Of a DNA stretch of 64,000 nucleotides, positions 1 through 64,000 are shown in pieces (position 1 is the stretch's first letter; each line of letters opens with the position of its first letter). A program made the translations under genes and the position numbers. Under the pieces are notes generated by a model. That model was not told the DNA's origin, did no database searches, and saw only the letters and a list, made by a program, of their open reading frames with translations. Origin of the DNA: Minwuia thermotolerans. GTDB lineage: Bacteria > Pseudomonadota > Alphaproteobacteria > Minwuiales > Minwuiaceae. The stretch spans positions 1 through 64,000 of the forward strand of contig NZ_PIGG01000014.1 of NCBI RefSeq assembly GCF_002924445.1. Direction: 5' to 3'.

Positions 1-93
1 GACATGGTTCTGAGGGGCGTTCCGATCCCGGACGAGCGCCTCGAGACGAGAGCGGTCATCCGGAGAAACTTCGAAGCTGATACCCGTGCGCAT
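1..93 (-). CDS. IS630-family transposase, N-terminal fragment (runs off the left edge)
   Basis: The minus strand reads from an ATG at 93 down to base 1 without a stop, giving 31 residues that begin MRTGISFEVS and contain RLEALVRDRNAPQNHV. This is the typical start of IS630-type transposases, in which RLxALVxDRNxPQKHV precedes the helix-turn-helix that recognises the element's ends. The DDE catalytic domain would lie beyond the window, so I cannot say whether the gene is intact. The identification rests on recognition of this N-terminal motif only. It is the sole sign of a mobile element in the window and sits just downstream of the stop codon of the CoA-transferase gene. Confidence 0.72.
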   Translation of the reverse strand, partial: MRTGISFEVSPDDRSRLEALVRDRNAPQNHV

Positions 94-177
94 GCCGCAG
101 ACTCGCACGCAAAGCCGACAAGGGGAATCCCCATCGGGACTCCACTGTCGGGTTCAATCCACTAGGTGAGAATCCCC
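1..177 (-). mobile_element. Right end of an IS630-type insertion sequence (partial)
   Basis: The transposase start at 93 leaves about 80 bases of leader before the CoA-transferase stop codon at 178-180. In this leader CCGAC and GTCGG form a stem-loop around 114-152, and the octamer GAATCCCC occurs twice (near 125 and 172). IS630 elements insert at TA dinucleotides; TA pairs at 165-166 and 179-180 are possible junctions. The other end of the element is outside the window, so the terminal inverted repeat cannot be checked. The outer limit given here is an inference. Confidence 0.5.
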
Positions 178-1380
178 CTACTCCGCCGCGACCGCTGACT
201 CCCCGCCCGCAACCGCGCCGCTGGCCCGGAAGCCGGCGATCTCGGCGTCCGAGTAGCCCCATTCGCCCAGGATCGCCGCGCCGTGCTCGCCGATGGCGGG
301 CGCGCGGGTGAACGGGCCGGGGCCGTCGATGCGCGGCTGGCCGGGAATGTGCGGCATGGGCACGGTCCCGGTCTGGGCGTGCTCGACCCAGGCGATGGCC
401 TCGACCGCCCTGACGTGCTCGTTCGCCATCAGGTCGCCATAGGTCTGGACGGGCGCGTTCATCAGCCCGGCCTCGGTCAGCGCCGCGGCCCAGTCGGCGG
501 TGGAGCGGGTGGCGAAGACCTCCCGGATCATGGGCATCAGCACGGCCTCGTTCTCCAGGCGCTTCTCGCGGCTGTCGAAGCGCGGGTCGTCCTTCCATTC
601 CGGCTTGCCCATGACGTCGCAGAGGGTGCGGTAGTGCGCCTCCCGCATCGCCGTGATGTTGATGAAGCCGTCGGTGGTCTCCATGGTGCCGACGGGCACG
701 TAGAGCGGCTGGCTCGGCCCCTTCTCCAGATGGAACTCCATGATCTTGGCGGCCTGGAAGGCGGCGGCCGACTGCATCAGGTTGTTGTCGATGTAACAGC
801 CCCCGCCGAAGCGGAACTTGCGCATCAGCGCCGTGGACAGCGCCTGGAAGCCGTAGAGGCCGGTGATGACGTCGACGGGGATCATGTTGAGCCGCTGGGG
901 CAGGCCGTCCTTGTCGCGGTTGACGGTCATCAGCCCCGAATAGGCCTGGATCACGGCGTCGGTCACGGGCCGGTTCGAATAGGGGCCCTGCTGGCCGAAG
1001 CCGGTCACCGAGAGGTAGATGACGTCGGGGTTGAATTCGCGCACCTGCTCGTAGCCGAGGCCGAATTTCGCCATCACGCCGGGGCGGAAGGCCTCCACGA
1101 TGACGTCGGCCTTCTCGGCGATGCGGCGCGCGACGCCTTGAGCGTCCGGGTTCTTCATGTCCATGGCCAGCGAGCGCTTGCCGCGGTTGAAGGCGATGGA
1201 ATGGGCGCACTGGTCGCCATAGACCGCGCCGAGCCCGCGTCCCCAGTCGCCCTCCGGCGGCTCCACCTTGATCACGTTGGCGCCGTGCTGGGCCAGCAGC
1301 ATGGTGGCGTGCGGGCCGGCGATGCCCTGGGTGAAGTCGAGCACGTTGACGCCGTCGAAGGCGCGGGGGTCGGTGGACAT
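178..1380 (-). CDS. CoA-transferase family III (CaiB/BaiF type)
   Basis: 400 residues, the usual length for family III CoA-transferases, which move CoA between an acyl-CoA donor and a carboxylic acid. The N-terminal region (GVNVLDFTQGIAGPHATMLL, DWGRGLG) and the segment IPVDVITGLYG fit the family. Asp170 lies where CaiB/formyl-CoA transferase have the catalytic aspartate that forms the acyl anhydride. The substrate cannot be told from sequence. The next gene upstream is an SDR dehydrogenase 42 bases away on the same strand, so the two may serve one acyl-CoA or carboxylate degradation route. The stop codon lies right at the presumed IS630 junction. Confidence 0.88.
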   Translation of the reverse strand: MSTDPRAFDGVNVLDFTQGIAGPHATMLLAQHGANVIKVEPPEGDWGRGLGAVYGDQCAHSIAFNRGKRSLAMDMKNPDAQGVARRIAEKADVIVEAFRPGVMAKFGLGYEQVREFNPDVIYLSVTGFGQQGPYSNRPVTDAVIQAYSGLMTVNRDKDGLPQRLNMIPVDVITGLYGFQALSTALMRKFRFGGGCYIDNNLMQSAAAFQAAKIMEFHLEKGPSQPLYVPVGTMETTDGFINITAMREAHYRTLCDVMGKPEWKDDPRFDSREKRLENEAVLMPMIREVFATRSTADWAAALTEAGLMNAPVQTYGDLMANEHVRAVEAIAWVEHAQTGTVPMPHIPGQPRIDGPGPFTRAPAIGEHGAAILGEWGYSDAEIAGFRASGAVAGGESAVAAE

Positions 1381-1422
1381 CGGGCGGTGATCCTCTCCTG
1401 ATTGGCGTTTTCTGTTTAGCGC

Positions 1423-2181
1423 CTAGTGGCTGCCGCCGTCGATACGGATGATCGCGCCGGTGGTGTAGCCGGCGTGCTCGGAGGCGAGATAGAGCGCGGC
1501 GCCGACGATCTCGTCGGGCTTGCCGCCGCGCTGCAGCGCGATGGAGCTGCGCGCGCGCGCCTCGAAGGCTTCCATGTCCCAGGCTTTCGAGATGTCGGTC
1601 AGGAACGGGCCGGGCATGATGCAGTTGACCCGCACGGTCGGGCCCAGCGCGTCGGCCATGGCCTCGGTCATGGCGTTCAGCCCCGCCTTGGCCGCGGCGT
1701 AGGTGATGATGTTCTTCTTCGGCCGGATCGCGGCCACCGAGGAGATATTGACGATTGCGCCGCCGCCGTCCGCGATCATGCGCTCGCCGATATTGGCCAT
1801 CAGGCGGAACGGCCCCTTCAGGTTGAGATCGAGGACCTTGTCGTAGAGCGTCTCGGTGATGCCGACGGGGCGGTCGTAGATCGGCGACATGCCGGCATTG
1901 TTGATCAGCACGTCGACCTTGCCGAATTCGTCATAAGCGGCGTCGGCGAGACGGTCGCAGTCCTCCCAGTCGGCGACATGGACGCCAAGCGGAAGCGCCT
2001 TCCGGCCCAGCGCGCGGATCTCGTCGGCCACGGCCTCGCAGTTCTCCAGCTTGCGGCTGGCGATGACCAGGTCGGCCCCCGCCTCGGCGAAGCCCAGCGC
2101 CATCTCGCGGCCCAGCCCGCGGCTGCCGCCGGTGATCACCACCACCTTGCCGGACATGTCGATGATGTGTTTCGCGGTCAT
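1423..2181 (-). CDS. Short-chain dehydrogenase/reductase (SDR), classical type
   Basis: 252 residues from the chosen start. The Rossmann cofactor motif TGGSRGLG is near residues 16-23, NNAG follows at mid-protein, and the catalytic Ser (NISSVAA) and Tyr-x3-Lys (YAAAKAG) are present, so it should be an active NAD(P)-dependent alcohol/ketone oxidoreductase. An in-frame extension to 2268 is possible, but the ATG at 2181 has a strong Shine-Dalgarno sequence (GGGGAGGGG) and begins at a typical SDR N-terminus, so I prefer it. It precedes the CoA-transferase gene in the same direction. The substrate is unknown. Confidence 0.88.
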   Translation of the reverse strand: MTAKHIIDMSGKVVVITGGSRGLGREMALGFAEAGADLVIASRKLENCEAVADEIRALGRKALPLGVHVADWEDCDRLADAAYDEFGKVDVLINNAGMSPIYDRPVGITETLYDKVLDLNLKGPFRLMANIGERMIADGGGAIVNISSVAAIRPKKNIITYAAAKAGLNAMTEAMADALGPTVRVNCIMPGPFLTDISKAWDMEAFEARARSSIALQRGGKPDEIVGAALYLASEHAGYTTGAIIRIDGGSH

Positions 2182-2277
2182 GGTCCCCTCCCCCGAGATT
2201 GACCGCGCCATTCTTTCAGGAAGCCGCGCGGCTGTCATGGGGGTCCCTCGATGGGCCTCCCCGAGCACGCATTCCCT

Positions 2278-2312
2278 GTCACCCCCGCCCCCCTGTGCGG
2301 GGGTCCGGGGAG
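2278..2312. repeat. GC-rich palindrome between convergent-spaced genes
   Basis: CCCCCGC and GCGGGGG form a stem separated by a short C-rich loop, followed by GTCCGGGG. It lies just past the stop of the aminopeptidase gene (minus strand) and ends against it. There is no T-run, so it is not a classical intrinsic terminator. It resembles the dispersed palindromic units common in alphaproteobacterial genomes, but no second copy is in the window. Confidence 0.4.
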
Positions 2313-2316
2313 CCGG

Positions 2317-4083
2317 TCAGATCGGCCGCGTCGCCTCGGTCAGCCAGTGGGCGGTGTCGGCATCGAGGGCGCCGAGCCTTTCGCGCACCCCGGCGTGATA
2401 GGCGTTGAGCCAGTCGCGCTCCGCCGCGGTCAGCAGGTCGGCGTCGATCAGGCGGCGGTCGATGGGCGCATGGGTCAGGGTCTCGAAGCCCAGGGTCTCG
2501 CGCTCGCCGCCCGGCGTCTCCACCGCGACCACCGTGACCAGGTTCTCGATGCGGATGCCGTATTCGCCGGTGCGGTAGTAGCCGGGCTCGTTGGAGACGA
2601 TCATGCCGGGCTCGAGCGGGACAGCGTTCGGCAGCTTGGAGATGCGCTGCGGCCCCTCGTGGACCGACAGATAGCTGCCGACGCCGTGGCCGGTGCCGTG
2701 GTCGAAGTCCAGTCCCGCCTGCCACAGCGGCAGGCGCGCCAGGGTGTCGAGCTGGCTGCCGGTCGTGCCCTTCGGGAAGCGCGCCGTGGCCAGCGCGATA
2801 TGGCCCTTGAGCACACGGGTGAAGCGCTCCCGCATCTCGGCGCTGGGCTCGCCGATGGCGACGGTGCGGGTGATGTCGGTGGTGCCGTCGAGATACTGCG
2901 CGCCGGAATCGACCAGGAAGAGCTCGCCCGCCCCCAGCGTGCGGTTGGTCTCCTCGGTCACCCGGTAGTGGACGATGGCGCCGTTGGGGCCGGAGCCGGA
3001 AATGGTATCGAAGGACAGGTCGCGCATCAGGTTGTCCTCGCGGCGGTAGCCCTCCAGCTTCTCCGCCGCGGTCATCTCGTCGACCGTGCCCGGCGCCTGC
3101 GCGTCCAGCCAGGCGAGGAACTTCGTCACCGCCGCGCCGTCGCGGACATGGGCGGCGCGGGCGCCGGCGATCTCGGCTTCGTTCTTGCGCGCCTTGGGCA
3201 GCGCGGTGGGATCGCTCCCCCGGACCAGTTTCGCGCCCGCGGCGGCGAGGCGCTCGGTGACGGCGGCGACGGCGGTGGCCTTGTCCACCAGCACGGTCCT
3301 GTCCGCCAGCCGATCGAGCCCGTCCAGGAAGTCGCCCGGCGCATGACGGCGCACCTCCCCGCCCAGATGCGCGATGGTCGCGTCCGACAGCTTCTCCGGC
3401 GCCATGTAGAGATCGACCGCCGCGTCGGCGTGCAGAATGGCGAAACCGAGCGGCAGCGGCGTACGGGGGACGTCGCCGCCGCGGATGTTGAGCAGCCAGG
3501 CGAAGGACTCCGGCAGTGTCAGCACGGCGGCGTCGACGCCCTTCCCGGCCAGTTCCGCGGCGATCTCCGCGCGCTTCTCGGCCGACGGCCTGCCGGCGAA
3601 CCTGTCTTCGTGGGGCACGACCGGCGCCATGGGCGCGGCGGGGCGTTCGGTCCAGATGGCGTCCACCGGATTGCGGTCCACGGGAACCAGCGCGGCCCCG
3701 GCGGCATCGGCGGCCTTCGCCAGGCGCTTCAGCCCTTCCTCCGTGTGCAGCCAGGGGTCGTAGCCCAGCCGGTCCCCGGCCTTCAGCGCTTCCCGCAGCC
3801 AGTCGCCCGCGGGCTCCTCGGTGATGTGGCGCGGCTCGAAGAGGTCCAGGTCGACCTGGTCGCGCACCTGCAGGGTATAGCGGCCATCGACGAAAACGGC
3901 GGCGCGGTCGTCCAGCACGATGGCGAAACCCGCGGAACCGGTGAAGCCGGTCAGCCAGGCCAGGCGCTCGGCCGAGGCCGGCACCCATTCGCCGAAATGC
4001 TCGTCATTGCGCGGAACGATGAAGCCGTTGATCTGCTGCGCCGCCAGTTCCGCCCGCAGCCGGCCGATCCGTTGCTTCGTCAT
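2317..4083 (-). CDS. Xaa-Pro aminopeptidase (M24B, three-domain type)
   Basis: 588 residues, the length of the long, eukaryote-like aminopeptidase P (three domains: two creatinase-N-like domains, then the M24 pita-bread catalytic domain). The dimetal site can be read as DSGAQYLDGTTDITRT (two Asp), HGTGHGVGSYLSVHEGP (His) and ENLVTVV (Glu). It should remove an N-terminal residue next to proline, in the cytoplasm. Its start overlaps the end of prmA by 4 bases (ATGA), so the two are translationally coupled. Position downstream of a peptide-type ABC importer fits a role in using imported peptides, but that is inference. Confidence 0.92.
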   Translation of the reverse strand: MTKQRIGRLRAELAAQQINGFIVPRNDEHFGEWVPASAERLAWLTGFTGSAGFAIVLDDRAAVFVDGRYTLQVRDQVDLDLFEPRHITEEPAGDWLREALKAGDRLGYDPWLHTEEGLKRLAKAADAAGAALVPVDRNPVDAIWTERPAAPMAPVVPHEDRFAGRPSAEKRAEIAAELAGKGVDAAVLTLPESFAWLLNIRGGDVPRTPLPLGFAILHADAAVDLYMAPEKLSDATIAHLGGEVRRHAPGDFLDGLDRLADRTVLVDKATAVAAVTERLAAAGAKLVRGSDPTALPKARKNEAEIAGARAAHVRDGAAVTKFLAWLDAQAPGTVDEMTAAEKLEGYRREDNLMRDLSFDTISGSGPNGAIVHYRVTEETNRTLGAGELFLVDSGAQYLDGTTDITRTVAIGEPSAEMRERFTRVLKGHIALATARFPKGTTGSQLDTLARLPLWQAGLDFDHGTGHGVGSYLSVHEGPQRISKLPNAVPLEPGMIVSNEPGYYRTGEYGIRIENLVTVVAVETPGGERETLGFETLTHAPIDRRLIDADLLTAAERDWLNAYHAGVRERLGALDADTAHWLTEATRPI

Positions 4084-4928
4084 CGTCTCTCCCCCGGGCG
4101 GTGGAGACGCAGCGCGCTCCAGCCGTTTTCACGCCAGTGCTCTGCCAGCACCAGCCCTTCCATGCGATAGCGTGACATGACCATCGGCATCTGCCGGGTC
4201 AATAGTCCCGCCAGGATCAGATCCCCGCCCGGCGCGACCCGGGCGGCGATGCCGCCGGCCATGTCGACCAGCGGCCGCGCCAGGATGTTGGCGAAGACCA
4301 GGTCATAGGGCCCGCGCGCCGCGACCCAGCGCTGGCGGACGCCGTCGGCGACTTCGAAGCGGCAGCGGTGGGCGGCGTCGTTGATCCAGGCGTTCTCGCG
4401 CGCCACCTCGACCGAGCGGCGATCGATGTCGGTGCCGGTGCAGACGGCGCCGGTCAGGCGAGCCGCGGCGATGGCCAGAATGCCCGCCCCCGTGCCGACG
4501 TCGAGCACGCGGCAGATGGGGCGGCGGCGCGCGACGCCCTGCAACAGCGTCAGACAGCCCGAGGTGCTTTCGTGGCGGCCGGTGCCGAAGGCCTGACCGG
4601 CCTCGATCACCAGGTCGATGATCCCGGCTGGCGGCGGCGAGTCCCAGCCGCCGCGGATGTGGAAGCGGCCGATACGGATGGCCGGCAAGGCGGCCTGCGA
4701 CTGGGCCACCCAGTCCTGCTCGACCAGCGGCTGGATCGTGGTCTCGCCCGGCAGCGGCCATTCGGCGGGCTCGTGATCCAGGATCGCCTCGACGCGCCAG
4801 CGTCCGTCGTCGGCGCGGAACACCGCCGTCGACAGCGGCAGTTCGCCCAGCGCCCGGTCGATGTCCTCCAGGCTGGCCAGGTCGGTGAGCGTCACCGCCT
4901 GCCAGTAGCCGTCCGTTCCGTCATTCAT
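4080..4928 (-). CDS. prmA: Ribosomal protein L11 methyltransferase PrmA
   Basis: 282 residues. The PrmA signature GQAFGTGRHEST (about 111-122) is followed by the SAM-binding motif DVGTGAGILA (143-152) and NILARPL (near 215). These are the hallmarks of the enzyme that trimethylates ribosomal protein L11. The start overlaps the upstream DUF1194 gene by 8 bases, and the stop overlaps the start of the aminopeptidase gene by 4, so it sits in a tightly coupled chain. PrmA next to a long-form aminopeptidase P is common in alphaproteobacteria. Confidence 0.93.
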   Translation of the reverse strand: MNDGTDGYWQAVTLTDLASLEDIDRALGELPLSTAVFRADDGRWRVEAILDHEPAEWPLPGETTIQPLVEQDWVAQSQAALPAIRIGRFHIRGGWDSPPPAGIIDLVIEAGQAFGTGRHESTSGCLTLLQGVARRRPICRVLDVGTGAGILAIAAARLTGAVCTGTDIDRRSVEVARENAWINDAAHRCRFEVADGVRQRWVAARGPYDLVFANILARPLVDMAGGIAARVAPGGDLILAGLLTRQMPMVMSRYRMEGLVLAEHWRENGWSALRLHRPGERR

Positions 4929-5643
4929 AATGGCGTCGTCCGCTGTCCTCGAAGGCGATGGGCGTGCCCAGGATCTCCCGCACCAGCTTCAGGCGGATGG
5001 CCCGGGCGAAATCGACATAGTCCGTCGCCGTGACCAGAAAAGCCCCGGGGCCGACGATGACGTCGGAGCGGAAATAGTGATCCAGCCGCGGCTCCTCGTT
5101 CAGGATGGCGACGGCATTGATCTGCACCCCGGCGCTGCGGGCCAGTTCCCGCGCCTCGGTCGGCAGCCGGCCTTCGTTGGAGCCGCCATCGCCGGAAATG
5201 TCGATGACGTGGCGCAGTGCCGCGTGCTCGAGCTCCGCCAGCAGGGCCACGCCATGCGCCATGGCCTCGCCCAGCGCGGTGCGGCCGCCGACCACCTGCC
5301 GTCCGGTCGCGGAAATGCGGTTGGCGAGCCGGTCGGCGTCCGCCTGCTCCCGGATCAGAATCCACGGGATGACCTGCGCCTGGGCGCCGGCGCCCGACCA
5401 CTGCACCAGGGTAACCGCCAGGCCGCGCGGCGCGCCGGTCAGGATGGCGTATTGCACCGACGGATGGCGGAAGGCCGTCGCCAGCCCCGCCATCTGCAGC
5501 CGGAATTCGCCATTGTCGACGCTGGTCGAGGTGTCGACCGACAGCACCAGCGCCATGTCGATCCGCTCCTGCGCGGCGGCGGGCGCGGGAAGCGCGGCAA
5601 GAAGGAGCGCGAGACCGGACAGCCATCCGACAGCCCGCCTCAT
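4921..5643 (-). CDS. DUF1194 secreted von Willebrand A-like protein
   Basis: 240 residues. The start at 5643 gives a clear signal peptide (MRRAVGWLSGLALLLAALPAPAAAQ split by a hydrophobic core, with cleavage after AAAQ). The mature protein starts with LVLSVDTSTSVDNGEF, a MIDAS-like DxSxS metal site typical of von Willebrand A folds, and continues with HVIDISGDGGSNEG, another MIDAS element. DUF1194 proteins are exported and have no settled function. The first 4 bases overlap the end of the upstream methyltransferase gene (ATGA). A longer in-frame reading to 6240 exists but only covers that methyltransferase gene in another frame. Confidence 0.86.
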   Translation of the reverse strand: MRRAVGWLSGLALLLAALPAPAAAQERIDMALVLSVDTSTSVDNGEFRLQMAGLATAFRHPSVQYAILTGAPRGLAVTLVQWSGAGAQAQVIPWILIREQADADRLANRISATGRQVVGGRTALGEAMAHGVALLAELEHAALRHVIDISGDGGSNEGRLPTEARELARSAGVQINAVAILNEEPRLDHYFRSDVIVGPGAFLVTATDYVDFARAIRLKLVREILGTPIAFEDSGRRHYE

Positions 5644-6476
5644 CGGGGCTTCAGATGGGCCCAGAGATGCCATCCCATCAAACGCCCGCCCGGCCAGTTG
5701 GTCACCGGCAGGGGCGGCGCGTACATGAAGCGCTTGTAGGTCCGCGTCACGCGGAAATGGGGGAAGTCCTTCTCCAGTTCCGCGCGGTCGTAGACCTTGC
5801 TGTAGGGATTGCCGGCGCCGTCGGTACTTCGGTGGATAAAGTTCGACATCTTCAGATATTCGCCGAGCCCGGCCTGTTTCGCGTTGTCGTAGTGCTCGGC
5901 GTAGATGCCGGAGCCGCGCATGCCCATCGTCATCATGGCAGCGAGCCCGAGGCGGCGCAGCACGGCGATCGCCAGCAGGTAGTTCAGCGACCACTTCGCG
6001 TACATCATGACCACCAGTTCGCCATCGTCGCGGATCAGGCGGCGCAGTTCCTTTTCGGCCGTCGCAATATCCGGCACGTGGTGCAGCACGCCATGGCTGA
6101 AGATGATGTCGAAGCTGTCGTCCGGATAGGGCGCGTCCAGGATCGAACCCTGCCTGATCTCGTCGAAGGGCAGGCCGCGCAGGCCGAGGCGCGTGCGGGT
6201 TCGGTCGACGGCCTCGTTGGTCAGGTCCAGACCCGACCATTCGCCGCCGCGGCGGATGATCTGTTCGGAATCCGCGCCCTGCCCCAGGCCGATCTCCAGC
6301 ACCTTCTTGCCGCGCCAGTCGATGGCGTCGAGGCAGCCCAGGATGTGGCCTTCCTTGGCGTAGCGGAAGGCGTCGTAACGGTCGAAGAAGTCGAGATAGT
6401 CGTCCTTCAGCCCGCCGACCTGATGATCGCCGCAGGGGTGCGTCTCCCAGAAATCGGCGACTTGAGCTTCGTTCAT
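5640..6476 (-). CDS. Class I SAM-dependent methyltransferase
   Basis: 278 residues. The SAM-binding motif is VLEIGLGQGADSEQ (about residues 60-73), followed by the acidic motif II (WSGLDLTNEA) and FSHGVLHHVPD, which is motif IV of the UbiE/Methyltransf_11 kind. The N-terminal WETHPCGDHQ is found in a subgroup of uncharacterised small-molecule methyltransferases. The gene lies 11 bases downstream of the asparagine-synthase-type amidotransferase and overlaps the DUF1194 gene, so it is probably cotranscribed with both. Substrate unknown; a modification step on an AsnB-made amide or on a glycan is conceivable. Confidence 0.85.
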   Translation of the reverse strand: MNEAQVADFWETHPCGDHQVGGLKDDYLDFFDRYDAFRYAKEGHILGCLDAIDWRGKKVLEIGLGQGADSEQIIRRGGEWSGLDLTNEAVDRTRTRLGLRGLPFDEIRQGSILDAPYPDDSFDIIFSHGVLHHVPDIATAEKELRRLIRDDGELVVMMYAKWSLNYLLAIAVLRRLGLAAMMTMGMRGSGIYAEHYDNAKQAGLGEYLKMSNFIHRSTDGAGNPYSKVYDRAELEKDFPHFRVTRTYKRFMYAPPLPVTNWPGGRLMGWHLWAHLKPR

Positions 6477-6487
6477 CCGGCGGGGCC

Positions 6488-8377
6488 TCAGGGGTTCAGG
6501 GCATAGCGGCGCAGGAACAGTTCCAGCGTGACGAGCGTCCAGATCAGCTTTTCGTGATTCTGACGGCCCTGTTCGTGGTCGTCCAGTATCCGGGCCAGCT
6601 CCGTCCCTTCGTAGAACACCGCCGAGCGGCTGTCAGCCCCGGCAAGATGGTCGCGCACCCAGTCGCGCATGGTGGTGCGGAACCATTCGTTCACCGGTAC
6701 GCGGAAACCGACCTTGGGCCGCTCCAGGATTTCGCGCGGCAGGATGCGGCGCATGCCTTCGCGCAGCAGCCATTTGTCCTCGCCGCCGCGGATGCGGCAG
6801 TCGTCGGGCAGGCTGGCGACCAGTTCCGCCAGTTCGTGGTCCATGAAGGGCATGCGCGCCTCGATCGAGGCCGCCATGGTCATGCGGTCGCCACGCTCCA
6901 GCAGGTTGTCGGGCAGCCAGGAGGTCTGATCGAAATGCTGCAGCCGCCGGAGCGGACTCGCGCCTTCACGGACCTCGAAGGGGGTGGGGTCGAGCCCGGC
7001 CGGTTCGATGCCGGCCTTCAGCAGCCGCGCCAGCGCCTTCGGCCCCAGCACCCCGAACCAACGCGGGAAGCGGTCGCGCACATCCCGCTCCGACAGACTG
7101 TCGAACAGCGTCTTGATGCGGCGGAAGCGGTAGGGGAGCGCGGCGACCACGGGCCGGACCAGGCCTTCATGCAGGACGCCCGGCATCAGCGCGTGATAAC
7201 GCGCAGCGTGACGCTCGGCGCGGTGCTTCGGATAGCCGGCCAGGATCTCGTCCGAGCCTTCGCCGGTCAGCACCATCTTCACCGACTTGCGGGCCTCGGC
7301 CGACAGCAGGTGAATGGGGATGTCGGAGGGCTCGGCCACCGGCGCATCGCGAAAGCCGATGAGCTCGGGCAGCCAGTCCATCAGCGTGTCCGCCGAGACC
7401 TCCAGTTCGTGATGGCGCGTGCCGAACTGCCCCGCGATCTGGCGGGCGTAGCCGAGTTCGCTGTATTCGCCCTCGGCGAAGCCGACGGAGAAGGTGTTGA
7501 CCGGCGGCCCGCTCACCCGGCTCATCAGCGCGACGATAGCCGAACTGTCGATGCCGCCCGAGAGGAACGCGCCGAAGGGCACATCGGCGATCATGCGCAG
7601 TGAGACGGCTTCCTGCAGCTTGTCCATGAAGGCGGCTACCGGATCGCCCCCGGCGGCGCGCGGCTCGACCCGGCTGTCCGGCGTCGTCCAGTAACGGCTG
7701 ACCGTGACTTCACCGCCCTCGCAGACGGCGATGCTCGCGGGCGGCAGCTTCTCGATCCCTTCGAAGAAGGTATGCGGGCCGGGCACGTAACGGTAGTTCA
7801 GGTAATGCGGCAGAACCGAGCGGTCGAGCCGCGCCTCGACACCCGGCGCAGACAGCAGCGCCTTGATCTCGGAAGCGCAGTAGAATCCGCCCTCCGGCCG
7901 CCGCGCGAGGAACACGGGCTTCTTGCCGAAGCGGTCGCGGACGACCGTCATGCGGCCCTGCTCATGCTCCCAGATGATGTGGGCGAACATGCCCCGCAGC
8001 CGCTCTGCCGATCCCGGTCCCCATTCGGCGTGCGCCGCGAGTACGACCTCGGTGTCGGAAGTGGTCCGGAAGGCGTGGCCCAGCGCCGCCAGTTCCGTGC
8101 GCAGGGCCTGGAAATTGTAGACCTCGCCATTGAAGACGATCGACAGCCGCCGCCCGTCGGGCGCGGTGTAATGCATTGGCTGGTCGCCGGTCGAGAGATC
8201 GATGATCGCCAGCCGTCGGTGACCCAGCGCTCCCTGCCATGCGCCGTCGGGACTGGTCGCCAGCAGCGCGCCCTCGCCGTCCGGACCGCGATGGGCGATC
8301 CGGTCGGTCATGGCCTTCAGCGCTGCGGCGCCGGGCGCGGAGCCGGCCGGCAGATACCAGCCGGCGATACCGCACAT
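6488..8377 (-). CDS. asnB: Asparagine synthase (glutamine-hydrolysing) or related amidotransferase
   Basis: 629 residues. It starts MCGIAGWY, so the N-terminal nucleophile Cys2 of the class II glutamine amidotransferase domain is present. RIAHRGPDGEG and FNGEVYNF follow. The C-terminal synthetase domain has the ATP pyrophosphatase loop LSGGIDSS near residue 270 and GEGSDEILAGYPKH. It should use glutamine and ATP to amidate a carboxylate, aspartate in the classic case. Many such enzymes sit in glycan or peptide clusters and act on other carboxylates. Here it lies between an oligopeptide-type transporter and a methyltransferase, so a non-housekeeping role is possible. Confidence 0.92.
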   Translation of the reverse strand: MCGIAGWYLPAGSAPGAAALKAMTDRIAHRGPDGEGALLATSPDGAWQGALGHRRLAIIDLSTGDQPMHYTAPDGRRLSIVFNGEVYNFQALRTELAALGHAFRTTSDTEVVLAAHAEWGPGSAERLRGMFAHIIWEHEQGRMTVVRDRFGKKPVFLARRPEGGFYCASEIKALLSAPGVEARLDRSVLPHYLNYRYVPGPHTFFEGIEKLPPASIAVCEGGEVTVSRYWTTPDSRVEPRAAGGDPVAAFMDKLQEAVSLRMIADVPFGAFLSGGIDSSAIVALMSRVSGPPVNTFSVGFAEGEYSELGYARQIAGQFGTRHHELEVSADTLMDWLPELIGFRDAPVAEPSDIPIHLLSAEARKSVKMVLTGEGSDEILAGYPKHRAERHAARYHALMPGVLHEGLVRPVVAALPYRFRRIKTLFDSLSERDVRDRFPRWFGVLGPKALARLLKAGIEPAGLDPTPFEVREGASPLRRLQHFDQTSWLPDNLLERGDRMTMAASIEARMPFMDHELAELVASLPDDCRIRGGEDKWLLREGMRRILPREILERPKVGFRVPVNEWFRTTMRDWVRDHLAGADSRSAVFYEGTELARILDDHEQGRQNHEKLIWTLVTLELFLRRYALNP

Positions 8378-8395
8378 GCTGCGCCTGCCTTGCCG

Positions 8396-9565
8396 CTACT
8401 TGTAGGGATCGGCGGCGTCGCGCAGACCGTCGCCCATGAAGTTGAACGCCAGCACGATGATGATCACCGGCGCCATGGGCCAGAGCAGCCAGGGCGTCAG
8501 CACCACGGCGTTGAGGTTCTGCGCCTCGTTGAGCAGCACGCCCCAGGAGGTGATCGGCGGCCTCAGGCCGATGCCCAGGAAGGAAAGCGCTGTCTCGCCC
8601 AGGATCATCGCCGGAATCGAGAGGGACGCCGAGGCGATCAGGTGGCTCATGAAGCTGGGCAGAAGGTGGCGGCCGATGACGCGGGTCGGACTCGCCCCCA
8701 TGAGCTGGGCCGCCACGGTGAAGTCCTCCTCGCGGAGCGCCAGCAGCTTGGAACGGACCGCGCGGGCCAGCGATGGCCAGTCGAACAGCGCCAGGATCAC
8801 CGTGATGCCGAAGAAGATCAGCAAGGGCGACCAGTTGGCCGGCAGCGCCGCCGACAGCGCCATCCACAGAGGCAGTTCGGGGAAGGAACGGATCATCTCG
8901 ATGATCCGCTGGATGATGTTGTCGACCCAGCCGCCGTAATAGCCGGAGATGCCGCCCATCACGATGCCGAGGATGAAGGACAGCGTGATCCCGAACAGAC
9001 CGACGGTGAGAGATATCCGCGCGCCATGGACGATGCGGCTGAAGATGTCGCGTCCGAGCCGGTCGGTGCCGAGCAGAAAGAACGAACCGCCCTCGGCCGG
9101 GCAGACGAAATGGAAGCTGCCGGGCACGAGGCCGAAATAATCGTAGCTGTCGCCCAGACAGAAAAAGCGCAGCGGCTGCACTTTTTCCGGGCTGGGTGTG
9201 TAGATGCGCTGACGCATCACCTCGTCCTTCTCCAGGTCGTAACCATAGACGAAGGGACCGACGAAGCTGCCGTCGTGGAACAAGTGGATCGTCTGCGGCG
9301 GCGCCAGGATGTGCTTGGCATCGCGGGTGTTGAGGTCGTAGGGCGCGATGAATTCGCTCATCAGCACCGAGAGGTAGAACAGCGCCAGCACCGCGGCTGA
9401 GATCATCGCCAGCTTGTGGCGGCGGAACTTCCACCACATGAGCTGCCACTGGGAGGCGAGGTAGAATTTCTCCTGCTCCGGCGTCAGCGTCTCGCGCGAC
9501 TGGGGGTCGAAGGGCTGATCGTCGACCCAGTGACGCAGCTTGTCCTCGGAGTCCGAAACGCTCAT
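8396..9565 (-). CDS. ABC transporter permease, DppC/OppC-like, with N-terminal extension
   Basis: 389 residues, longer than usual OppC-type permeases (about 300). After a first membrane segment (about 50-70) there is an insert of roughly 110 residues that should lie in the periplasm, then LGTDRLGRDIFSRIVHGARISL, the start of the transmembrane core. The EAA-type coupling loop AAQLMGASPTRVIGRHLLP is present. The insert resembles that of YejE-type permeases of microcin C/oligopeptide importers. The start overlaps the partner permease by 4 bases. asnB follows 18 bases downstream. The exact substrate cannot be read from the sequence. Confidence 0.9.
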   Translation of the reverse strand: MSVSDSEDKLRHWVDDQPFDPQSRETLTPEQEKFYLASQWQLMWWKFRRHKLAMISAAVLALFYLSVLMSEFIAPYDLNTRDAKHILAPPQTIHLFHDGSFVGPFVYGYDLEKDEVMRQRIYTPSPEKVQPLRFFCLGDSYDYFGLVPGSFHFVCPAEGGSFFLLGTDRLGRDIFSRIVHGARISLTVGLFGITLSFILGIVMGGISGYYGGWVDNIIQRIIEMIRSFPELPLWMALSAALPANWSPLLIFFGITVILALFDWPSLARAVRSKLLALREEDFTVAAQLMGASPTRVIGRHLLPSFMSHLIASASLSIPAMILGETALSFLGIGLRPPITSWGVLLNEAQNLNAVVLTPWLLWPMAPVIIIVLAFNFMGDGLRDAADPYK

Positions 9566-10587
9566 TTCGCTACGCCCCCGCCCAGCCGGATCCGGGGATC
9601 GAGCATCGCCAGAAGAAGGTCGGAAATCAGCATGCCGACCACGGTGAGGAACGCCAGGAACATCAGGATGGAGCCGGCAAGATACTGATCCTGGCTCTGC
9701 AGCGATTGCAGCAGGATCGGGCCGAGCGTCGGCAGCTGCATCACCACGGCGACGATGGCCGAGCCGGAAACGACGGCGGGCAGCAGGTTGCCGATGTCGG
9801 CGATGAACGGGTTCAGCGCCATGCGCACGGGGTACTTGATCAGCAGCCGGCCGGGCGGCACGCCCTTGGCGCGTGCAGTCACCACATACTGCTTCTGCAG
9901 TTCGTCCAGCAGGTTGGCGCGCAGCCGCCGGATCATGCCGGCGGTGCCTGCGGTGCCGATGACGATCACCGGCGCCACCAGATGCGCCAGCACGGAACCC
10001 GCCTTGCCGAGCGACCAGCCCTCCGAGAGGTATTCGGGGTCCATCAGGCCGCCGATGGAGACGCCGAACCAGAGATTGCCGAAATACATGATGATCAGCG
10101 CCAGCAGGAAGTTCGGCGTCGCCAGGCCGAGATAGCCGAGGAAGGTGAAGCCGTAGTCGCCGATCGAGTACTGCCTTGTCGCCGAATAGACGCCGATCGG
10201 GAACGAGACGATGTAGATGAACAGGATCGTGGTGAAATTGAGCAGCATAGACAGGAACAGACGGTCGCCGACCACATCGGCCACGGGCAGGTCCTGTTCG
10301 AAGGCCCAGCCCCAGTTGCCCTGCAGGATGCCGTCAAAGCCGTTGGGCCCCGGCCAGAGCCCGACCCACATGCCGTACTGGACGATGGCCGGTTCATCGA
10401 GGCCGTATTGCTGACGCAGGAATTCGACCCGCTCCAGCGCCGCGGCCTCGCCCTGGGCCTGCAGTTCCTTGACCAGGTTCGACAGGTAGTCGCCCTCGGG
10501 GAGCTGGATGATCACGAAGGTCACGATCGAGATCACGACCAGTGTCGGGATCATGATCAGCAGGCGATGGATGATGTAGGTGAACAT
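9562..10587 (-). CDS. ABC transporter permease, DppB/OppB-like
   Basis: 341 residues from the ATG at 10587, which begins MFTYIIHRLLIMIPTLVVIS, the standard first segment of DppB/OppB permeases. Six membrane segments and the coupling loop VVTARAKGVPPGRLLIKYPVR are visible. It should form the membrane channel with the adjacent OppC-like protein. The reading frame stays open far upstream (to 10950) inside the binding-protein gene, but the membrane segment and family length support the start given. It is 20 bases downstream of the binding-protein gene. Confidence 0.92.
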   Translation of the reverse strand: MFTYIIHRLLIMIPTLVVISIVTFVIIQLPEGDYLSNLVKELQAQGEAAALERVEFLRQQYGLDEPAIVQYGMWVGLWPGPNGFDGILQGNWGWAFEQDLPVADVVGDRLFLSMLLNFTTILFIYIVSFPIGVYSATRQYSIGDYGFTFLGYLGLATPNFLLALIIMYFGNLWFGVSIGGLMDPEYLSEGWSLGKAGSVLAHLVAPVIVIGTAGTAGMIRRLRANLLDELQKQYVVTARAKGVPPGRLLIKYPVRMALNPFIADIGNLLPAVVSGSAIVAVVMQLPTLGPILLQSLQSQDQYLAGSILMFLAFLTVVGMLISDLLLAMLDPRIRLGGGVAK

Positions 10588-10607
10588 CGTCTGGTCTCGT
10601 TCCGTCT

Positions 10608-12517
10608 TCAGCGGGCGGCGGTGCGCAGGGATTCGGGCTCGTACCAGAACGTGTCCGGATTGTAGATGCCGAAATAGGCGCCCGGATCCCAGTGGTAGAC
10701 GCCCTTCTTCGGCACATTGCGCAGGCCGCGGCGCACCACGACCGGCTGCGGTACGGAGGTGACGACGCCGATGGAGTAGACCTGCTCCACGTTGATCTCC
10801 AGCATCTCGTGCCAGATGCGGCGTTTCTCGGCGGTGTCGGTCGACAGCTTCCAGTCCTTGTAGAGCTCCAGAAGCTTCGACGGCAATTCCATGTCCGGCG
10901 GCGAGCCCATGGTGCCGCCCGATTCGTGATGCAGTCCCCATTTCGGCCACTGCAGGCCGAGCTGACTGGTCGGCGCCAGTTCCTCGGGACTCATCTCCGG
11001 CGTGGCCAGGCCCGCCTGGATGCCGTTCCAGACCGAAACCATCGCCAGGCCCGCGGACACGCGGTTGCGGAAGGTGTCGCGCTGCGAGGGCTTGATGAAC
11101 AGCTTCACGCCGACTTCGCGCCAGGTCTCGCCGATCAGTTCCAGGATGTCGATCTGCTGCGGATCCTCGCCCGAAGTCTCGACGATCACTTCCAGCTTGC
11201 GCCCGTCGGGCAGCAGGCGGATGCCGCCGCTCCGTTCCGTCAGGCCGAGTTCGTCGAGCAGTGCGTTTGCGCGCTCGGGGTCGTATTCCGCCCAGCGTTT
11301 GGCGTAGCTCTTTTCATAAAGGCGGCTGCGCGGCAGCACGGTGTTGTTCTGTTCCCGCGCATCGCCGAAATAGATCACCTCGTTGATCAGTTCCCGGTCG
11401 ATGGCGAGGGAGAGGGCGCGGCGGAACCGGACGTCGCGGAGCAGCTCTCGGTAGTATGGATCCCCGTAGTTGAGGTTGGGGAACAGAGCCATTTCCGCGC
11501 CCATGGCCGTCTCCCAGGCGTAGACGTCGTAATTGCCGCGGTCCTCGGCCTCCTTCAGGAAGGTCCAGTCCACCAGCCGGATCCCCAGCGCCTGCAGATC
11601 GGTCTGACCGGAGCCGGCCTGGGCCGGAATCAGCGCCGGCGAGGCGACGGTCAGGATCATGCGGTCCAGATAGGGAAGCTGCCGGCCGTTCTCGTCGACC
11701 TTGTGAAAGTAGGGATTGCGCACCCCCTCGAAGCGGCCCGTCGACTTGTCTTCAGTGCGGTTCTTCCAGGGCTGCAGCGTCGGCTGTTCGATGTTGTCGA
11801 AGCGGTACATCCGGTCGCGGCGGTTGTGCAGGGAGGCCCAGTTGGGCCGCTGCGCCGCCTCCACCTTGCGCGCCAGCTCTTCGGGATCGGCGTGGTTGAC
11901 GTGGAACTGCTTCAGGTAGTGGGCCGGCCGGTAGATGAACAGCGGCGAGGCGCCGGCGAGGCGCGGCAGGAACTGCGGGTTCGGCGCCGGCCAGGTATAC
12001 CGGACGGTGTATTTGTCGGGGAACTCCACCACCGGGGAATGCCCCTCGACCTGCAGATAGGCCGGAACGCCGCCGGGATTGAGTTCCTCGTTGAGGACCA
12101 GATCCTCCCAGAAATAGCGGAAATCATCCGACGTCAGCGGATGACCGTCGGACCACTTGTGTCCGCGGCGCAGGTGGAAGGTGAAGATGCGGCCTTCCTC
12201 GACCGTGAAGTCCTTCGCGATGTCGGCGACGAAATCGTAGTTCCGATCATAGCCGACCAGCCGGGCGTAGCTGTAGACTACCATGTGGCGCAGATAGCGG
12301 TCGCGCGGGATCAGGATGTTGAGATCGCCGCCATGCAGGCCGGCAGACCTGTTCTGGCCATAGCTGACCACCAGTGGCTCGTCCGGCAGCCGCTCATTGA
12401 CCGGCGGCAGTTCGCGGGACTCGACCTGCTGCTCGAACCACGGGGTTTCGATGTAGCTCTCTGCCGCCGCGCCGGTGACCGCGCTGAGCCCGACGAACAA
12501 GGCTGCGAGCCATCGGA

Positions 12518-12521
<4 letters not shown>
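10608..12521 (-). CDS. ABC transporter solute-binding protein, family 5 (oligopeptide type)
   Basis: 637 residues with a signal peptide (hydrophobic core LAALFVGLSAVTGAAA, cleaved near AAA-ES). The mature protein shows family 5 features: LRRGHKWSDGHPLTSDDF, the WSDG-x-P-x-TA/SDDF signature, and RFRRALSLAIDRELINEVIYFG near the middle. At more than 600 residues it matches YejA-like oligopeptide or microcin-C-type binding proteins rather than the shorter DppA. The ATG at 12521 overlaps the stop of the upstream ATPase gene (ATGA), showing translational coupling. It delivers its ligand to the two permeases encoded directly downstream. Ligand unknown. Confidence 0.92.
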
Positions 12522-14416
<1,895 letters not shown>

Positions 14417-14929
14417 TCAGAACGGTCCCCCAACCTGTTCGGGAAGGTCCAAGCCCATGGCGCCCGCATTCTGCCGTGTCATGGCGTCAAAACCGATTCC
14501 GCGCTCCGCGGCGGCGGAAAAGGCCGCTTCGGCCAACCGGTCGAAGTCCTGCATCGCCGAATCCACGCGTATCGCTGCGCCGCCCCCCTTGATGTTCAAT
14601 TGCATCCACCCCGACGTTCTATCGCGCCAGGTTGAATAAAATCTCAACGTCACCTCGTCCAACTCGTCCCATCGCACCGACCTCGCCAGCGGACCGCGCT
14701 GACGGACCGCCTCCGCATCGACGATCGTGACGCTCAACTGCCGCGCCACCGTCCTGACCGCAAACCCAGCAAAAAGAAGGCCAAGTGCACCGAGCAGCCA
14801 GACCATGACAGAAGAAAGTGGGACAAACAATGCCGGACCGGCAAAGACTGTGAGGCCGATCACCGCCCTGAGATAGTCTCCGCGAAGCGCCCGCGGCGGA
14901 TAGCGGTATTCCCCTGCCCCTTGGGTCAT
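14417..14929 (-). CDS. Small membrane protein with PH-like domain, function unknown
   Basis: 170 residues from the ATG at 14929, which overlaps the stop of the upstream glycosyltransferase gene by 4 bases. After a short cytoplasmic start there are two close hydrophobic segments (AVIGLTVFAGPALFVPLSSV and VWLLGALGLLFAGFAV, about 20-58). A beta-rich region follows (LSVTIVDAEAVRQRGPLARS, RWDELDEVTLRFYS), typical of bacterial PH-like (bPH) domains that sit under a membrane hairpin. I do not recognise a specific family and give no function. Its place between glycan genes and the ABC importer links the two halves of the long minus-strand run. Confidence 0.7.
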   Translation of the reverse strand: MTQGAGEYRYPPRALRGDYLRAVIGLTVFAGPALFVPLSSVMVWLLGALGLLFAGFAVRTVARQLSVTIVDAEAVRQRGPLARSVRWDELDEVTLRFYSTWRDRTSGWMQLNIKGGGAAIRVDSAMQDFDRLAEAAFSAAAERGIGFDAMTRQNAGAMGLDLPEQVGGPF

Positions 14930-16047
14930 TGGCGCGCCAGAAGGGTCTCGGCGGCGCACGTCAGCCCGTCCAGATCGACGGCGCCCGCGAAGACCGGCGC
15001 CGGAGCCGACAGCGCTGTCCGGACGGCGGCGGCGAGCGCCGGCGCAGCCAGGCCGGATTCATGCACCACGCGCAGCCCGAAGGGCGCCAGCGCCGCCGCC
15101 CGGCGCAGCTGTTCGGTCTCGCTCTCGCCTTCGAACGGTACGACCACAGCCCGGGTTCCGCACTGCATAAGATCTACGGCCGTGTTGTAACCCAGTTGGG
15201 ACACCGAAAGCACCGCCCCGCGCAGACGGGCTCGGAAATCCGGCGCCACTGATTCGAAGACCGAACCCGATGCGGCCGCCGCCCGCCATTCCTTCAACCG
15301 CGCGGACGGCGTTCCCGCGCCATGCCGGAACCGCCAGCGGTACGGAACCTTGCCGCGCAGCAACGCCGAGGCCCCGACCGCAGCCTCGAACAGCCGCTCC
15401 CCTGATGCCCCGCCACCGGCCGAGACCAGAATTTCGCCCTCGCCGGCCGGCCCCGGCATGGGCTCCGCAAGATATCCGGTGTGCACGATTCGTCCCCGGA
15501 AAGCGCCGATCCCCGGTACGCTGTCGACGATCGGCGTCAATCGGGCATCGCCATGGACCAGCAGCAGGTTGAAATACTGCTGCAGCCAGGCCAGCGCTTC
15601 GGACTCCCGAGCGGGGCGGCGGTTGACGATGTCCCGGACCGAGCAGGCGATGGTCCGGCAGCGCCCTTGCGCCTGGTCGAGCAGCGCCAGCAGTTCGAAG
15701 CGAAGCTGGCGGCGGCCGAGCGGAAAAAGTTCGATCACCAGAATGTCGGGCCGGCGTTCTTCGAAGATCGCCAGCAGTTTGTCGCGGCGGCGGCCGAGAA
15801 ACTCGTCGTCGACGTCCCGCCCCTCCCCATCGATCAGGCCGGAGAACCGCAGGTCCTTCGCCCGAACCGGCGGCAACTGGCGGAACTCGACGTCGGACGG
15901 CAGCGCGATCTGGGGCGCGGGCGGCCCGCCGGAAACCAGGGTGACCGCCGCGCCGTGCTCGGCCAGGGCGCCGGCCAGCATGGCCATGCGCTTCAGATGG
16001 CCGACGCCCAGCAGGTGCTGGACATGGATCATGACCCGATCCGTCAT
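14926..16047 (-). CDS. Glycosyltransferase family 28-like protein (GT-B fold)
   Basis: 373 residues starting MTDRVMIHVQHLLGVGHLKR. The GVGHLKR glycine/His motif at the end of the first strand is typical of MurG/GT28-like GT-B enzymes. The C-terminal half has a nucleotide-sugar-site-like segment (LSVSQLGYNTAVDLMQCGTRAVVVPF), as in UDP-glycosyltransferases. It is a relative of the protein at 20495-21712 (same GxGHLxR start, same overall plan). Its start overlaps the histidine-phosphatase gene by 4 bases. The acceptor and sugar are unknown; context suggests surface or secreted glycan assembly. Confidence 0.8.
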   Translation of the reverse strand: MTDRVMIHVQHLLGVGHLKRMAMLAGALAEHGAAVTLVSGGPPAPQIALPSDVEFRQLPPVRAKDLRFSGLIDGEGRDVDDEFLGRRRDKLLAIFEERRPDILVIELFPLGRRQLRFELLALLDQAQGRCRTIACSVRDIVNRRPARESEALAWLQQYFNLLLVHGDARLTPIVDSVPGIGAFRGRIVHTGYLAEPMPGPAGEGEILVSAGGGASGERLFEAAVGASALLRGKVPYRWRFRHGAGTPSARLKEWRAAAASGSVFESVAPDFRARLRGAVLSVSQLGYNTAVDLMQCGTRAVVVPFEGESETEQLRRAAALAPFGLRVVHESGLAAPALAAAVRTALSAPAPVFAGAVDLDGLTCAAETLLARQ

Positions 16048-16619
16048 CGCCGGAGCGGCAGGTTGATGGTGACGGGCCGCAACGCGCCGGCCGCGAAATC
16101 GAGGACCTGTCCCGCCGACCAGTCGATCTTCTCCGGCGGATCGGCGGTCATGTCCCAGCCCCAGGCGCGGGCCAGCGCCGCCCGCATGACACCCTTGTGG
16201 GTGACGAGAATGGCCCGGTCCGTGTCCAGTTCCGCCAGAAAGCCGAGCAGCCGCTCGCCCACTTCGCGCGGGGTTTCGCCGCCGGGCGGCCGCATGTCCA
16301 GCCCCCTCGCCTCCAGCGCCGCCAGACCCGCAGGGTCGTCCGCACGAAGTTCGGCGTGGGTACGGCCTTCCCATTCGCCGAAATCCATCTCCGTCAGCCG
16401 CGGTTCGATCCGCGCCCTGTCGAGTCCGAGAAGTTCGGCGGTCCGACGCGCCCGGCCGAGCGGGCTGACAAAGGCCGGGGCGCCGGCGAAGTCGGCCGGC
16501 AGGGTGTGGCCGCGTTGCTCCAGGCGGCCCTCTGCGGACAGCGGCACGTCCGTCCGGCCCTGGATGCGGCGCCCGGCGTTCCAGTCCGTGCGCCCGTGGC
16601 GGATCATCAGGATGCGCAT
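16044..16619 (-). CDS. Histidine phosphatase (phosphoglycerate-mutase-like)
   Basis: 191 residues. The catalytic RHG motif is at IRHGRTDWN (His8), the second core residues are in FGEWEGRTHAE, and the C-terminal active-site His is in LVTHKGVMRA. This is the histidine phosphatase fold, which removes phosphate from sugars, sugar phosphates or nucleotides. It overlaps genes on both sides (13 bases with the upstream glycosyltransferase, 4 with the downstream one) and is therefore embedded in the glycan gene run. A sugar-phosphate or lipid-linked intermediate is a reasonable guess for the substrate, but this is inference. Confidence 0.87.
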   Translation of the reverse strand: MRILMIRHGRTDWNAGRRIQGRTDVPLSAEGRLEQRGHTLPADFAGAPAFVSPLGRARRTAELLGLDRARIEPRLTEMDFGEWEGRTHAELRADDPAGLAALEARGLDMRPPGGETPREVGERLLGFLAELDTDRAILVTHKGVMRAALARAWGWDMTADPPEKIDWSAGQVLDFAAGALRPVTINLPLRR

Positions 16620-17689
16620 ATCCGCCCCAGGATGCTGTTGAGCCGCGCCGCGGCGGCGGCGAAGCCGTGGCGTGCGCCGGCATGTCCCCAGCCACGCTGA
16701 CGCAGACGGCTGTATAACGCGCGCTGGGTCATCACCCGCGCCAGGACACGGCCGAAGGCGACCGGGTCGCGGGGCGGAACCAGCAGCCCGTTGACGCCGT
16801 GGCGGACGACCTCGGATACCCCGCCTTCATTGCCCGCCACCACAGGCAGACCCCGCGCCGAAGCCTCGATCAGGGCCATGCCATAGGCCTCGTTGACCGC
16901 CGGCCAGACCAGCAGATCGTGTTGACGATAGACCCGCGCCAGGCGTCCGGCCGGCAGCGCGCCCACGAAATCCACCCGGCCGCGGTACGGTGCGAAGGCC
17001 TGGCGAACATGCCGGGCGGCGACGCCATCGCCCACCACGGTCAGCCGCCAGGGAAGGTGGCGTACGCCGGCGAGGGAACGGGCCAGCAGACGATAGGAAT
17101 GCAGCTTGTCGCCCGGGCGCATCATGCCGACGGCCAGCAGCCGCCGCGGCAGCCGGCCCGCCTCCCGCCTCGGCCCGGCGCGCAGGGGGGCGAACGGGGT
17201 CAGGTCGAACAGCTTCTCCGGCGCGACGATGCGAGCCAGTCCGGCCCGGTCCCGCGCGGTCAGGCAGAGCACGCCGTCGGCGCGCGCGATGGCGTCCAGC
17301 GCGGCCCGCGCGAAATGCGCGTGCGGCCCGATCAGACGCCGTGCCGAATGGCTCGCCTCGGCCACGACATAGGGGATAGACAACCGTTCGCAGATCATCG
17401 GCCCGATCAGATCCGGCGCCTTGTAGTAGACGTGATAGGTGAACCAGAGGTCCGGTGGATCCTCAAGCAGGCGCGCAGCCAGCATCGCCGCCTCCTGCCG
17501 GGCCTGGGAGACGATGCGGCCCTGCGCCGCCGCGTCGCCCGCCGCCTCCCGGGAACGCAGCCGGCTGGCCAGGAAGACCTCGTGGCCGGCGGCGCGCAGC
17601 GCGGCGATCATCTGCCGCGCCATCGCCCGGTCCCCCGAAGGACGCGGATGGTCGGGTGGCTTCAGCGGCGCGTAGAAGGCGATACGCAT
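16607..17689 (-). CDS. Glycosyltransferase, family 4-like (GT-B)
   Basis: 360 residues from the ATG at 17689. The N-terminus (MRIAFYAPLKPPDHPRPSGD) is a GT4 donor-fold start. The C-terminal half has VGDGVAARHVRQAF, VGALPAGRLARVYRQHDLLVWPA, NEAYGMALIEASARGLPVVAG and GVNGLLVPPRDPVAFG, the E-x7-E region and PRDP loop of GT4 retaining enzymes. The frame remains open upstream to 18619 inside the next gene, but the start given is at a natural N-terminus and overlaps the previous stop (TGATG). It probably adds one sugar in the pathway encoded here; no specificity can be given. Confidence 0.88.
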   Translation of the reverse strand: MRIAFYAPLKPPDHPRPSGDRAMARQMIAALRAAGHEVFLASRLRSREAAGDAAAQGRIVSQARQEAAMLAARLLEDPPDLWFTYHVYYKAPDLIGPMICERLSIPYVVAEASHSARRLIGPHAHFARAALDAIARADGVLCLTARDRAGLARIVAPEKLFDLTPFAPLRAGPRREAGRLPRRLLAVGMMRPGDKLHSYRLLARSLAGVRHLPWRLTVVGDGVAARHVRQAFAPYRGRVDFVGALPAGRLARVYRQHDLLVWPAVNEAYGMALIEASARGLPVVAGNEGGVSEVVRHGVNGLLVPPRDPVAFGRVLARVMTQRALYSRLRQRGWGHAGARHGFAAAAARLNSILGRICAS

Positions 17690-18891
17690 CACGCCGCCGC
17701 CAGCCCGAAACGCTGCGCCAGCCGGCCGATGCAGCGGTCGAGGTCGAAATCGCGTCGCACGATCTCCTCGCCCCGGCGGCCCATGCGCTCCGCCTGTCCC
17801 GGGTCGGCCAGCAATTCCTCGATTGCGGCGGCGAGTCCGGCAACGTCTCCTTCTGCGGCGAGACGACCGTTCTCCCCGTCGAGGATCAGTTCCGGAATGG
17901 CCGAGACGGCGGTCGCGACCACCGGCAGCCGCTGGCTCTGCGCTTCCACGATCACGTTGGGCAGTCCATCGCGGTCGCCGTCGCCGGTGACGCGGCTGGC
18001 GAGCGCGAACAGGCTCGCTTCCCGGCAGGCGGCCAGCACGGCCGACTGCGGCTGCGGGCCGCGCCATTCGACGCGGTCGGCGAGGCCGAGTTCGGCGGCC
18101 CTGGCCTGCAGCTTTCCGATCTCGCCGCCGCCGCCGATATGGACGAAGCGGAAGGGCGCCCGGACCCGCGCCAGGGCTTCGAGCAGATCGCCATAGCCCT
18201 TCTTCGGCACCGCCCGGCCGACCGAGAGGATCACCGGGGGCGCGGCCTTCGCCGGGGCGGACGGCGGCGGAAAGCGATTCAGGTCGAGGCCGTGATAGAC
18301 CAGTTCCACCCGGCCCTCGGGCGCCAGCGCGGCGAGGTGGTCCGCGTTCACGCCTGTGCAGGTCACGGCCCAGGCGCAGGCCGCCAGCTTCTCGCGCTTC
18401 TCCCATTCGGGGCTGGTCCAGATATCCTTGGCGTGGGCGGAGACCGACCAGGGCAGACCCCGCAGCAGTGCGGCGTATCTCGCGACCGACGCCGGCGTGT
18501 GCAGGAAATGCGCGTGCAGCCAGGCGACGTCCGGCGGAAGTTCGGCTGCCATGACGAAGGCCTGGCCCAGCCGGCGCACCCGGTTGGCGGTCGGGTCGCG
18601 GGCGAAATCGCGCTCCCACAGCTTCAGCACCTGGCCGTAGGCCGGCAGCTCGCGGCAGGCAGCGATGGCACGCCGAACCCTTTCCGGCTCCTCCCTGAGA
18701 TACTCGGGCAGATAGGCGACCGGCGCCTCGATCTCATCGTGGACCGGATGGACCGCCTGGTCGGTCGGATGGCGCAGCGACCAGATATCGATGGCGAGGC
18801 CGCGCCGCTCCAGCGCCCGGATCTCCTGTGCGATGAAGGTTTCCGACAGTCGCGGATAGCCTTTCAGGATGAACGCCGTGCGCCCCGCCAT
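17689..18891 (-). CDS. Glycosyltransferase family 4 protein
   Basis: 400 residues. The N-terminal domain begins AFILKGYPRLSETFIAQEIR, a motif common in colanic-acid/WcaL-like GT4 enzymes. The C-terminal domain has ILSVGRAVPKKGYGDLLEAL, GPQPQSAVLAACREASLFAL, GLPNVIVEAQSQRLPVVAT and GENGRLAAEGD, the full set of GT4 donor-binding elements. It should be a retaining, nucleotide-sugar-using enzyme of the cytoplasm. The gene joins the next glycosyltransferase by a TGATG overlap and follows the TylF-like methyltransferase after 11 bases. Confidence 0.92.
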   Translation of the reverse strand: MAGRTAFILKGYPRLSETFIAQEIRALERRGLAIDIWSLRHPTDQAVHPVHDEIEAPVAYLPEYLREEPERVRRAIAACRELPAYGQVLKLWERDFARDPTANRVRRLGQAFVMAAELPPDVAWLHAHFLHTPASVARYAALLRGLPWSVSAHAKDIWTSPEWEKREKLAACAWAVTCTGVNADHLAALAPEGRVELVYHGLDLNRFPPPSAPAKAAPPVILSVGRAVPKKGYGDLLEALARVRAPFRFVHIGGGGEIGKLQARAAELGLADRVEWRGPQPQSAVLAACREASLFALASRVTGDGDRDGLPNVIVEAQSQRLPVVATAVSAIPELILDGENGRLAAEGDVAGLAAAIEELLADPGQAERMGRRGEEIVRRDFDLDRCIGRLAQRFGLAAA

Positions 18892-18902
18892 CGCGCGCCG
18901 GC

Positions 18903-19685
18903 TCAGCCGGCCTTGACGGCGATCCGCGCCGCCGTGTCGATGCGGTGCAGGAAGGGCCGCCCGCCATGCTCGTCGAAATACCGGTCCGTCGCCTGCCGCG
19001 CGCCCTCATAGGCGCCGTAGTCGTCGATGATCAGGAAGCCGCCGGCCGTCAGCCTGGGGTAGAGATGAACCAGTTCGTGATAGGTCGACTGGTACCAGTC
19101 CGTATCGAGCCTGAGCAGCGCGATCTCCTCCGGCGCGCGGTCGGGGATCGTGTCCTCCACCTTGCCCTCGACATAGTCGATCATCTCCGCCGGGTAGCCG
19201 GTCGCCGCCATGTTGCGCCGGACCTCATCGAGGGGTGCATAGGCCCATTCGTTGTGATCGCCCTTCTGCTGCATCTCCCAGCGCGCGATCGTGTCGGAGC
19301 CGTCGCGCTGGCGGACGTCGATCGGGTCCGGCTTCGTCATGCCGGCGAATGTGTCGTAGAGGCGGATGCGGCGGTCGGTGACGCCCAGATGCTTCAGGGT
19401 GAGCGCGATCGTCATGGCGCTGCCGCCCTTCCAGACGCCGCATTCCACGAACTCGCCCTCGATACCGAGGCCGACGATGTGACGCGTCGCGTTGAACAGG
19501 GCGTAGACGCAGTCCGGCGTGGTCATCGTGTAATCGCCGACGCGGGCGAAGATCTCGGCGAACTCCGGTTCGACGTCACGCGGCAGCTTGATCTGGCGGT
19601 TGCGCAGCGCATGCTGGGGAAGCTTGCGGAAGGTGAAGTCGTAGCCGAACTTCAGCGCAAGCTTTTTCAGCGGTTTCGCGGACAT
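18903..19685 (-). CDS. TylF/MycF-family O-methyltransferase
   Basis: 260 residues. GEFVECGVWKGGSAMTIAL is the family's SAM-binding motif. RLYDTFAGMTKPD and LLRLDTDWYQSTYHELVHLYP carry the metal-binding Asp residues, and FLIIDDYGAYEGARQA closes the fold. TylF and MycF methylate hydroxyls of deoxysugars in macrolide biosynthesis; relatives occur in many surface-glycan loci. Position among three glycosyltransferases makes O-methylation of a sugar residue the likely job. The stop and start codons of this and the PhyH-like gene overlap by one base. Confidence 0.88.
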   Translation of the reverse strand: MSAKPLKKLALKFGYDFTFRKLPQHALRNRQIKLPRDVEPEFAEIFARVGDYTMTTPDCVYALFNATRHIVGLGIEGEFVECGVWKGGSAMTIALTLKHLGVTDRRIRLYDTFAGMTKPDPIDVRQRDGSDTIARWEMQQKGDHNEWAYAPLDEVRRNMAATGYPAEMIDYVEGKVEDTIPDRAPEEIALLRLDTDWYQSTYHELVHLYPRLTAGGFLIIDDYGAYEGARQATDRYFDEHGGRPFLHRIDTAARIAVKAG

Positions 19686-20428
19686 CAGGCGGCGGTGGCG
19701 GGGTTGCGCCCCAGGCGCGCCGCCCGGGCCTTGCGGTAGGGCTCGGGCAGGCGAAGCTCGGTGTCCCGATGGCGGAAATGGAACCCGAGGCTGATGCGCG
19801 GCTCGTCAGTGGTGTTGTGGAAGGAGCCGTGCACGGTGTAGGTGTGCGCCACGACCGCGTCGCCGGGCTCCAGGATCATCGGCACCGGCTCGCGGAAGGC
19901 GCTCATGTCGCATTCCAGGTTCTCCAGACCGAACTCGTCGGTCGCCACCCAGTGGTACATCCGGCCCAGCCTGTGGGTGCCCGGTACGAACCAGATGCAG
20001 CCATTGTCCTCGTTCGTCGCCGTCATGGGCACGAACAGGCAGCAGACCCGGGAATCCGACAGGCCCCAGTAGACGCCGTCCTGATGCCAGTGCTTGGTAC
20101 GCACCTCGTTCGGCAGCTTGGTGAAGGCGAAGCTCTGCAGCAGTTCCGAGGGGCCGTTGAACCGTTCGATCGTGCCCTGCACCACATCGGAGCGCATCGC
20201 GTTCTCTATCGCGGCGGATTTGAGATGGATGTCCTTCTGCGACCGGTGGTTCTGGCTGACCAGACCCTCCACGTCGGCGCGGATCGCGCCCAGCGTCTCC
20301 GCCGGAACATGGCCGCGCAGGATGACATAGCCGTCACGGTTGAACGCTTCCGCGGTCGCCGCGTCCAGCCCCGGACCGGGCTCGGCGGGCACGAAGGCCT
20401 GGGGTTCGATGAAATCGTTGATTGCCAT
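19685..20428 (-). CDS. Phytanoyl-CoA dioxygenase (PhyH) family protein
   Basis: 247 residues. The 2-His-1-carboxylate iron site can be read as HWHQDGVY (His115, Asp117) and the distal VHGSFHN (His200), followed by the 2-oxoglutarate-binding Arg in EPRISLGFHF. It should be an Fe(II)/2-oxoglutarate-dependent oxygenase that hydroxylates a small molecule. It is the first gene of the minus-strand glycan run, with a 66-base gap to the next gene upstream that could hold a promoter. Hydroxylation of a sugar or lipid in the same pathway is inference from context. Confidence 0.88.
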   Translation of the reverse strand: MAINDFIEPQAFVPAEPGPGLDAATAEAFNRDGYVILRGHVPAETLGAIRADVEGLVSQNHRSQKDIHLKSAAIENAMRSDVVQGTIERFNGPSELLQSFAFTKLPNEVRTKHWHQDGVYWGLSDSRVCCLFVPMTATNEDNGCIWFVPGTHRLGRMYHWVATDEFGLENLECDMSAFREPVPMILEPGDAVVAHTYTVHGSFHNTTDEPRISLGFHFRHRDTELRLPEPYRKARAARLGRNPATAA

Positions 20429-20494
20429 GGCGGCTATCTAATCACTTTAGGCAGTGCGGGAAACCATCTTGCCGGGTCCGGAACGTCGCGGCGG

Positions 20495-21712
20495 CTATCC
20501 CACCGCCCGCTCGGCGCGGCTGAGCCGCGGCTTGGCGCGGACCAGCCAAGGCTCGGCCAGGCGGTTGACGTTGGTCAATCCCTCGAGCAGGCCCGGAACC
20601 ACCACCTCGGAGGGGCGCTTCTGGCGCGGCATCCGCCTGAGCGCGGCCGCCATGGCCGCGGCGTCGCGCTCCCCGTCGTCGGCAATCATCTGCACCAGAT
20701 CGAGTTCGGCGGCGCGCTCGGCGCGGATCGTCTGCTCCAGCCGGGGCACGCGGCGCGGCACGATGATGGCGCGCTTGTCCAGCGAGAGTATCTCGCAGAA
20801 GGTGTTGTAGCCGCCCATGGCCACCACGCCGGCGGCGCTGGCCATAAGGTTCTCGAAATGCGGATCGAAGGTGATCGCCTCGACGCGCTCCAGCTGGGCG
20901 GCGCGCTCGTGGAAGCTGGCCTGCAGTTCCGGCGGCATGAACGGGCCGAGCGCCAGCAACGCCGGATAGGGTAACAGCGGGTCGCTTTCATAGGCTTTCA
21001 GCACCCAGTCGATCAGCCCCTCGCCGTCGCCGCCGCCGCCTGTGGTCACCAGCAGGAACGGGCGCTGCGTGATCTCCGGCAGAGAGACAGACGCGGCCGT
21101 CCCGGGCCGGCGCGGCAGATAGCCGGTATAGACCATCTTGGACTGCACCTTCGGCGTCAGTTCCATCCCTTCGAGCGGATTGCAGATCTGGGGCAGGCCG
21201 TAGACCCAGATATCGTCGTAGAGATCCTCCAGCGCGGGCATGACGTTCTTGCGCTGCCATTCGGGCGCCAGCAGCTTGGGCTCGTCCATGACGTCCCGCA
21301 GGCCCAGCACAAGACGCGTGCCTCGGCTCTTCAGCATCTCCAGCGTCGCCTTGACCTCACCGCGCAGACCCAGCGGCTCCTTGTCGACAATGAAGATGTC
21401 GGGATCGAAGCTGGCCGCGGTGTGGCGGATGATCGAGGCGCGCAGATCGAGCGTGTCCTCGATGTCCATATGCAGGTTCAGCGAGGTGTACTCGCCGTTG
21501 CGCAGCTTGATGACACCCGGCACACGCACGAAGTCGACGCGCGCGCGAAAGTCGAAACTGCCGATGATCGGCGAGCCGGAGAGAATAAGAACCGACAGGT
21601 TCTTGTGGTTCTCGACCAGCGAATGCGCGATCGTCCGGCATCTGCGCAGATGACCCAGCCCGAAAGTGTCGTGACTGTAAATCAGCACGCGCGATCCACG
21701 GCTTGTAGCCAT
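20495..21712 (-). CDS. Glycosyltransferase family 28-like protein
   Basis: 405 residues. The start VLIYSHDTFGLGHLRRCRTI carries the GLGHLRR motif of MurG-like GT-B enzymes. The C-terminal part (GGGGDGEGL, AAGVVAMGGYNTFCEILSLDKRAIIVPR) matches the nucleotide-sugar site of UDP-glycosyltransferases. It is homologous in plan to the gene at 14926-16047, so the pair may be ancient paralogues framing the glycan locus. It is read away from the ABC-like operon that starts at about 21801, with a shared upstream region of 184 bases. Substrate unknown. Confidence 0.82.
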   Translation of the reverse strand: MATSRGSRVLIYSHDTFGLGHLRRCRTIAHSLVENHKNLSVLILSGSPIIGSFDFRARVDFVRVPGVIKLRNGEYTSLNLHMDIEDTLDLRASIIRHTAASFDPDIFIVDKEPLGLRGEVKATLEMLKSRGTRLVLGLRDVMDEPKLLAPEWQRKNVMPALEDLYDDIWVYGLPQICNPLEGMELTPKVQSKMVYTGYLPRRPGTAASVSLPEITQRPFLLVTTGGGGDGEGLIDWVLKAYESDPLLPYPALLALGPFMPPELQASFHERAAQLERVEAITFDPHFENLMASAAGVVAMGGYNTFCEILSLDKRAIIVPRRVPRLEQTIRAERAAELDLVQMIADDGERDAAAMAAALRRMPRQKRPSEVVVPGLLEGLTNVNRLAEPWLVRAKPRLSRAERAVG

Positions 21713-21800
21713 GCGAATCCCCGATACGCCCCAGATTTTCGCCGGACTATGCCAGATCGTTGCAAGAACCGTAAATGATCAAATTGTCGGCTGTCACAGA

Positions 21801-21829
21801 TTGTGGGTGCCTGTCCGGTCAACTAATGT
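21801..21829 (+). promoter_or_regulatory. Sigma70-like promoter for the ABC/cNMP operon
   Basis: TTGTGG (21801-21806) and TAATGT (21824-21829) are separated by exactly 17 bases and lie 68 bases before the start of the ABC-like gene. It is the best match to -35/-10 in the 184-base space between the divergent genes. Start of transcription would be near 21836. Confidence 0.5.
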
Positions 21830-21896
21830 TGCGTGGCGCGCATGGCCTGGAGGGGTACGGATGCGGGCCACTCAGCCCGCATCAGAGGGGAAGCGG

Positions 21897-24623
21897 ATGG
21901 AACGGAACGTCTTCAGCTTCATTCTGAAGTACAGCTACAAGCAGCAGATCGTGCTTGTGGCTATGGCTGTGATCAACATGCCGCTGACCCTGCTGGGCTA
22001 CACCCTTGTCGAGAACATCGTCAACGAGGGCATCCAGGGTTTCCGCAAGGTCGAGCGCGAGGTGACCAACGCCGCCGGCGAGGTCGCCACCAAGACGGAA
22101 AAGGTGCCGATCGATTTCCCCGAGGCTGTCTTCGGCATCGGCCCGGAATTCGATCAGGTCACCTTCCTGTTCATCCTTGTCGGCGTCTTCCTGGCCAACA
22201 TCCTGCTGCTGCAGGGCATCAAGTACGCGCTGAACGTCTATCGCGGCGTCACCGCCGAGCGCATGCTGCGCCGCCTGCGCTACAACCTGTTCAACCGCAT
22301 TCTCCGCTTTCCCCGCCGCACCTTCCGGAAGGTGAGCCAGGGCGAACTGATCTCCATGATCACCGCCGAGGTCGAACCGCTCGGCGGTTTTGTCGGCGAG
22401 TGCTTCTCCCTGCCGGTGATGCAGGGCGGCATCATGCTGATGTCGCTGGGCTACATGCTGATCGCGGACTGGAAGCTGGCGCTGGCGGCCGTGGCGCTGT
22501 ACCCGCTGCAGTTCTACATCATCCCGAAGCTGCAGAAGCGCGTGAACATGATGGGCAAGGAACGCGTGCGCCGCGTCCGCAAGCTGTCCGAGAAGATCGG
22601 CGAGAGCGTCACCGGCGTCACAGAGATCCACGCCAACGACACCTCCAACCTGGAACTGGCCAACTTCTCCCACCACCTGCACGGCATCTACACGGTGCGC
22701 CTCCAGATCTACATCTGGAAGTTCGTCATCAAGTTCGTGAACAACTTCATCCAGCAGCTCGGCCCGGTGATGTTCTATTCCATCGGCGGCTATCTGGTGA
22801 TCATCGGCGACCTGGATCTGGGCACGTTGTTCGCCGCGATCAGCGCGCACAAGGAGATCGGCGCGCCGTGGAAGGAGCTGCTGGGCTACTACCAGCGCCA
22901 GGCGGACGCCCGCATCAAGTACGATCAGGTGGTCGAACAGTTCCAGCCGGCCGGCCTGATGGCCGCCGACCGGCTGATGGAGGAGCCGGAGACGGTGCCG
23001 CACCTGCGGGGCGACATGAAGCTGTCCGGCGTTACCCTGACCGACGAGCAGAACAACAACCTGATCGACGGTCTTTCGGCGACGACGGCGCTGACGAAGC
23101 GGATCGCGCTGGTCGGCGGCGGCGGTTCCGGGCGCGAGGAACTGTTGCAGCTGCTCGCCCGCCTTGAGGATCCCGACCGCGGGACCATCGCCTATGGCGA
23201 GCACGACCTGTCGACCCTGCCCGAAGCCGTCACCGGGCGGCGCATATCCTTCGTCGACGGCGCGCCGGTGATCTTCAACATGAAGCTCGGCGACAACCTG
23301 TTCTACGGCCTGCGCCACCGGCCGAGGTCGGAAGACGCCTATGAGGGCGAGGAAAAGACCGAGCACGAGCGCTATCTCCGCGAGGCGCGGGCGTCGGGCA
23401 ACCTCGACTACGACCCTGCCGCCGACTGGACCGATTACGACGCCGCCGGCGCCAGCGACCTCGCGAGCCTGCGGGCCGAGGGCATCGAATCGCTGAAGGT
23501 CGTCGGGCTCGACGAGGACATCTACCAGTTCGGCCTGCGCGGGCGCATCGATCCCGACAAGCAGCCCGACGTCGCCGAGGGCATCCTGAAGGCCCGGGCG
23601 GCGCTGGAGGACCGAATGTCGGACCCCGAGGTCGCGGCGCTGATCGAGCGCTACGATCCCGAAACCTACAACACCAACGCCACGGTGGCGGAGAACCTGC
23701 TTTTCGGCACCCCGGTCGGTGACACCTTCGACGTCAAGAACCTGGCCGAACACGAGTACATCCGCGAGGTGCTGCGCAAGGTCGACATGGAACGCGAGAT
23801 GATCGCCATGGGCTATCAGGCCGCGGCGACCATGGTGGAACTGTTCTCCGACCTGCCGCCGGACCACGAACTGTTCCAGCAGTTCAGCTTCATCTCGGCC
23901 GACGACCTGCCCGAGTACCAGGCCCTGCTGGCCCAGTACAGCAAGGAGCAGATCGACGACATGCGGGAGGAGGAGAAGCTCCGCCTGATGTCCCTGCCCT
24001 TCAAGCTGATTCCGGCGCGGCATCGTCTCGGCATCATCTCGGAACCGGTGCGCGAGCGTATCCTTCAGGCGCGCAAGGCCTTCGCCGAGAACCTGCCCGA
24101 CGATCTGACGGGTTCGGTCGATTTCTTCCATCCGGACGAATACAATGCCGCCGCGAACATCCTGGACAACATCCTGTTCGGGAAGATCGCCTACGGCCAG
24201 GCGCAGGCCCAGGAAAGGGTCGGCGCGCTGATCCGTCAGCTGATGGCGGAACTTGAAATCGTCGACACGGTCGCCGAGGTCGGGCTGGAGTACGACGCCG
24301 GTATCGGCGGCTCGCGGCTTTCGGCGTCCCAGCGGCAGAGGCTGGCCCTGGCCCGCGCGGTCGTGAAGCGTCCAGACGTGATGATCCTGTCGGAGGCGAC
24401 GGCCTCGCTCGACAGCAACAGCCAGGCGCGCATCCTGGACGGACTGCTGCGGCGCTTCGAGGGCGGCGGCCTGATCTGGGGCGTGCACCGCGCCGCGATG
24501 GCCGAACGCTTCGATCACGTGATCGTCGTCAAGGGCGGCAAGGTCGTGGAGAGCGGGTCGTACGAGGAACTGAGCAAGGACGGCACCGCGCTGCGCGAGA
24601 TGATCGACAACGAGGCCGCCTGA
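21897..24623 (+). CDS. ABC-exporter-like membrane protein with degenerate, expanded nucleotide-binding domain
   Basis: 908 residues from the ATG at 21897 (AGAGGGGA ribosome site; an in-frame ATG at 21861 behind GGAGGGG is an alternative). Residues 1-350 form a type IV ABC exporter membrane domain. The nucleotide-binding domain is abnormal: Walker A reads GGGGSGREE (407-415), lacking the Lys and Ser/Thr that hold ATP phosphates. The Q-loop reads FVDGAPVIF (452-460) without Gln. The signature is LSASQRQR (808-815). Walker B reads MILSEATASLD, with Ser832 in place of Asp, though Glu833 and the H-loop His864 remain. Walker A and signature are 400 residues apart instead of about 110-130. The extra segment repeats a P-x2-[YF]-N...[DE]N[LI][LF][FY]G motif at about 457-471, 588-604 and 746-762. 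It probably does not hydrolyse ATP in the normal way. Confidence 0.85.
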   Translation: MERNVFSFILKYSYKQQIVLVAMAVINMPLTLLGYTLVENIVNEGIQGFRKVEREVTNAAGEVATKTEKVPIDFPEAVFGIGPEFDQVTFLFILVGVFLANILLLQGIKYALNVYRGVTAERMLRRLRYNLFNRILRFPRRTFRKVSQGELISMITAEVEPLGGFVGECFSLPVMQGGIMLMSLGYMLIADWKLALAAVALYPLQFYIIPKLQKRVNMMGKERVRRVRKLSEKIGESVTGVTEIHANDTSNLELANFSHHLHGIYTVRLQIYIWKFVIKFVNNFIQQLGPVMFYSIGGYLVIIGDLDLGTLFAAISAHKEIGAPWKELLGYYQRQADARIKYDQVVEQFQPAGLMAADRLMEEPETVPHLRGDMKLSGVTLTDEQNNNLIDGLSATTALTKRIALVGGGGSGREELLQLLARLEDPDRGTIAYGEHDLSTLPEAVTGRRISFVDGAPVIFNMKLGDNLFYGLRHRPRSEDAYEGEEKTEHERYLREARASGNLDYDPAADWTDYDAAGASDLASLRAEGIESLKVVGLDEDIYQFGLRGRIDPDKQPDVAEGILKARAALEDRMSDPEVAALIERYDPETYNTNATVAENLLFGTPVGDTFDVKNLAEHEYIREVLRKVDMEREMIAMGYQAAATMVELFSDLPPDHELFQQFSFISADDLPEYQALLAQYSKEQIDDMREEEKLRLMSLPFKLIPARHRLGIISEPVRERILQARKAFAENLPDDLTGSVDFFHPDEYNAAANILDNILFGKIAYGQAQAQERVGALIRQLMAELEIVDTVAEVGLEYDAGIGGSRLSASQRQRLALARAVVKRPDVMILSEATASLDSNSQARILDGLLRRFEGGGLIWGVHRAAMAERFDHVIVVKGGKVVESGSYEELSKDGTALREMIDNEAA

Positions 24624-24651
24624 GTACCGGCGTTCGGGGAGGACCGACCCT

Positions 24652-25128
24652 ATGAGCCTGAATGAAGAAGTCGAACTGCTCAGGCAGATTCCGATGTTCC
24701 AGAAGGTGGAGCAGTCGAAGCTGAAGCTGCTCGCCTTCACCTCGGAGCGCCTGGTGTTCCAGCCGGGTCAGGTGATCTGCGAACAGGGCGAACGCGGCGA
24801 CAGCATGTACGTCATCGTCGACGGCGACGCCGACGTGATCGTCAACCTGCCCGCCGGGCCGCTTACCGTGGCGCAGCTGCACAAGAACAGCTTCTTCGGC
24901 GAGATCGCGATCCTGTGCGATATTCCCCGCACGGCGACCGTCAAGGCGACCACCGAGCTGACGACGCTGCGCATCACCACGGACCTGTTCTACCGCCTGG
25001 TCGCGGAGTTCCCGCAGATGTCGATCGAGATCATGCGCGAAATCGCGGCGCGTCTGGACCGTACCACGCGGGACCTGCAGTTGACGCAGAAGGAACTCGC
25101 CGAAGTCCGCGAACATCAGGGCGGCTGA
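24652..25128 (+). CDS. Cyclic-nucleotide-binding-domain protein
   Basis: 158 residues made almost entirely of one cNMP-binding (Crp-like) fold: VFQPGQVICEQGERGDSMYVIVDGD, then the phosphate-binding cassette FFGEIAILCDIPRTATVKA. The cassette Glu and Arg that contact the ribose and cyclic phosphate are kept, so ligand binding is likely. A short helical tail (TRDLQLTQKELAEVREHQ) replaces a DNA-binding domain, so it is not a transcription factor. It begins 28 bases after the ABC-like gene and is probably its regulatory partner. Which nucleotide binds, and what it controls, is unknown. Confidence 0.88.
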   Translation: MSLNEEVELLRQIPMFQKVEQSKLKLLAFTSERLVFQPGQVICEQGERGDSMYVIVDGDADVIVNLPAGPLTVAQLHKNSFFGEIAILCDIPRTATVKATTELTTLRITTDLFYRLVAEFPQMSIEIMREIAARLDRTTRDLQLTQKELAEVREHQGG

Positions 25129-25138
25129 TTCCCGCCCC

Positions 25139-25630
25139 ATGTCCCGCCTCGATTCCTTCATCCAGCGGCTGCAGGCGCAGCGCGCCTGTCTCGACGCCGC
25201 CGCGGCCATGATCGCTGACCTGCCGGGGCCGGCGCTGGAACTCGGCCTGGGCAATGGCCGGACCTACGATCACCTCAGGACACTGCTGCCCGGGCGCCGC
25301 ATCTTCGTCTTCGAACGCGAGGTCAGGGCCCAGCCGGACTGCGTGCCGCCGGCGGCAGATCTGTTTCTGGGCGACTTCACCGAGCAACTGCCCGGCGCCA
25401 TGGCGCGCATGGGCGAACCCGCGGCCCTGGTCCATGCCGATATCGGCACCGGCGACAAGGCGGCCAGCCTGGCGCTGGCCCGTTCCATCGCCGGCGCGGT
25501 CGTCGATCTGATGCGCCCGGGCGCCGTGCTGCTTTCGGACCAGCCCTTCGAGGATCCGCGCCTGCATACCGCGCCCCTGCCCGACGGGGTGGCTGCAGGC
25601 CGCTACCACCTGTCCATCGCAACGGAGTGA
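25139..25630 (+). CDS. Small SAM-dependent methyltransferase-like protein
   Basis: 163 residues. PALELGLGNGRTYDHLR (about 31-47) is a SAM-binding motif I, followed by the acidic end of strand 2 (IFVFEREV) and AALVHADIGTGDK. The fold is short for a class I methyltransferase, with little room for a substrate-binding domain. It starts 10 bases after the cNMP-domain gene and its stop overlaps the ribosome-binding site of the following thioesterase gene, so all four plus-strand genes look like one operon. Substrate unknown. Confidence 0.75.
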   Translation: MSRLDSFIQRLQAQRACLDAAAAMIADLPGPALELGLGNGRTYDHLRTLLPGRRIFVFEREVRAQPDCVPPAADLFLGDFTEQLPGAMARMGEPAALVHADIGTGDKAASLALARSIAGAVVDLMRPGAVLLSDQPFEDPRLHTAPLPDGVAAGRYHLSIATE

Positions 25631-25632
25631 CC

Positions 25633-26103
25633 ATGACTGACGTCCAGGACCGCGCCCGGCGCGTATTGGAGATTCTCGAGCGCCGACCGCTCGCGCCGGC
25701 GACGGAACTGCTCGGGTTCAGGCCGATCGATGTCGATCCCGATCGCGGCTACGCTCGCATCGGCTATACGGCAAAGCCGGATTTCTGCAATCCGCTGGGC
25801 GTCATCCAGGGCGGCTTCCTGACCGCCATGGTCGACGAGGCTATGGCCATCGCCTGCGTTGCGATGGCGGATTTCGCCGTCTTCGTACCGACGCTGGAAC
25901 TGAAGGTGAGCTTCCTCAACGCCGGCTATCCCGGGCCGATGGAGGCCGAGGGCCAGGTGCTGCGCCTGGGCAAGTCGGTCGCCTTCCTGGAGGGCTCGCT
26001 GTTCGACGGCGACGGCAAGCTGCTGATACGCGCCTCGGCCACCGCGCGGGTCACGCGGCGCGACAGGATCGACGCCGCGAGAAAGGCCGGCCGCGGCGGC
26101 TGA
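25633..26103 (+). CDS. PaaI/hotdog-fold thioesterase
   Basis: 156 residues from the ATG at 25633, which has GGAG five bases upstream; a GTG two codons earlier overlaps the previous stop and is less likely. NPLGVIQGGFLTAMVDEAM is the hotdog thioesterase signature with the catalytic Asp/Glu region, and LELKVSFLNAGYPGPM the following strand. It should cleave acyl-CoA or a related thioester. It is the last gene of the ABC/cNMP operon and converges with the MFS gene on the other strand, 3 bases away. A second thioesterase of the same fold lies at 27345-27812. Confidence 0.87.
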   Translation: MTDVQDRARRVLEILERRPLAPATELLGFRPIDVDPDRGYARIGYTAKPDFCNPLGVIQGGFLTAMVDEAMAIACVAMADFAVFVPTLELKVSFLNAGYPGPMEAEGQVLRLGKSVAFLEGSLFDGDGKLLIRASATARVTRRDRIDAARKAGRGG

Positions 26104-26106
26104 ACC

Positions 26107-27312
26107 TCAGGCGGCGGCGGCCGGCCGGACGACCGGCCGCTCGTCGATCGGCCAGTGCACCAAGCCGGCGAGAATGCCCAGCGCGATGCTCATCCACCAG
26201 ACGATGTCGTAGGACCCGGTGGCGTCGAACAGCATGCCGCCCAGATAGGCTCCGCCGAAGGAGCCGATCTGGTGGCTGAAGAAGACGACGCCGGCCAGCA
26301 TGCCCATGTACTGGGGACCGAAAATCTGGCCCACCAGTCCCGTGGTGAGCGGCACCGTGGACAGCCACAGCACGCCGATCATGGCCGAGAAGACCAGCAC
26401 AACCTCGACGGTGGTCGGCATCAGGACCAGGAACAGGATCGCCACCGCCCGCGCGAAGTAGAGGAAACTGAGCAGGTACTTCTTGGAATAGCGGTCGCCC
26501 AGCGCGCCGGCGGCCAGGGTGCCGCCGATGTTGAAGGCCCCGACCGTCGCCAGGGCGACGCCGCCCACCCAGGGCTCCAACCCCGAATCCGCGACATAGG
26601 CCGGCAGATGCAGGCCGATGAAGGCGACATGGAATCCGCAGACGAAGAAACCGCCGATCAGCAGCCAGTAGCCGCGATGCCCGCCGGCTTCGCGGATGGC
26701 CTCGCCGAAGCTCTGGCTGGGCCCGGCGGTGTAGGCGGGGGGCCGGCCGGCGAGCGGCAGGGCCAGCGGAATGATCAGCGCAACCGCCGCCGCCATCATG
26801 ACGAGGGTGAAGACATAGCCGTAGCTGCCGATGAACAGCGGCGCGAGCGGCGAGATGGCCAGCTGCCCGGCGGAGCCGCCCATGGTGACGATCGACATCG
26901 CCAGCGTTCGGCGATGAACCGGGGTATGCCGCGCGACCGTCGCCATGCCGATGCTCATCGATGCCAGGCCCTGGGCCAGGCCGATCAGGACGCCGCCGGT
27001 CAGGTGCATCAGCAGCGGCGTCGTCGCTTCCGCCATCAGCAGCAGGCCGACGACGTAGAGCAGGCCGCCCAGCGACAGAACCCGGCCGGAGCCATAGCGG
27101 TCGGCGAGGCCGCCGGCGAAGGGCTGGGTCATCCCCCAGACGATGTTCTGGATGGCGAAGGTGAGCCCGAAGATCTCCCTGCCCCAGTCCATCTGGCTGG
27201 AGATCGGCTCAAGGAAAAGGCCGAAGGTGGATCGCATGCCCATGCCCAGGAACACGATCAGCGCCGCCGCCAAGATCATCAGCCAGAGTGGCCGCGCCGT
27301 TGCCCCCGTCAT
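26107..27312 (-). CDS. MFS transporter
   Basis: 401 residues with 12 predicted membrane segments. The first loop contains GLADRYGSGRVL, the MFS loop 2-3 signature, and GDRYSKKYLL repeats it in the second half. The start MTGATARPLWLMILAAAL and GMGMRSTFGLFLEPISSQM resemble the oxalate/formate or monocarboxylate-type MFS branch, which favours small organic acids. It may import or export an acid. It is followed upstream, with 32 bases between, by a thioesterase gene in the same direction. No regulator is nearby. Confidence 0.92.
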   Translation of the reverse strand: MTGATARPLWLMILAAALIVFLGMGMRSTFGLFLEPISSQMDWGREIFGLTFAIQNIVWGMTQPFAGGLADRYGSGRVLSLGGLLYVVGLLLMAEATTPLLMHLTGGVLIGLAQGLASMSIGMATVARHTPVHRRTLAMSIVTMGGSAGQLAISPLAPLFIGSYGYVFTLVMMAAAVALIIPLALPLAGRPPAYTAGPSQSFGEAIREAGGHRGYWLLIGGFFVCGFHVAFIGLHLPAYVADSGLEPWVGGVALATVGAFNIGGTLAAGALGDRYSKKYLLSFLYFARAVAILFLVLMPTTVEVVLVFSAMIGVLWLSTVPLTTGLVGQIFGPQYMGMLAGVVFFSHQIGSFGGAYLGGMLFDATGSYDIVWWMSIALGILAGLVHWPIDERPVVRPAAAA

Positions 27313-27344
27313 GTGCTTTTCCCCTTCGTTCGCGAACTGGCCGG

Positions 27345-27812
27345 TTATCTGTCGCGCGGCGACGGAATTTCCAGCATCAGGCAGGTCGTGGTGGCGTGCG
27401 CCAGCAGCCGGCCTTGGCTGTCAGTGATGCGGCCCTCCGCCGTTGCCGTCGTGCGGCCGACATGAATGGTCTGCCCGGTGGCGCGCACGGGGCTGCCGTC
27501 ATGGGCCATCACGCGGATATAGTTCACCTTCAGCTCCAGCGTCGTGAAGGTACGGCCCGCCGGCAGGGCCGACTGGATGGCCATGCCGGTGCACGAATCC
27601 AGCAGCGTCGCAGCATAGCCGCCGTGGACGATACCGTTGGGATTCAGATGCCGTTCGCTCGGACGGGCCTCGAAGACAGCCTTGCCGAAATCCGCTTCCA
27701 CCAGGGTGAAATCCAGGGTCCGCCCGATGCTGGCGATGTCACGTCCGCCGTCCATCATGGCGCGGATCGCCTCCAGTCCGCTCAACCCGGCGAAATTCGG
27801 CCGCTCGTTCAT
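27345..27812 (-). CDS. PaaI/hotdog-fold thioesterase
   Basis: 155 residues from the ATG at 27812; a GTG at 27830 is in frame but lacks a better ribosome site. HLNPNGIVHGGYAATLLDSCTG is the hotdog thioesterase motif, with the catalytic Asp in LLDSC. TFTTLELKVNYIRVM and GRTTATAEGRITD complete the fold. It should hydrolyse a thioester, often an aromatic or acyl-CoA. It lies next to the MFS gene. It is not closely similar to the thioesterase at 25633-26103 beyond the fold motifs. Confidence 0.88.
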   Translation of the reverse strand: MNERPNFAGLSGLEAIRAMMDGGRDIASIGRTLDFTLVEADFGKAVFEARPSERHLNPNGIVHGGYAATLLDSCTGMAIQSALPAGRTFTTLELKVNYIRVMAHDGSPVRATGQTIHVGRTTATAEGRITDSQGRLLAHATTTCLMLEIPSPRDR

Positions 27813-27876
27813 GGCGTTTCGTTCCCTCACTGCTTTACGGGAACGGAAACTGGCGCGGGCGGAGGGAAAGTCCAGA

Positions 27877-28938
27877 TCACGCGGGGCGGCGGCCTGTCCA
27901 GCCCATGCGCAGGGCGTAAACGGCGGCAGTCCAGACCAGCACAGCCATGGCCTGGTGCAGCGCCCCCAGCCAGACCGGCACCACCATCAGCAAGGTGGCG
28001 ATGCCCAGGACAATCTGGATCAGAACGAGGTGCAGCGCCGCCGTTGCCGCGGAACGCGCAGGTCGCCCGATGCGGCGGCCGGCGAAAAACAGCCAGACCG
28101 CAGCGGCGGCGATCAGATAGCCGACGGTCCGGTGCAGGAACTGGATCGTCGTGACGTCTTCGAACGCCGCCAGCCACCAGGGCGAGGTGTCGAACATGTA
28201 CGGCGGGATCAGGTCGCCATCCATGGTCGGCCAGGTGCTGTAGGCAAAGCCCGCATTGGTGCCGGCCACGAAGGCGCCGATGACAATCTGCACAGCCGCC
28301 AGAACGCCAAAAACCGTCGCCGCCGTCCGGAAGCCCGCCGTGACGGCGGGCGGCGCGGCGCCCCGGCCGCGCAGCGCCCATGCGGTCCAGATCAGCAGGG
28401 CGTAGATCGCGAAGGCCAGGAACAGGTGCGCCGCCAGCCGGTATTGGCTGACGTCCGGATTGTCGATCAGGCCGCTCTGGACCATGTACCAGCCGAGCGC
28501 ACCCTGGGAGCCGCCCGCCAGCAGCAGGAAGATGAACCAGGGCGCCTGGGATCGGCGGATCCGTCCCGTCGCCAGGAAGAACACCAGAGGCGCAAAGAAG
28601 GCGAGTCCGATGATCCGGCCAAGCAGCCTGTGGGCGAACTCCCAGGCGTAGATTGTCTTGAAATCCGCCAGGCTCATCCCCGCATTGACCTTCTGGTATT
28701 CGGGGAAGGCCTTGTACTTCTCGAACTCCGCCTGCCAGGCCGCCTCGCTCAGGGGCGGCAGCCAGCCGGTGACGGGCCGCCACTCGACCATGGAAAGACC
28801 CGATTCGGTCAGCCGGGTGATTCCGCCGACGACGATCATGACGAAGACGAGGGCGGCCACGGCGTAGAGCCAGAGGACCACCGCGCGCTGGTCGCGGTCT
28901 GCGCGCACCCCGGCTCCGGAATCGATGATTGTGCTCAT
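27877..28938 (-). CDS. ctaA: Heme A synthase (COX15/CtaA family)
   Basis: 353 residues with eight predicted membrane segments. GGITRLTESGLSMVEW, EFAHRLLGRIIGL, HLFLAFAIYALLIW, FLHRTVGYLIAAA and GALHQAMAVLVWTAAVYAL carry the His residues that bind heme. This is the alphaproteobacterial/mitochondrial type 2 COX15. It converts heme O to heme A for cytochrome c oxidase in the inner membrane. The gene stands alone on the minus strand, without the other cytochrome oxidase assembly genes beside it. Confidence 0.95.
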   Translation of the reverse strand: MSTIIDSGAGVRADRDQRAVVLWLYAVAALVFVMIVVGGITRLTESGLSMVEWRPVTGWLPPLSEAAWQAEFEKYKAFPEYQKVNAGMSLADFKTIYAWEFAHRLLGRIIGLAFFAPLVFFLATGRIRRSQAPWFIFLLLAGGSQGALGWYMVQSGLIDNPDVSQYRLAAHLFLAFAIYALLIWTAWALRGRGAAPPAVTAGFRTAATVFGVLAAVQIVIGAFVAGTNAGFAYSTWPTMDGDLIPPYMFDTSPWWLAAFEDVTTIQFLHRTVGYLIAAAAVWLFFAGRRIGRPARSAATAALHLVLIQIVLGIATLLMVVPVWLGALHQAMAVLVWTAAVYALRMGWTGRRPA

Positions 28939-29004
28939 GAAGGGAATTAAGCCCCGGGACGCCCCCGCTTCGATGCGCCGATTGCCGCATCCGACCGGAA
29001 ACGC

Positions 29005-29036
29005 AAAACCCCCGGCGGCGTCGGCCGCCGGGGGTT
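29005..29036 (-). terminator. Intrinsic terminator of the DegP-like gene
   Basis: A 13-base-pair stem (AACCCCCGGCGGC with its complement) and a 4-base loop at 29007-29036 are followed on the minus strand by TTTT. It lies 29 bases past the stop of the protease gene. Confidence 0.8.
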
Positions 29037-29064
29037 CCGGAAGATCACTGGCCGGAAAGCCGGC

Positions 29065-30591
29065 TCAGGACTGGTTCAGGCGCACCGCGATGAACAGCCG
29101 GTCCTCGCCCCGCTGCACCAGCAGAAGGACGGAGCGGTTCTCGTTCTTCGCCGCCGCATCGACCTCGGCGGCAACCTCCTTGGGGTTGGTGACCTCTTCC
29201 TGGTTCACCTCGATGATGACGTCGCCCGGGCGCAGGCCCTTCTCGGCCGCCGACGAATCGGGATTCACCTCGGTGACCACCGCGCCGGTCTCGCGCTCGA
29301 TGCCGAACTCCTGGGCCAGGGCCTCGGTGATCGGGCTGAGCGTCAGGCCGAGCGAACCGACGGTGCTGCTGGTATCCTCGCGCGGCTCAGACGGCTCGGT
29401 CATCGACAGCTGTTTTTCAGCCTGCTCGAGTTCACCGAGTTCGACCTGGAAGGTCTGCAGTTCGCCCTTGCGCCAGACCTCCACCGGCACGGTCTTGCCG
29501 ACGGCGGTTTCGGCGACGATGCGCGGCAGCGCACGCATCTCATCGATCTCCTGGCCGTTGAACTGGACGATGACGTCGCCCGACTTGATGCCGGCCGCGC
29601 CGGCCGGGCTGTCGTCGGTGACACCGGCAACCAGGGCGCCGCGCGGCTGCTTCATGCCCAGGCCCTCCGCCAGTTCCTCTGTTACGGTCTGGATGCGGAC
29701 GCCCAGCCAGCCGCGCTTGGTGCGGCCAAACTTCAGCAACTGCTCGACCACCGGCTTGGCGAGGTTCGCCGGCACCGCGAAGCCGATGCCGATGGAGCCG
29801 CCGGTCTGCGAGAAGATCGCGGTGTTGATGCCAATCACCTTGCCGTCAGTGTCGAACAGCGGTCCGCCGGAATTGCCCTTGTTGATCGAGGCGTCTGTCT
29901 GGATGAAGTCGTCATAGGGTCCGGAGCGGATGTCGCGGCCGCGCGCCGAAACGATGCCGGCGGTGACCGTGCCCCCCAGACCCAGGGGGTTGCCGATGGC
30001 CACGACCCAGTCGCCTTCTTCGGCCGTGTCGGAATCGCCCCAGCCGGCGACTGTCAGCGACATGCCCTCCGGCGGTTGGACGCGCAGCAGCGCGACGTCG
30101 GTCTTCGGGTCCGTGCCCACCAGCTCCGCGTCCAGGCTCTCGCCGTCATGGAAGAACACGCGGATCTCGTCGGCGCCGTCGATCACGTGATTGTTGGTGA
30201 CGATCAGACCTTCCTTGTCGATCACGAAACCCGAACCGACAGAGGTCAGCGGCCGACGGTTGGGTCCCTGCTCCTGGCGGCGGTCGAAAAAGTCCTTGAA
30301 GAACTCCTCGAAGGGCGAGCCCTCCGGCACCTGCGGCATCTCGAAACCCTCGTGCGGGCCCGCCTTGCCGGCCTGCTGGGTCACCTGAATATTGACGACG
30401 GCCGGCTTCAGCCGCTTGACCAGCGGCGCGAAGCTCTCCGGCGTCGACTTGGCGAAGCTCGCGGTCGCCGCCATCAGCATGGACAGCAGGACCAGCAGGG
30501 CCACGCCGTAGCTCATCAACCGGCCGGGCTCCGGACGGGGCGCGACAGCGGCCCCGCGCCCGACGGGTCGATCGATGCGATTGGTTGTCAC
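29065..30591 (-). CDS. DegP/DegQ-like serine protease (Do family)
   Basis: 508 residues from a GTG at 30591 with AGGAG nine bases upstream. A membrane segment or signal (about 26-47) precedes a trypsin-like domain with the triad His135 (VTNNHVID), Asp165 (DPKTDVALL) and Ser241 (KGNSGGPL), then two PDZ domains (about 300-390 and 410-500). It is a periplasmic or membrane-held protease/chaperone for damaged envelope proteins. A sigma32-like promoter lies upstream (30638-30666), consistent with heat or envelope stress control. The long Pro/Arg-rich N-terminus before the hydrophobic segment is typical of alphaproteobacterial DegP homologues. Confidence 0.95.
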   Translation of the reverse strand: MTTNRIDRPVGRGAAVAPRPEPGRLMSYGVALLVLLSMLMAATASFAKSTPESFAPLVKRLKPAVVNIQVTQQAGKAGPHEGFEMPQVPEGSPFEEFFKDFFDRRQEQGPNRRPLTSVGSGFVIDKEGLIVTNNHVIDGADEIRVFFHDGESLDAELVGTDPKTDVALLRVQPPEGMSLTVAGWGDSDTAEEGDWVVAIGNPLGLGGTVTAGIVSARGRDIRSGPYDDFIQTDASINKGNSGGPLFDTDGKVIGINTAIFSQTGGSIGIGFAVPANLAKPVVEQLLKFGRTKRGWLGVRIQTVTEELAEGLGMKQPRGALVAGVTDDSPAGAAGIKSGDVIVQFNGQEIDEMRALPRIVAETAVGKTVPVEVWRKGELQTFQVELGELEQAEKQLSMTEPSEPREDTSSTVGSLGLTLSPITEALAQEFGIERETGAVVTEVNPDSSAAEKGLRPGDVIIEVNQEEVTNPKEVAAEVDAAAKNENRSVLLLVQRGEDRLFIAVRLNQS

Positions 30592-30637
30592 TGTGTATTG
30601 CTCCTAGCCGGGTATCTGGGGAAACAGGCTTCAACGC

Positions 30638-30666
30638 ATTTATGGGTGGCCCACACGTGCTTCAAG
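30638..30666 (-). promoter_or_regulatory. Sigma32 (RpoH)-like promoter of the DegP-like gene
   Basis: On the minus strand CTTGAAG (30666-30660) is followed after 13 bases by CCCATAAAT (30646-30638). This is close to the RpoH consensus CTTGAAA, 13-15 bases, CCCCATnT. It is 47 bases from the start codon of a stress-protease gene. The match is read by eye; no score was computed. Confidence 0.55.
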
Positions 30667-30690
30667 CCTGCGCTTGCCCCCGTTTGCTTT

Positions 30691-30720
30691 CCAATTGTGG
30701 CGTCAGCTTGACCCAATTGG
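30691..30720. other. Inverted repeat CCAATTG...CAATTGG upstream of the protease gene
   Basis: CCAATTG (30691-30697) and CAATTGG (30714-30720) form a perfect 7-base inverted repeat with a 16-base spacer, in an AT-richer patch between the protease gene and the small gene at 30819. It could be a binding site for a dimeric regulator. No regulator gene is next to it. Confidence 0.35.
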
Positions 30721-30818
30721 ACAATGATATGGCGTGTTGACCCGCACCGCCAATCGCTTCTCGCCAACGTGATCGGGCCGGACGTGCATTCACGCGTCCA
30801 GGAGATCGCTCCGCAAGA

Positions 30819-31265
30819 TCAGGCGGGGATGTCGATCTCGTAGGCTCCGACGCCGCCGCCGCCGCCCTGTGCGCCATAGGCGCTGGCCGCGCTGCGGTGC
30901 TCGGCCAGGGCGCGACCGTCGGCCGGCGCAACCTGCCCGTCCAGCAAGGCGAAGACATGGCCACCAAGATCGTCGCCGCTGACCGCTTCCAGGCCGACAT
31001 CGGCCGCCGAGGCGGCCATGCCGATCGGGCCGCCGAACAGCAGCCCCCCGGCAATACGCGCAGGAGCGCTGATCTGGTCGCCGGTGAAGTGGCGGTAAAT
31101 CGCGCCGATTACCGGCAGATGCTGCAGCGGATTGACGACGTCCAGAATATCCCAGAACCCGAGCTGGCTCTCGCCGGCGGCGCCTTCCGGCTGCGCCGCC
31201 GGCTCAGGCGATACCGGCGGCGGCTCGCCCCGCATCGGAAACATGTTCATGGGATAGATGACCAT
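30819..31265 (-). CDS. Conserved-looking hypothetical protein, about 148 residues
   Basis: The start is uncertain: ATG at 31265 is given, with GTG at 31286 and ATG at 31250 as alternatives. After a Pro/Glu-rich stretch the core reads FWDILDVVNPLQHLPVIGAIYRHFTGDQIS, then RIAGGLLFGGPIGMAASAADV with a Gly/Ala-rich, weakly hydrophobic segment, and a Gly-rich tail ending YEIDIPA. I have an impression of similar small proteins in other Rhodospirillales, but name no family. No signal peptide is clear. It lies between the protease and ribA genes, pointing the same way. Confidence 0.68.
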   Translation of the reverse strand: MVIYPMNMFPMRGEPPPVSPEPAAQPEGAAGESQLGFWDILDVVNPLQHLPVIGAIYRHFTGDQISAPARIAGGLLFGGPIGMAASAADVGLEAVSGDDLGGHVFALLDGQVAPADGRALAEHRSAASAYGAQGGGGGVGAYEIDIPA

Positions 31266-31377
31266 GACCGTCCGAAAGCAAGGCACAGGCCAGTAGAGGG
31301 ACCGCGGAATTCCGCCGCCGCCGCGATCGCGGCATTCGGTCGCCCGGCAGAAAATTCACCCCCCGGCGGGCCGGCGC

Positions 31378-32490
31378 CTAAAGAAAGTGCCCGGTGCGGC
31401 TTTTCTTCGTCGCCAGGTAGTCGGCGTTGTGGGGATTGGCGGGAAAGCTGTGTGGCACGCGCTCGACCACCTCGATACCCTCGGCGGCCAGACCCGCGAC
31501 CTTTTCCGGATTGTTGGTCATCAGCCGCACGGCGGAGAAGCCGAGCCGCTTCAGCATCTCGGCCGCGGGCGCGAAGAGCCGTTCGTCGGTCTCGAAACCG
31601 ACCCTGAGATTGGCGTCGACGGTGTCGAAACCCTGGTCCTGAAGCGCGTAGGCGCGCAGCTTGTTGATCAGGCCGATGCCACGCCCTTCCTGCGCCATGT
31701 ACAGCAGGATGCCGCCGCCTTCCGCCGCGATCGCCGCCAGCGCGCCGCGAAGCTGCTCGCCGCAATCGCACTTCATGGAGCCCAGCAGATCGCCCGTGAA
31801 ACATTCGGAATGCACCCGGGTCAGCACCGGCCGGTCGCGCGGCGGGTCGCCAACGACGATGGCGAGATGCTCCAGACCGCCGTCAGCGGGCCGGAACGCG
31901 GTCAGCCGGGTGTTCTCCGCGTCCCACAGCGGCACCCGGGCCGCCGCCACCCGCTTCAACTCCGCCGCCGCATCCGCCTCCCGCGCCATGATCGCCCCGG
32001 CCGCAACCGTCATCAGACCGTGGCTGTCCGGATCCGCACCGGCGGCGAGGGGGGCGACGATGGCGGCAGGCAGCAGGCGTGCGATCTTGCAGAGCTGCAC
32101 CGCGGCGACGGCGAAGGCGGGCGGCGAGTCCTTCACTTGCGGAAACGGGCCGCGAAGTCCGCCGCTCAGGTCGTGTTCCGGATCGGCGATCTCGGCGGCG
32201 AGGTCGCGGTTCAGCCGCTCGTCCAGCGGCACGAGCTGCACCGGATGGCCCGACGGCAGGATATGCAGCACATTGGCCCGGCGCGCCGTCAGCGCCAGCT
32301 GCGCCGGACCGCCGGCGAACATCGTCATCTCCCGGAAATCGGCTGCGCTCGCCGTCTCCACGGAAACGGCGACACCGGCCGAGACCTTGTCCCCGATGCA
32401 GACCGGGAGACCCCGGCGCAGATCGGCGGCGGCGCGGTCGACCTCGCGCACGGCGCGAAGGCGCTGTTCGGATGGCGGGGCGGGGGTAAT
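31378..32490 (-). CDS. ribA: GTP cyclohydrolase II (RibA) with degenerate DHBP-synthase-like N-terminus
   Basis: About 370 residues. The C-terminal half is a complete GTP cyclohydrolase II: VHSECFTGDLLGSMKCDCGEQL supplies the three zinc Cys and YMAQEGRGIGLINKLRAYALQDQG the catalytic region. It opens the riboflavin pathway by turning GTP into diaminohydroxypyrimidine ribosylamino phosphate. The N-terminal half (VSAGVAVSVETASAADFREM) looks like DHBP synthase but lacks its acidic RexEnEGDL-type motif, so it is probably not active in that reaction. Start choice: no ATG, GTG or TTG exists between the upstream stop and GTG at 32451, which has no ribosome site. An ATT at 32488-32490 has GGAGGAG six bases before it and is preferred here. 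Confidence 0.88.
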   Translation of the reverse strand: MTPAPPSEQRLRAVREVDRAAADLRRGLPVCIGDKVSAGVAVSVETASAADFREMTMFAGGPAQLALTARRANVLHILPSGHPVQLVPLDERLNRDLAAEIADPEHDLSGGLRGPFPQVKDSPPAFAVAAVQLCKIARLLPAAIVAPLAAGADPDSHGLMTVAAGAIMAREADAAAELKRVAAARVPLWDAENTRLTAFRPADGGLEHLAIVVGDPPRDRPVLTRVHSECFTGDLLGSMKCDCGEQLRGALAAIAAEGGGILLYMAQEGRGIGLINKLRAYALQDQGFDTVDANLRVGFETDERLFAPAAEMLKRLGFSAVRLMTNNPEKVAGLAAEGIEVVERVPHSFPANPHNADYLATKKSRTGHFL

Positions 32491-32753
32491 TGCGTTCTCC
32501 TCCGGTTCGGTGCGGGAAGCTATACTCCGTCGTCGCCGCTTCTTGAAGGCTCGGCGCGCGCAATCCGGCCCGGCGCCGCAATGGGCGCCACATTTCGATC
32601 ACTTGCCTTCACACGTTGATGTGACCTGAAATCGAATATGTAACGTATTGGTGATGGCCCGGCGTTGTGGCGATGAAACAGGTTGAACGGCGTGTTGGCC
32701 GATCAGATTTGTCTCATGTCTCGAGAATTGATTTGACACTGAGGGGTTGGACC

Positions 32754-33443
32754 ATGATGGGCGGCAAGAGGATCCTGCTGATCGACGACGACGAGGCGCT
32801 GCGCACGACGCTGGCCGAACAGCTGGGTCTGCACGAGGAATTCGAGACGCGCGAGGCCAGCTCCGGCCAGGCCGGGATCGAAATGACGCGGCAGGAGCAT
32901 TTCGACCTCATCCTGCTGGATGTGGGCCTGCCGGACACGGACGGGCGCGAGGTCTGCCGGGCATTGCGCAAGAACGGGTTCAAGATGCCCATCATCATGC
33001 TCACCGGCGCGGATTCGGACGCCGAGGAAATCCTGGGGCTGGAATCGGGCGCCAACGACTACATCACCAAGCCGTTCAAGGTCGGCGTGCTGCTGGCCCG
33101 GATCCGCGGACAGCTCCGCCAGCACGAGCAGAGCGAAGATGCCGTCTTCACCATCGGTCCCTACAGTTTCCGGCCCGCCCAGAAGATGATGGTCCACAAG
33201 CAGTCGGAGAAGAAGGTCCGGCTGACCGAAAAGGAAACCTCGATCCTGAAATACCTGTTCCGCGCCGGCGAGAAGGCGGTCGGGCGGGATATCCTGCTGC
33301 ACGAGGTCTGGGGCTACAACGCCGGGGTGACGACGCACACGCTGGAAACCCACATCTACCGCCTGCGCCAGAAGATCGAGCCATCGCCGTCCGAGGCGCA
33401 GATCCTGGTGACCGAACCCGGCGGCTACAAGCTGGTGCCCTGA
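32754..33443 (+). CDS. OmpR-type response regulator, orphan
   Basis: 229 residues from the ATG at 32754 (GAGGGG seven bases upstream). The receiver domain has Asp11-13 (LIDDDE), phospho-acceptor Asp56 (LLDVGLPD), Thr84 and Lys106 (ITKPFK). The C-terminal winged helix (about 135-228) reads VRLTEKETSILKYLFRA and THTLETHIYRLRQKIE, the OmpR/PhoB DNA-recognition region. A longer in-frame start at 32667 exists but precedes the good ribosome site. No histidine kinase is nearby, so the partner must be elsewhere. The target genes are unknown. Confidence 0.92.
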   Translation: MMGGKRILLIDDDEALRTTLAEQLGLHEEFETREASSGQAGIEMTRQEHFDLILLDVGLPDTDGREVCRALRKNGFKMPIIMLTGADSDAEEILGLESGANDYITKPFKVGVLLARIRGQLRQHEQSEDAVFTIGPYSFRPAQKMMVHKQSEKKVRLTEKETSILKYLFRAGEKAVGRDILLHEVWGYNAGVTTHTLETHIYRLRQKIEPSPSEAQILVTEPGGYKLVP

Positions 33444-33511
33444 CGAAACGCTTTCCCCGGCGCGCCGCAACGGCTATCGCCTGAGCGGTAATGGTTCGGG
33501 AGGGCGCGAAC

Positions 33512-34975
33512 GTGGCCAGGGCCGCCATCATGGTGCAGGGCACCGGCTCCAGCGTCGGCAAGTCGATGCTGGTGGCCGGCCTGTGCCGGCTGTTCGCCGA
33601 CCGGGGTCTTGCGGTCCGGCCATTCAAGCCGCAGAACATGTCCAACAACGCTGCGGCGACCGCCGACGGCGGCGAGATCGGGCGCGCCCAGGCGACCCAG
33701 GCGCTGGCCTGTCGCGTGCCGCCCACCGTGGACATGAATCCCGTGCTGCTGAAACCCGAGAGCGAGATCGGGGCGCAGGTCGTCGTCCAGGGCCGGCGGC
33801 TGACGACCGCACGCGCCCGCGACTACGCGAAGCTGAAGCCGCAACTGCTGGAGAAGGTGCTGGAGAGCTTCCGCCTGCTGTCGGCCGAGGCGGACCTGGT
33901 GATCGTCGAGGGCGCCGGCAGCACCGCTGAGGTCAACCTTCGCGCCGGCGACATCGCCAACATGGGCTTCGCCGAGGCCGCCGACATCCCGGTCGTCCTG
34001 GCCGGTGACATCGACCGCGGCGGGGTGATCGCGCAGATCGTCGGCACGCACGCGCTGATTCCGGAGGCCGAACGGGCGCGCATCCGCGGCTTCCTGGTCA
34101 ACAAGTTCCGTGGCGACTCCAGCCTGTTCGATGACGGCCGCGACCTGATCGCCCGGCGCACCGGCTGGCCCGCGCTGGGTGTGGTGCCATGGTTCGCCCA
34201 TGCCGACCGCCTACCCGCGGAGGACGCGATGGAGCTGGCCGGACGTTCGCGCCGGCGCGAGGGCGCGTTCCGTATCGCCGTGCCCGCCTTCAGCCGTATC
34301 GCCAATTTCGACGACCTCGATCCGCTGGCCGCGGAGCCGGGCGTCGACCTGGAGATCGTCGCCGCCGGCCGCGCCCTGCCCGGCGATGCGGACCTGATCC
34401 TGCTGCCCGGCTGCAAGTCGACCACCGGCGAACTGCGCCATCTGCGCGCCCAGGGCTGGGATATCGACATCCTGGCCCATGCGCGGCGCGGCGGGCGCGT
34501 GCTCGGCCTCTGCGGCGGCTATCAGATGCTGGGCCGGACCGTGGCCGATCCCGAAGGCGTCGAGGGTCCGGTCGAGACGGTGGAGGGACTGGGCCTGCTG
34601 GACGTGACGACGGTGATGACGGCTGAGAAGCGCACTGTTCCGGTGGCGGGCAGCCACCCGGCGAGCGGGGCGGCGGTCTCGGGCTACGAAATCCATATCG
34701 GACGCACCGAAGGTCCCGACCGGTCGCGGCCCTGGCTGGAGATCGAAGACCGCCCGGAAGGCGCGGCCAGCGCCGACGGCCGCGTGCTCGGCAGCTACGT
34801 CCACGGGCTGTTCGGCGACGACGGTTTCCGACGGGCCTTCCTCGCCGGCCTCGGCGCCGAGGCGGACAACACGCTGGTCCACGCCAGCCTGGTGGAGCAG
34901 ACGCTCGACGAACTCGCTGCGCATCTGGAGGCGCATCTCGATTTCGGTGCGGTCGCCCGTATCGCCGGGCTGTAG
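33512..34975 (+). CDS. cobQ: Cobyric acid synthase (CobQ)
   Basis: 487 residues from a GTG at 33512 with GGGAGGG seven bases upstream; an ATG at 33491 is in frame. The N-terminal domain has the dethiobiotin-synthetase-like P-loop [11 protein letters not shown], then [11 protein letters not shown] and [11 protein letters not shown], family hallmarks. The C-terminal class I amidotransferase domain has the nucleophile in [11 protein letters not shown] (near 335) and the catalytic His in [11 protein letters not shown] (near 430). It amidates four side chains of adenosylcobyrinic a,c-diamide using glutamine. No other cobalamin gene is in the window, so the pathway is scattered. Confidence 0.96.
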
Positions 34976-34979
34976 ACGC

Positions 34980-35864
34980 CTACAGCCGTCCCATGGCGAA
35001 CAGCAGCAGGAACGGCATGGTCAGGAAGGAGATGGCGGTCGAGATCAGCACCGAGCCCGCCACCGCGCCCGGGCGTTGCTCGTAGGCCGCCGCGAACAGG
35101 TAATTGAAGACCGCGACCGGCATCGCCGACTGGATCAGGATGACGCCGCGCGCCGCGCCTTCCAGCGACAATAGTTCGGCGACTGCGAACCCGACACACA
35201 GTCCGACCGACAGGCGCAGCACGGCCACAACCGCGCCCTCGCGAAGACTGCGTGCCTCCAGCGAGGCGAGCGAAACGCCCAGCGCGATCAGCATCAGCGG
35301 GATGGCGATCCCGCCAAGGACATCCAGCGTGTTCTGCAGCCAGGCGGGCAGCGCCGTGCCCGTCGCCATCAGCGCGATGCCGATCAGGCTGGCGTGGATC
35401 ACGGGCGTGCGCAGGACGGTGCGGAAGGTCATGCGTCCCGAGACCAGGGCGATGCCGCCGGTGAAATGCCAGGCCGCATTGACCGCGAAACAGGCAATGC
35501 CGAGGGCCAGCCCTTCCTCCCCGAAGGCGAAAAGACAAAGCGGCAGCCCCATGTTGCCGACATTCGCCATCATCATCGGTGTCAGGAAAGCCCGGAGCGA
35601 CATGCGGAAAAGCAGCAGCGCGAGCCCACCCGCGACGCCGAAACCGACGAGGGTAAGGGCGACCGCCAGCATCATTTCCGACAACGCCCCGGCGCCGACC
35701 TTCAGGCCGGCCAGGGTCGCAAGGATCAGCGCCGGCGTGCTGACATTGGTGGCGATGGCCGTGATCGTGGCGGTGTCGAAGGGCAGCCGCATCCGGCCCC
35801 AGACAAAGCCGATTCCGGCGATGAGGAAGACAGGCGCAATGATGGCGGCGAGTTCGGCAGTCAA
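34980..35864 (-). CDS. AEC-family transporter (auxin efflux carrier type)
   Basis: 294 residues with ten predicted membrane segments arranged as two repeats, as in bacterial AEC proteins such as malonate or malate carriers. The start MTAELAAIIAPVFLIAGIGFVWG and GMPLxL-like turn MGLPLCLFAFGEE are typical. It should export or import an organic acid or small amphipathic compound, direction unknown. It converges with cobQ 4 bases away and is followed upstream by the CorC-type gene in the same direction. Confidence 0.88.
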   Translation of the reverse strand: MTAELAAIIAPVFLIAGIGFVWGRMRLPFDTATITAIATNVSTPALILATLAGLKVGAGALSEMMLAVALTLVGFGVAGGLALLLFRMSLRAFLTPMMMANVGNMGLPLCLFAFGEEGLALGIACFAVNAAWHFTGGIALVSGRMTFRTVLRTPVIHASLIGIALMATGTALPAWLQNTLDVLGGIAIPLMLIALGVSLASLEARSLREGAVVAVLRLSVGLCVGFAVAELLSLEGAARGVILIQSAMPVAVFNYLFAAAYEQRPGAVAGSVLISTAISFLTMPFLLLFAMGRL

Positions 35865-35876
35865 GCGCGGCGGCCG

Positions 35877-37148
35877 CTATTCTTCGCTCTCGGGCGGGGT
35901 GATCCTGAGGCGGTTGATGCGGTTGCGGCGGCGCTCCAGGACCTCGAAGGTGAAGCCGTGGAAACGGAATATCTGGCCCTTGTCGGGCAGCGCCTGCGCT
36001 TCGTAGACGACCAGTCCGGCGATGGTCGTCGCCTCCTCGTCGGGCAGATTCCAGTCGAAGCGCCGGTTGAGATCGCGGATGGTGACCGAACCCTCGATCT
36101 CGTAGGTGCCGTCGGGCAGCGGCTTGATGCCGGCCGTGACCGGATCGTGCTCATCGGAGATGTCGCCGACGATCTCCTCGAGAATGTCCTCCAGGGTCAC
36201 GATGCCCTGCAGCGAACCATATTCGTCGATGACGAGGGCGAAATGCGCGTGACGGCGCCGGAAGGCGTTGAGTTGCTCGCGCAGGGTCGTCGTTTCGGGC
36301 ACGAACCAGGGCTCCCGGGCGATCTCGTCGATGTCGAGTTTCGATGGATCGCCGTCGTTCTTCACCAGTTCCCGGGCCAGATCCCTGGCGTGGAGGACGC
36401 CGACGATCTCCTCCTGCTCGCCGCGCCACAGCGGAATGCGGGTGTGGTTGCTGGCCAGCGCATCGGCGACGATCTGCTCGGGCGGGTTGTCGGCGTTCAG
36501 CGTCACCACCCGGCGGCGGTGCATCATGACTTCGGAAACGTCGACGTCGTCGAGTTCCAGGATGGAACCCAGCATATCCTTGGCGGTCTTGCGAACCGTG
36601 CCCTCGCGGGCGTGCAGTTCGATCGTCCCCTTCAGTTCGTCCTCGACCGAGATGTCATTGTCCGCCAGCCGGTGTGCGCCCAGGGCGCGCAGCGTCAGGC
36701 GAACCACGAACTGGACCGCATAGACCGCCGGCGAAAGCACCCGGACAAGGAGATCGACGGCCGGCGCGACGGCCAGCGCGAAGCCGTCCGGGTTGCGGAT
36801 GGCGTAGGTCTTGGGCAACACCTCGGCGAATATCAGAACCAGCAGAGTCATGACGATGGTCGCCACCGCCACGGCTGCGTCGCCGACCAGCACGATCAGC
36901 ACGCTGGTCGCCAGCGAAGACGCCAGGATATTGACCAGATTGTTGCCGAGCAGGATGGAGCCGATCAGGTTCTCCTTCTGCTCGACCAGCCTGCTCACGC
37001 GGACCGCACGCTTGTTGCCCATCCGTCCGAGATGATGCATGCGCGCCCGCGACGCCGCGGTCAGCGCCGTCTCGGAGCCCGAAAAGAACCCCGACAGCAC
37101 GAGCAGCAGCACGATCGCCGCGATGGAGATGATGATTTGCCAGTCCAT
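35877..37148 (-). CDS. HlyC/CorC (CNNM) family transporter
   Basis: 423 residues: an N-terminal DUF21 membrane domain with four segments (about 1-150), a pair of CBS domains (about 200-320) and a C-terminal CorC/HlyC domain. FFSGSETALTAASRARM is the DUF21 motif and DEYGSLQGIVTLEDILEEIVG the CBS2 element. Members are linked to magnesium efflux or cobalt resistance; the name HlyC is historical. It follows aroB by 2 bases on the minus strand, an arrangement seen in many alphaproteobacteria (aroK-aroB-corC). Confidence 0.92.
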   Translation of the reverse strand: MDWQIIISIAAIVLLLVLSGFFSGSETALTAASRARMHHLGRMGNKRAVRVSRLVEQKENLIGSILLGNNLVNILASSLATSVLIVLVGDAAVAVATIVMTLLVLIFAEVLPKTYAIRNPDGFALAVAPAVDLLVRVLSPAVYAVQFVVRLTLRALGAHRLADNDISVEDELKGTIELHAREGTVRKTAKDMLGSILELDDVDVSEVMMHRRRVVTLNADNPPEQIVADALASNHTRIPLWRGEQEEIVGVLHARDLARELVKNDGDPSKLDIDEIAREPWFVPETTTLREQLNAFRRRHAHFALVIDEYGSLQGIVTLEDILEEIVGDISDEHDPVTAGIKPLPDGTYEIEGSVTIRDLNRRFDWNLPDEEATTIAGLVVYEAQALPDKGQIFRFHGFTFEVLERRRNRINRLRITPPESEE

Positions 37149-37150
37149 GG

Positions 37151-38257
37151 TCAGGCAGCCTCGCCGGAAAGGTAGGCGCTGACCGCGGGGGCTTCCACGT
37201 CACGGGTGACGAAGGCCTCGCCGATGCCGCGCACCAGTACGAATGTCAGACGGCCGTCGCGGACCTTCTTGTCCTGCGCCATGTGATGCAGCAGCCGTTC
37301 CGCTGGGACGCCGTCCAGACCCCGGTCGGCCGGGCGGACAGGCAGGCCGACGGCGGTGAAGTGGCGGCGCACGCGCTCGACATCCTGTCCGTTGCAGAGC
37401 CCGAGCCGCGCCGACAACTCGAAGGCCTGGACCATGCCGATGGCCACTGCCTCGCCGTGCAGGATGGTGCCGTCATAGCCGCCCTCGGCCTCCAGCGCGT
37501 GGCCGAAGGTGTGGCCGAGATTGAGCAATGCCCGCTCCCCGCTCTCGCGCTCGTCGGCGGCGACGATCCGGGCCTTGGCCTGGCAGCTCCGGGCCACGGC
37601 CTCGATCCGCGCCGCCCGGTCGCCCTCGATGAGGGCGGGACCGTTGACCTCCAGCCAGTCGAAGAATCCCCGGTCGCCCAGCAGGCCGTATTTCACCACC
37701 TCGGCGTAACCGGCCAGCACTTCGCGCCGCGGCAGCGTATCCAGCGCCGCGACGTCCGCCAGCACCAGGCGGGGCTGGTGAAAGGCGCCGATGAGGTTCT
37801 TGCCCTGGGGGACGTTGACGGCGGTCTTGCCGCCGACCGAGCTGTCGACCTGGGCCAGCAGCGTCGTCGGCGCCTGGATGAAATCGACTCCGCGACGCAG
37901 GATCGAAGCGGCGAAACCGGCCAGATCGCCGATGACGCCGCCGCCCAGGGCCAGGATCATGTCGTCGCGGCCGACGCGCCGGTCGATCAGGGCGCCGCAG
38001 AGATGCTCCAGTTCGGCGAAGGACTTGGTCGCCTCGCCCGGCGGCAGCACGATGGCGGCGGTCTCGATCCCGGACCGGACGCAGGATGCTTCGACCGTCC
38101 CCAGATGGGCGTCCGCGACATTCCGGTCGGTGACAATGACGACGCGCGGCCGGGACAGGACAGCCTTCATCGCGTCGCCGGCCGCGGCGAGCAGCCCGGC
38201 GCCGATGGCGATGTCATAGCTCCGGGCCCCGAGATCCACCCGCACGGTCCGGGTCAT
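37151..38257 (-). CDS. aroB: 3-Dehydroquinate synthase (AroB)
   Basis: 368 residues, the usual length. GGGVIGDLAGFAAS and RGVDFIQAPTTLLAQVDSSVGGKTAVN carry the NAD and substrate contacts, LGHTFGHALEAEGGYDGTILHGEAVAIGM the zinc His residues. It makes 3-dehydroquinate from DAHP, the second step of the shikimate pathway, in the cytoplasm. Its ATG overlaps the stop of aroK (ATGA), so the two are translationally coupled. Confidence 0.97.
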   Translation of the reverse strand: MTRTVRVDLGARSYDIAIGAGLLAAAGDAMKAVLSRPRVVIVTDRNVADAHLGTVEASCVRSGIETAAIVLPPGEATKSFAELEHLCGALIDRRVGRDDMILALGGGVIGDLAGFAASILRRGVDFIQAPTTLLAQVDSSVGGKTAVNVPQGKNLIGAFHQPRLVLADVAALDTLPRREVLAGYAEVVKYGLLGDRGFFDWLEVNGPALIEGDRAARIEAVARSCQAKARIVAADERESGERALLNLGHTFGHALEAEGGYDGTILHGEAVAIGMVQAFELSARLGLCNGQDVERVRRHFTAVGLPVRPADRGLDGVPAERLLHHMAQDKKVRDGRLTFVLVRGIGEAFVTRDVEAPAVSAYLSGEAA

Positions 38258-38808
38258 GGCTGATCGGCTCCGATGACCTGCATGATTCGGTCGACCACCA
38301 GGTCATGGGCGTCGCCGCCGCTTTCCACGGTGAAATCCGCCTCGGCATAGACCGGGTAGCGCTCCTCCATCAGCCGGCCCAGCGTCTCGCGCGCGCTGCT
38401 CCCCTTCAGCAGCGGCCGGTCGGCGCGCCGCGCGCAACGCCGCACCAGCGTATCCAGATCCGCCTTGAGCCAGATCGAGCGGGCGCGGTCGCGAATCATC
38501 CGCCGGGTCTCAGGATGCATGAAGGCGCCGCCGCCGGTGGCGATGATGATGCCGTCCTGATCCAGCAGCCGCGCCAGCACGCGGCGTTCGCCATCGCGGA
38601 AATGCGCCTCGCCGAAGCGCTCGAAGATCTCCGGAATGGACATGCCGGCGGCGCGCTCGATCTCGTCGTCGGCGTCCACGAACCGCCGCGACAGCCGCTG
38701 CGCCAGGCGGCGGCCGACCGTGCTCTTGCCCGCGCCCATCAGTCCGACGAGCACCAGCGAAGGCTCCCGCGTCTGTTCCGGCATCGGCGCCGCGCCCGCA
38801 TTGGGCAT
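38254..38808 (-). CDS. aroK: Shikimate kinase (AroK)
   Basis: 184 residues from the ATG at 38808, which has AAGGAAG seven bases upstream; an in-frame ATG at 38892 has no such site. Walker A is GLMGAGKST (22-30), the substrate region FVDADDEIE and FGEAHFRDGE follows, then ATGGGAFMHPETR and the lid RADRPLL. It phosphorylates shikimate at the 3-position using ATP. It leads the aroK-aroB-corC unit. A palindrome at 38903-38919 lies upstream in the shared promoter region with the small plus-strand gene at 38983. Confidence 0.95.
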   Translation of the reverse strand: MPNAGAAPMPEQTREPSLVLVGLMGAGKSTVGRRLAQRLSRRFVDADDEIERAAGMSIPEIFERFGEAHFRDGERRVLARLLDQDGIIIATGGGAFMHPETRRMIRDRARSIWLKADLDTLVRRCARRADRPLLKGSSARETLGRLMEERYPVYAEADFTVESGGDAHDLVVDRIMQVIGADQP

Positions 38809-38902
38809 CGACAAGCTTCCTTTCTCCCGCCGGCCAGTGCGCGGATTTGAATGCGCCACACATGGCCGATAGACTTTTCGCGTCCGCTTCATATTCTACA
38901 GG

Positions 38903-38919
38903 TTGCCGTACGCCGGCAA
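38903..38919. promoter_or_regulatory. Palindrome TTGCCG-n5-CGGCAA in the aroK promoter region
   Basis: A perfect 6-base inverted repeat with a 5-base spacer, in the 174 bases between the divergent aroK and the small plus-strand gene. On the minus strand one arm could serve as a -35 (TTGCCG) with TAGAAT 15 bases on as a -10 for aroK, so the palindrome may be an operator. Evidence is by eye only. Confidence 0.35.
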
Positions 38920-38982
38920 TCTCGGACGGCGAGGCCGGACTGGTAAACCCGTTGTCGTAGCTCAGGGAAATTCCGCCGAACC

Positions 38983-39123
38983 ATGCGCCGCTTTCTACTC
39001 ATCATTGTCGTCCTTGTCGTGGCGCTTGTCGCCGGCGGCGCGATTTTCGTCGCGACCTGGGACATCCCGCCGCCCACCAAGGAAGTCCGCAAGGTGGTGC
39101 CCAATGACCGTTTCTCGCGCTAG
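38983..39123 (+). CDS. 46-residue single-pass membrane peptide overlapping the next gene
   Basis: MRRFLLIIVVLVVALVAGG, a membrane segment, is followed by IFVATWDIPPPTKEVRKVVPNDRFSR and a stop at 39121. The last 20 bases overlap the start of the following gene in another frame, so it is translationally linked to it. The tail WDIPPPTK...VPNDRF resembles, to my memory, small conserved alphaproteobacterial proteins that precede similar secreted proteins near xerD; that is recall, not a search. The ribosome site is weak (AGGGA about 15 bases upstream). Confidence 0.68.
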   Translation: MRRFLLIIVVLVVALVAGGAIFVATWDIPPPTKEVRKVVPNDRFSR

Positions 39124-40786
39124 GGCCGGCCTCGGCCTGGCCGCCGCCGCGGCCATCCTGCTGGCCGTCGCCGGTGCAGCCGCGCAGAACCCCCCACGCA
39201 GCCTGGTGCCGGACGCCGCCCCGTCGGAGCGTCCCGGCCCCGTCAGGGAGTCGGACGTCCGCGTCGACCGCCTGGAGGCGCCCGGACGCGCGTCCGTCGG
39301 GCTGCTTGGCCCCGGCGAAAGCGGCCTGCCGGAGGATCTCTGGAACGGCGCCGACCGCGCAACCGTTGCGGCGCTGCTGCGCCGCCTGCCGCCCTATTAC
39401 CGCTCGGCCACAGCCCGGGATCTGGCGCGGCGGCTTCTGCTGTCGACGGGCCGCATGCCGGCTGGCGGGATATCCGACGCGGAACTGCTGGCCCTCAGAA
39501 TGGAGCGTTTGCTGACCATGGGCCAGGCGCAGAGCGTCGTGGCCCTGGCCGAGGCGGCCGGCGGCGGCATCTCCGAGCCGGAGGTGGCGGAAATTCTGGC
39601 GGAAGCGCAGTTCGCACTGGGCGAGGTCGACAGCGCCTGCGACACCGTTCAGGTGGCCGTCCGCGCCGGCGGCAGCGGTTACTGGCAGCGGGCTTCCGTC
39701 TTCTGCGACTTGCGGGCCGACCGCCGCGCCGACGCGGAACTGATGCGTTCGCTGATCGCCGAGTCCGGCGACCCGGACACAATCTTCCGCGACCTGGCCG
39801 ACGCCGTCGCCGACGAGACCCCCGTCACCGTCGAGGCTGACCCGTCGATGCGGGCGCTGCATCTGGCGATGCTGCAGGCCGCGCCCTCGGCAACCCTGAC
39901 CCGGGCCGAGAACCTGCCCCCCTATCTGGCCGCCATCGTCGCGTCGGGCTCCGGACACGATCCGGCAACGCGGATTGCAGCCGGCGAACGCGCGGTCGCC
40001 CAAGCGGGGCTGGCGCCGTCTGTGGTGATGCTGGTCTACGACATGGAGGGCGCCGCCGATTCGCCCAGCCCCTATCGCGAGCCCGTGGTCTCGGCGATGG
40101 TCACGCAGGAGACGGCGGGCCGCGCCGAGGCGCTGAACGAGCTCTGGAGCCGCGCCGCCAAATCCGGCGACCACGACCTGGCCGCCGGCTACGCTCAGGG
40201 CATTCTCCAGCGCCTGGAGCCCGGTTCGGCCGTCGCCTTCCTGGCGCCGGCGGCGATCCGCATGTCGCTGCTGAACGGCGGCTACGAGCGCGCCGAAGCC
40301 TGGATGCGCATCCTCGACCGCGGCGCCAGCAGCGGCGGCGGCGATCTGGTCCAGGCCAACACGGCTTTCCTCCCGCTGGCGCAGGTGGCCGGGCTGACCG
40401 GCACGGATACGCGCAAGCTGCGCGTATGGTGGTCGGTGACCACCGACCAGCCGCAAGGCAGGACGCGCGCGCTCAGGGTGCTGATGGCGCTGGACGCACT
40501 GGGCCGGCCGGCGGATGCGGACCTCTGGGCCGACCTCCTCGCCGGGGACATGCAAGCTGTCGCCGGCGTCGACGAACCGGCATTGTGGCGGCAACTCGTC
40601 ATGGCCTCGGGCAACGGCGCGACGGGCGTGGCCCTGCTGGCCGCGCTGGCGCTGACCGGAACCGACAGCGCCGGCGAACTGGATCCCGTCACCCTGTCGA
40701 CCATCACCGGCGTCCTGCGCCGCGCCGGTCTGCAGGCGGAAGCGCGGCAGTTGGCGATCGAGGCGGTCATTGCCCAGGGGGACTGA
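39104..40786 (+). CDS. Secreted helical-repeat protein, function unknown
   Basis: 560 residues from the ATG at 39104. A signal peptide (GLGLAAAAAILLAVAGAAAQ) is followed by a Pro-rich linker (about 25-60) and a long, almost wholly helical region rich in Ala, Leu and Glu, with stretches such as LLTMGQAQSVVALAEAAG and EVAEILAEAQFALGEVDSAC that suggest TPR or SEL1-like pairs of helices. No catalytic motif is seen. It ends inside the start of xerD (17-base overlap). Similar large secreted proteins sit before xerD in related bacteria, but I do not know a function. An upstream open frame to 38903 has no support. Confidence 0.72.
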   Translation: MTVSRARAGLGLAAAAAILLAVAGAAAQNPPRSLVPDAAPSERPGPVRESDVRVDRLEAPGRASVGLLGPGESGLPEDLWNGADRATVAALLRRLPPYYRSATARDLARRLLLSTGRMPAGGISDAELLALRMERLLTMGQAQSVVALAEAAGGGISEPEVAEILAEAQFALGEVDSACDTVQVAVRAGGSGYWQRASVFCDLRADRRADAELMRSLIAESGDPDTIFRDLADAVADETPVTVEADPSMRALHLAMLQAAPSATLTRAENLPPYLAAIVASGSGHDPATRIAAGERAVAQAGLAPSVVMLVYDMEGAADSPSPYREPVVSAMVTQETAGRAEALNELWSRAAKSGDHDLAAGYAQGILQRLEPGSAVAFLAPAAIRMSLLNGGYERAEAWMRILDRGASSGGGDLVQANTAFLPLAQVAGLTGTDTRKLRVWWSVTTDQPQGRTRALRVLMALDALGRPADADLWADLLAGDMQAVAGVDEPALWRQLVMASGNGATGVALLAALALTGTDSAGELDPVTLSTITGVLRRAGLQAEARQLAIEAVIAQGD

Positions 40787-41708
40787 CCTCCCTGCGCCGC
40801 GGCCGGACGATGCCCGGCTGATCGAGTTGTTTCTCGACATGATGACGGCCGAGCGCAACGCCGCAGCCAATACCATCGCCGCCTACCGCCGCGATCTGGA
40901 CGGGCTCGCCGGCTGGCTCGCCGGGCGCGGACGCGCCATCGCGGACGCGGACACGGAGGCGCTCCGGGCCTGGCTCGGTCATCTCTCGCGTCAGGGTCTG
41001 GCGGCGGCGACCCAGGCCCGCCGCACCTCCTCGGCGCGCCGGCTCTACGCCTTCCTGCTGGCCGAGGGGCTGCGGGCCGACAATCCGGCCCTTGCCCTCG
41101 ACGCGCCGAAGCGCGGCCGGTCCCTGCCGAAGACGCTCTCGGTGGAGGAGATCGGCCGGCTGATCGCGGCGGCGCGCGCCCGGCGCGATCATCGCGGCGT
41201 GCGCCTGATCTGCCTGATCGAGATTCTCTACGCCGCCGGGCTGCGGGTCAGCGAACTGCTCACCCTGCCCCACCCGACGCTCAGCGGCGACGGCCGTTTC
41301 CTGATGGTGCGCGGCAAGGGCGGCAAGGAGCGGCTGGCGCCCATGAGCCCTGAGGCGCTGGCGGCGCTGGCGGATTATCTCGCGGTCCGTGCCCGCTTCC
41401 TGACGGGCGGACGGCCGTCGGACTGGCTGTTTCCGTCGCGCGGCGCGGCGGGCCACCTGACCCGTCAGCACTTCGCGCTGGAACTGAAGAAGCTGGCCGG
41501 GACGGCCGGCATCCGCCCGGCGCGCGTCTCGCCGCACGTCCTGCGCCATGCCTTCGCCAGCCACCTGCTGGCCGGCGGCGCGGACCTGCGCAGTCTCCAG
41601 AAGCTGCTGGGCCACGCCGACATCTCGACCACGCAGATCTATACACACGTGCAGGACGAGCGTCTGACGGACCTGGTTCGAGGCGCGCATCCGCTTGCCC
41701 GGCGCTGA
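40770..41708 (+). CDS. xerD: Tyrosine recombinase XerD
   Basis: 312 residues from a TTG at 40770 (GAGG six bases upstream, inside the previous gene). N-terminal SAM-like core (about 15-100) and catalytic domain with Arg159 (AAGLRVSELL), His256 and Arg259 (SPHVLRHAF), His282 (LLGHADIS) and nucleophile Tyr291 (TTQIYTHV). All catalytic residues are present. With XerC it resolves chromosome dimers at dif during division. No dif-like site was searched for. No ATG gives a full-length start, so the TTG is preferred. Confidence 0.93.
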   Translation: MPRGTDLPAPRPDDARLIELFLDMMTAERNAAANTIAAYRRDLDGLAGWLAGRGRAIADADTEALRAWLGHLSRQGLAAATQARRTSSARRLYAFLLAEGLRADNPALALDAPKRGRSLPKTLSVEEIGRLIAAARARRDHRGVRLICLIEILYAAGLRVSELLTLPHPTLSGDGRFLMVRGKGGKERLAPMSPEALAALADYLAVRARFLTGGRPSDWLFPSRGAAGHLTRQHFALELKKLAGTAGIRPARVSPHVLRHAFASHLLAGGADLRSLQKLLGHADISTTQIYTHVQDERLTDLVRGAHPLARR

Positions 41709-41753
41709 GCCACGGTCTATAGCCGGGAGAACTTTCTTCCAGGGGGAATTGCG

Positions 41754-42731
41754 ATGAGCTTCAAGATCGTCGAACAGACCACGCCGCGCCTGAATCGCTG
41801 CGAGCTTTCCGTGCCCGGCTCCTCGCCGCAGATGTTCGAAAAAGCCGCAAAGTCAGATGCCGACGTCATCTTTCTCGACCTGGAGGACGCGGTCGCGCCC
41901 GATGACAAGCCGCAGGCGCGCAAGAACATCATCGAGGGACTCAACGACATCGACTGGGGCAACAAGACGATGTCGCTGCGCATCAACGGCCTCGACACCC
42001 ATTACATGTACCGCGATGTCGTCGACGTGCTGGAGCAGACCGGCGAGCGGCTCGACCTGATCATGATCCCGAAGGCCGGCACAGCGGCCGACATCTACGC
42101 CGTCGACATGCTGGTCACCCAGATCGAGGCCGCCAAGGGCCGCAAGAAGCGCATCGGCTTCGAGATGATCATCGAGACCGCGCTGGGCATGGCCAATGTC
42201 GACGAGATCGCCGCCGCCAGCCCGCGCAACGAATCGCTGCACTTCGGCGTCGCCGACTACGCCGCCTCGACCAAGGCGCGCACCACTTCCATCGGCGGCC
42301 CGAACCCGAACTATGGCGTGCTGACCGACGCCGACGACGCCGGCAAGCGCGACTATCACTGGGGCGACATGTGGCACTACGCCATCGCCCGCATGGTGGT
42401 CGCCGCCCGCGCCAACGGCCTCCGGCCGATCGACGGTCCCTTCGGCGACTTCTCCGATCCGGACGGCTATCGCGCCCAGGCGCAGCGCGCCGCGATCCTG
42501 GGCTGCGAGGGCAAGTGGGCGATCCATCCCAAGCAGATCGCCATCGCCAACGAGGTCTTCACCCCGTCCGAGAAGGAAGTCGAGAAGGCCCGGCGCATCC
42601 TCGCCGCCATGGAGCAGGCCCAGAAGGAAGGCCGCGGCGCCGTGGCGCTCGACGGCAGGCTGATCGACATCGCCTCGATCAAGCAGGCCGAGGCCATGGT
42701 CAAGCAGGCGGAGCTGATCTCCGGCGGCTGA
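41754..42731 (+). CDS. mcl: L-malyl-CoA/beta-methylmalyl-CoA lyase (HpcH/HpaI citrate-lyase family)
   Basis: 325 residues with AGGGGGAA as ribosome site. DVIFLDLEDAVAPDDKPQAR carries the metal-binding Glu/Asp, and FEMIIETALGMANVDEIAAAS and GVADYAASTKARTTSIGGPNPNY are characteristic of the Rhodobacter Mcl1 type. It splits malyl-CoA into acetyl-CoA and glyoxylate, or methylmalyl-CoA into propionyl-CoA and glyoxylate. It is part of the ethylmalonyl-CoA pathway or serine cycle. No other gene of those routes lies nearby. A citramalyl-CoA-type specificity cannot be excluded from sequence. Confidence 0.88.
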   Translation: MSFKIVEQTTPRLNRCELSVPGSSPQMFEKAAKSDADVIFLDLEDAVAPDDKPQARKNIIEGLNDIDWGNKTMSLRINGLDTHYMYRDVVDVLEQTGERLDLIMIPKAGTAADIYAVDMLVTQIEAAKGRKKRIGFEMIIETALGMANVDEIAAASPRNESLHFGVADYAASTKARTTSIGGPNPNYGVLTDADDAGKRDYHWGDMWHYAIARMVVAARANGLRPIDGPFGDFSDPDGYRAQAQRAAILGCEGKWAIHPKQIAIANEVFTPSEKEVEKARRILAAMEQAQKEGRGAVALDGRLIDIASIKQAEAMVKQAELISGG

Positions 42732-42766
42732 CGGCCGCCGGAACTCGAGACGATCCCCATCCCTTT

Positions 42767-42823
42767 CCCTCCCCCCTTGCCAAGGGGGAGGGTGGATCCG
42801 CGCAGCTGATCCGGGTGGGGGAT
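42767..42823. repeat. Dispersed-repeat-like double stem-loop
   Basis: CCCTCCCCCCTT and AAGGGGGAGGG form one near-perfect stem (42767-42792), then GGATC and GATCC a second (42794-42812), ending GGTGGGGG. This composite (C-run, G-run, GATCC arms) is typical of short interspersed palindromes seen between genes in Rhodospirillales-like genomes. It lies between the convergent ends of mcl and ggt. No full second copy is in the window. Confidence 0.5.
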
Positions 42824-42860
42824 TTTCGCTTTCAGAGGATCGGCGTACCCGCGGCGCACC

Positions 42861-44537
42861 CTACTCCGTGCCCAGCACGACGCCCTCGCGGCGGGGATCG
42901 GCGCCGCCGCGCCAGGCCCCCTCTACCTGCTCGATGCCGTGCAGGCCGCTGTTGAGGCCGCGCACGTTCACCACGTGGCCCATGGCCTCCAACGCGCGCC
43001 GCATGTCTTCGACCTCGGCCACATCTTCCAGGTCGGTCGCCCCATTGCGGTTGACGAAGTTGGGCAGGTCGATTGCCTGCTGCACCGTCAGGCCAAGATC
43101 GAGCACGCCGATCAGGGTCCGGGCCACATAGCCGATGATGCGGCTGCCGCCCGGCGAGCCGATGGCCAGGCGGAAGCCGCCTTCCCGATCCAGCACGATG
43201 GTCGGCGACATGGAGCTGCGCGGGCGTTTGCCGGGCTCGACGCGGTTGGCGACGGCCAGCCCGTCCGCGTCCTCGGGCGCAAAGGAGAAATCCGTGAGCT
43301 GGTTGTTGAGCAGGAAGCCGCGCACGAATATCCGCGATCCGAAGGCGTTCTCCACCGACGACGTCATCGAAACCACGTTGCCCGCCGCGTCCGCGATGAC
43401 GAAGTGCGTCGTCGCCGGCTGCGTCAGATCATCGCCGTCGCGCAACCCCCGCTGCCGGGGCAGGCCGGGAGCCGCGTCGCCCGAAGCCACCGTCACATCG
43501 ATCTCCGCGGCGCGGCGGGCGAGGTAGTCGGGATCGAGCAGTTCGGCCACGGGAACATCGACGAAATCGCTGTCGGCCAGGAACCGGGCGCGGTCGGCAT
43601 AGGCGCGCTTCTCCGCCTCGGCGACCAGGTGGACCAGCACCGGCGCTGGTCCGGCGCTGCCCAGGTCGAATCGGCTGAGCATGCCGAGGATCTGCGCCAC
43701 CGCGACGCCGCCCGAGGTCGGCGGCGGCATGCCGCAGACCCGATGCGCGCGGTATGGCATGCAGACCGGCGGCCGCCGTTTCGCCGCGTAGCCCGCCAGA
43801 TCCGCTTCGCTCAACAGCCCCGGATTGTCCGCATGGCCACGAACCGCGGCGACGATGTCGGCGGCGACCGGGCCTTCGTGCAGGGCGTCGGCCCCGCCCT
43901 CGGCGACAAGTGACAGCGTCTCGGCCAGCGCCGGGTTCCGCAGTACGTGGCCGACGGGCCAGGCCGCGCCGTCTGCATCGTAGAAGTACGGCGCCGCGGT
44001 CGGCGAGGCCTTGAGGTAGCGGTCGCGGTCCAGCAGGTAGTGCAGCCTGGGCGTCACTTCGAAACCGTCGCGCGACAGGCGGATGGCGTCTTCGAACAGC
44101 CGCGCCCATTCGAGCCTGCCGTGATCCGCGTGCGCCAGCTCGAGCATGCGCAGCACGCCGGGGGCGCCGACCGAGCGGCCGCCGACCACCGCCTCGAAGA
44201 AGTCCAGCGGCGTGCCGTCGTCGTTCAGGAAAAGGGCCGCCGTGGCGGCCGCCGGCGCCGTTTCGCGGCCGTCATAGGCCTCCAGCCGGCCGCTTTCGGC
44301 GCGCCAGTGCAGCATGAAGGCGCCGCCGCCGATGCCCGACGATTGCGGCTCGACCAGGGTCAGCACCGCCTGCACGGCGATCGCTGCATCCACCGCCGAG
44401 CCGCCGTCGCGCAGCACCGCCATGCCGGCTTCGGCAGCCAGCGGGTGCGCTGCAGCCACCATGGGCGGGCGCGTCTCCGCCCTGACCGATCCGAGGGCGG
44501 CCAGCAGGGCAACGGTGATTATCAGAATGCGGATCAT
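42861..44537 (-). CDS. ggt: Gamma-glutamyltransferase
   Basis: 558 residues from the ATG at 44537. A signal peptide (MIRILIITVALLAALGSVRA) is followed by VAAAHPLAAEAGMAVLRDGG and GIGGGAFMLHW of the large subunit. The autocatalytic Thr of the small subunit is in QPATTHFVIADAAG (near 372-377), and SMSPTIVLDREGGFRLAIGSPGG carries the substrate loop. It matures by self-cleavage and removes the gamma-glutamyl group of glutathione or glutamine in the periplasm. It is oriented after the 6S RNA gene and its terminator, so it needs its own promoter. Confidence 0.94.
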   Translation of the reverse strand: MIRILIITVALLAALGSVRAETRPPMVAAAHPLAAEAGMAVLRDGGSAVDAAIAVQAVLTLVEPQSSGIGGGAFMLHWRAESGRLEAYDGRETAPAAATAALFLNDDGTPLDFFEAVVGGRSVGAPGVLRMLELAHADHGRLEWARLFEDAIRLSRDGFEVTPRLHYLLDRDRYLKASPTAAPYFYDADGAAWPVGHVLRNPALAETLSLVAEGGADALHEGPVAADIVAAVRGHADNPGLLSEADLAGYAAKRRPPVCMPYRAHRVCGMPPPTSGGVAVAQILGMLSRFDLGSAGPAPVLVHLVAEAEKRAYADRARFLADSDFVDVPVAELLDPDYLARRAAEIDVTVASGDAAPGLPRQRGLRDGDDLTQPATTHFVIADAAGNVVSMTSSVENAFGSRIFVRGFLLNNQLTDFSFAPEDADGLAVANRVEPGKRPRSSMSPTIVLDREGGFRLAIGSPGGSRIIGYVARTLIGVLDLGLTVQQAIDLPNFVNRNGATDLEDVAEVEDMRRALEAMGHVVNVRGLNSGLHGIEQVEGAWRGGADPRREGVVLGTE

Positions 44538-44600
44538 GGCTCCCTCCACCGAATTCGCCGGCCGGATCCGGGCCAGGCGCAGGCTCGGCCGCCGCGGAGG

Positions 44601-44621
44601 GAAAAACCGAAGCAGATCGGT
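44601..44621 (-). terminator. Intrinsic terminator after the 6S RNA gene
   Basis: On the minus strand ACCGA and TCGGT form a 5-base-pair stem with a 6-base loop, followed by five T (44606-44602). An alternative pairing of CCGAA and TTCGG uses the same place. It directly follows the predicted 3' end of the 6S RNA. Confidence 0.6.
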
Positions 44622-44796
44622 TCGGGCGGCCCCGCGAAAGCCGTCGACATATGCAAGCACCTCTGTGGCCTGGCTAACCAGGTGGGCGCCGTTGTGTCCG
44701 GGACCACGGCCCCGGACAGTGACAGCTCCCTAGAGGACTTCATTGGCCCAGGGGCTTCGCTGGTCTGACGAACCCCGCAGTGGTCCGCCCGAGCCG
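44619..44796 (-). ncRNA. ssrS: 6S RNA (regulator of RNA polymerase)
   Basis: About 178 bases that fold into the 6S plan. Outer stem: TCGGGCGG (44792-44785) with CCGCCCGA (44629-44622). Closing stem: GC-AAGC-CCT with AGG-GCTT-GC. Then a large central bubble holds the small hairpin CCTGG-TTAG-CCAGG on its 3' side, as known in 6S RNAs. Above it GCTGT pairs with ACGGC, and the apical hairpin is GTCCGGG with CCCGGAC. A possible -10 TACATT (44804-44799) precedes the 5' end. The gene lies just downstream of zapA, the conserved location of ssrS. It binds the housekeeping RNA polymerase by mimicking an open promoter. Ends are estimated from pairing. Confidence 0.8.
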
Positions 44797-44832
44797 CCAA
44801 TGTAGTGCGAATCGCGGAAAGTGCGAGTGCTC

Positions 44833-45162
44833 TCAGCCGGTGGAGGAAAAAGATTCCATGCGCTCGGCCAGCGCCTCCAGCCGATCCGCGATCTCCCGGG
44901 CCCGGCCGTCATTCGCTTCGCCGTCCGATCCGCCGCCGGCGCGCGCGGCGTCCAGTTCCTCATAGGCGGTCGCGAGTTCGTCGGCGATCATCAGCGCTGT
45001 CATCATCATCAGCCGCGCGTCCGGCACCTTCATCCCGCCGTCGACCAGTTCCGTGGCGCGCTTGTCGACGAAGGCGGCGAGTTGACGGACGCGATCCTCC
45101 TCACCCTCGCCACAGCCGATGACATGGTCCCGGCCGTTGATGGAAACGGTCACGTGCGGCAT
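44833..45162 (-). CDS. zapA: Cell division protein ZapA
   Basis: 109 residues. The start VTVSINGRDHVIGCGEGEEDRVRQLAAFVD is the ZapA beta-hairpin and first helix, DARLMMMTALMIADEL the conserved second part, and a coiled coil with a short tail (IADRLEALAERME) ends the protein. It binds FtsZ and bundles filaments at midcell. It is 4 bases downstream of a small coiled-coil gene and is followed by the 6S RNA gene, a conserved order. Confidence 0.92.
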   Translation of the reverse strand: MPHVTVSINGRDHVIGCGEGEEDRVRQLAAFVDKRATELVDGGMKVPDARLMMMTALMIADELATAYEELDAARAGGGSDGEANDGRAREIADRLEALAERMESFSSTG

Positions 45163-45166
45163 CGGC

Positions 45167-45466
45167 TCAGCCCTTCTCGATCAGGGAAAGCTGCTCGAGC
45201 GCGCGATCCACCTGCCCGGCCATGCGCGCGGCCTCCCGCCGGAGCCGCTCGACCGTGGCCTCGCGCTCCGCCAGACGGTCCCGCAATTCGGCATTGTCGC
45301 CCTTCAGCGCTTCGACCTCGGCGGCCAGCCGCGCACGCGCGTCGCCGTCGGAAGATTCTGCGGCTGTTCGACGCACAACGTCCGCCGAGCCGGCCTGTTC
45401 CAGACGCTCGATGGCTGAGGCGATGCGCTCCCACGGGTCCGAATTCCGGGGCCTGAGGTCATTCAT
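45167..45466 (-). CDS. Small coiled-coil protein beside ZapA (DUF4164-like)
   Basis: 99 residues from the ATG at 45466 (a TTG two codons earlier is possible). Residues 15-95 are one long heptad-like coiled coil with RLAAEVEALKGDNAELRDRL and EATVERLRREAARMAGQ. It resembles the DUF4164 or ZapB-type partners encoded beside zapA in alphaproteobacteria. A role in Z-ring organisation is likely from context but not shown. Spacing to zapA is 4 bases, so the two are probably translated together. Confidence 0.78.
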   Translation of the reverse strand: MNDLRPRNSDPWERIASAIERLEQAGSADVVRRTAAESSDGDARARLAAEVEALKGDNAELRDRLAEREATVERLRREAARMAGQVDRALEQLSLIEKG

Positions 45467-45771
45467 GGACAATTATCATCGGTCCTGCATGGCGTTAGCC
45501 GCCGCTGCTAACACGTTACCATAGAAACAAGCCTGATTTGCCGTCAACAAGCTCCCGCACCGGCCGTTCCGGTTTTGGCGAATTCGGGTTCGCCGTGGTT
45601 GACGCCCGAACGACCGCCCGGCATTTTGCCGCCGCTTTCGGGTCGCGCCAGTCAGCGGGCGGCCCGGGCATCTTGTGCCCGGCAGCGAACGTCATTTCAC
45701 CAGCGAGGCGTTCCGGCCGGGCGTGAAGGTTCGTCGGACATGCCGTCCAGAAGCGCCGAGGCCCAGAACGT
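45467..45771. other. 305-base intergenic region between divergent coiled-coil gene and tkt
   Basis: It must hold promoters for both directions, but I see no convincing -35/-10 pair. Two small hairpins occur: ACCGG/CCGGT followed by TTTT (45559-45576, plus strand, 5-base stem) and GGCGAA/TTCGCC with loop TTCGGG (45577-45594). The first could be a weak attenuator in the tkt leader. Confidence 0.4.
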
Positions 45772-47745
45772 ATGAATGTTGATCCGCGCGAGATGGCGAA
45801 CGCCATCCGAGCCTTGTCGATGGACGCTGTCCAGAAGGCGAACTCCGGCCATCCCGGCATGCCCATGGGCATGGCCGACGTAGCGACGGTGCTTTTCAGC
45901 AAGTACCTGGCGTTCGATCCGCGCCGGCCCGACTGGCCGGACCGCGACCGCTTCGTGCTGAGCGCCGGTCATGGCTCGATGCTGCTCTATTCGCTGCTCT
46001 ACCTGACGGGCTACGCGGACATGACCATCGACGAGCTGAAGAGCTTCCGCCAGTTCGGCTCCCGCACCGCCGGCCATCCCGAATACGGCCACGCCGCCGG
46101 CGTCGAGACCACCACCGGTCCGCTGGGCCAGGGCCTGGGCAACGCCGTCGGCATGGCGCTGGCGGAGCGCATCCTGAACGCGCGCTTCGGCGATACGGTG
46201 GTCGATCACTTCACTTACGTGATCGCCGGCGACGGCTGCCTGATGGAAGGCATCAGCCACGAGGCGGCCAGCCTCGCCGGCCACCTGAAGCTGGGCAAGC
46301 TGGTCGTTCTCTTCGACGACAACAGCATTTCCATCGACGGCTCGGTCGACCTCACCTGTTCCGACAACCAGATGGCGCGCTTCGCCGCCCACGGCTGGCA
46401 CGTGCTCGACTGCGACGGGCACGACCACAAGGCGGTCGCCGACGCGATCGAGGCGGCCCGCAACGAGCCCCGGCCCTCGCTGATCGCCTGCAAGACCATC
46501 ATCGGCTACGGCGCCCCCAACAAGCAGGGCACGGCAGCCACCCATGGCGCCCCGCTGGGCGATGAGGAGATTCAGGCGGCGCGCGAGAAGCTCGGCTGGC
46601 CTTCCGCGCCCTTCGAGGTGCCCGACGACGTGCTCGACGCCTGGCGGCTGGTCGGCGCCCGCGGCGCCTCCCGCTCGGCGGCCTGGGACGTGCGCCTGGC
46701 GGAGATCGACCAGGACCGCCACGAGACCTTCAAGCGCATCATGTCGGGCCGCCTGCCCGACGGCTGGGAGGCCGGGATCGAGGCGCATATCGCCAAGCTG
46801 CTGCAGGACAAGCCGAACGTGGCGACGCGCAAGGCCTCCCAGATGGCCATCGAGGCGCTGCAGCCGGCGCTGCCCGAAATGGTCGGCGGTTCGGCCGACC
46901 TGACCGGTTCGAACCTGACCAGGACCGGCACCATGACGGCGGTGACGCCGGGCGACTTCGCGGGTTCCTACATCTACTACGGCGTGCGCGAACACGGCAT
47001 GGCCGCGGCGATGAACGGCATGGCGCTCCATGGCGGCGTCATCCCCTACGGCGGCACTTTCCTGGTCTTCAGCGATTACTGCCGCCCGTCGATTCGCCTT
47101 TCGGCGCTGATGGGTCAGCGGGTGATCTACGTGATGACCCATGATTCCATCGGCCTGGGCGAGGACGGTCCGACGCACCAGCCGGTCGAGCATCTCGCCG
47201 CGCTGCGCGCGATCCCGAACGTGCGCGTCTTCCGTCCGGCCGACGCGGTGGAGACGGCCGAGTGCTGGCGGCTGGCGCTGTCGCACGATTCGGGCCCCTC
47301 GGTGCTCGCGCTCTCCCGCCAGGGCACGCCGCAGGTGCGCGCGGAAGCAAAGGATCTCTCCGCCCGCGGCGGCTATATCCTCAAGGAGGCCGCAGGCGAG
47401 GCGAAAGTCACGCTGATCGCGACAGGGACAGAAGTCGCGCTGGCGCTGGCGGCGCGCAAGCAGCTCCAGGCCGACAACATCCCGACCGCAGTCGTTTCCA
47501 TGCCCTGCCGCGAGATCTTCGATGCGCAGGACGAGGACTACCGCAACCAGACGCTCAGGCCCGGGACGGTACGCATCGCGGTGGAAGCCGCTTCCCCCTT
47601 CGGCTGGGAACGCTATGTCGGGGAGAATGGCGGCTTCGTCGGCATGACCGGCTTCGGCGCCTCGGCGCCCGCCGAGCAGCTCTACGAACATTTCGGCATC
47701 ACCCCCGCCGCGATCGCGGAGGCCGCCAAGGGGCGGCTCGGCTAG
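45772..47745 (+). CDS. tkt: Transketolase
   Basis: 657 residues. The N-terminal thiamine-diphosphate domain has [44 protein letters not shown] and [13 protein letters not shown]. The pyrimidine domain has [26 protein letters not shown] and [18 protein letters not shown]; a C-terminal domain ends the protein. It transfers two-carbon units between sugar phosphates in the pentose phosphate (or Calvin) cycle. It heads the plus-strand set tkt-gap-pgk-fba, with 18 bases to gap. The ATG has GAGG as ribosome site. Confidence 0.97.
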
Positions 47746-47763
47746 TCAGGAAGGAAAAGAAGA

Positions 47764-48771
47764 ATGACGCTACGTGTCGCCATCAACGGATTCGGCCGCA
47801 TCGGCCGCCTGGTTCTGCGCGCCCTTGCCGAATCGGGCCGCAACGACATCCAGGTCGTCGCCATCAACGATCTCGGCTCGATCGAGGCGAACGCCCATCT
47901 GTTGCGCTACGACACCGTGCACGGCCGCTTTCCGATGAAGGTGACCACCACTGACAGCGGCATGGACTACGGCAAGGGCGAGATCAGGGTGCTGGCCGAG
48001 CGCGATCCGGCCAAGCTGCCCTGGGGCGACATGGGCGTCGACATCGCGCTGGAGTGCACCGGCCTGTTCGCCTCGAAGGAGAAGGCGTCGGCCCACCTGC
48101 AGGCGGGCGCAAAGCGCGTGCTGGTCTCGGCCCCGGCTTCGGGCGCCGACCTCACGGTCGTCTACGGCGTCAACCACGACAAGCTGGAGAGCGGCCACGA
48201 GGTGGTTTCCAACGCCTCCTGCACCACCAACTGCCTGGCGCCGGTGGCGCAGGTGCTGAACGATTCGATCGGCATCGAAAGCGGCTTCATGACCACCATC
48301 CATGCCTATACCGGCGACCAGCGGACGGTGGATACCCTGCACAGCGACCTGCGCCGCGCCCGCGCCGCCGCATCCTCGATGATTCCGACCTCCACCGGCG
48401 CGGCCAAGGCCGTCGGGCTCGTGCTGCCGGAACTGGCGGGCAAGCTGGACGGCACGGCGATTCGCGTGCCGACGAACAACGTCTCGCTGATCGACCTGAC
48501 CTTCCAGGCCTCGCGCAAGACCACCGCCGAGGAGATCAACGAGGCCATGAAGCAGGCATCGGAAGGCCGGCTGAAGGGCGTGCTCGACGTCAATGACGAG
48601 CCGCTGGTCTCGGTCGACTTCAATCACTCGCCGGCCAGTTCGACCTTCGACCTGACCCAGACGCAGGTCATCGACGGCACCTTCGTGCGCGTGCTGAGCT
48701 GGTACGACAACGAGTGGGGCTTCTCCAACCGCATGGGCGACACCGCGGTCGCCATGGGCCGTCTGATCTGA
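47764..48771 (+). CDS. gap: Glyceraldehyde-3-phosphate dehydrogenase, type I
   Basis: 335 residues. NAD-binding start [17 protein letters not shown], catalytic Cys near 155 in [12 protein letters not shown], His in [11 protein letters not shown], and [16 protein letters not shown] at the end. It interconverts glyceraldehyde-3-phosphate and 1,3-bisphosphoglycerate with NAD. AGGAAAAG serves as ribosome site. It lies between tkt and pgk, the usual arrangement in alphaproteobacteria. Confidence 0.97.
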
Positions 48772-48786
48772 GCGGAGGGCCATCGC

Positions 48787-49980
48787 ATGAGCCGGTTCCG
48801 CACGCTCGATGACCTCAACGCGGCGGGCCGGCGCGTGCTGGTACGCGTCGACCTGAACGTACCCGTCCGTGACGGCCGGGTCAGCGACCACACGCGGATC
48901 GACCGCGTTCTGCCAACGATCCGGGAACTCTCCGACAAGGGCGCGAAGGTCATACTTCTCGCCCATTTCGGCCGCCCGAAGGGGGAGCGGAAACCGGAAC
49001 TGTCGCTGGAGCCGGTCGCTGCCGCGGTAAGCGAACGCCTGGGCCGCCCGGTCGCATTCGCTGCAGACTGCGTGGGCGAGCCCGCGGAGAAGGCCATCGC
49101 GGCGATGAACGACAGCGACGTGCTGCTGCTGGAAAACACCCGCTTCCACGCCGGCGAGGAAAAGAACGACAGCGATCTGGCCGACCGGATGGCGGCGCTG
49201 GGCGACGCCTTCGTCGCCGACGCCTTTTCCTGTGCGCACCGCGCCCATGTCTCGACGGAGGGCCTGGCGCGGCGGCTTGAGACGGTGGCGGGACGCTGCA
49301 TGGAGGCGGAGCTGACCGCTCTGGAGAGCGCGCTGGGCGACCCCGAGCGCCCGGCGGCGGCGCTGGTCGGCGGGGCCAAGGTATCCACAAAGCTGGACGT
49401 CCTGGAGAACCTCTCGGGCAGTGTCGACCTGCTGATCATCGGCGGGGCCATGGCCAACACCTTCCTGCTGGCCCGCGGCTTCGAGGTGGGCCGGTCGCTC
49501 GCCGAGCCGGATCTGGTCGCCACCGCCCAGCGGATCATGTTCGCGGCCGAGAACCGGGGCTGCGAGATTCTGCTGCCGCTGGATGCGGTGGTGGCCGACA
49601 AGCTGGCGGCGGATGTCGATTCGGATATCGTCGACATCGCGGCGGTGCCGGCCGACCGCATGATCCTGGACGTCGGGCCGAAGAGCATCGCCCAGACCGT
49701 CGCCCGGCTGGAAAACTGCCGTACCCTGATGTGGAACGGCCCGATGGGCGCCTTCGAGACGCCGCCCTTCGACCGGGCGACGGTCGAGATCGCACGGGCG
49801 GCGGCGCGCCTGACGAAGGCCGGCAAACTCAATTCCGTCGCCGGCGGCGGCGACACTGTTGCGGCGCTGAACCACGCTGACGCGACCGCCGATTTCTCGT
49901 ATGTATCCACTGCCGGCGGCGCGTTTCTGGAATGGATCGAGGGGAAGGTCCTTCCGGGCGTCGCCGTCCTTCAACGATGA
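48787..49980 (+). CDS. pgk: Phosphoglycerate kinase
   Basis: 397 residues. [31 protein letters not shown] and [11 protein letters not shown] form the substrate side; the Gly-rich nucleotide loop is [11 protein letters not shown] near the C-terminus. It makes ATP from 1,3-bisphosphoglycerate. It begins 15 bases after gap and is followed 22 bases on by the aldolase gene. Nothing unusual is seen. Confidence 0.97.
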
Positions 49981-50002
49981 CCGAGCGGGAGCAAGAGAGA
50001 AG

Positions 50003-51025
50003 ATGTCCGATCGCGACCTGAATGCCATTGCCACGAAGATCGTCGCCGACGGCCGCGGGGTTCTGGCCGCCGACGAATCAACCGGCACCATCAAGAAGCG
50101 GTTCGACCAGATCGGCGTCGAGAACACCGAAGAGAACCGCCGCGACTACCGCGAGATGCTGTTCCGCGCCGAAGGGCATGGCCAGTACACCGGCGGCGTC
50201 ATCCTGTTCGACGAGACCCTGCGCCAGAAGGCGGCCGACGGGACGCCGCTGGTCGATCTCATCCGCAACGCCGACGTCGCCCCGGGCATCAAGGTCGACA
50301 AGGGCGCCAAGCCCCTGCCCTTCGCGCCCGGAGAGACCGTGACCGAGGGTCTGGACGGGCTGCGCGAGCGGTTCGAGGAGTACCGCAAGCTGGGCGCCGA
50401 GTTCGCCAAGTGGCGCGCGGTCATCAGGATCACTGACGATCTGCCGAGCGACTACTGCATCGCCGCCAACGCCCATGCCCTGGCGCGCTATGCCGCTCTC
50501 TCCCAGGAAGCCGGCATCGTGCCGATCGTTGAGCCCGAGGTGCTGATGGACGGCGGCCACGACCTCGCCCGCTGCCAGAAGGTGACCGAGGACACGCTGG
50601 AGGCGGTGTTCGCCGAGCTCTACGCCCAGCGCGTGGCTCTGGAAGGCATGCTGCTGAAGCCGAACATGGTGATCTCCGGTCAGGACGCGGCCGACCGGGC
50701 CGGCATCCAGGAGGTGGCCTACGCAACCCTGCAGACGCTGAAGCGCTGCGTACCGGCCGCCGTGCCCGGCATCGTCTTCCTGTCGGGCGGCCAGACCGAG
50801 GAAGAGGCGACCGCGCACCTGGACGCCATGAACCGGATGGGCGGCGACCTGCCCTGGAAGCTCAGCTTCTCCTATGGCCGCGCGCTGCAGCAGTCGGCGC
50901 TGAAGGCCTGGAGCGGCAAGCCGGAGAATGTCGCCGCCGGACAGCGCGCCTATCTGCACCGCGCTCGGATGAACTGGGCCGCCGCCCGGGGTGAATGGCA
51001 CGCGGAACTGGAAAAGGCGGCCTGA
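50003..51025 (+). CDS. Fructose-bisphosphate aldolase, class I
   Basis: 340 residues from the ATG at 50003 (GGGAGCAAGAGAGAAG upstream). GRGVLAADESTGTIKKRF and GGVILFDETLRQ are the class I (eukaryote-like) start, IVEPEVLMDGGHDLARC the middle, and LEGMLLKPNMVISGQ carries the Schiff-base Lys. It splits or makes fructose-1,6-bisphosphate without a metal. Last gene of the tkt-gap-pgk-fba set. A hairpin at 51072-51105 follows. Confidence 0.95.
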   Translation: MSDRDLNAIATKIVADGRGVLAADESTGTIKKRFDQIGVENTEENRRDYREMLFRAEGHGQYTGGVILFDETLRQKAADGTPLVDLIRNADVAPGIKVDKGAKPLPFAPGETVTEGLDGLRERFEEYRKLGAEFAKWRAVIRITDDLPSDYCIAANAHALARYAALSQEAGIVPIVEPEVLMDGGHDLARCQKVTEDTLEAVFAELYAQRVALEGMLLKPNMVISGQDAADRAGIQEVAYATLQTLKRCVPAAVPGIVFLSGGQTEEEATAHLDAMNRMGGDLPWKLSFSYGRALQQSALKAWSGKPENVAAGQRAYLHRARMNWAAARGEWHAELEKAA

Positions 51026-51071
51026 GACCGACCGCGGGAACCCTACCGCTCGCAACGACACCGGAAAAAGG

Positions 51072-51105
51072 AAAGGCCGCCCCCGCGCCGACGGGAACGG
51101 CCTTT
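51072..51105 (+). terminator. Probable terminator of the tkt-gap-pgk-fba set
   Basis: AAAGGCCG and CGGCCTTT form an 8-base-pair stem with an 18-base GC-rich loop, 46 bases after the aldolase stop. The arm ends in TTT, but no long T-run follows. Confidence 0.5.
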
Positions 51106-51275
51106 CGCTGTTGCTGTCTCCCGGCCATGGAGGGTGTTAGGCCCCTCCGGCGGCGGGAGAACCATGTCGTCCGGAAACCGTTTCCCCGACCCCCGGTAAT
51201 GACCGCAACGGGTGAATGGATAGCATGATTCCGAACGCATGTGGTGTGTCCGGGCTGTGACATGGGCGGTGAAAC

Positions 51276-51306
51276 GAAAAAGGGCCCGGACGGCGGTCCG
51301 GGCCCT
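51276..51306 (-). terminator. Intrinsic terminator of sodB
   Basis: An 11-base-pair perfect stem (AGGGCCCGGAC with GTCCGGGCCCT) and a 4-base loop are followed on the minus strand by TTTTT. It is 46 bases past the sodB stop. Confidence 0.85.
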
Positions 51307-51352
51307 GTCGGTCATCGGCTGCGCGGAGGCGGGTCGTCCCCCGCCCGCAGCT

Positions 51353-51946
51353 TCAGCCCTTCATGTTGGCGTTGACGAAGTCCCAGTTGACCAGGTGGTC
51401 GAAGAACGCCTGCACATAGTCGGGCCGCCGGTTCTGGTAGTCCAGGTAATAGGCATGCTCCCAGACGTCGACGGTCAGCACCGGCGTCAGGCCGTCGGTC
51501 ATCGGCGTGCCGGCGTTGGAGGTGTTGTGGATCTTCAGCTTGCCGCCGTCGAGCACCAGCCAGGTCCAGCCGGAGCCGAAATTGCCGGCCGCCGAGGCCT
51601 TGAACTTGGCAGCCATCTCTTCGGTCGAACCGAACTCGGCCTTGATCGCGTCGGCGATGTCCCCCTTGGCCTCGCCGCCGCCGCCGGGCGCCATGCCGTT
51701 CCAGAAGAAGGTGTGGTTCCAGATCTGGGCGACCTGGTTGAACAGCCCCTGATTGCCCTGCTTGTGGGCTTCCATGATGGCTTCCTCGACCGAGGCGTTG
51801 TCCAGCGGCGTGCCCTGGACCAGTTCGTTGGCCTTGGTCACATAGGCGTTGTGGTGCTTGCCGTGATGAAAGTCGAGCGTGTTGGCCGAGTAGTGCGGCT
51901 CCAGCGCGTCCTTGGCATAGGGCAGGTCAGGAAGTTGAAATGCCAT
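51353..51946 (-). CDS. sodB: Superoxide dismutase, Fe/Mn type (SodB)
   Basis: 197 residues. Metal ligands His27 (TLDFHHGKHH), the second His in NHTFFWNGM, and Asp/His in TVDVWEHAYYLDYQNR. The residues GGGG-AKGDIADAI and NTSNAGTPMTDGLTPVL fit the iron-type enzyme of alphaproteobacteria. It turns superoxide into oxygen and hydrogen peroxide in the cytoplasm. Terminator downstream (51276-51306) and likely promoter upstream (52039-52068) make it a single-gene unit. Confidence 0.95.
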   Translation of the reverse strand: MAFQLPDLPYAKDALEPHYSANTLDFHHGKHHNAYVTKANELVQGTPLDNASVEEAIMEAHKQGNQGLFNQVAQIWNHTFFWNGMAPGGGGEAKGDIADAIKAEFGSTEEMAAKFKASAAGNFGSGWTWLVLDGGKLKIHNTSNAGTPMTDGLTPVLTVDVWEHAYYLDYQNRRPDYVQAFFDHLVNWDFVNANMKG

Positions 51947-52038
51947 GTCGGATCTCCCGTTCTCGTTGGAATTGGACGGCGCCGCCCCCCGGCGCGACGA
52001 TCCCCTTGCGCTTTTTCAAGTGGTGCGCCTGTGCCCCG

Positions 52039-52068
52039 AATAAAGGGGGGCTAGGTTGCAGAGGTCAA
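52039..52068 (-). promoter_or_regulatory. Probable sodB promoter
   Basis: On the minus strand TTGACC (52068-52063) and TTTATT (52044-52039) are 18 bases apart, about 93 bases before the sodB start codon. A short leader of about 86 bases would result. Match is by eye. Confidence 0.45.
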
Positions 52069-52139
52069 GACTTCTCGCCGGATTGCGCGGCTGTTATTCA
52101 GAACCCAACGGCACGAAACAACCATCGGGAGGATCATCC

Positions 52140-52910
52140 ATGCGGGTCAAGGGCAAGGTCTGCGTCATCACGGGCGGCGCATCCGGTATCGGCAAGGCGC
52201 TGGCCGAGCGCTTTCACGAAGAAGGCGCCAAGGGCGTGGTCGTCGCCGACATGCAGGCCGATAAGCTGGAGCAGGTCGCCGCCAGCGTGAACGGACTCGC
52301 GGTCGTCACCGACGTGTCGAAGGAAGAGGACATCAAGCGGCTGGTGAAGGCGGCCGAGGATGAATACGGCCATATCGACGTCTTCGTCTCCAATGCCGGC
52401 ATCGCCCGCATGGGCGGCGAGGAAAGCTCCGACGCCGACTGGCAGCAGAACTGGGACATCCACGTCATGGCCCACGTCTATGCCGCGCGCGCGGTGGCCG
52501 AAAAGATGGCTGCCCGCGGCGAGGGCTATCTGATCAATACCGCCTCCGCCGCCGGCCTGCTGACCCACGTCAACTCCGCCACCTATTCGGTGACCAAGCA
52601 TGCGGCGGTCTCCTTCGCCGAATGGCTGTCGATCAACTATGGCGACCGGGGCGTGCATGTCTCGGTTCTGGCGCCGCAGGCGGTGCGGACTGCCATGACC
52701 TCGGGCCGCAACGTCTCGGTGGCTTCGGTCGACGGCATGATCGAGCCCGAGCAGCTTGCCGACTGCGTGATCGAGACGATGGACAAGGAAGAGTTCCTCA
52801 TCCTGCCCCACGAGCAGGTGCGCGAGTACATGAAGCGCAAGGCCCTCGACGTCGACCGCTGGCTGTCCGGCATGCGGCGCTTCAAGGCCAAACGCCCCGA
52901 ATCCGGCTGA
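52140..52910 (+). CDS. Short-chain dehydrogenase/reductase (SDR)
   Basis: 256 residues from the ATG at 52140, behind GGGAGGA. Cofactor motif TGGASGIGKALAERF (about 10-24), NAGIA, NTASAAGLL and the catalytic YSVTKHAAV (Tyr-x3-Lys). It should reduce or oxidise a carbonyl or alcohol with NAD(P). The rest of the protein is standard length and shows no extra domain. It stands alone, oriented away from sodB. Substrate unknown; a distant relation to fatty-acyl or steroid-like SDRs is all that can be said. Confidence 0.88.
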   Translation: MRVKGKVCVITGGASGIGKALAERFHEEGAKGVVVADMQADKLEQVAASVNGLAVVTDVSKEEDIKRLVKAAEDEYGHIDVFVSNAGIARMGGEESSDADWQQNWDIHVMAHVYAARAVAEKMAARGEGYLINTASAAGLLTHVNSATYSVTKHAAVSFAEWLSINYGDRGVHVSVLAPQAVRTAMTSGRNVSVASVDGMIEPEQLADCVIETMDKEEFLILPHEQVREYMKRKALDVDRWLSGMRRFKAKRPESG

Positions 52911-52960
52911 GGCAACGCCCGTGCGCCGCGCTTGAAGCGGCGCGCGAAACCGCCATGTGC

Positions 52961-53012
52961 CCCGCAACCCCTTGACCAAGAAGGGGAGCACGAACAACGG
53001 CAGCGTTGCGGG
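52961..53012 (+). other. Nested inverted repeat covering the ribosome site of the next gene
   Basis: CCCGCAAC (52961-52968) pairs with GTTGCGGG (53005-53012), and inside it CCCCTT (52968-52973) with AAGGGG (52981-52986). The outer arm reaches into the GGGAG that serves as ribosome-binding site for the gene at 53022. It may be a dispersed repeat or a translation-control hairpin. Confidence 0.45.
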
Positions 53013-53021
53013 AGCACTGAA

Positions 53022-53813
53022 ATGGCGGACGATCAGCGAACAGCGAAGGCGGACGCGGAGGACGGCCAGGTCGCCGAGCTTCATCGCATGGTCATGCCCG
53101 ATCACCTCTGCCCCTTCGGCCTGAAAGCGAAGGATCTGCTGGAACGCGAGGGCTTTGAGGTCGACGACCACTGGCTGGAAACCCGCGAGGAAACCGACCG
53201 CTTCCAGGAGAAGCACGGCGTCGACGCCACGCCGCAGATCTTCATCGGCGGCGAGCGCATCGGCGGCTATGACGAGCTGAGGATCTGGCTGGGCAAGGAC
53301 GATCCGCCGGAGGAACAGGACGACACGACCTACCGGCCGGTGATCGCCTTGTTCATCATGGCCTTCCTGATCGCCGTCGCGGTCCGGATCGCCACCGGCG
53401 CGGAACTTCTCGCCATCCAGACGCTGGAATGGTTCGTCGCGACCGCGATGAGTCTGCTGGCCCTGCAGAAGCTCGACGACGTCGAGAGCTTCTCGACCAT
53501 GTTCCTGAACTACGACCTGCTGGCCCGGCGCTGGGTGCGCTATGGCTACATCTATCCCTACGCCGAGGCCTTCGCCGGCATCCTGATGCTGGCGGGCGCG
53601 CTGATCTGGCTCGCCGCGCCGGTGGCGCTGTTCATCGGCCTGGTCGGATCGGTGTCGGTCTTCAAGGCCGTCTATGTCGACAAGCGCGAACTGAATTGCG
53701 CCTGCGTCGGCGGCAGTTCCAACGTGCCGCTCGGCGCGATCTCCTTGACCGAGAACCTGATGATGACTGTCATGGGGATATGGATGCCGCTGAAGATATA
53801 CGTACTGCAGTGA
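53022..53813 (+). CDS. Glutaredoxin-MauE/DoxX-like membrane fusion protein
   Basis: 263 residues. The N-terminal 90 residues are a glutaredoxin fold with a single active-site Cys (DHLCPFG, Cys30; the second position is Gly33, so monothiol) and GVDATPQIFIGGERIGGYDEL. Then four membrane segments of MauE/DoxX type end with the paired cysteines Cys226 and Cys228 (ELNCACVGG), the usual redox site of MauE-like proteins. It probably passes reducing or oxidising power across the inner membrane. ATG at 53022 with GGGAGC upstream. It is 16 bases before an HCCA isomerase of the thioredoxin fold. Confidence 0.85.
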   Translation: MADDQRTAKADAEDGQVAELHRMVMPDHLCPFGLKAKDLLEREGFEVDDHWLETREETDRFQEKHGVDATPQIFIGGERIGGYDELRIWLGKDDPPEEQDDTTYRPVIALFIMAFLIAVAVRIATGAELLAIQTLEWFVATAMSLLALQKLDDVESFSTMFLNYDLLARRWVRYGYIYPYAEAFAGILMLAGALIWLAAPVALFIGLVGSVSVFKAVYVDKRELNCACVGGSSNVPLGAISLTENLMMTVMGIWMPLKIYVLQ

Positions 53814-53829
53814 ACCACGGTCGGTTGCC

Positions 53830-54426
53830 ATGTCCGCGATAGAGTTCTTCTGGGATCCCGGCAGCACCAACACCTACTTCGCCTGGAAGCTGCTGCCGCC
53901 GATCGCGGCGCGCTACGGCGCGGCCATCGTCCCGCGCGCCTTCAATCTCGGTCACGTCTTCCGCCATCATGACTATGTCCTGATGGACGAGCCGCCGGCG
54001 AAGATCGCCAACCGCAAGCGCGATCTGGAGCGCTGGACGGCGAAGTACGGCCTCGCCTTCCGTTTTCCCGACGTCTTTCCGATCAAGACCAGCCGCGCGC
54101 TGCGCGGCGCCCTGGCCATGCGGGGCCGCGGGCTGGAGCATGAATTCATTACCGCCGTGCTCGAGGCCTACTGGGAGCGCAATGACCATTCGATTGCGGA
54201 GATCGCCGGCCTCACCCGCCTTGCCGAGAGGCTGGGCGTCGATCCCGAAGCGTTCGAAGCCGAGGTGGAAAGCCCCGCCGTCCGCGAGTTGTTGATCGCG
54301 GAAACGGAGGAAGGCCTGGAGCGCGGCGTTTTCGGCGCGCCCTCTTTCCTGATCGGCGACGAACTGTTCTGGGGCAAGGACCGGATGGATTTCGTCGAGG
54401 ACGAGCTCAGACGCCAGGCCGGTTGA
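53830..54426 (+). CDS. 2-Hydroxychromene-2-carboxylate isomerase family protein (DsbA-like fold)
   Basis: 198 residues. IEFFWDPGSTNTYFAWKLLP is the family start with the active-site Ser region in place of a redox CxxC, and GVFGAPSFLIGDELFWGKDRMDFVE the C-terminal cis-Pro and glutathione-site segment. Such proteins isomerise hydroxychromene carboxylate in naphthalene breakdown, or act as kappa-class glutathione transferases. No aromatic degradation genes are near, so a glutathione-dependent role beside the glutaredoxin fusion is as likely. Confidence 0.85.
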   Translation: MSAIEFFWDPGSTNTYFAWKLLPPIAARYGAAIVPRAFNLGHVFRHHDYVLMDEPPAKIANRKRDLERWTAKYGLAFRFPDVFPIKTSRALRGALAMRGRGLEHEFITAVLEAYWERNDHSIAEIAGLTRLAERLGVDPEAFEAEVESPAVRELLIAETEEGLERGVFGAPSFLIGDELFWGKDRMDFVEDELRRQAG

Positions 54427-54430
54427 CGAT

Positions 54431-55171
54431 CTAATAGGTCGCGCGGCCCCCGGAGATGTCGATCGCCTGGCCGGTGGTGAAGCTGCAGTCCTCGGAGGCG
54501 AGCCAGGTCACCAGCGCCGCGATCTCGGAAGGCTCGACGAAACGGCCCATCGGAATCTTCGAAAGCATGAAGTCGATGTGCTCCTGGCTCATCTGCTCGA
54601 AGATCGCCGTCCGCGCCGCGGCCGGGGTGACGCAGTTGACCATCACGTTGCGGTCCGCCAGTTCCTTGCCCAGCGACTTGGTCAGCGCGATGACCCCGGC
54701 CTTCGAGGCCGAATAGGCCGAGGCATTGGGATTGCCCTCCTTGCCCGCGACCGAAGCGATGTTGACGATCCGGCCATAGCCGTTCTCGATCAGCTTCGGC
54801 GCCACGGCGCGGCAGCACAGGTAGACGCCGATCAGGTTGATCTCGACGATCTGACGCCATTCCTCGGGCGTGTAGTCCCAGACCTTCCGGTTGGCGCCGG
54901 CGATCCCGGCGTTGCAGACCAGAATGTCGAGGCCGCCCAGCGCCGCCATCGTGTCGGCCAGAGCGCCATCGATGGCCGCATGGTCGGTGACGTCGACCAC
55001 CGCGGGTGTCGCCCCGATCGCCGTAGCGGTCTCCGCGGCCAGGGCTTCGTCGCGGTCCCAGATCGACACCGCCGCGCCGGAGGCAATGAAACGCTCGGCG
55101 ATCGCACGGCCGATGCCTTGCGCCCCGCCGGTCACGATGGCTCTTCGGCCCTTCAGATCGATCGCGTTCAT
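54431..55171 (-). CDS. Short-chain dehydrogenase/reductase, FabG-like
   Basis: 246 residues. Cofactor motif TGGAQGIGRAIAERF (14-28), NAGIAGA, NIASVAGKEG, catalytic YSASKAGVI, and ends FTTGQAIDISGG, the FabG-like C-terminus. An NAD(P)-dependent oxidoreductase of 3-oxoacyl or sugar/hydroxyacid type. The ATG at 55171 has GGGAGGGG upstream. It converges with the isomerase gene. No neighbour reveals the substrate. Confidence 0.88.
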   Translation of the reverse strand: MNAIDLKGRRAIVTGGAQGIGRAIAERFIASGAAVSIWDRDEALAAETATAIGATPAVVDVTDHAAIDGALADTMAALGGLDILVCNAGIAGANRKVWDYTPEEWRQIVEINLIGVYLCCRAVAPKLIENGYGRIVNIASVAGKEGNPNASAYSASKAGVIALTKSLGKELADRNVMVNCVTPAAARTAIFEQMSQEHIDFMLSKIPMGRFVEPSEIAALVTWLASEDCSFTTGQAIDISGGRATY

Positions 55172-55194
55172 GAACCCCTCCCGCTCCGTGCCGG

Positions 55195-56079
55195 TCAGGC
55201 TGCCGGCTTCTCCATGGTCAGCAGCAGCCGCCAGGCCGCGATATCCTCGGGCGGCTGGCCCGCATAGTCCCTGTGCACCGGCAATCCCGCCGGGTCCTCG
55301 ACGCTCCAGCGCTCAGCGGCCAGCGTGCGGAAACCGACGCCTTCCAGGATGGCGATCATCTCGCCGGCCGGAATGCGGTTGATGTACTGCACGTCGTTCT
55401 CCAGCCAGCGGCTGAACGCGGCTTTCGAATGTCGCAGATAATGCTTCTTCGAGCGTGAGGGATCGTAGTGCGCGAGGTGATCGTCCAGCCCGACCTGGGC
55501 CGCCATGCGCCCGCCCGGCTTCAGCACCCGGTACCAGTCCTCGGCGGCGCGCCGGAAGCCGTCGGCGGCGACATGTTCCAGCACGTCGACCGAATAGATC
55601 ATGTCGAAGCGGCCATCCGGGTAGGGCAGAACGCCGTCATGATCGATGACGTAGTGCATGTCGAGGAGGGCATAGACGTCGTCAAAGCTCTCCGCCCCTT
55701 CGAGACCGCCAAGGCGGGCCTCGGCCCGCTCCCGCTGCGCCGGCGTCAGGTGCAGGCCCGCGAGCCCCTGACGGACCTGGGGCAGCGCCGCCCGGAATGC
55801 GGCGAAGGCCCGGTTGTCCCAGACGTCGAAGCAGTGAACCTCGGCCTCATGGATCAGCGCGGGAAAGACGCTGTAGGCGTGCATCCAGCCCGTGCCGAGT
55901 TCCAGAAAGACCGGACGCTCCGGCAGATCCGCCTCGGCAATCCGGTCGAGTACCCAGCCGGCCCGCTCCATCGACAGCTTGCGCTCGGTCTTCCGGTTGC
56001 CGAGCCAGCGGTACAGCGCCTTGGTGGCGCCGTTGAGCGAAAAGGCGCGAAGCGCCGTGGCCGCCAGGTAGTAGTTCAA
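55195..56079 (-). CDS. Class I SAM-dependent methyltransferase
   Basis: 294 residues from a TTG at 56079, 7 bases past the stop of the cyclophilin gene; no ATG or GTG gives this length. VFLELGTGWMHAYSVFP (near 75-91) is the SAM-binding motif I, followed by MIYSVDVLEHVAADGFRRAA and VLKPGGRMAAQVGLDDH, the motif IV/V regions. The substrate is unknown. Sharing transcription with the cyclophilin gene is likely. Confidence 0.82.
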   Translation of the reverse strand: MNYYLAATALRAFSLNGATKALYRWLGNRKTERKLSMERAGWVLDRIAEADLPERPVFLELGTGWMHAYSVFPALIHEAEVHCFDVWDNRAFAAFRAALPQVRQGLAGLHLTPAQRERAEARLGGLEGAESFDDVYALLDMHYVIDHDGVLPYPDGRFDMIYSVDVLEHVAADGFRRAAEDWYRVLKPGGRMAAQVGLDDHLAHYDPSRSKKHYLRHSKAAFSRWLENDVQYINRIPAGEMIAILEGVGFRTLAAERWSVEDPAGLPVHRDYAGQPPEDIAAWRLLLTMEKPAA

Positions 56080-56085
56080 CGATGG

Positions 56086-56619
56086 TCAGTCCTTTGCGTC
56101 GGCCGCCACCTGCACGGTCACCATCTTGTCGGGATTGCGCGGCGGCTCGCCCGTGGCGATCGCATCGACATGCTCCATGCCTTCGGTCACCTGACCCCAC
56201 ACGGTGTACTGGCCGTTCAGGAACGAGCCCTGATCGAACATGATGAAGAACTGGCTGTTGGCCGAATTCGGGTTCTGGGTCCGGGCCATGCCCACGGTGC
56301 CGCGTTCGAAGGGTGTGTTGGAGAACTCGGCCGGCAGGTCCGACTTCTTCGAGCCGCCGCGGCCGGTGCCGGTGGGATCGCCGGTCTGCGCCATGAATCC
56401 GGGAATGACGCGATGGAAGACCACGCCGTCATAGAAGCCTTCGCGGGCCAGTTCCTTGATCCGCTCCACGTGCTTCGGCGCCACGTCGGGCAGCATCTCG
56501 ATGACCACGCGGCCATGTTCCAGGTCGATGTAGAGTGTGTTTTCCAAATCCGCCGCCTCGCCATTGGTCGTCGTCGCGATAGATAGTACGGTTACAAGCG
56601 CCAGCATCAGTCGACGCAT
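56086..56619 (-). CDS. Cyclophilin-type peptidyl-prolyl isomerase, exported
   Basis: 177 residues. A signal peptide (MRRLMLALVTVLSIATT, cleavage near TNGEAA) is followed by the cyclophilin core: YDGVVFHRVIPGFMAQTGD (Arg and Phe of the active site), GTVGMARTQNPNSANSQFFIM and LNGQYTVWGQVTEGME. It catalyses proline cis-trans isomerisation of exported proteins in the periplasm. A single-domain enzyme of normal length. Confidence 0.93.
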   Translation of the reverse strand: MRRLMLALVTVLSIATTTNGEAADLENTLYIDLEHGRVVIEMLPDVAPKHVERIKELAREGFYDGVVFHRVIPGFMAQTGDPTGTGRGGSKKSDLPAEFSNTPFERGTVGMARTQNPNSANSQFFIMFDQGSFLNGQYTVWGQVTEGMEHVDAIATGEPPRNPDKMVTVQVAADAKD

Positions 56620-56728
56620 TCGCAGACTCCTTCGGGTTGCATCGCGCCCTTTGCGCTGGCGCGTTTTCGATGTGTACCGGGTTTCGAACGGCGATGAAAC
56701 CGCCGATCGGCGGGCATGGGAGGGTTTG

Positions 56729-57223
56729 ATGTTTCCGGCCTATTTCCAGCGCATGGCCCGCTACAACCGTTGGGCCAACGGCCTGATCTACGATGCGGCG
56801 GCGAAAATCCCCGACGAGGCCTACCGCCGCGACGTGGGCGCCTTTTTCGGCTCCGTTCACGGCACGCTGAACCATCTGCTGGCAGCCGACCGTATCTGGC
56901 TGAAACGGCTGACGGGCGAAGGCGAGGCGCCGGCGCGGCTGGACGCGGTGCTTTTCGACGACTTCGGCGCGCTCAGGGACGCCCGCGAGACCGAGGACGA
57001 ACGGCTGCTGGCCTGGACCGGGCGGCTCTCGCCGGAGGACTTCGAACGCGATTTCAGCTACCGCAACATGGCGGGCGAGATCTTCGCCAATCCGCTCGAC
57101 CTGATTCTCGGCCACGTCTTCAATCACCAGACCCACCATCGCGGCCAGGCGCACGCCATCGTCGGGCATCTGGGTTTCGAGCCGCCTTCGATGGATCTCG
57201 TCTATTTCGGCCGGCAGGGCTGA
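56729..57223 (+). CDS. DinB family protein
   Basis: 164 residues from the ATG at 56729 (GGGAGGG upstream). A four-helix bundle with metal-binding His in GTLNHLLAADRIWLKRL and NHQTHHRGQAHAIVGHLG, as in the DinB/YfiT family of bacillithiol or mycothiol-type transferases. Its substrate in alphaproteobacteria is unknown. The start fits the usual MFPAYFQRMARYNRWANGLIY. It converges with the Nudix gene with 4 bases between. Confidence 0.9.
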   Translation: MFPAYFQRMARYNRWANGLIYDAAAKIPDEAYRRDVGAFFGSVHGTLNHLLAADRIWLKRLTGEGEAPARLDAVLFDDFGALRDARETEDERLLAWTGRLSPEDFERDFSYRNMAGEIFANPLDLILGHVFNHQTHHRGQAHAIVGHLGFEPPSMDLVYFGRQG

Positions 57224-57227
57224 CCGC

Positions 57228-57776
57228 TCAGGGCGGCGTCATGCGGCCGGTTTCGCCCGGCGGGTTGCCGAATGTTGCGAAGTCGTCGCGGTCCCAGACC
57301 TCGCGGACCTGATCCAGCGCCCAGCGCACGCTGGGGAAGGCGAGTTCGTCCCAGGGAATCTCATCGAAATCGAAGAGGGCGACCTCGAGGGATTCCGGCC
57401 CCGCTTCGAAGCCCGGCGCGGCCAGCTCGGCCTTGTAGATGAGCTGCACCTGGGAAATCCGGGGAATGTTGTAGACCGCCAGCAGCGGCCCCATGCGCAG
57501 TTCCACGCCGGCCTCCTCCCAGGCTTCCCGCGCGGCGCCCTCGGCCGAGGTCTCGCGCTCCTCCATGAAGCCCGCCGGGATGGTCCAGAAGCCCCGGCGC
57601 GGCTCGATGGCCCGGCGGCAGAGCAGCACCTTGTCGCCGTGGCGGCAGACGGCGCCGACGACGATCTTCGGATTGACGTAGTGCACCCAGCCGCACTCGT
57701 CGCAGACCATGCGTTCCCGGTCGTCGCCGGCGGGCACCTGCTGACTGAAGTTTTCCCCGCCCGGTAGGTGTCTCAT
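57228..57776 (-). CDS. Nudix hydrolase with N-terminal zinc ribbon
   Basis: 182 residues from the ATG at 57776 (GGAG five bases upstream; an in-frame ATG at 57812 is an alternative). CDECGWVHYVNPKIVVGAVC looks like a small zinc-ribbon of the NudC-like type, and GFMEERETSAEGAAREAWEEAGV is a complete Nudix box. It hydrolyses a nucleoside diphosphate linked to something, such as NADH or ADP-ribose. No operon partner is seen. Confidence 0.88.
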   Translation of the reverse strand: MRHLPGGENFSQQVPAGDDRERMVCDECGWVHYVNPKIVVGAVCRHGDKVLLCRRAIEPRRGFWTIPAGFMEERETSAEGAAREAWEEAGVELRMGPLLAVYNIPRISQVQLIYKAELAAPGFEAGPESLEVALFDFDEIPWDELAFPSVRWALDQVREVWDRDDFATFGNPPGETGRMTPP

Positions 57777-57949
57777 GACTGCTCCATCTGCCTCGGCGGC
57801 GGACGGCGCCATCCCCCGTTGCCCCGCCGGAACCGGTTGTATCCTTTCGGCACATTTCGCCGTAGCGGGATGCTAGTTGGAAGGCGGCGGCAAGTCCATT
57901 CGCCCCGCATTGGGACATGAGGCGCCGACCGTCCGGGCAGCAATTTCAG

Positions 57950-58125
57950 GGGAACCGCCTGACTCCGGCGGTGAACTGGCCATGGCACGCCGATTGCTGA
58001 TGGCAATGCGTGGCGCCTGGCGTCGTAGAGTTTTTCAGTCGCCGCAGCATTCCCTTGATCGGCATGACGGAAGTCATGACCGCACTTCCAACGGAGACGC
58101 CAGCCCCTCGGCGTCTCCGTTTTTT
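57950..58125 (+). ncRNA. Candidate small RNA with its own terminator, family unknown
   Basis: No credible gene lies between the Nudix gene (start 57776) and the end of ccmI (58124), yet the plus strand carries a full intrinsic terminator there. Two more stems precede it: ACCGCC/GGCGGT (57954-57972) and CACGC-cg-ATTGC/GCAAT-GCGTG (57986-58012). A terminated, structured plus-strand transcript is therefore likely. Its 5' end and promoter are not clear. I do not recognise the family. An open reading frame through the region lacks a ribosome site and runs into ccmI antisense. Confidence 0.45.
58091..58125 (+). terminator. Intrinsic terminator on the plus strand
   Basis: An 11-base-pair perfect stem (ACGGAGACGCC with GGCGTCTCCGT), an 8-base loop and six T. 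The T-run lies on the plus strand, so it stops a plus-strand transcript, not the ccm operon coming from the other side. Confidence 0.8.
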
Positions 58126-59605
58126 ATTGTCCCTGCTGAAGCCGTTCGATCTGGGCCTGGACGGCTGTATGGGCGTCGCTGCCCGGCGCCAGGGTGCCCA
58201 GCAGTTTCCGCCATGCCTGCACAGCGGCCTCCGGCCGGCCGGCCTCGGCCTCACCCCGGCCGACGAACCACAGGGCATCGGGGTTGTCGGGATCGACCTC
58301 GAGCACCGCGCGGAACGCCTCGACCGCCCTGGGCGACAACGGGCCATCACCGCCGGCGTCCACGAGCGCACCGGCCAGCGCCAGCCGGGTCTCCGTATCC
58401 TCCGGGCGAAGCCGTGCCGCGTTCTCATAGGCTTCGATCATGGCATCGGTCTCGCCCAGCACGCCGCGCGCGCGGGCGAGACGCATCCAGCCGTCATAGT
58501 CGTCCGGGTTCTCTTCCAGCCTTGCGGCCAGTCCCTCGACCATACCGCGGATCATCGCCTGGCGGTCGTCGGCCGACATCTCCTGCGCCGCCTGGATGTC
58601 CTCGGCGGACGGGCCGGGCGCCGCGGCATCGCCGCTCCGGGCCGGTGCGGGCGGGGCGGAAGGACCGGGCGCGGCGCCGGCCGCGGCCATCCGGTCCATC
58701 AGCTCCGCCGGCGGCTCGACGTCCAGATCGCGCGCCACCTCGGCGATGCGTTCCCTGAGCGCGGGCAGCCAGGGCGCGTCGGCCGGCGAATCCTGCGCCA
58801 GCGACACCCAGCCGTCATAGGCCCCCTTCAGATCGCCGCCCTGTCCGCGCGCCAGAGCCAGGTAATAGCGCGCGCCGGGATGATTGGCGTCAATCTCGAC
58901 GGCGCGGCGGAAAGCCGCCTGCGCGCGCTCGATGACGACTCCGTTCGAGGAAAAGACGAGCGCCTCGCCGAGTTGCATGTGCGGGGCCGGATCGCTCGCG
59001 GCCTCCGGCAGGGCCGCCGCCTTCGCATAGGCCCCCGCGGCGTCGCCATAGCGGTCCATGACGCCATAGCTGCGGCCGAGCAGCATCCAGCCCTCGAAGT
59101 TCTCCGGATCCTCCTCCAGGCGGCGCTCCAGATTGCCCACCATGTTGGAAACCGATTCAAGGCCCTGTTCGGACGACGGCGCCCCCGGCTGCGCCGCGGC
59201 CATGCGGGCGGCGCCCGCCGGGACTTCGATGCGCTGGGCCAGCGGCTGGGCGGGCAGGTCCGGATTGCCGATGGCGAGATAGAGCGCCCCCGCGCCGAGC
59301 GGCACCGCGACGGCGATGACGAGCCCGACGATCAGGGGCGCGCCGCCGCCTTCACGCACGTCCGGTTCGGCGTCGCGCGAAGCCTGCAGCATGCGCCGTT
59401 CGATCTCGTTGCGGGCGGCGCGCGCCTCGGCCGGCGAGATCACCCCGCGCGCTTCCTCGGCGCGCAGTTCGTCGATCTGGCTGCGGTAGACGGTCATGTC
59501 GTAGTCGCCGCGGCGCGCGGCGCCCCGCCCGGCGCCGACCAGCGGGCGCAGCACGAAGAGAAGCACGGCGAGCGTGATCGCGGCGATCAGGATCCAGAAA
59601 AGCAA
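58124..59605 (-). CDS. ccmI: Cytochrome c biogenesis protein CcmI (CycH)
   Basis: 493 residues from a TTG at 59605 (AAGG about ten bases upstream). Two membrane segments (about 1-20 and 95-115) flank the YRSQIDELRAEEARGVISPAEARAARNEIERRML motif typical of CcmI. The rest is a periplasmic TPR domain (LLGRSYGVMDRYGDAAGAYAKAA, LARARGVLGETDAMIEAYENAA, split into pairs of helices) that holds apocytochrome c for heme attachment. Last gene of the ccm operon, 6 bases after ccmH. Confidence 0.9.
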   Translation of the reverse strand: MLFWILIAAITLAVLLFVLRPLVGAGRGAARRGDYDMTVYRSQIDELRAEEARGVISPAEARAARNEIERRMLQASRDAEPDVREGGGAPLIVGLVIAVAVPLGAGALYLAIGNPDLPAQPLAQRIEVPAGAARMAAAQPGAPSSEQGLESVSNMVGNLERRLEEDPENFEGWMLLGRSYGVMDRYGDAAGAYAKAAALPEAASDPAPHMQLGEALVFSSNGVVIERAQAAFRRAVEIDANHPGARYYLALARGQGGDLKGAYDGWVSLAQDSPADAPWLPALRERIAEVARDLDVEPPAELMDRMAAAGAAPGPSAPPAPARSGDAAAPGPSAEDIQAAQEMSADDRQAMIRGMVEGLAARLEENPDDYDGWMRLARARGVLGETDAMIEAYENAARLRPEDTETRLALAGALVDAGGDGPLSPRAVEAFRAVLEVDPDNPDALWFVGRGEAEAGRPEAAVQAWRKLLGTLAPGSDAHTAVQAQIERLQQGQ

Positions 59606-59611
59606 GTGCAG

Positions 59612-60100
59612 CTACCTTTGATCGGAAAGGGCGCGGTCCAGTTCGGCGCGCTCGGCCTCGGTCAGCGGCGCCTCGTTGCCGCCGCCGGTCCTGCCCGCCG
59701 CCCGCCGGCGCCGCAGATAGACCGCCGAGATGATGAGGCCGGGAACGAGGATCAGCAGCGGACCGAACCACAGGAGGTAGGTCGTCGCCTTCATCGGCGT
59801 ATCCAGCAGCACCCAGTCGCCGTACCGGGCCACCATGTAGTCCCGGGCTTCCTCATTGGTGTCTCCGGCGGCGATGCGCTCGCGCAGCAGCACGCGCAGG
59901 TCGCGCGCCAGCGGCGCGTGGCTCTCGCTGATCGCCTGGTTCTGGCAGACGAGGCAGCGCAGTTCCTTCATCAGCTCCTGCGCGCGAGCCTCTTTCTGCG
60001 GATCCTCCAGCGGCTTCTCGGTGAAGATCGCCAGTGCGGGCATGGCGAACGCCAGCAACGCGGCAAGCAGGAGGAACTGAAATGGCCGAAGCAAAGTCAT
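59612..60100 (-). CDS. ccmH: Cytochrome c-type biogenesis protein CcmH (CcmL)
   Basis: 162 residues. A signal peptide is followed by the redox motif LRCLVCQNQAISES (Cys49, Cys52), three helices and a C-terminal membrane segment (YLLWFGPLLILVPGLIISAVYL). It keeps the CxxCH cysteines of apocytochrome c reduced for ligation of heme. Its start overlaps ccmG by 4 bases (ATGA). Confidence 0.95.
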   Translation of the reverse strand: MTLLRPFQFLLLAALLAFAMPALAIFTEKPLEDPQKEARAQELMKELRCLVCQNQAISESHAPLARDLRVLLRERIAAGDTNEEARDYMVARYGDWVLLDTPMKATTYLLWFGPLLILVPGLIISAVYLRRRRAAGRTGGGNEAPLTEAERAELDRALSDQR

Positions 60101-60669
60101 TTCCGCAGCTCCGCCAGCAGAGGCCGCAGCTTGTCGCGCAGGATCTGCGGCGTGATCGGACCGATGACCTTGTCGACGATGACGCCGTTGCGGTCGATCA
60201 CGAAGGTCTCCGGCACGCCATAGACGCCGAAGTCGATGCCGACACGGCCGTTCACGTCGGAGCCGATGCGGTCATAGGGATCGCCGAAACGGTCCAGCCA
60301 GGAAATCGCCTCGTTGGGCCTGTCCTTGTAGTTCAGACCGTAGATCGGCACCTCGCCGGACTTCTGCAGTTCCATCAGGATCGGATGCTCCACCCGGCAG
60401 GCCACGCACCAGCTCGCGAAGACGTTGACCAGGGCCGGTTCGCCGCCCAGATCGGCGCGCGAGAGGCCGTTGTCCTTGCCTGGCAGCGGCGGCAGGTCGA
60501 ACTCCGGCGCCGGCTTGTCGATCAGCACGGACGGGATGGACTTCGGATCCAGCGAAAGCCCCTGGAACAGGAAGCCGCCGATCACGACGAAAACCGCGAT
60601 GGGAAGCAACGCCCAGAGCCAGCGCAGGGACGAGCCGCCCGTCGGCTGTTCTTCGGCCTGTTCGGACAT
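60097..60669 (-). CDS. ccmG: Thiol:disulfide interchange protein CcmG (DsbE)
   Basis: 190 residues. One membrane anchor (about 17-36), then a thioredoxin fold with the reducing motif WCVACRVEHP (Cys88, Cys91) and GVPETFVIDRNGVI with the cis-Pro. It faces the periplasm and reduces CcmH or apocytochrome c. The C-terminus KLRPLLAEL is typical. It is 2 bases downstream of ccmF. Confidence 0.95.
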   Translation of the reverse strand: MSEQAEEQPTGGSSLRWLWALLPIAVFVVIGGFLFQGLSLDPKSIPSVLIDKPAPEFDLPPLPGKDNGLSRADLGGEPALVNVFASWCVACRVEHPILMELQKSGEVPIYGLNYKDRPNEAISWLDRFGDPYDRIGSDVNGRVGIDFGVYGVPETFVIDRNGVIVDKVIGPITPQILRDKLRPLLAELRK

Positions 60670-60671
60670 GT

Positions 60672-62669
60672 TCAGTCTCCAGCGCCTGCGATGGCGGCGT
60701 CGCCCGGCGCCTGTGCCGCGCGGCGTGCCGGGGCGCCAATGCGGTGTCGGCGATCGCTGAGCGAAACGAGGCCGCCGGCGACCATGAACAGCGTTCCCAG
60801 CCAGATCCAGATCACCAGCGGCTTGTAATATAGCCGGACGGCATAGCCGCCCTCGCCATCGGGCTCGCCCAGCACGGTATAGAGGTCGCCGGCGAAGTTT
60901 GAGCGGATGGCGGCCTCAGTGGTTTCCATGGGCGGACTGGTGAAGGTACGCATCTCGGGCTGCAGCACGGTGACGGGCTGGCCGTCCCTGGTGACGACGA
61001 AGGCGCCGGAAAGCGATTCGTAGTTCGGGCCCGGCACCGTCTGGGCGCCGACGAAGGTCAGATCGTAGTCACCCACGGTCTGCGTGTCGCCCGGCCGCAT
61101 GATGGTCTGGATTTCCTCCTGCCAGGTCTCCGAGGCGGTGATGCCGAGCACCATCAGCGCAACGCCCAGATGCGCCAGGCTCATGCCGAAGCTGGCCCGG
61201 GGCAGGCCGCGCGCGCGCCGCCAGCTCTCGCGGGGGGAAACCCGGAACAGCTTCACCCGCTCGCCCAATTCCCAGAGCACGCCGAAGCCGAGCCAGACGA
61301 CCAGGACCATGCCCAGCACCGCGAGAAGCGATATGTCGAAAGCCGCCCACAGGGTCGCCACCGCGGCGACGAATGCGGCCATGGCGACGAACCGCAGGCG
61401 TTTGAGGATGCCGATCAGGTCGCCCCGCTTCCAGGCCATCATCGGCCCGATGGCCAGCGCCGCCACCAGCGGCGTCATCAGCGGCACGAAGGTCGCGTTG
61501 AAATAGGGCGGACCGACCGAGACCTTCTCACCGGTGACGGCGTCGAGGAACAACGGATAGAGCGTGCCGAGCAGGACCGTGAGACAGGCGGTGGTGAGCA
61601 GCAGGTTGTTCAGCACCAGCGTGCCTTCGCGGCTGACCGGCTGGAATACCCCGCCGCCCTTCAGCAGCGGCGCGCGCAGCGCATAGAGCACCAGCGAACC
61701 GCCCACGACAGCCCCAAGGAAGGCGAGGATGAAGACGCCGCGCGCCGGATCGGTGGCGAAGGCGTGGACCGAATTCAGCACGCCCGAGCGAACCAGGAAC
61801 GTGCCCAGCAGCGAAAGCGAGAAGGCGAGGATCGCCAGCAATACCGTCCAGCTTTTCAGCGCGTCGCGCTTCTCCACCACGATCGAGGAGTGCAGCAGCG
61901 CGGTCGCCGCCAGCCAGGGCATGAAGGAGGCGTTCTCCACCGGGTCCCAGAACCACCAGCCGCCCCAGCCAAGTTCGTAATAGGCCCAGTAGCTGCCCAG
62001 CGAGATGCCGCAGGTCAGGAACATCCAGGCCGCCAGCGTCCAGGGTCTGACCCAGCGCGCCCAGGCCGGGTCGACGCGGCCCTCGATCAGCGCCGCCACG
62101 GCGAAGGAGAAGGAAACCGACAGGCCGACATAGCCGAGGTAGAGGAAGGGCGGATGGATGGCCAGCGCCGGATCCTGCAGCAGCGGGTTAAGCCCCTGCC
62201 CCTCGAAGGGCGCCGGGTCGATCCGCTCGAAGGGGTTTGACGTGAACAGGATGAAGGCGAGGAAGCCGACGCCGATCATCGCCTGCACCGACAGCACCCG
62301 CGCCTTCAGCGTCGGCGGCAGGTTATCGCCGAATCGCGCCACGGCGGCGCCGAATAGCGTCAGGATCAGGATCCAGAGCAGCAGCGAGCCTTCGTGATTC
62401 CCCCAGACGCCGCTGATCTTGTAAATCATCGGCTTCAGTGAATGGCTGTTGGCGACGACGTTCGCGACCGAGAAGTCGGAGGTCACGAAACTCACCGTCA
62501 GACAGCCGAAGGCGAACAGCACCAGCAGGAACTGCGCCTGCGCCGCCGGCGTCGCGATGGCCATCCAGCCGGCGTCGCGCCGCGCCGCGCCGATCTGCGG
62601 CACGATGGCCTGCACGGTGGCGACGATGATCGCCAGCACCAGCGCGTATTGTCCGAGTTCGGGGGCCAT
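60672..62669 (-). CDS. ccmF: Heme lyase subunit CcmF
   Basis: 665 residues from the ATG at 62669, which overlaps the ccmE stop (TGATG). About 14 membrane segments. The tryptophan-rich heme motif is LGWGGWWFWDPVENASFMPWL, and the periplasmic His regions follow in LLHSSIVVEKR and HAFATDPARG. A large periplasmic loop near the end (about 530-620) is normal. With CcmH and CcmI it attaches heme to apocytochrome c. Confidence 0.96.
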   Translation of the reverse strand: MAPELGQYALVLAIIVATVQAIVPQIGAARRDAGWMAIATPAAQAQFLLVLFAFGCLTVSFVTSDFSVANVVANSHSLKPMIYKISGVWGNHEGSLLLWILILTLFGAAVARFGDNLPPTLKARVLSVQAMIGVGFLAFILFTSNPFERIDPAPFEGQGLNPLLQDPALAIHPPFLYLGYVGLSVSFSFAVAALIEGRVDPAWARWVRPWTLAAWMFLTCGISLGSYWAYYELGWGGWWFWDPVENASFMPWLAATALLHSSIVVEKRDALKSWTVLLAILAFSLSLLGTFLVRSGVLNSVHAFATDPARGVFILAFLGAVVGGSLVLYALRAPLLKGGGVFQPVSREGTLVLNNLLLTTACLTVLLGTLYPLFLDAVTGEKVSVGPPYFNATFVPLMTPLVAALAIGPMMAWKRGDLIGILKRLRFVAMAAFVAAVATLWAAFDISLLAVLGMVLVVWLGFGVLWELGERVKLFRVSPRESWRRARGLPRASFGMSLAHLGVALMVLGITASETWQEEIQTIMRPGDTQTVGDYDLTFVGAQTVPGPNYESLSGAFVVTRDGQPVTVLQPEMRTFTSPPMETTEAAIRSNFAGDLYTVLGEPDGEGGYAVRLYYKPLVIWIWLGTLFMVAGGLVSLSDRRHRIGAPARRAAQAPGDAAIAGAGD

Positions 62670-63142
62670 CAGTTCACGGCCTTCGCGCTGCTCATCTGCA
62701 TCTTGCCCTCGCAATTGCCCGGGCCCTGCATCGTCGCGGCGATCTCGGGCGGCATGTAGTTCTCGTCGTGCTTGGCCAGCACCTCATGGGCGACGAAGCG
62801 GCCGCCGCCGTCAAGCTCGCCAAGGGCGATGACGCCCTGACAATGCCGGAACAGGTCGGGCAGGATCTTGTTGTAGGAGACCTCGATGGCGTTGACCCCG
62901 TCCGTCACCCGGAAGCGGGTGATGATGCCTTCCTTCTCGATCGAGCCGTCCTCGACCAGACCGCCGACGCGGAACCGCTTGCCCTCGGGAAAGCCGTTCT
63001 CGACCAGCTGGGTCGGGCTGCGGAAGACATCCAGCTCCTCGTTCAGCGCCATCAGGGAGAACCCGACCGCGCCCCCCACGAACAGCAAGCCGATCAGAAC
63101 CAGCGCCAGCCGCTGCCGTTTCCTGCTGATTTTCCTGCTCAA
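62669..63142 (-). CDS. ccmE: Heme chaperone CcmE
   Basis: 157 residues. A membrane anchor (about 11-32) is followed by a beta-barrel OB fold and the heme-binding motif VLAKHDENYMPPE (His125, Tyr129), which binds heme covalently in holo-CcmE. It ferries heme from CcmC/D to CcmF. The start overlaps the ccmD stop by 4 bases. Confidence 0.95.
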   Translation of the reverse strand: MSRKISRKRQRLALVLIGLLFVGGAVGFSLMALNEELDVFRSPTQLVENGFPEGKRFRVGGLVEDGSIEKEGIITRFRVTDGVNAIEVSYNKILPDLFRHCQGVIALGELDGGGRFVAHEVLAKHDENYMPPEIAATMQGPGNCEGKMQMSSAKAVN

Positions 63143-63321
63143 CGCTTCTCCGCCTTTCTCCGCCGCCGGGGGCTCAACGCCTCCAGCGCCCGCGCCTCGC
63201 GCTCGGCGCGCTTCGCGCCGCGCACGCTGACGACCAGCAGCACGACCATCACCAGCGCCGTGGCGCCATAGGTCGGCCAGACATAGGCCGCATAGCCGCC
63301 CATCGCGAGAAACTCGCTCAT
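63139..63321 (-). CDS. ccmD: Heme exporter protein CcmD
   Basis: 60 residues: a short lead, one membrane segment (ATALVMVVLLVVSVRGAKRA) and a basic tail (RRRRKAEKR). MGGYAAYVWPTYG is the usual CcmD N-terminus. It helps release heme-loaded CcmE from the CcmABCD complex. It is 37 bases downstream of ccmC. Confidence 0.9.
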   Translation of the reverse strand: MSEFLAMGGYAAYVWPTYGATALVMVVLLVVSVRGAKRAEREARALEALSPRRRRKAEKR

Positions 63322-63358
63322 CGGGCCCTGTCTCCGCTCGCCGTGAACATCTTTCCCC

Positions 63359-64000
63359 TCATTCCGCCGGCTGCATCGCCTGATGGCGCGCGGCCTGGGC
63401 CATGCGCATCATCCGGCTGCGCCGGCCGTGGATTTCACCGCGCACCCGGTAGATCAGGACCACCACATAATACGCCAGGAAACCCACTATCATCAGCAAT
63501 AGTGGCCAAAGCATGGAATTGTCGACCCGCGGACCATCCACGGTGATCAGCGTGGCGCCCTGGTGCAGCGTGTTCCACCATTCCACCGAGAACTTGATGA
63601 TCGGAATCATGACCACCCCGACGATGGCGAGGATCGCCGCCGCGACCGCCGCCTTGGCTTCCTCCTCGAAGGCCTGCCAGAGCGCCATGTAGCCGATGTA
63701 GATGAAGAACAGGATCAGGACCGAGGTCAGGCGCGCGTCCCAGACCCACCAGGTGCCCCACATCGGCTTGCCCCAGAGCGAACCGGTGAGCAGGCACAGG
63801 AAGCAGAAGGCGGCGCCCACCGGCGCCGAGGCCTTGGCGATCATGTCGGCGACCGCGTGACGCCAGATCAGCGCCACGGCGCTGGATACAGCCATGCCGA
63901 CATAGACGCCCATCGCCATCATCGCCGCCGGCACGTGAATGAACATGATGCGCACCGTATCGCCCTGCTGGTAGTCGGGCGGCGCGAAGAACAGGCCCCA
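63359..64000 (-). CDS. ccmC: Heme transporter CcmC (start beyond right edge)
   Basis: 213 residues are visible, open to the window edge, so the N-terminus is missing. Reading on from the edge gives WGLFFAPPDYQQGDTVRIMF, followed by IHVPAAMMAMGVYVGMAVSS and the tryptophan-rich motif MWGTWWVWDARLTSVLILF that holds heme. It passes heme to CcmE in the periplasm. The genes ccmA and ccmB, if present, lie further right. Confidence 0.95.
   Translation of the reverse strand, partial: WGLFFAPPDYQQGDTVRIMFIHVPAAMMAMGVYVGMAVSSAVALIWRHAVADMIAKASAPVGAAFCFLCLLTGSLWGKPMWGTWWVWDARLTSVLILFFIYIGYMALWQAFEEEAKAAVAAAILAIVGVVMIPIIKFSVEWWNTLHQGATLITVDGPRVDNSMLWPLLLMIVGFLAYYVVVLIYRVRGEIHGRRSRMMRMAQAARHQAMQPAE

Follow-up and report, generated by a model that had tools for sequence, protein, structure and literature searches.

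The ABC gene and its ATP-site motifs

The window, the whole stretch of 64,000 nucleotides of Minwuia thermotolerans DNA that was analysed, contains a gene for an ABC exporter-like protein. A small cyclic-nucleotide-binding domain (CNBD) gene lies directly downstream on the same strand, and a series of glycosyltransferase and importer genes occupies the opposite strand upstream. The ABC gene has the following features:

21897..24623, + strand: ABC exporter-like protein, 908 aa, with degenerate ATPase motifs
21897..22940, + strand: membrane half, with an ABC_membrane match at residues 86-316 and the top-conserved large region at residues 86-348
23115..23141, + strand: degenerate Walker A motif GGGGSGREE, residues 407-415
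24378..24416, + strand: Walker B/D-loop region ILSEATASLD, residues 828-840, with Asp replaced by Ser at 832

The protein is a half-exporter, with one transmembrane domain (TMD) and one nucleotide-binding domain (NBD), and is conserved in Alphaproteobacteria. The Pfam models ABC_membrane (86.5 bits) and ABC_tran (55.9 bits) both match above their cut-offs. The NCBIfam search of the protein indicated general exporter similarity and gave no match above an equivalog cut-off; TIGR02203 (MsbA) scored 196.9 bits, the equivalog cut-off being 602 bits. In the Walker A motif, Arg413 and Glu414 stand where Lys and Ser/Thr are expected. The Q-loop Gln position, 455, is a Gly. The signature is LSASQ (residues 808-812), and Ser832, Glu833, the D-loop Asp839 and the H-loop His864 are all present. 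The spacing between Walker A and the signature is approximately 400 residues, and the protein carries an insert of approximately 270 residues. The initial annotation had the coordinates, the length, this spacing and every residue it quoted correct.

A sequencing error or pseudogene was ruled out, as the reading frame is maintained in relatives at 98% and 76% identity, and so is the degenerate Walker A. An antisense open reading frame of 952 aa (21882-24740, - strand) was taken as a shadow frame of GC-rich DNA, being interrupted in the relatives at 76% identity (L005/L006). A second ABC-like match in the genome, on contig C9, is UvrA.

Relatives align over the full length of the protein. We extracted 126 distinct full-length members, which share a common architecture at 32-98% identity. 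The gene was matched in 132 of 385 alphaproteobacterial genomes (about one third), some of the matches being fragments or TMD-only paralogues. A set of 398 genomes drawn across the phylum gave 27 matches, all of them in Alphaproteobacteria. The taxonomic scope comprises these alphaproteobacterial and phylum sets, with other phyla sampled by one genome-contig scan. The gene is also found on 262 plasmid records, chiefly from Rhizobium and Sinorhizobium. SMb20813 of S. meliloti, a putative counterpart, is termed an msbA homolog in a passing mention in the available text of one paper (PMC10945364).

As judged from the alignment, the ATP machinery is degenerate family-wide while the membrane half stayed conserved. 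The Walker A Lys position (413) is Lys in 69 and Arg in 46 of the 126 members, thus one or the other in 115. Position 414 is Ser/Thr in 5/126 and Glu/Asp in 103/126. The Walker B Asp position (832) retains Asp in 17/126, with Asn in 68 and Ser in 27 (95 together). The catalytic Glu833 is present in 70/126 and absent in 44%, and the H-loop His864 is present in 44/126 and lost in 65%. Only two members retain Lys, Ser/Thr, Asp and Glu together. The signature keeps Q812 in 109/126 members and its first Gly in 16/126. The catalytic positions fall between approximately the 15th and 60th percentile of conservation; the D-loop Asp ranks at the 89th percentile and the signature Gln reaches the 80th. 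Conservation is 0.68 in the membrane half versus 0.43 in the C-terminus; the TMD is the top-conserved large region and contains many invariant polar residues. Between 12 and 19 changes of motif state can be placed on the family tree, indicating repeated loss of the ATP motifs. Nearly every one of them is gone in a clade in which the CNBD is fused to the protein.

These data bear on several points of the initial annotation. Its description of the signature, Glu833 and His864 as near normal holds for the Minwuia protein but not for the family. The sequencing error that it had considered, with canonical Walker A/B in close relatives, does not agree with motifs that are degenerate across all but two of the 126. 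Its proposal that ATP handling was changed or lost is borne out family-wide as far as changed motifs are concerned; loss of ATP binding is not, as Lys413 is kept in more than half of the members.

The tripled Q-loop/helical-subdomain segment

The insert lies between Walker A and the signature, in a region with three repeats:

23232..23615, + strand: repeat 1, Q-loop/helical-subdomain segment, residues about 446-573, motif PVIFN...DNLFYG at 457-471
23640..24089, + strand: repeat 2, residues about 582-731, motif PETYN...ENLLFG at 588-604, resembling the P-gp/TM287 helical subdomain
24117..24365, + strand: repeat 3 (residues about 741-823), comprising the helical subdomain at its canonical position and the signature helix, motif PDEYN...DNILFG at 746-762

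The segments were compared over the family by HHalign profile-profile alignment (R1, 440-582; R2, 572-735; R3, 731-840). The probabilities were 98% for R2-R3 (E 1.4e-13), 91% for R1-R2 (E 9.5e-7) and 85% for R1-R3 (E 6.4e-6), while control segments from the same protein gave 0-0.6%. Against the canonical Q-loop/helical region, represented by a profile from 10 sequences, R1, R2 and R3 scored 97%, 61% and 99.6%, respectively. The recurring motifs pointed out in the initial annotation are thus part of related repeats.

In the AlphaFold model of the ABC protein (pLDDT 79, pTM 0.66), the ABC fold of the NBD is predicted to be retained. The modelled NBD superposes on that of ComA at 1.7 A with 240/240 residues aligned (Z 25). 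The best fold matches of the protein include chains of TmrAB and TM287/288, and SUR chains are also among the matches. Folded alone, the insert has a pLDDT of 79. Its top two structural matches are residues 1121-1193 of P-gp (Z 5.1) and residues 415-490 of TM287 (Z 4.8), both low Z scores, with the next rows at Z 2.5. Each of these matches is the helical-subdomain stretch, aligned via the R2 part of the insert. A Foldseek search of the insert gave zero matches at E 0.001, and Pfam and PDB sequence searches of it returned sub-threshold chance matches only, with no known sequence family.

The profile and fold comparisons rule out an insert unrelated to the NBD for repeat 2. They support the view that the insert consists of two extra helical-subdomain copies, a tripling found family-wide, in agreement with the double duplication within one NBD that the initial annotation had proposed. 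L113 and L163 have near-canonical Walker A and Walker B motifs alongside the tripled segment, indicating that the insertion could occur without the ATP site being lost.

The cyclic-nucleotide-binding partner and the glycosyltransferase module

The genes around the ABC gene are:

24652..25128, + strand: CNBD protein, 158 aa, directly downstream of the ABC gene, with an intact phosphate-binding cassette, FGEIAILCDIPRTATV
25139..25630, + strand: Methyltransf_17 methyltransferase, a frequent third gene
20495..21712, - strand: GT28-like glycosyltransferase, the divergent upstream neighbour, co-occurring with the ABC protein
19685..20428, - strand: PhyH-type dioxygenase, present in close relatives
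18903..19685, - strand: TylF-type methyltransferase, present in close relatives
17689..18891, - strand: group 1/GT4 glycosyltransferase
16607..17689, - strand: second group 1/GT4 glycosyltransferase, start approximate
14926..16047, - strand: GT28b, second glycosyltransferase-like gene, start approximate; its S. meliloti and R. etli counterparts carry the annotation 'glycosyltransferase'
8396..14416, - strand: YejABEF/Opp-like importer, with the double ATPase at 12518-14416, the binding protein at about 10608-12521 and the permeases at 9562 and 8396

The only Pfam match of the 158-aa protein is cNMP_binding, and no DNA-binding domain was matched in it by Pfam. Some of the family's CNBD proteins are annotated as 'transcriptional regulator'. 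A stand-alone CNBD gene follows directly downstream of the ABC gene on the same strand in 109 of 125 loci, and in another 14 the CNBD is fused to the ABC C-terminus. The fusion maps to one event on the family tree, and a Pfam search confirmed it for Ruegeria sp. B32. Members lacking an adjacent CNBD gene are L013/L031 and L147. In the phosphate-binding cassette, Gly and Arg are found in 122/122 CNBDs and Glu in 114/122. The CNBD protein is a putative cAMP/cGMP binder. The ATP motifs thus decay while the cNMP motif stays intact. The conserved partner, fused in one clade, lends strong support to the initial annotation's description of a regulated member.

Class III cyclase genes were detected in 21 of the 22 ABC-positive genomes tested; the PF00211 cyclase is missing from the remaining one (G115). 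In Sinorhizobium, Rhizobium and some others, a class III cyclase gene is located inside the ABC cluster.

Across the 385 genomes, the ABC and GT28 genes occur together in 125, ABC only in 7, GT28 only in 1 and neither in 252, counts that are uncorrected for kinship. The co-occurrence persists where the genes are unlinked. Absence is concordant as well: G023 lacks both genes, which other members of its family (f16) carry. GT28 is one of four glycosyltransferases or glycosyltransferase-like proteins that form a module with the importer; GT28b has no Pfam match. The importer has the YejABEF make-up of an SBP_bac_5 protein, two BPD permeases and a double ABC ATPase. The ABC match at 12932-14341 was ruled out as an exporter partner, as it is the double ATPase of this peptide importer. 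The glycosyltransferase and importer genes at 8396-18891 look like one undescribed pathway. They are also found on pSymB of S. meliloti, in R. etli, and in distant genomes with a relocated ABC-CNBD fusion.

About one third of the searched alphaproteobacterial genomes, those of Sinorhizobium and Rhizobium among them, carry the four glycosyltransferases, peptide-type importer, ABC protein and CNBD. No function for this combination was found in the literature searched. This suggests an unstudied, signal-controlled glycan system.

Possible mechanism and relation to known ABC proteins

The TMD and NBD fold is shared with the type IV (B-family) exporters MsbA, TM287/288, TmrAB and PCAT1. Compared with these, the family has mostly lost the Walker A Ser/Thr and the Walker B Asp, mostly retains the D-loop Asp and the signature Gln/Arg, and adds the insert of two helical subdomains and the cyclic-nucleotide-binding partner. 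In ABC exporters, a degenerate ATP site normally has the backing of a canonical partner. Degenerate Walker/H-loop residues are likewise found in TAP, TmrAB, BmrCD, CFTR and Pdr5, where the partner NBD retains a canonical site, whereas the present protein is mostly single-copy, has lost several motifs and has no linked partner that we could see. Such residues have been kept over evolution in exporters with one degenerate site (PMC7756269). The CNBD protein shares the cNMP_binding domain and the conserved phosphate-binding Arg with CRP/Fnr-type proteins, but lacks a matched DNA-binding domain and is either encoded alongside the ABC protein or part of the same chain. By its make-up (a large SBP_bac_5 protein, two permeases and a double ATPase), the importer is likened to YejABEF and YejBEF-YepA, though its genes here accompany those of four glycosyltransferases. 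In Rhizobiales, peptides and muropeptides are substrates of Yej systems, and YejBEF-YepA imports muropeptides in Agrobacterium (PMC9790009).

What appears new here is the form of the NBD together with the sensor partner, the ABC exporter architecture being known. None of the curated families searched names the ABC protein or its insert. A literature search found no paper that joins these features, an absence that is not proof since most subscription papers were outside its scope. Within the literature and families covered, the family appears to be undescribed, in line with the initial annotation's view of a candidate undescribed system.

We tentatively propose, at somewhat less than an even chance, that the protein is a cNMP-coupled, exporter-like pseudo-ATPase serving a glycoconjugate pathway. 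The residues for Mg-ATP binding and hydrolysis would be gone from its NBD, with the ABC fold, D-loop Asp and signature Gln/Arg kept and the two extra helical subdomains inserted ahead of the signature. It would partner the CNBD protein, which is separate in Minwuia and fused in one clade. The signal of cNMP binding to this partner would pass through the enlarged helical region, reach the coupling helices and thereby set the conformation of the TMD dimer. The TMD would then move, flip or gate the product of the co-occurring glycosyltransferases. Here we infer the absence of ATP-driven cycling, the gating by cNMP, the docking site and the glycoconjugate substrate. In part of the family ATP may still be bound or hydrolysed, because Lys413 is present in 55% and Glu833 in 56%, and L113 is near-canonical. 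By analogy with other exporters, whose degenerate sites bind ATP (PMC7756269), the protein may well bind ATP without hydrolysing it.

The protein could instead be one half, the degenerate one, of a heterodimeric exporter and rely for catalytic residues on a canonical half encoded elsewhere, an arrangement known from TM287/288, TmrAB and TAP. Degenerate-site heterodimers are frequent among exporters (PMC7756269), two of these systems are among the best fold matches, and the Minwuia genome encodes many further ABC exporters. However, heterodimeric pairs are usually neighbours, and no linked partner half-transporter was found in the loci examined. Both composite sites would moreover use this NBD, which lacks the Walker A and Walker B residues simultaneously, and the signature residues vary too. 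We regard this arrangement as unlikely, and give the same weight to an ATP-driven exporter that works with unusual residues (Lys/Arg at 413, an acidic residue at 414, Asn/Ser at 832) and has cNMP as an allosteric regulator. The substitutions are non-random (115, 103 and 95 of the 126 members, respectively), and two members retain all four catalytic residues. Loss of the Mg-coordinating Ser/Thr and the Walker B Asp in most members argues against such an ATPase, as do the frequent losses of Glu833 and the H-loop His and the near-complete loss of motifs in the fused clade.

SUR binds nucleotide and gates Kir6. In SUR1/SUR2 the exporter fold is thought to be used for regulation, as is proposed for the ABC protein, although no channel is seen with the latter and its linked sensor is the CNBD protein. 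A non-transporting, SUR-like protein that acts in the membrane as a sensor or scaffold, recruiting the glycosyltransferases and reporting the substrate or cNMP state, would be in line with the degenerate motifs, the CNBD partner, the glycosyltransferase module and the occurrence of TMD-only relatives in some of the same genomes. The strong conservation of the TMD and its invariant polar residues suggest a substrate path, and we consider this reading improbable. The same conservation speaks against the 'non-transporting' label of the initial annotation, arguing that a substrate-related or conformational role has been kept.

In its strongest form, the cNMP-coupled pseudo-ATPase would be an ATP-free, exporter-derived transporter or flippase, gated by cNMP via a CNBD subunit or fused domain, in a widespread undescribed alphaproteobacterial glycoconjugate pathway; this is a rather doubtful proposition, if a conceivable one. 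If indeed coupled to a second-messenger sensor, a conserved family whose ATP site has lost residues from both of its walls would test whether an exporter fold can run or be gated free of ATP hydrolysis.

TMD-only relatives of approximately 310-425 aa, without an NBD, were observed in Minwuia and other genomes (L042, L018/L053, L019, L021, L022, L166 and L167). L042 (380-2250, Minwuia contig C31) lies between cofD-like and acyl-CoA dehydrogenase-like genes, named by reading their translations.
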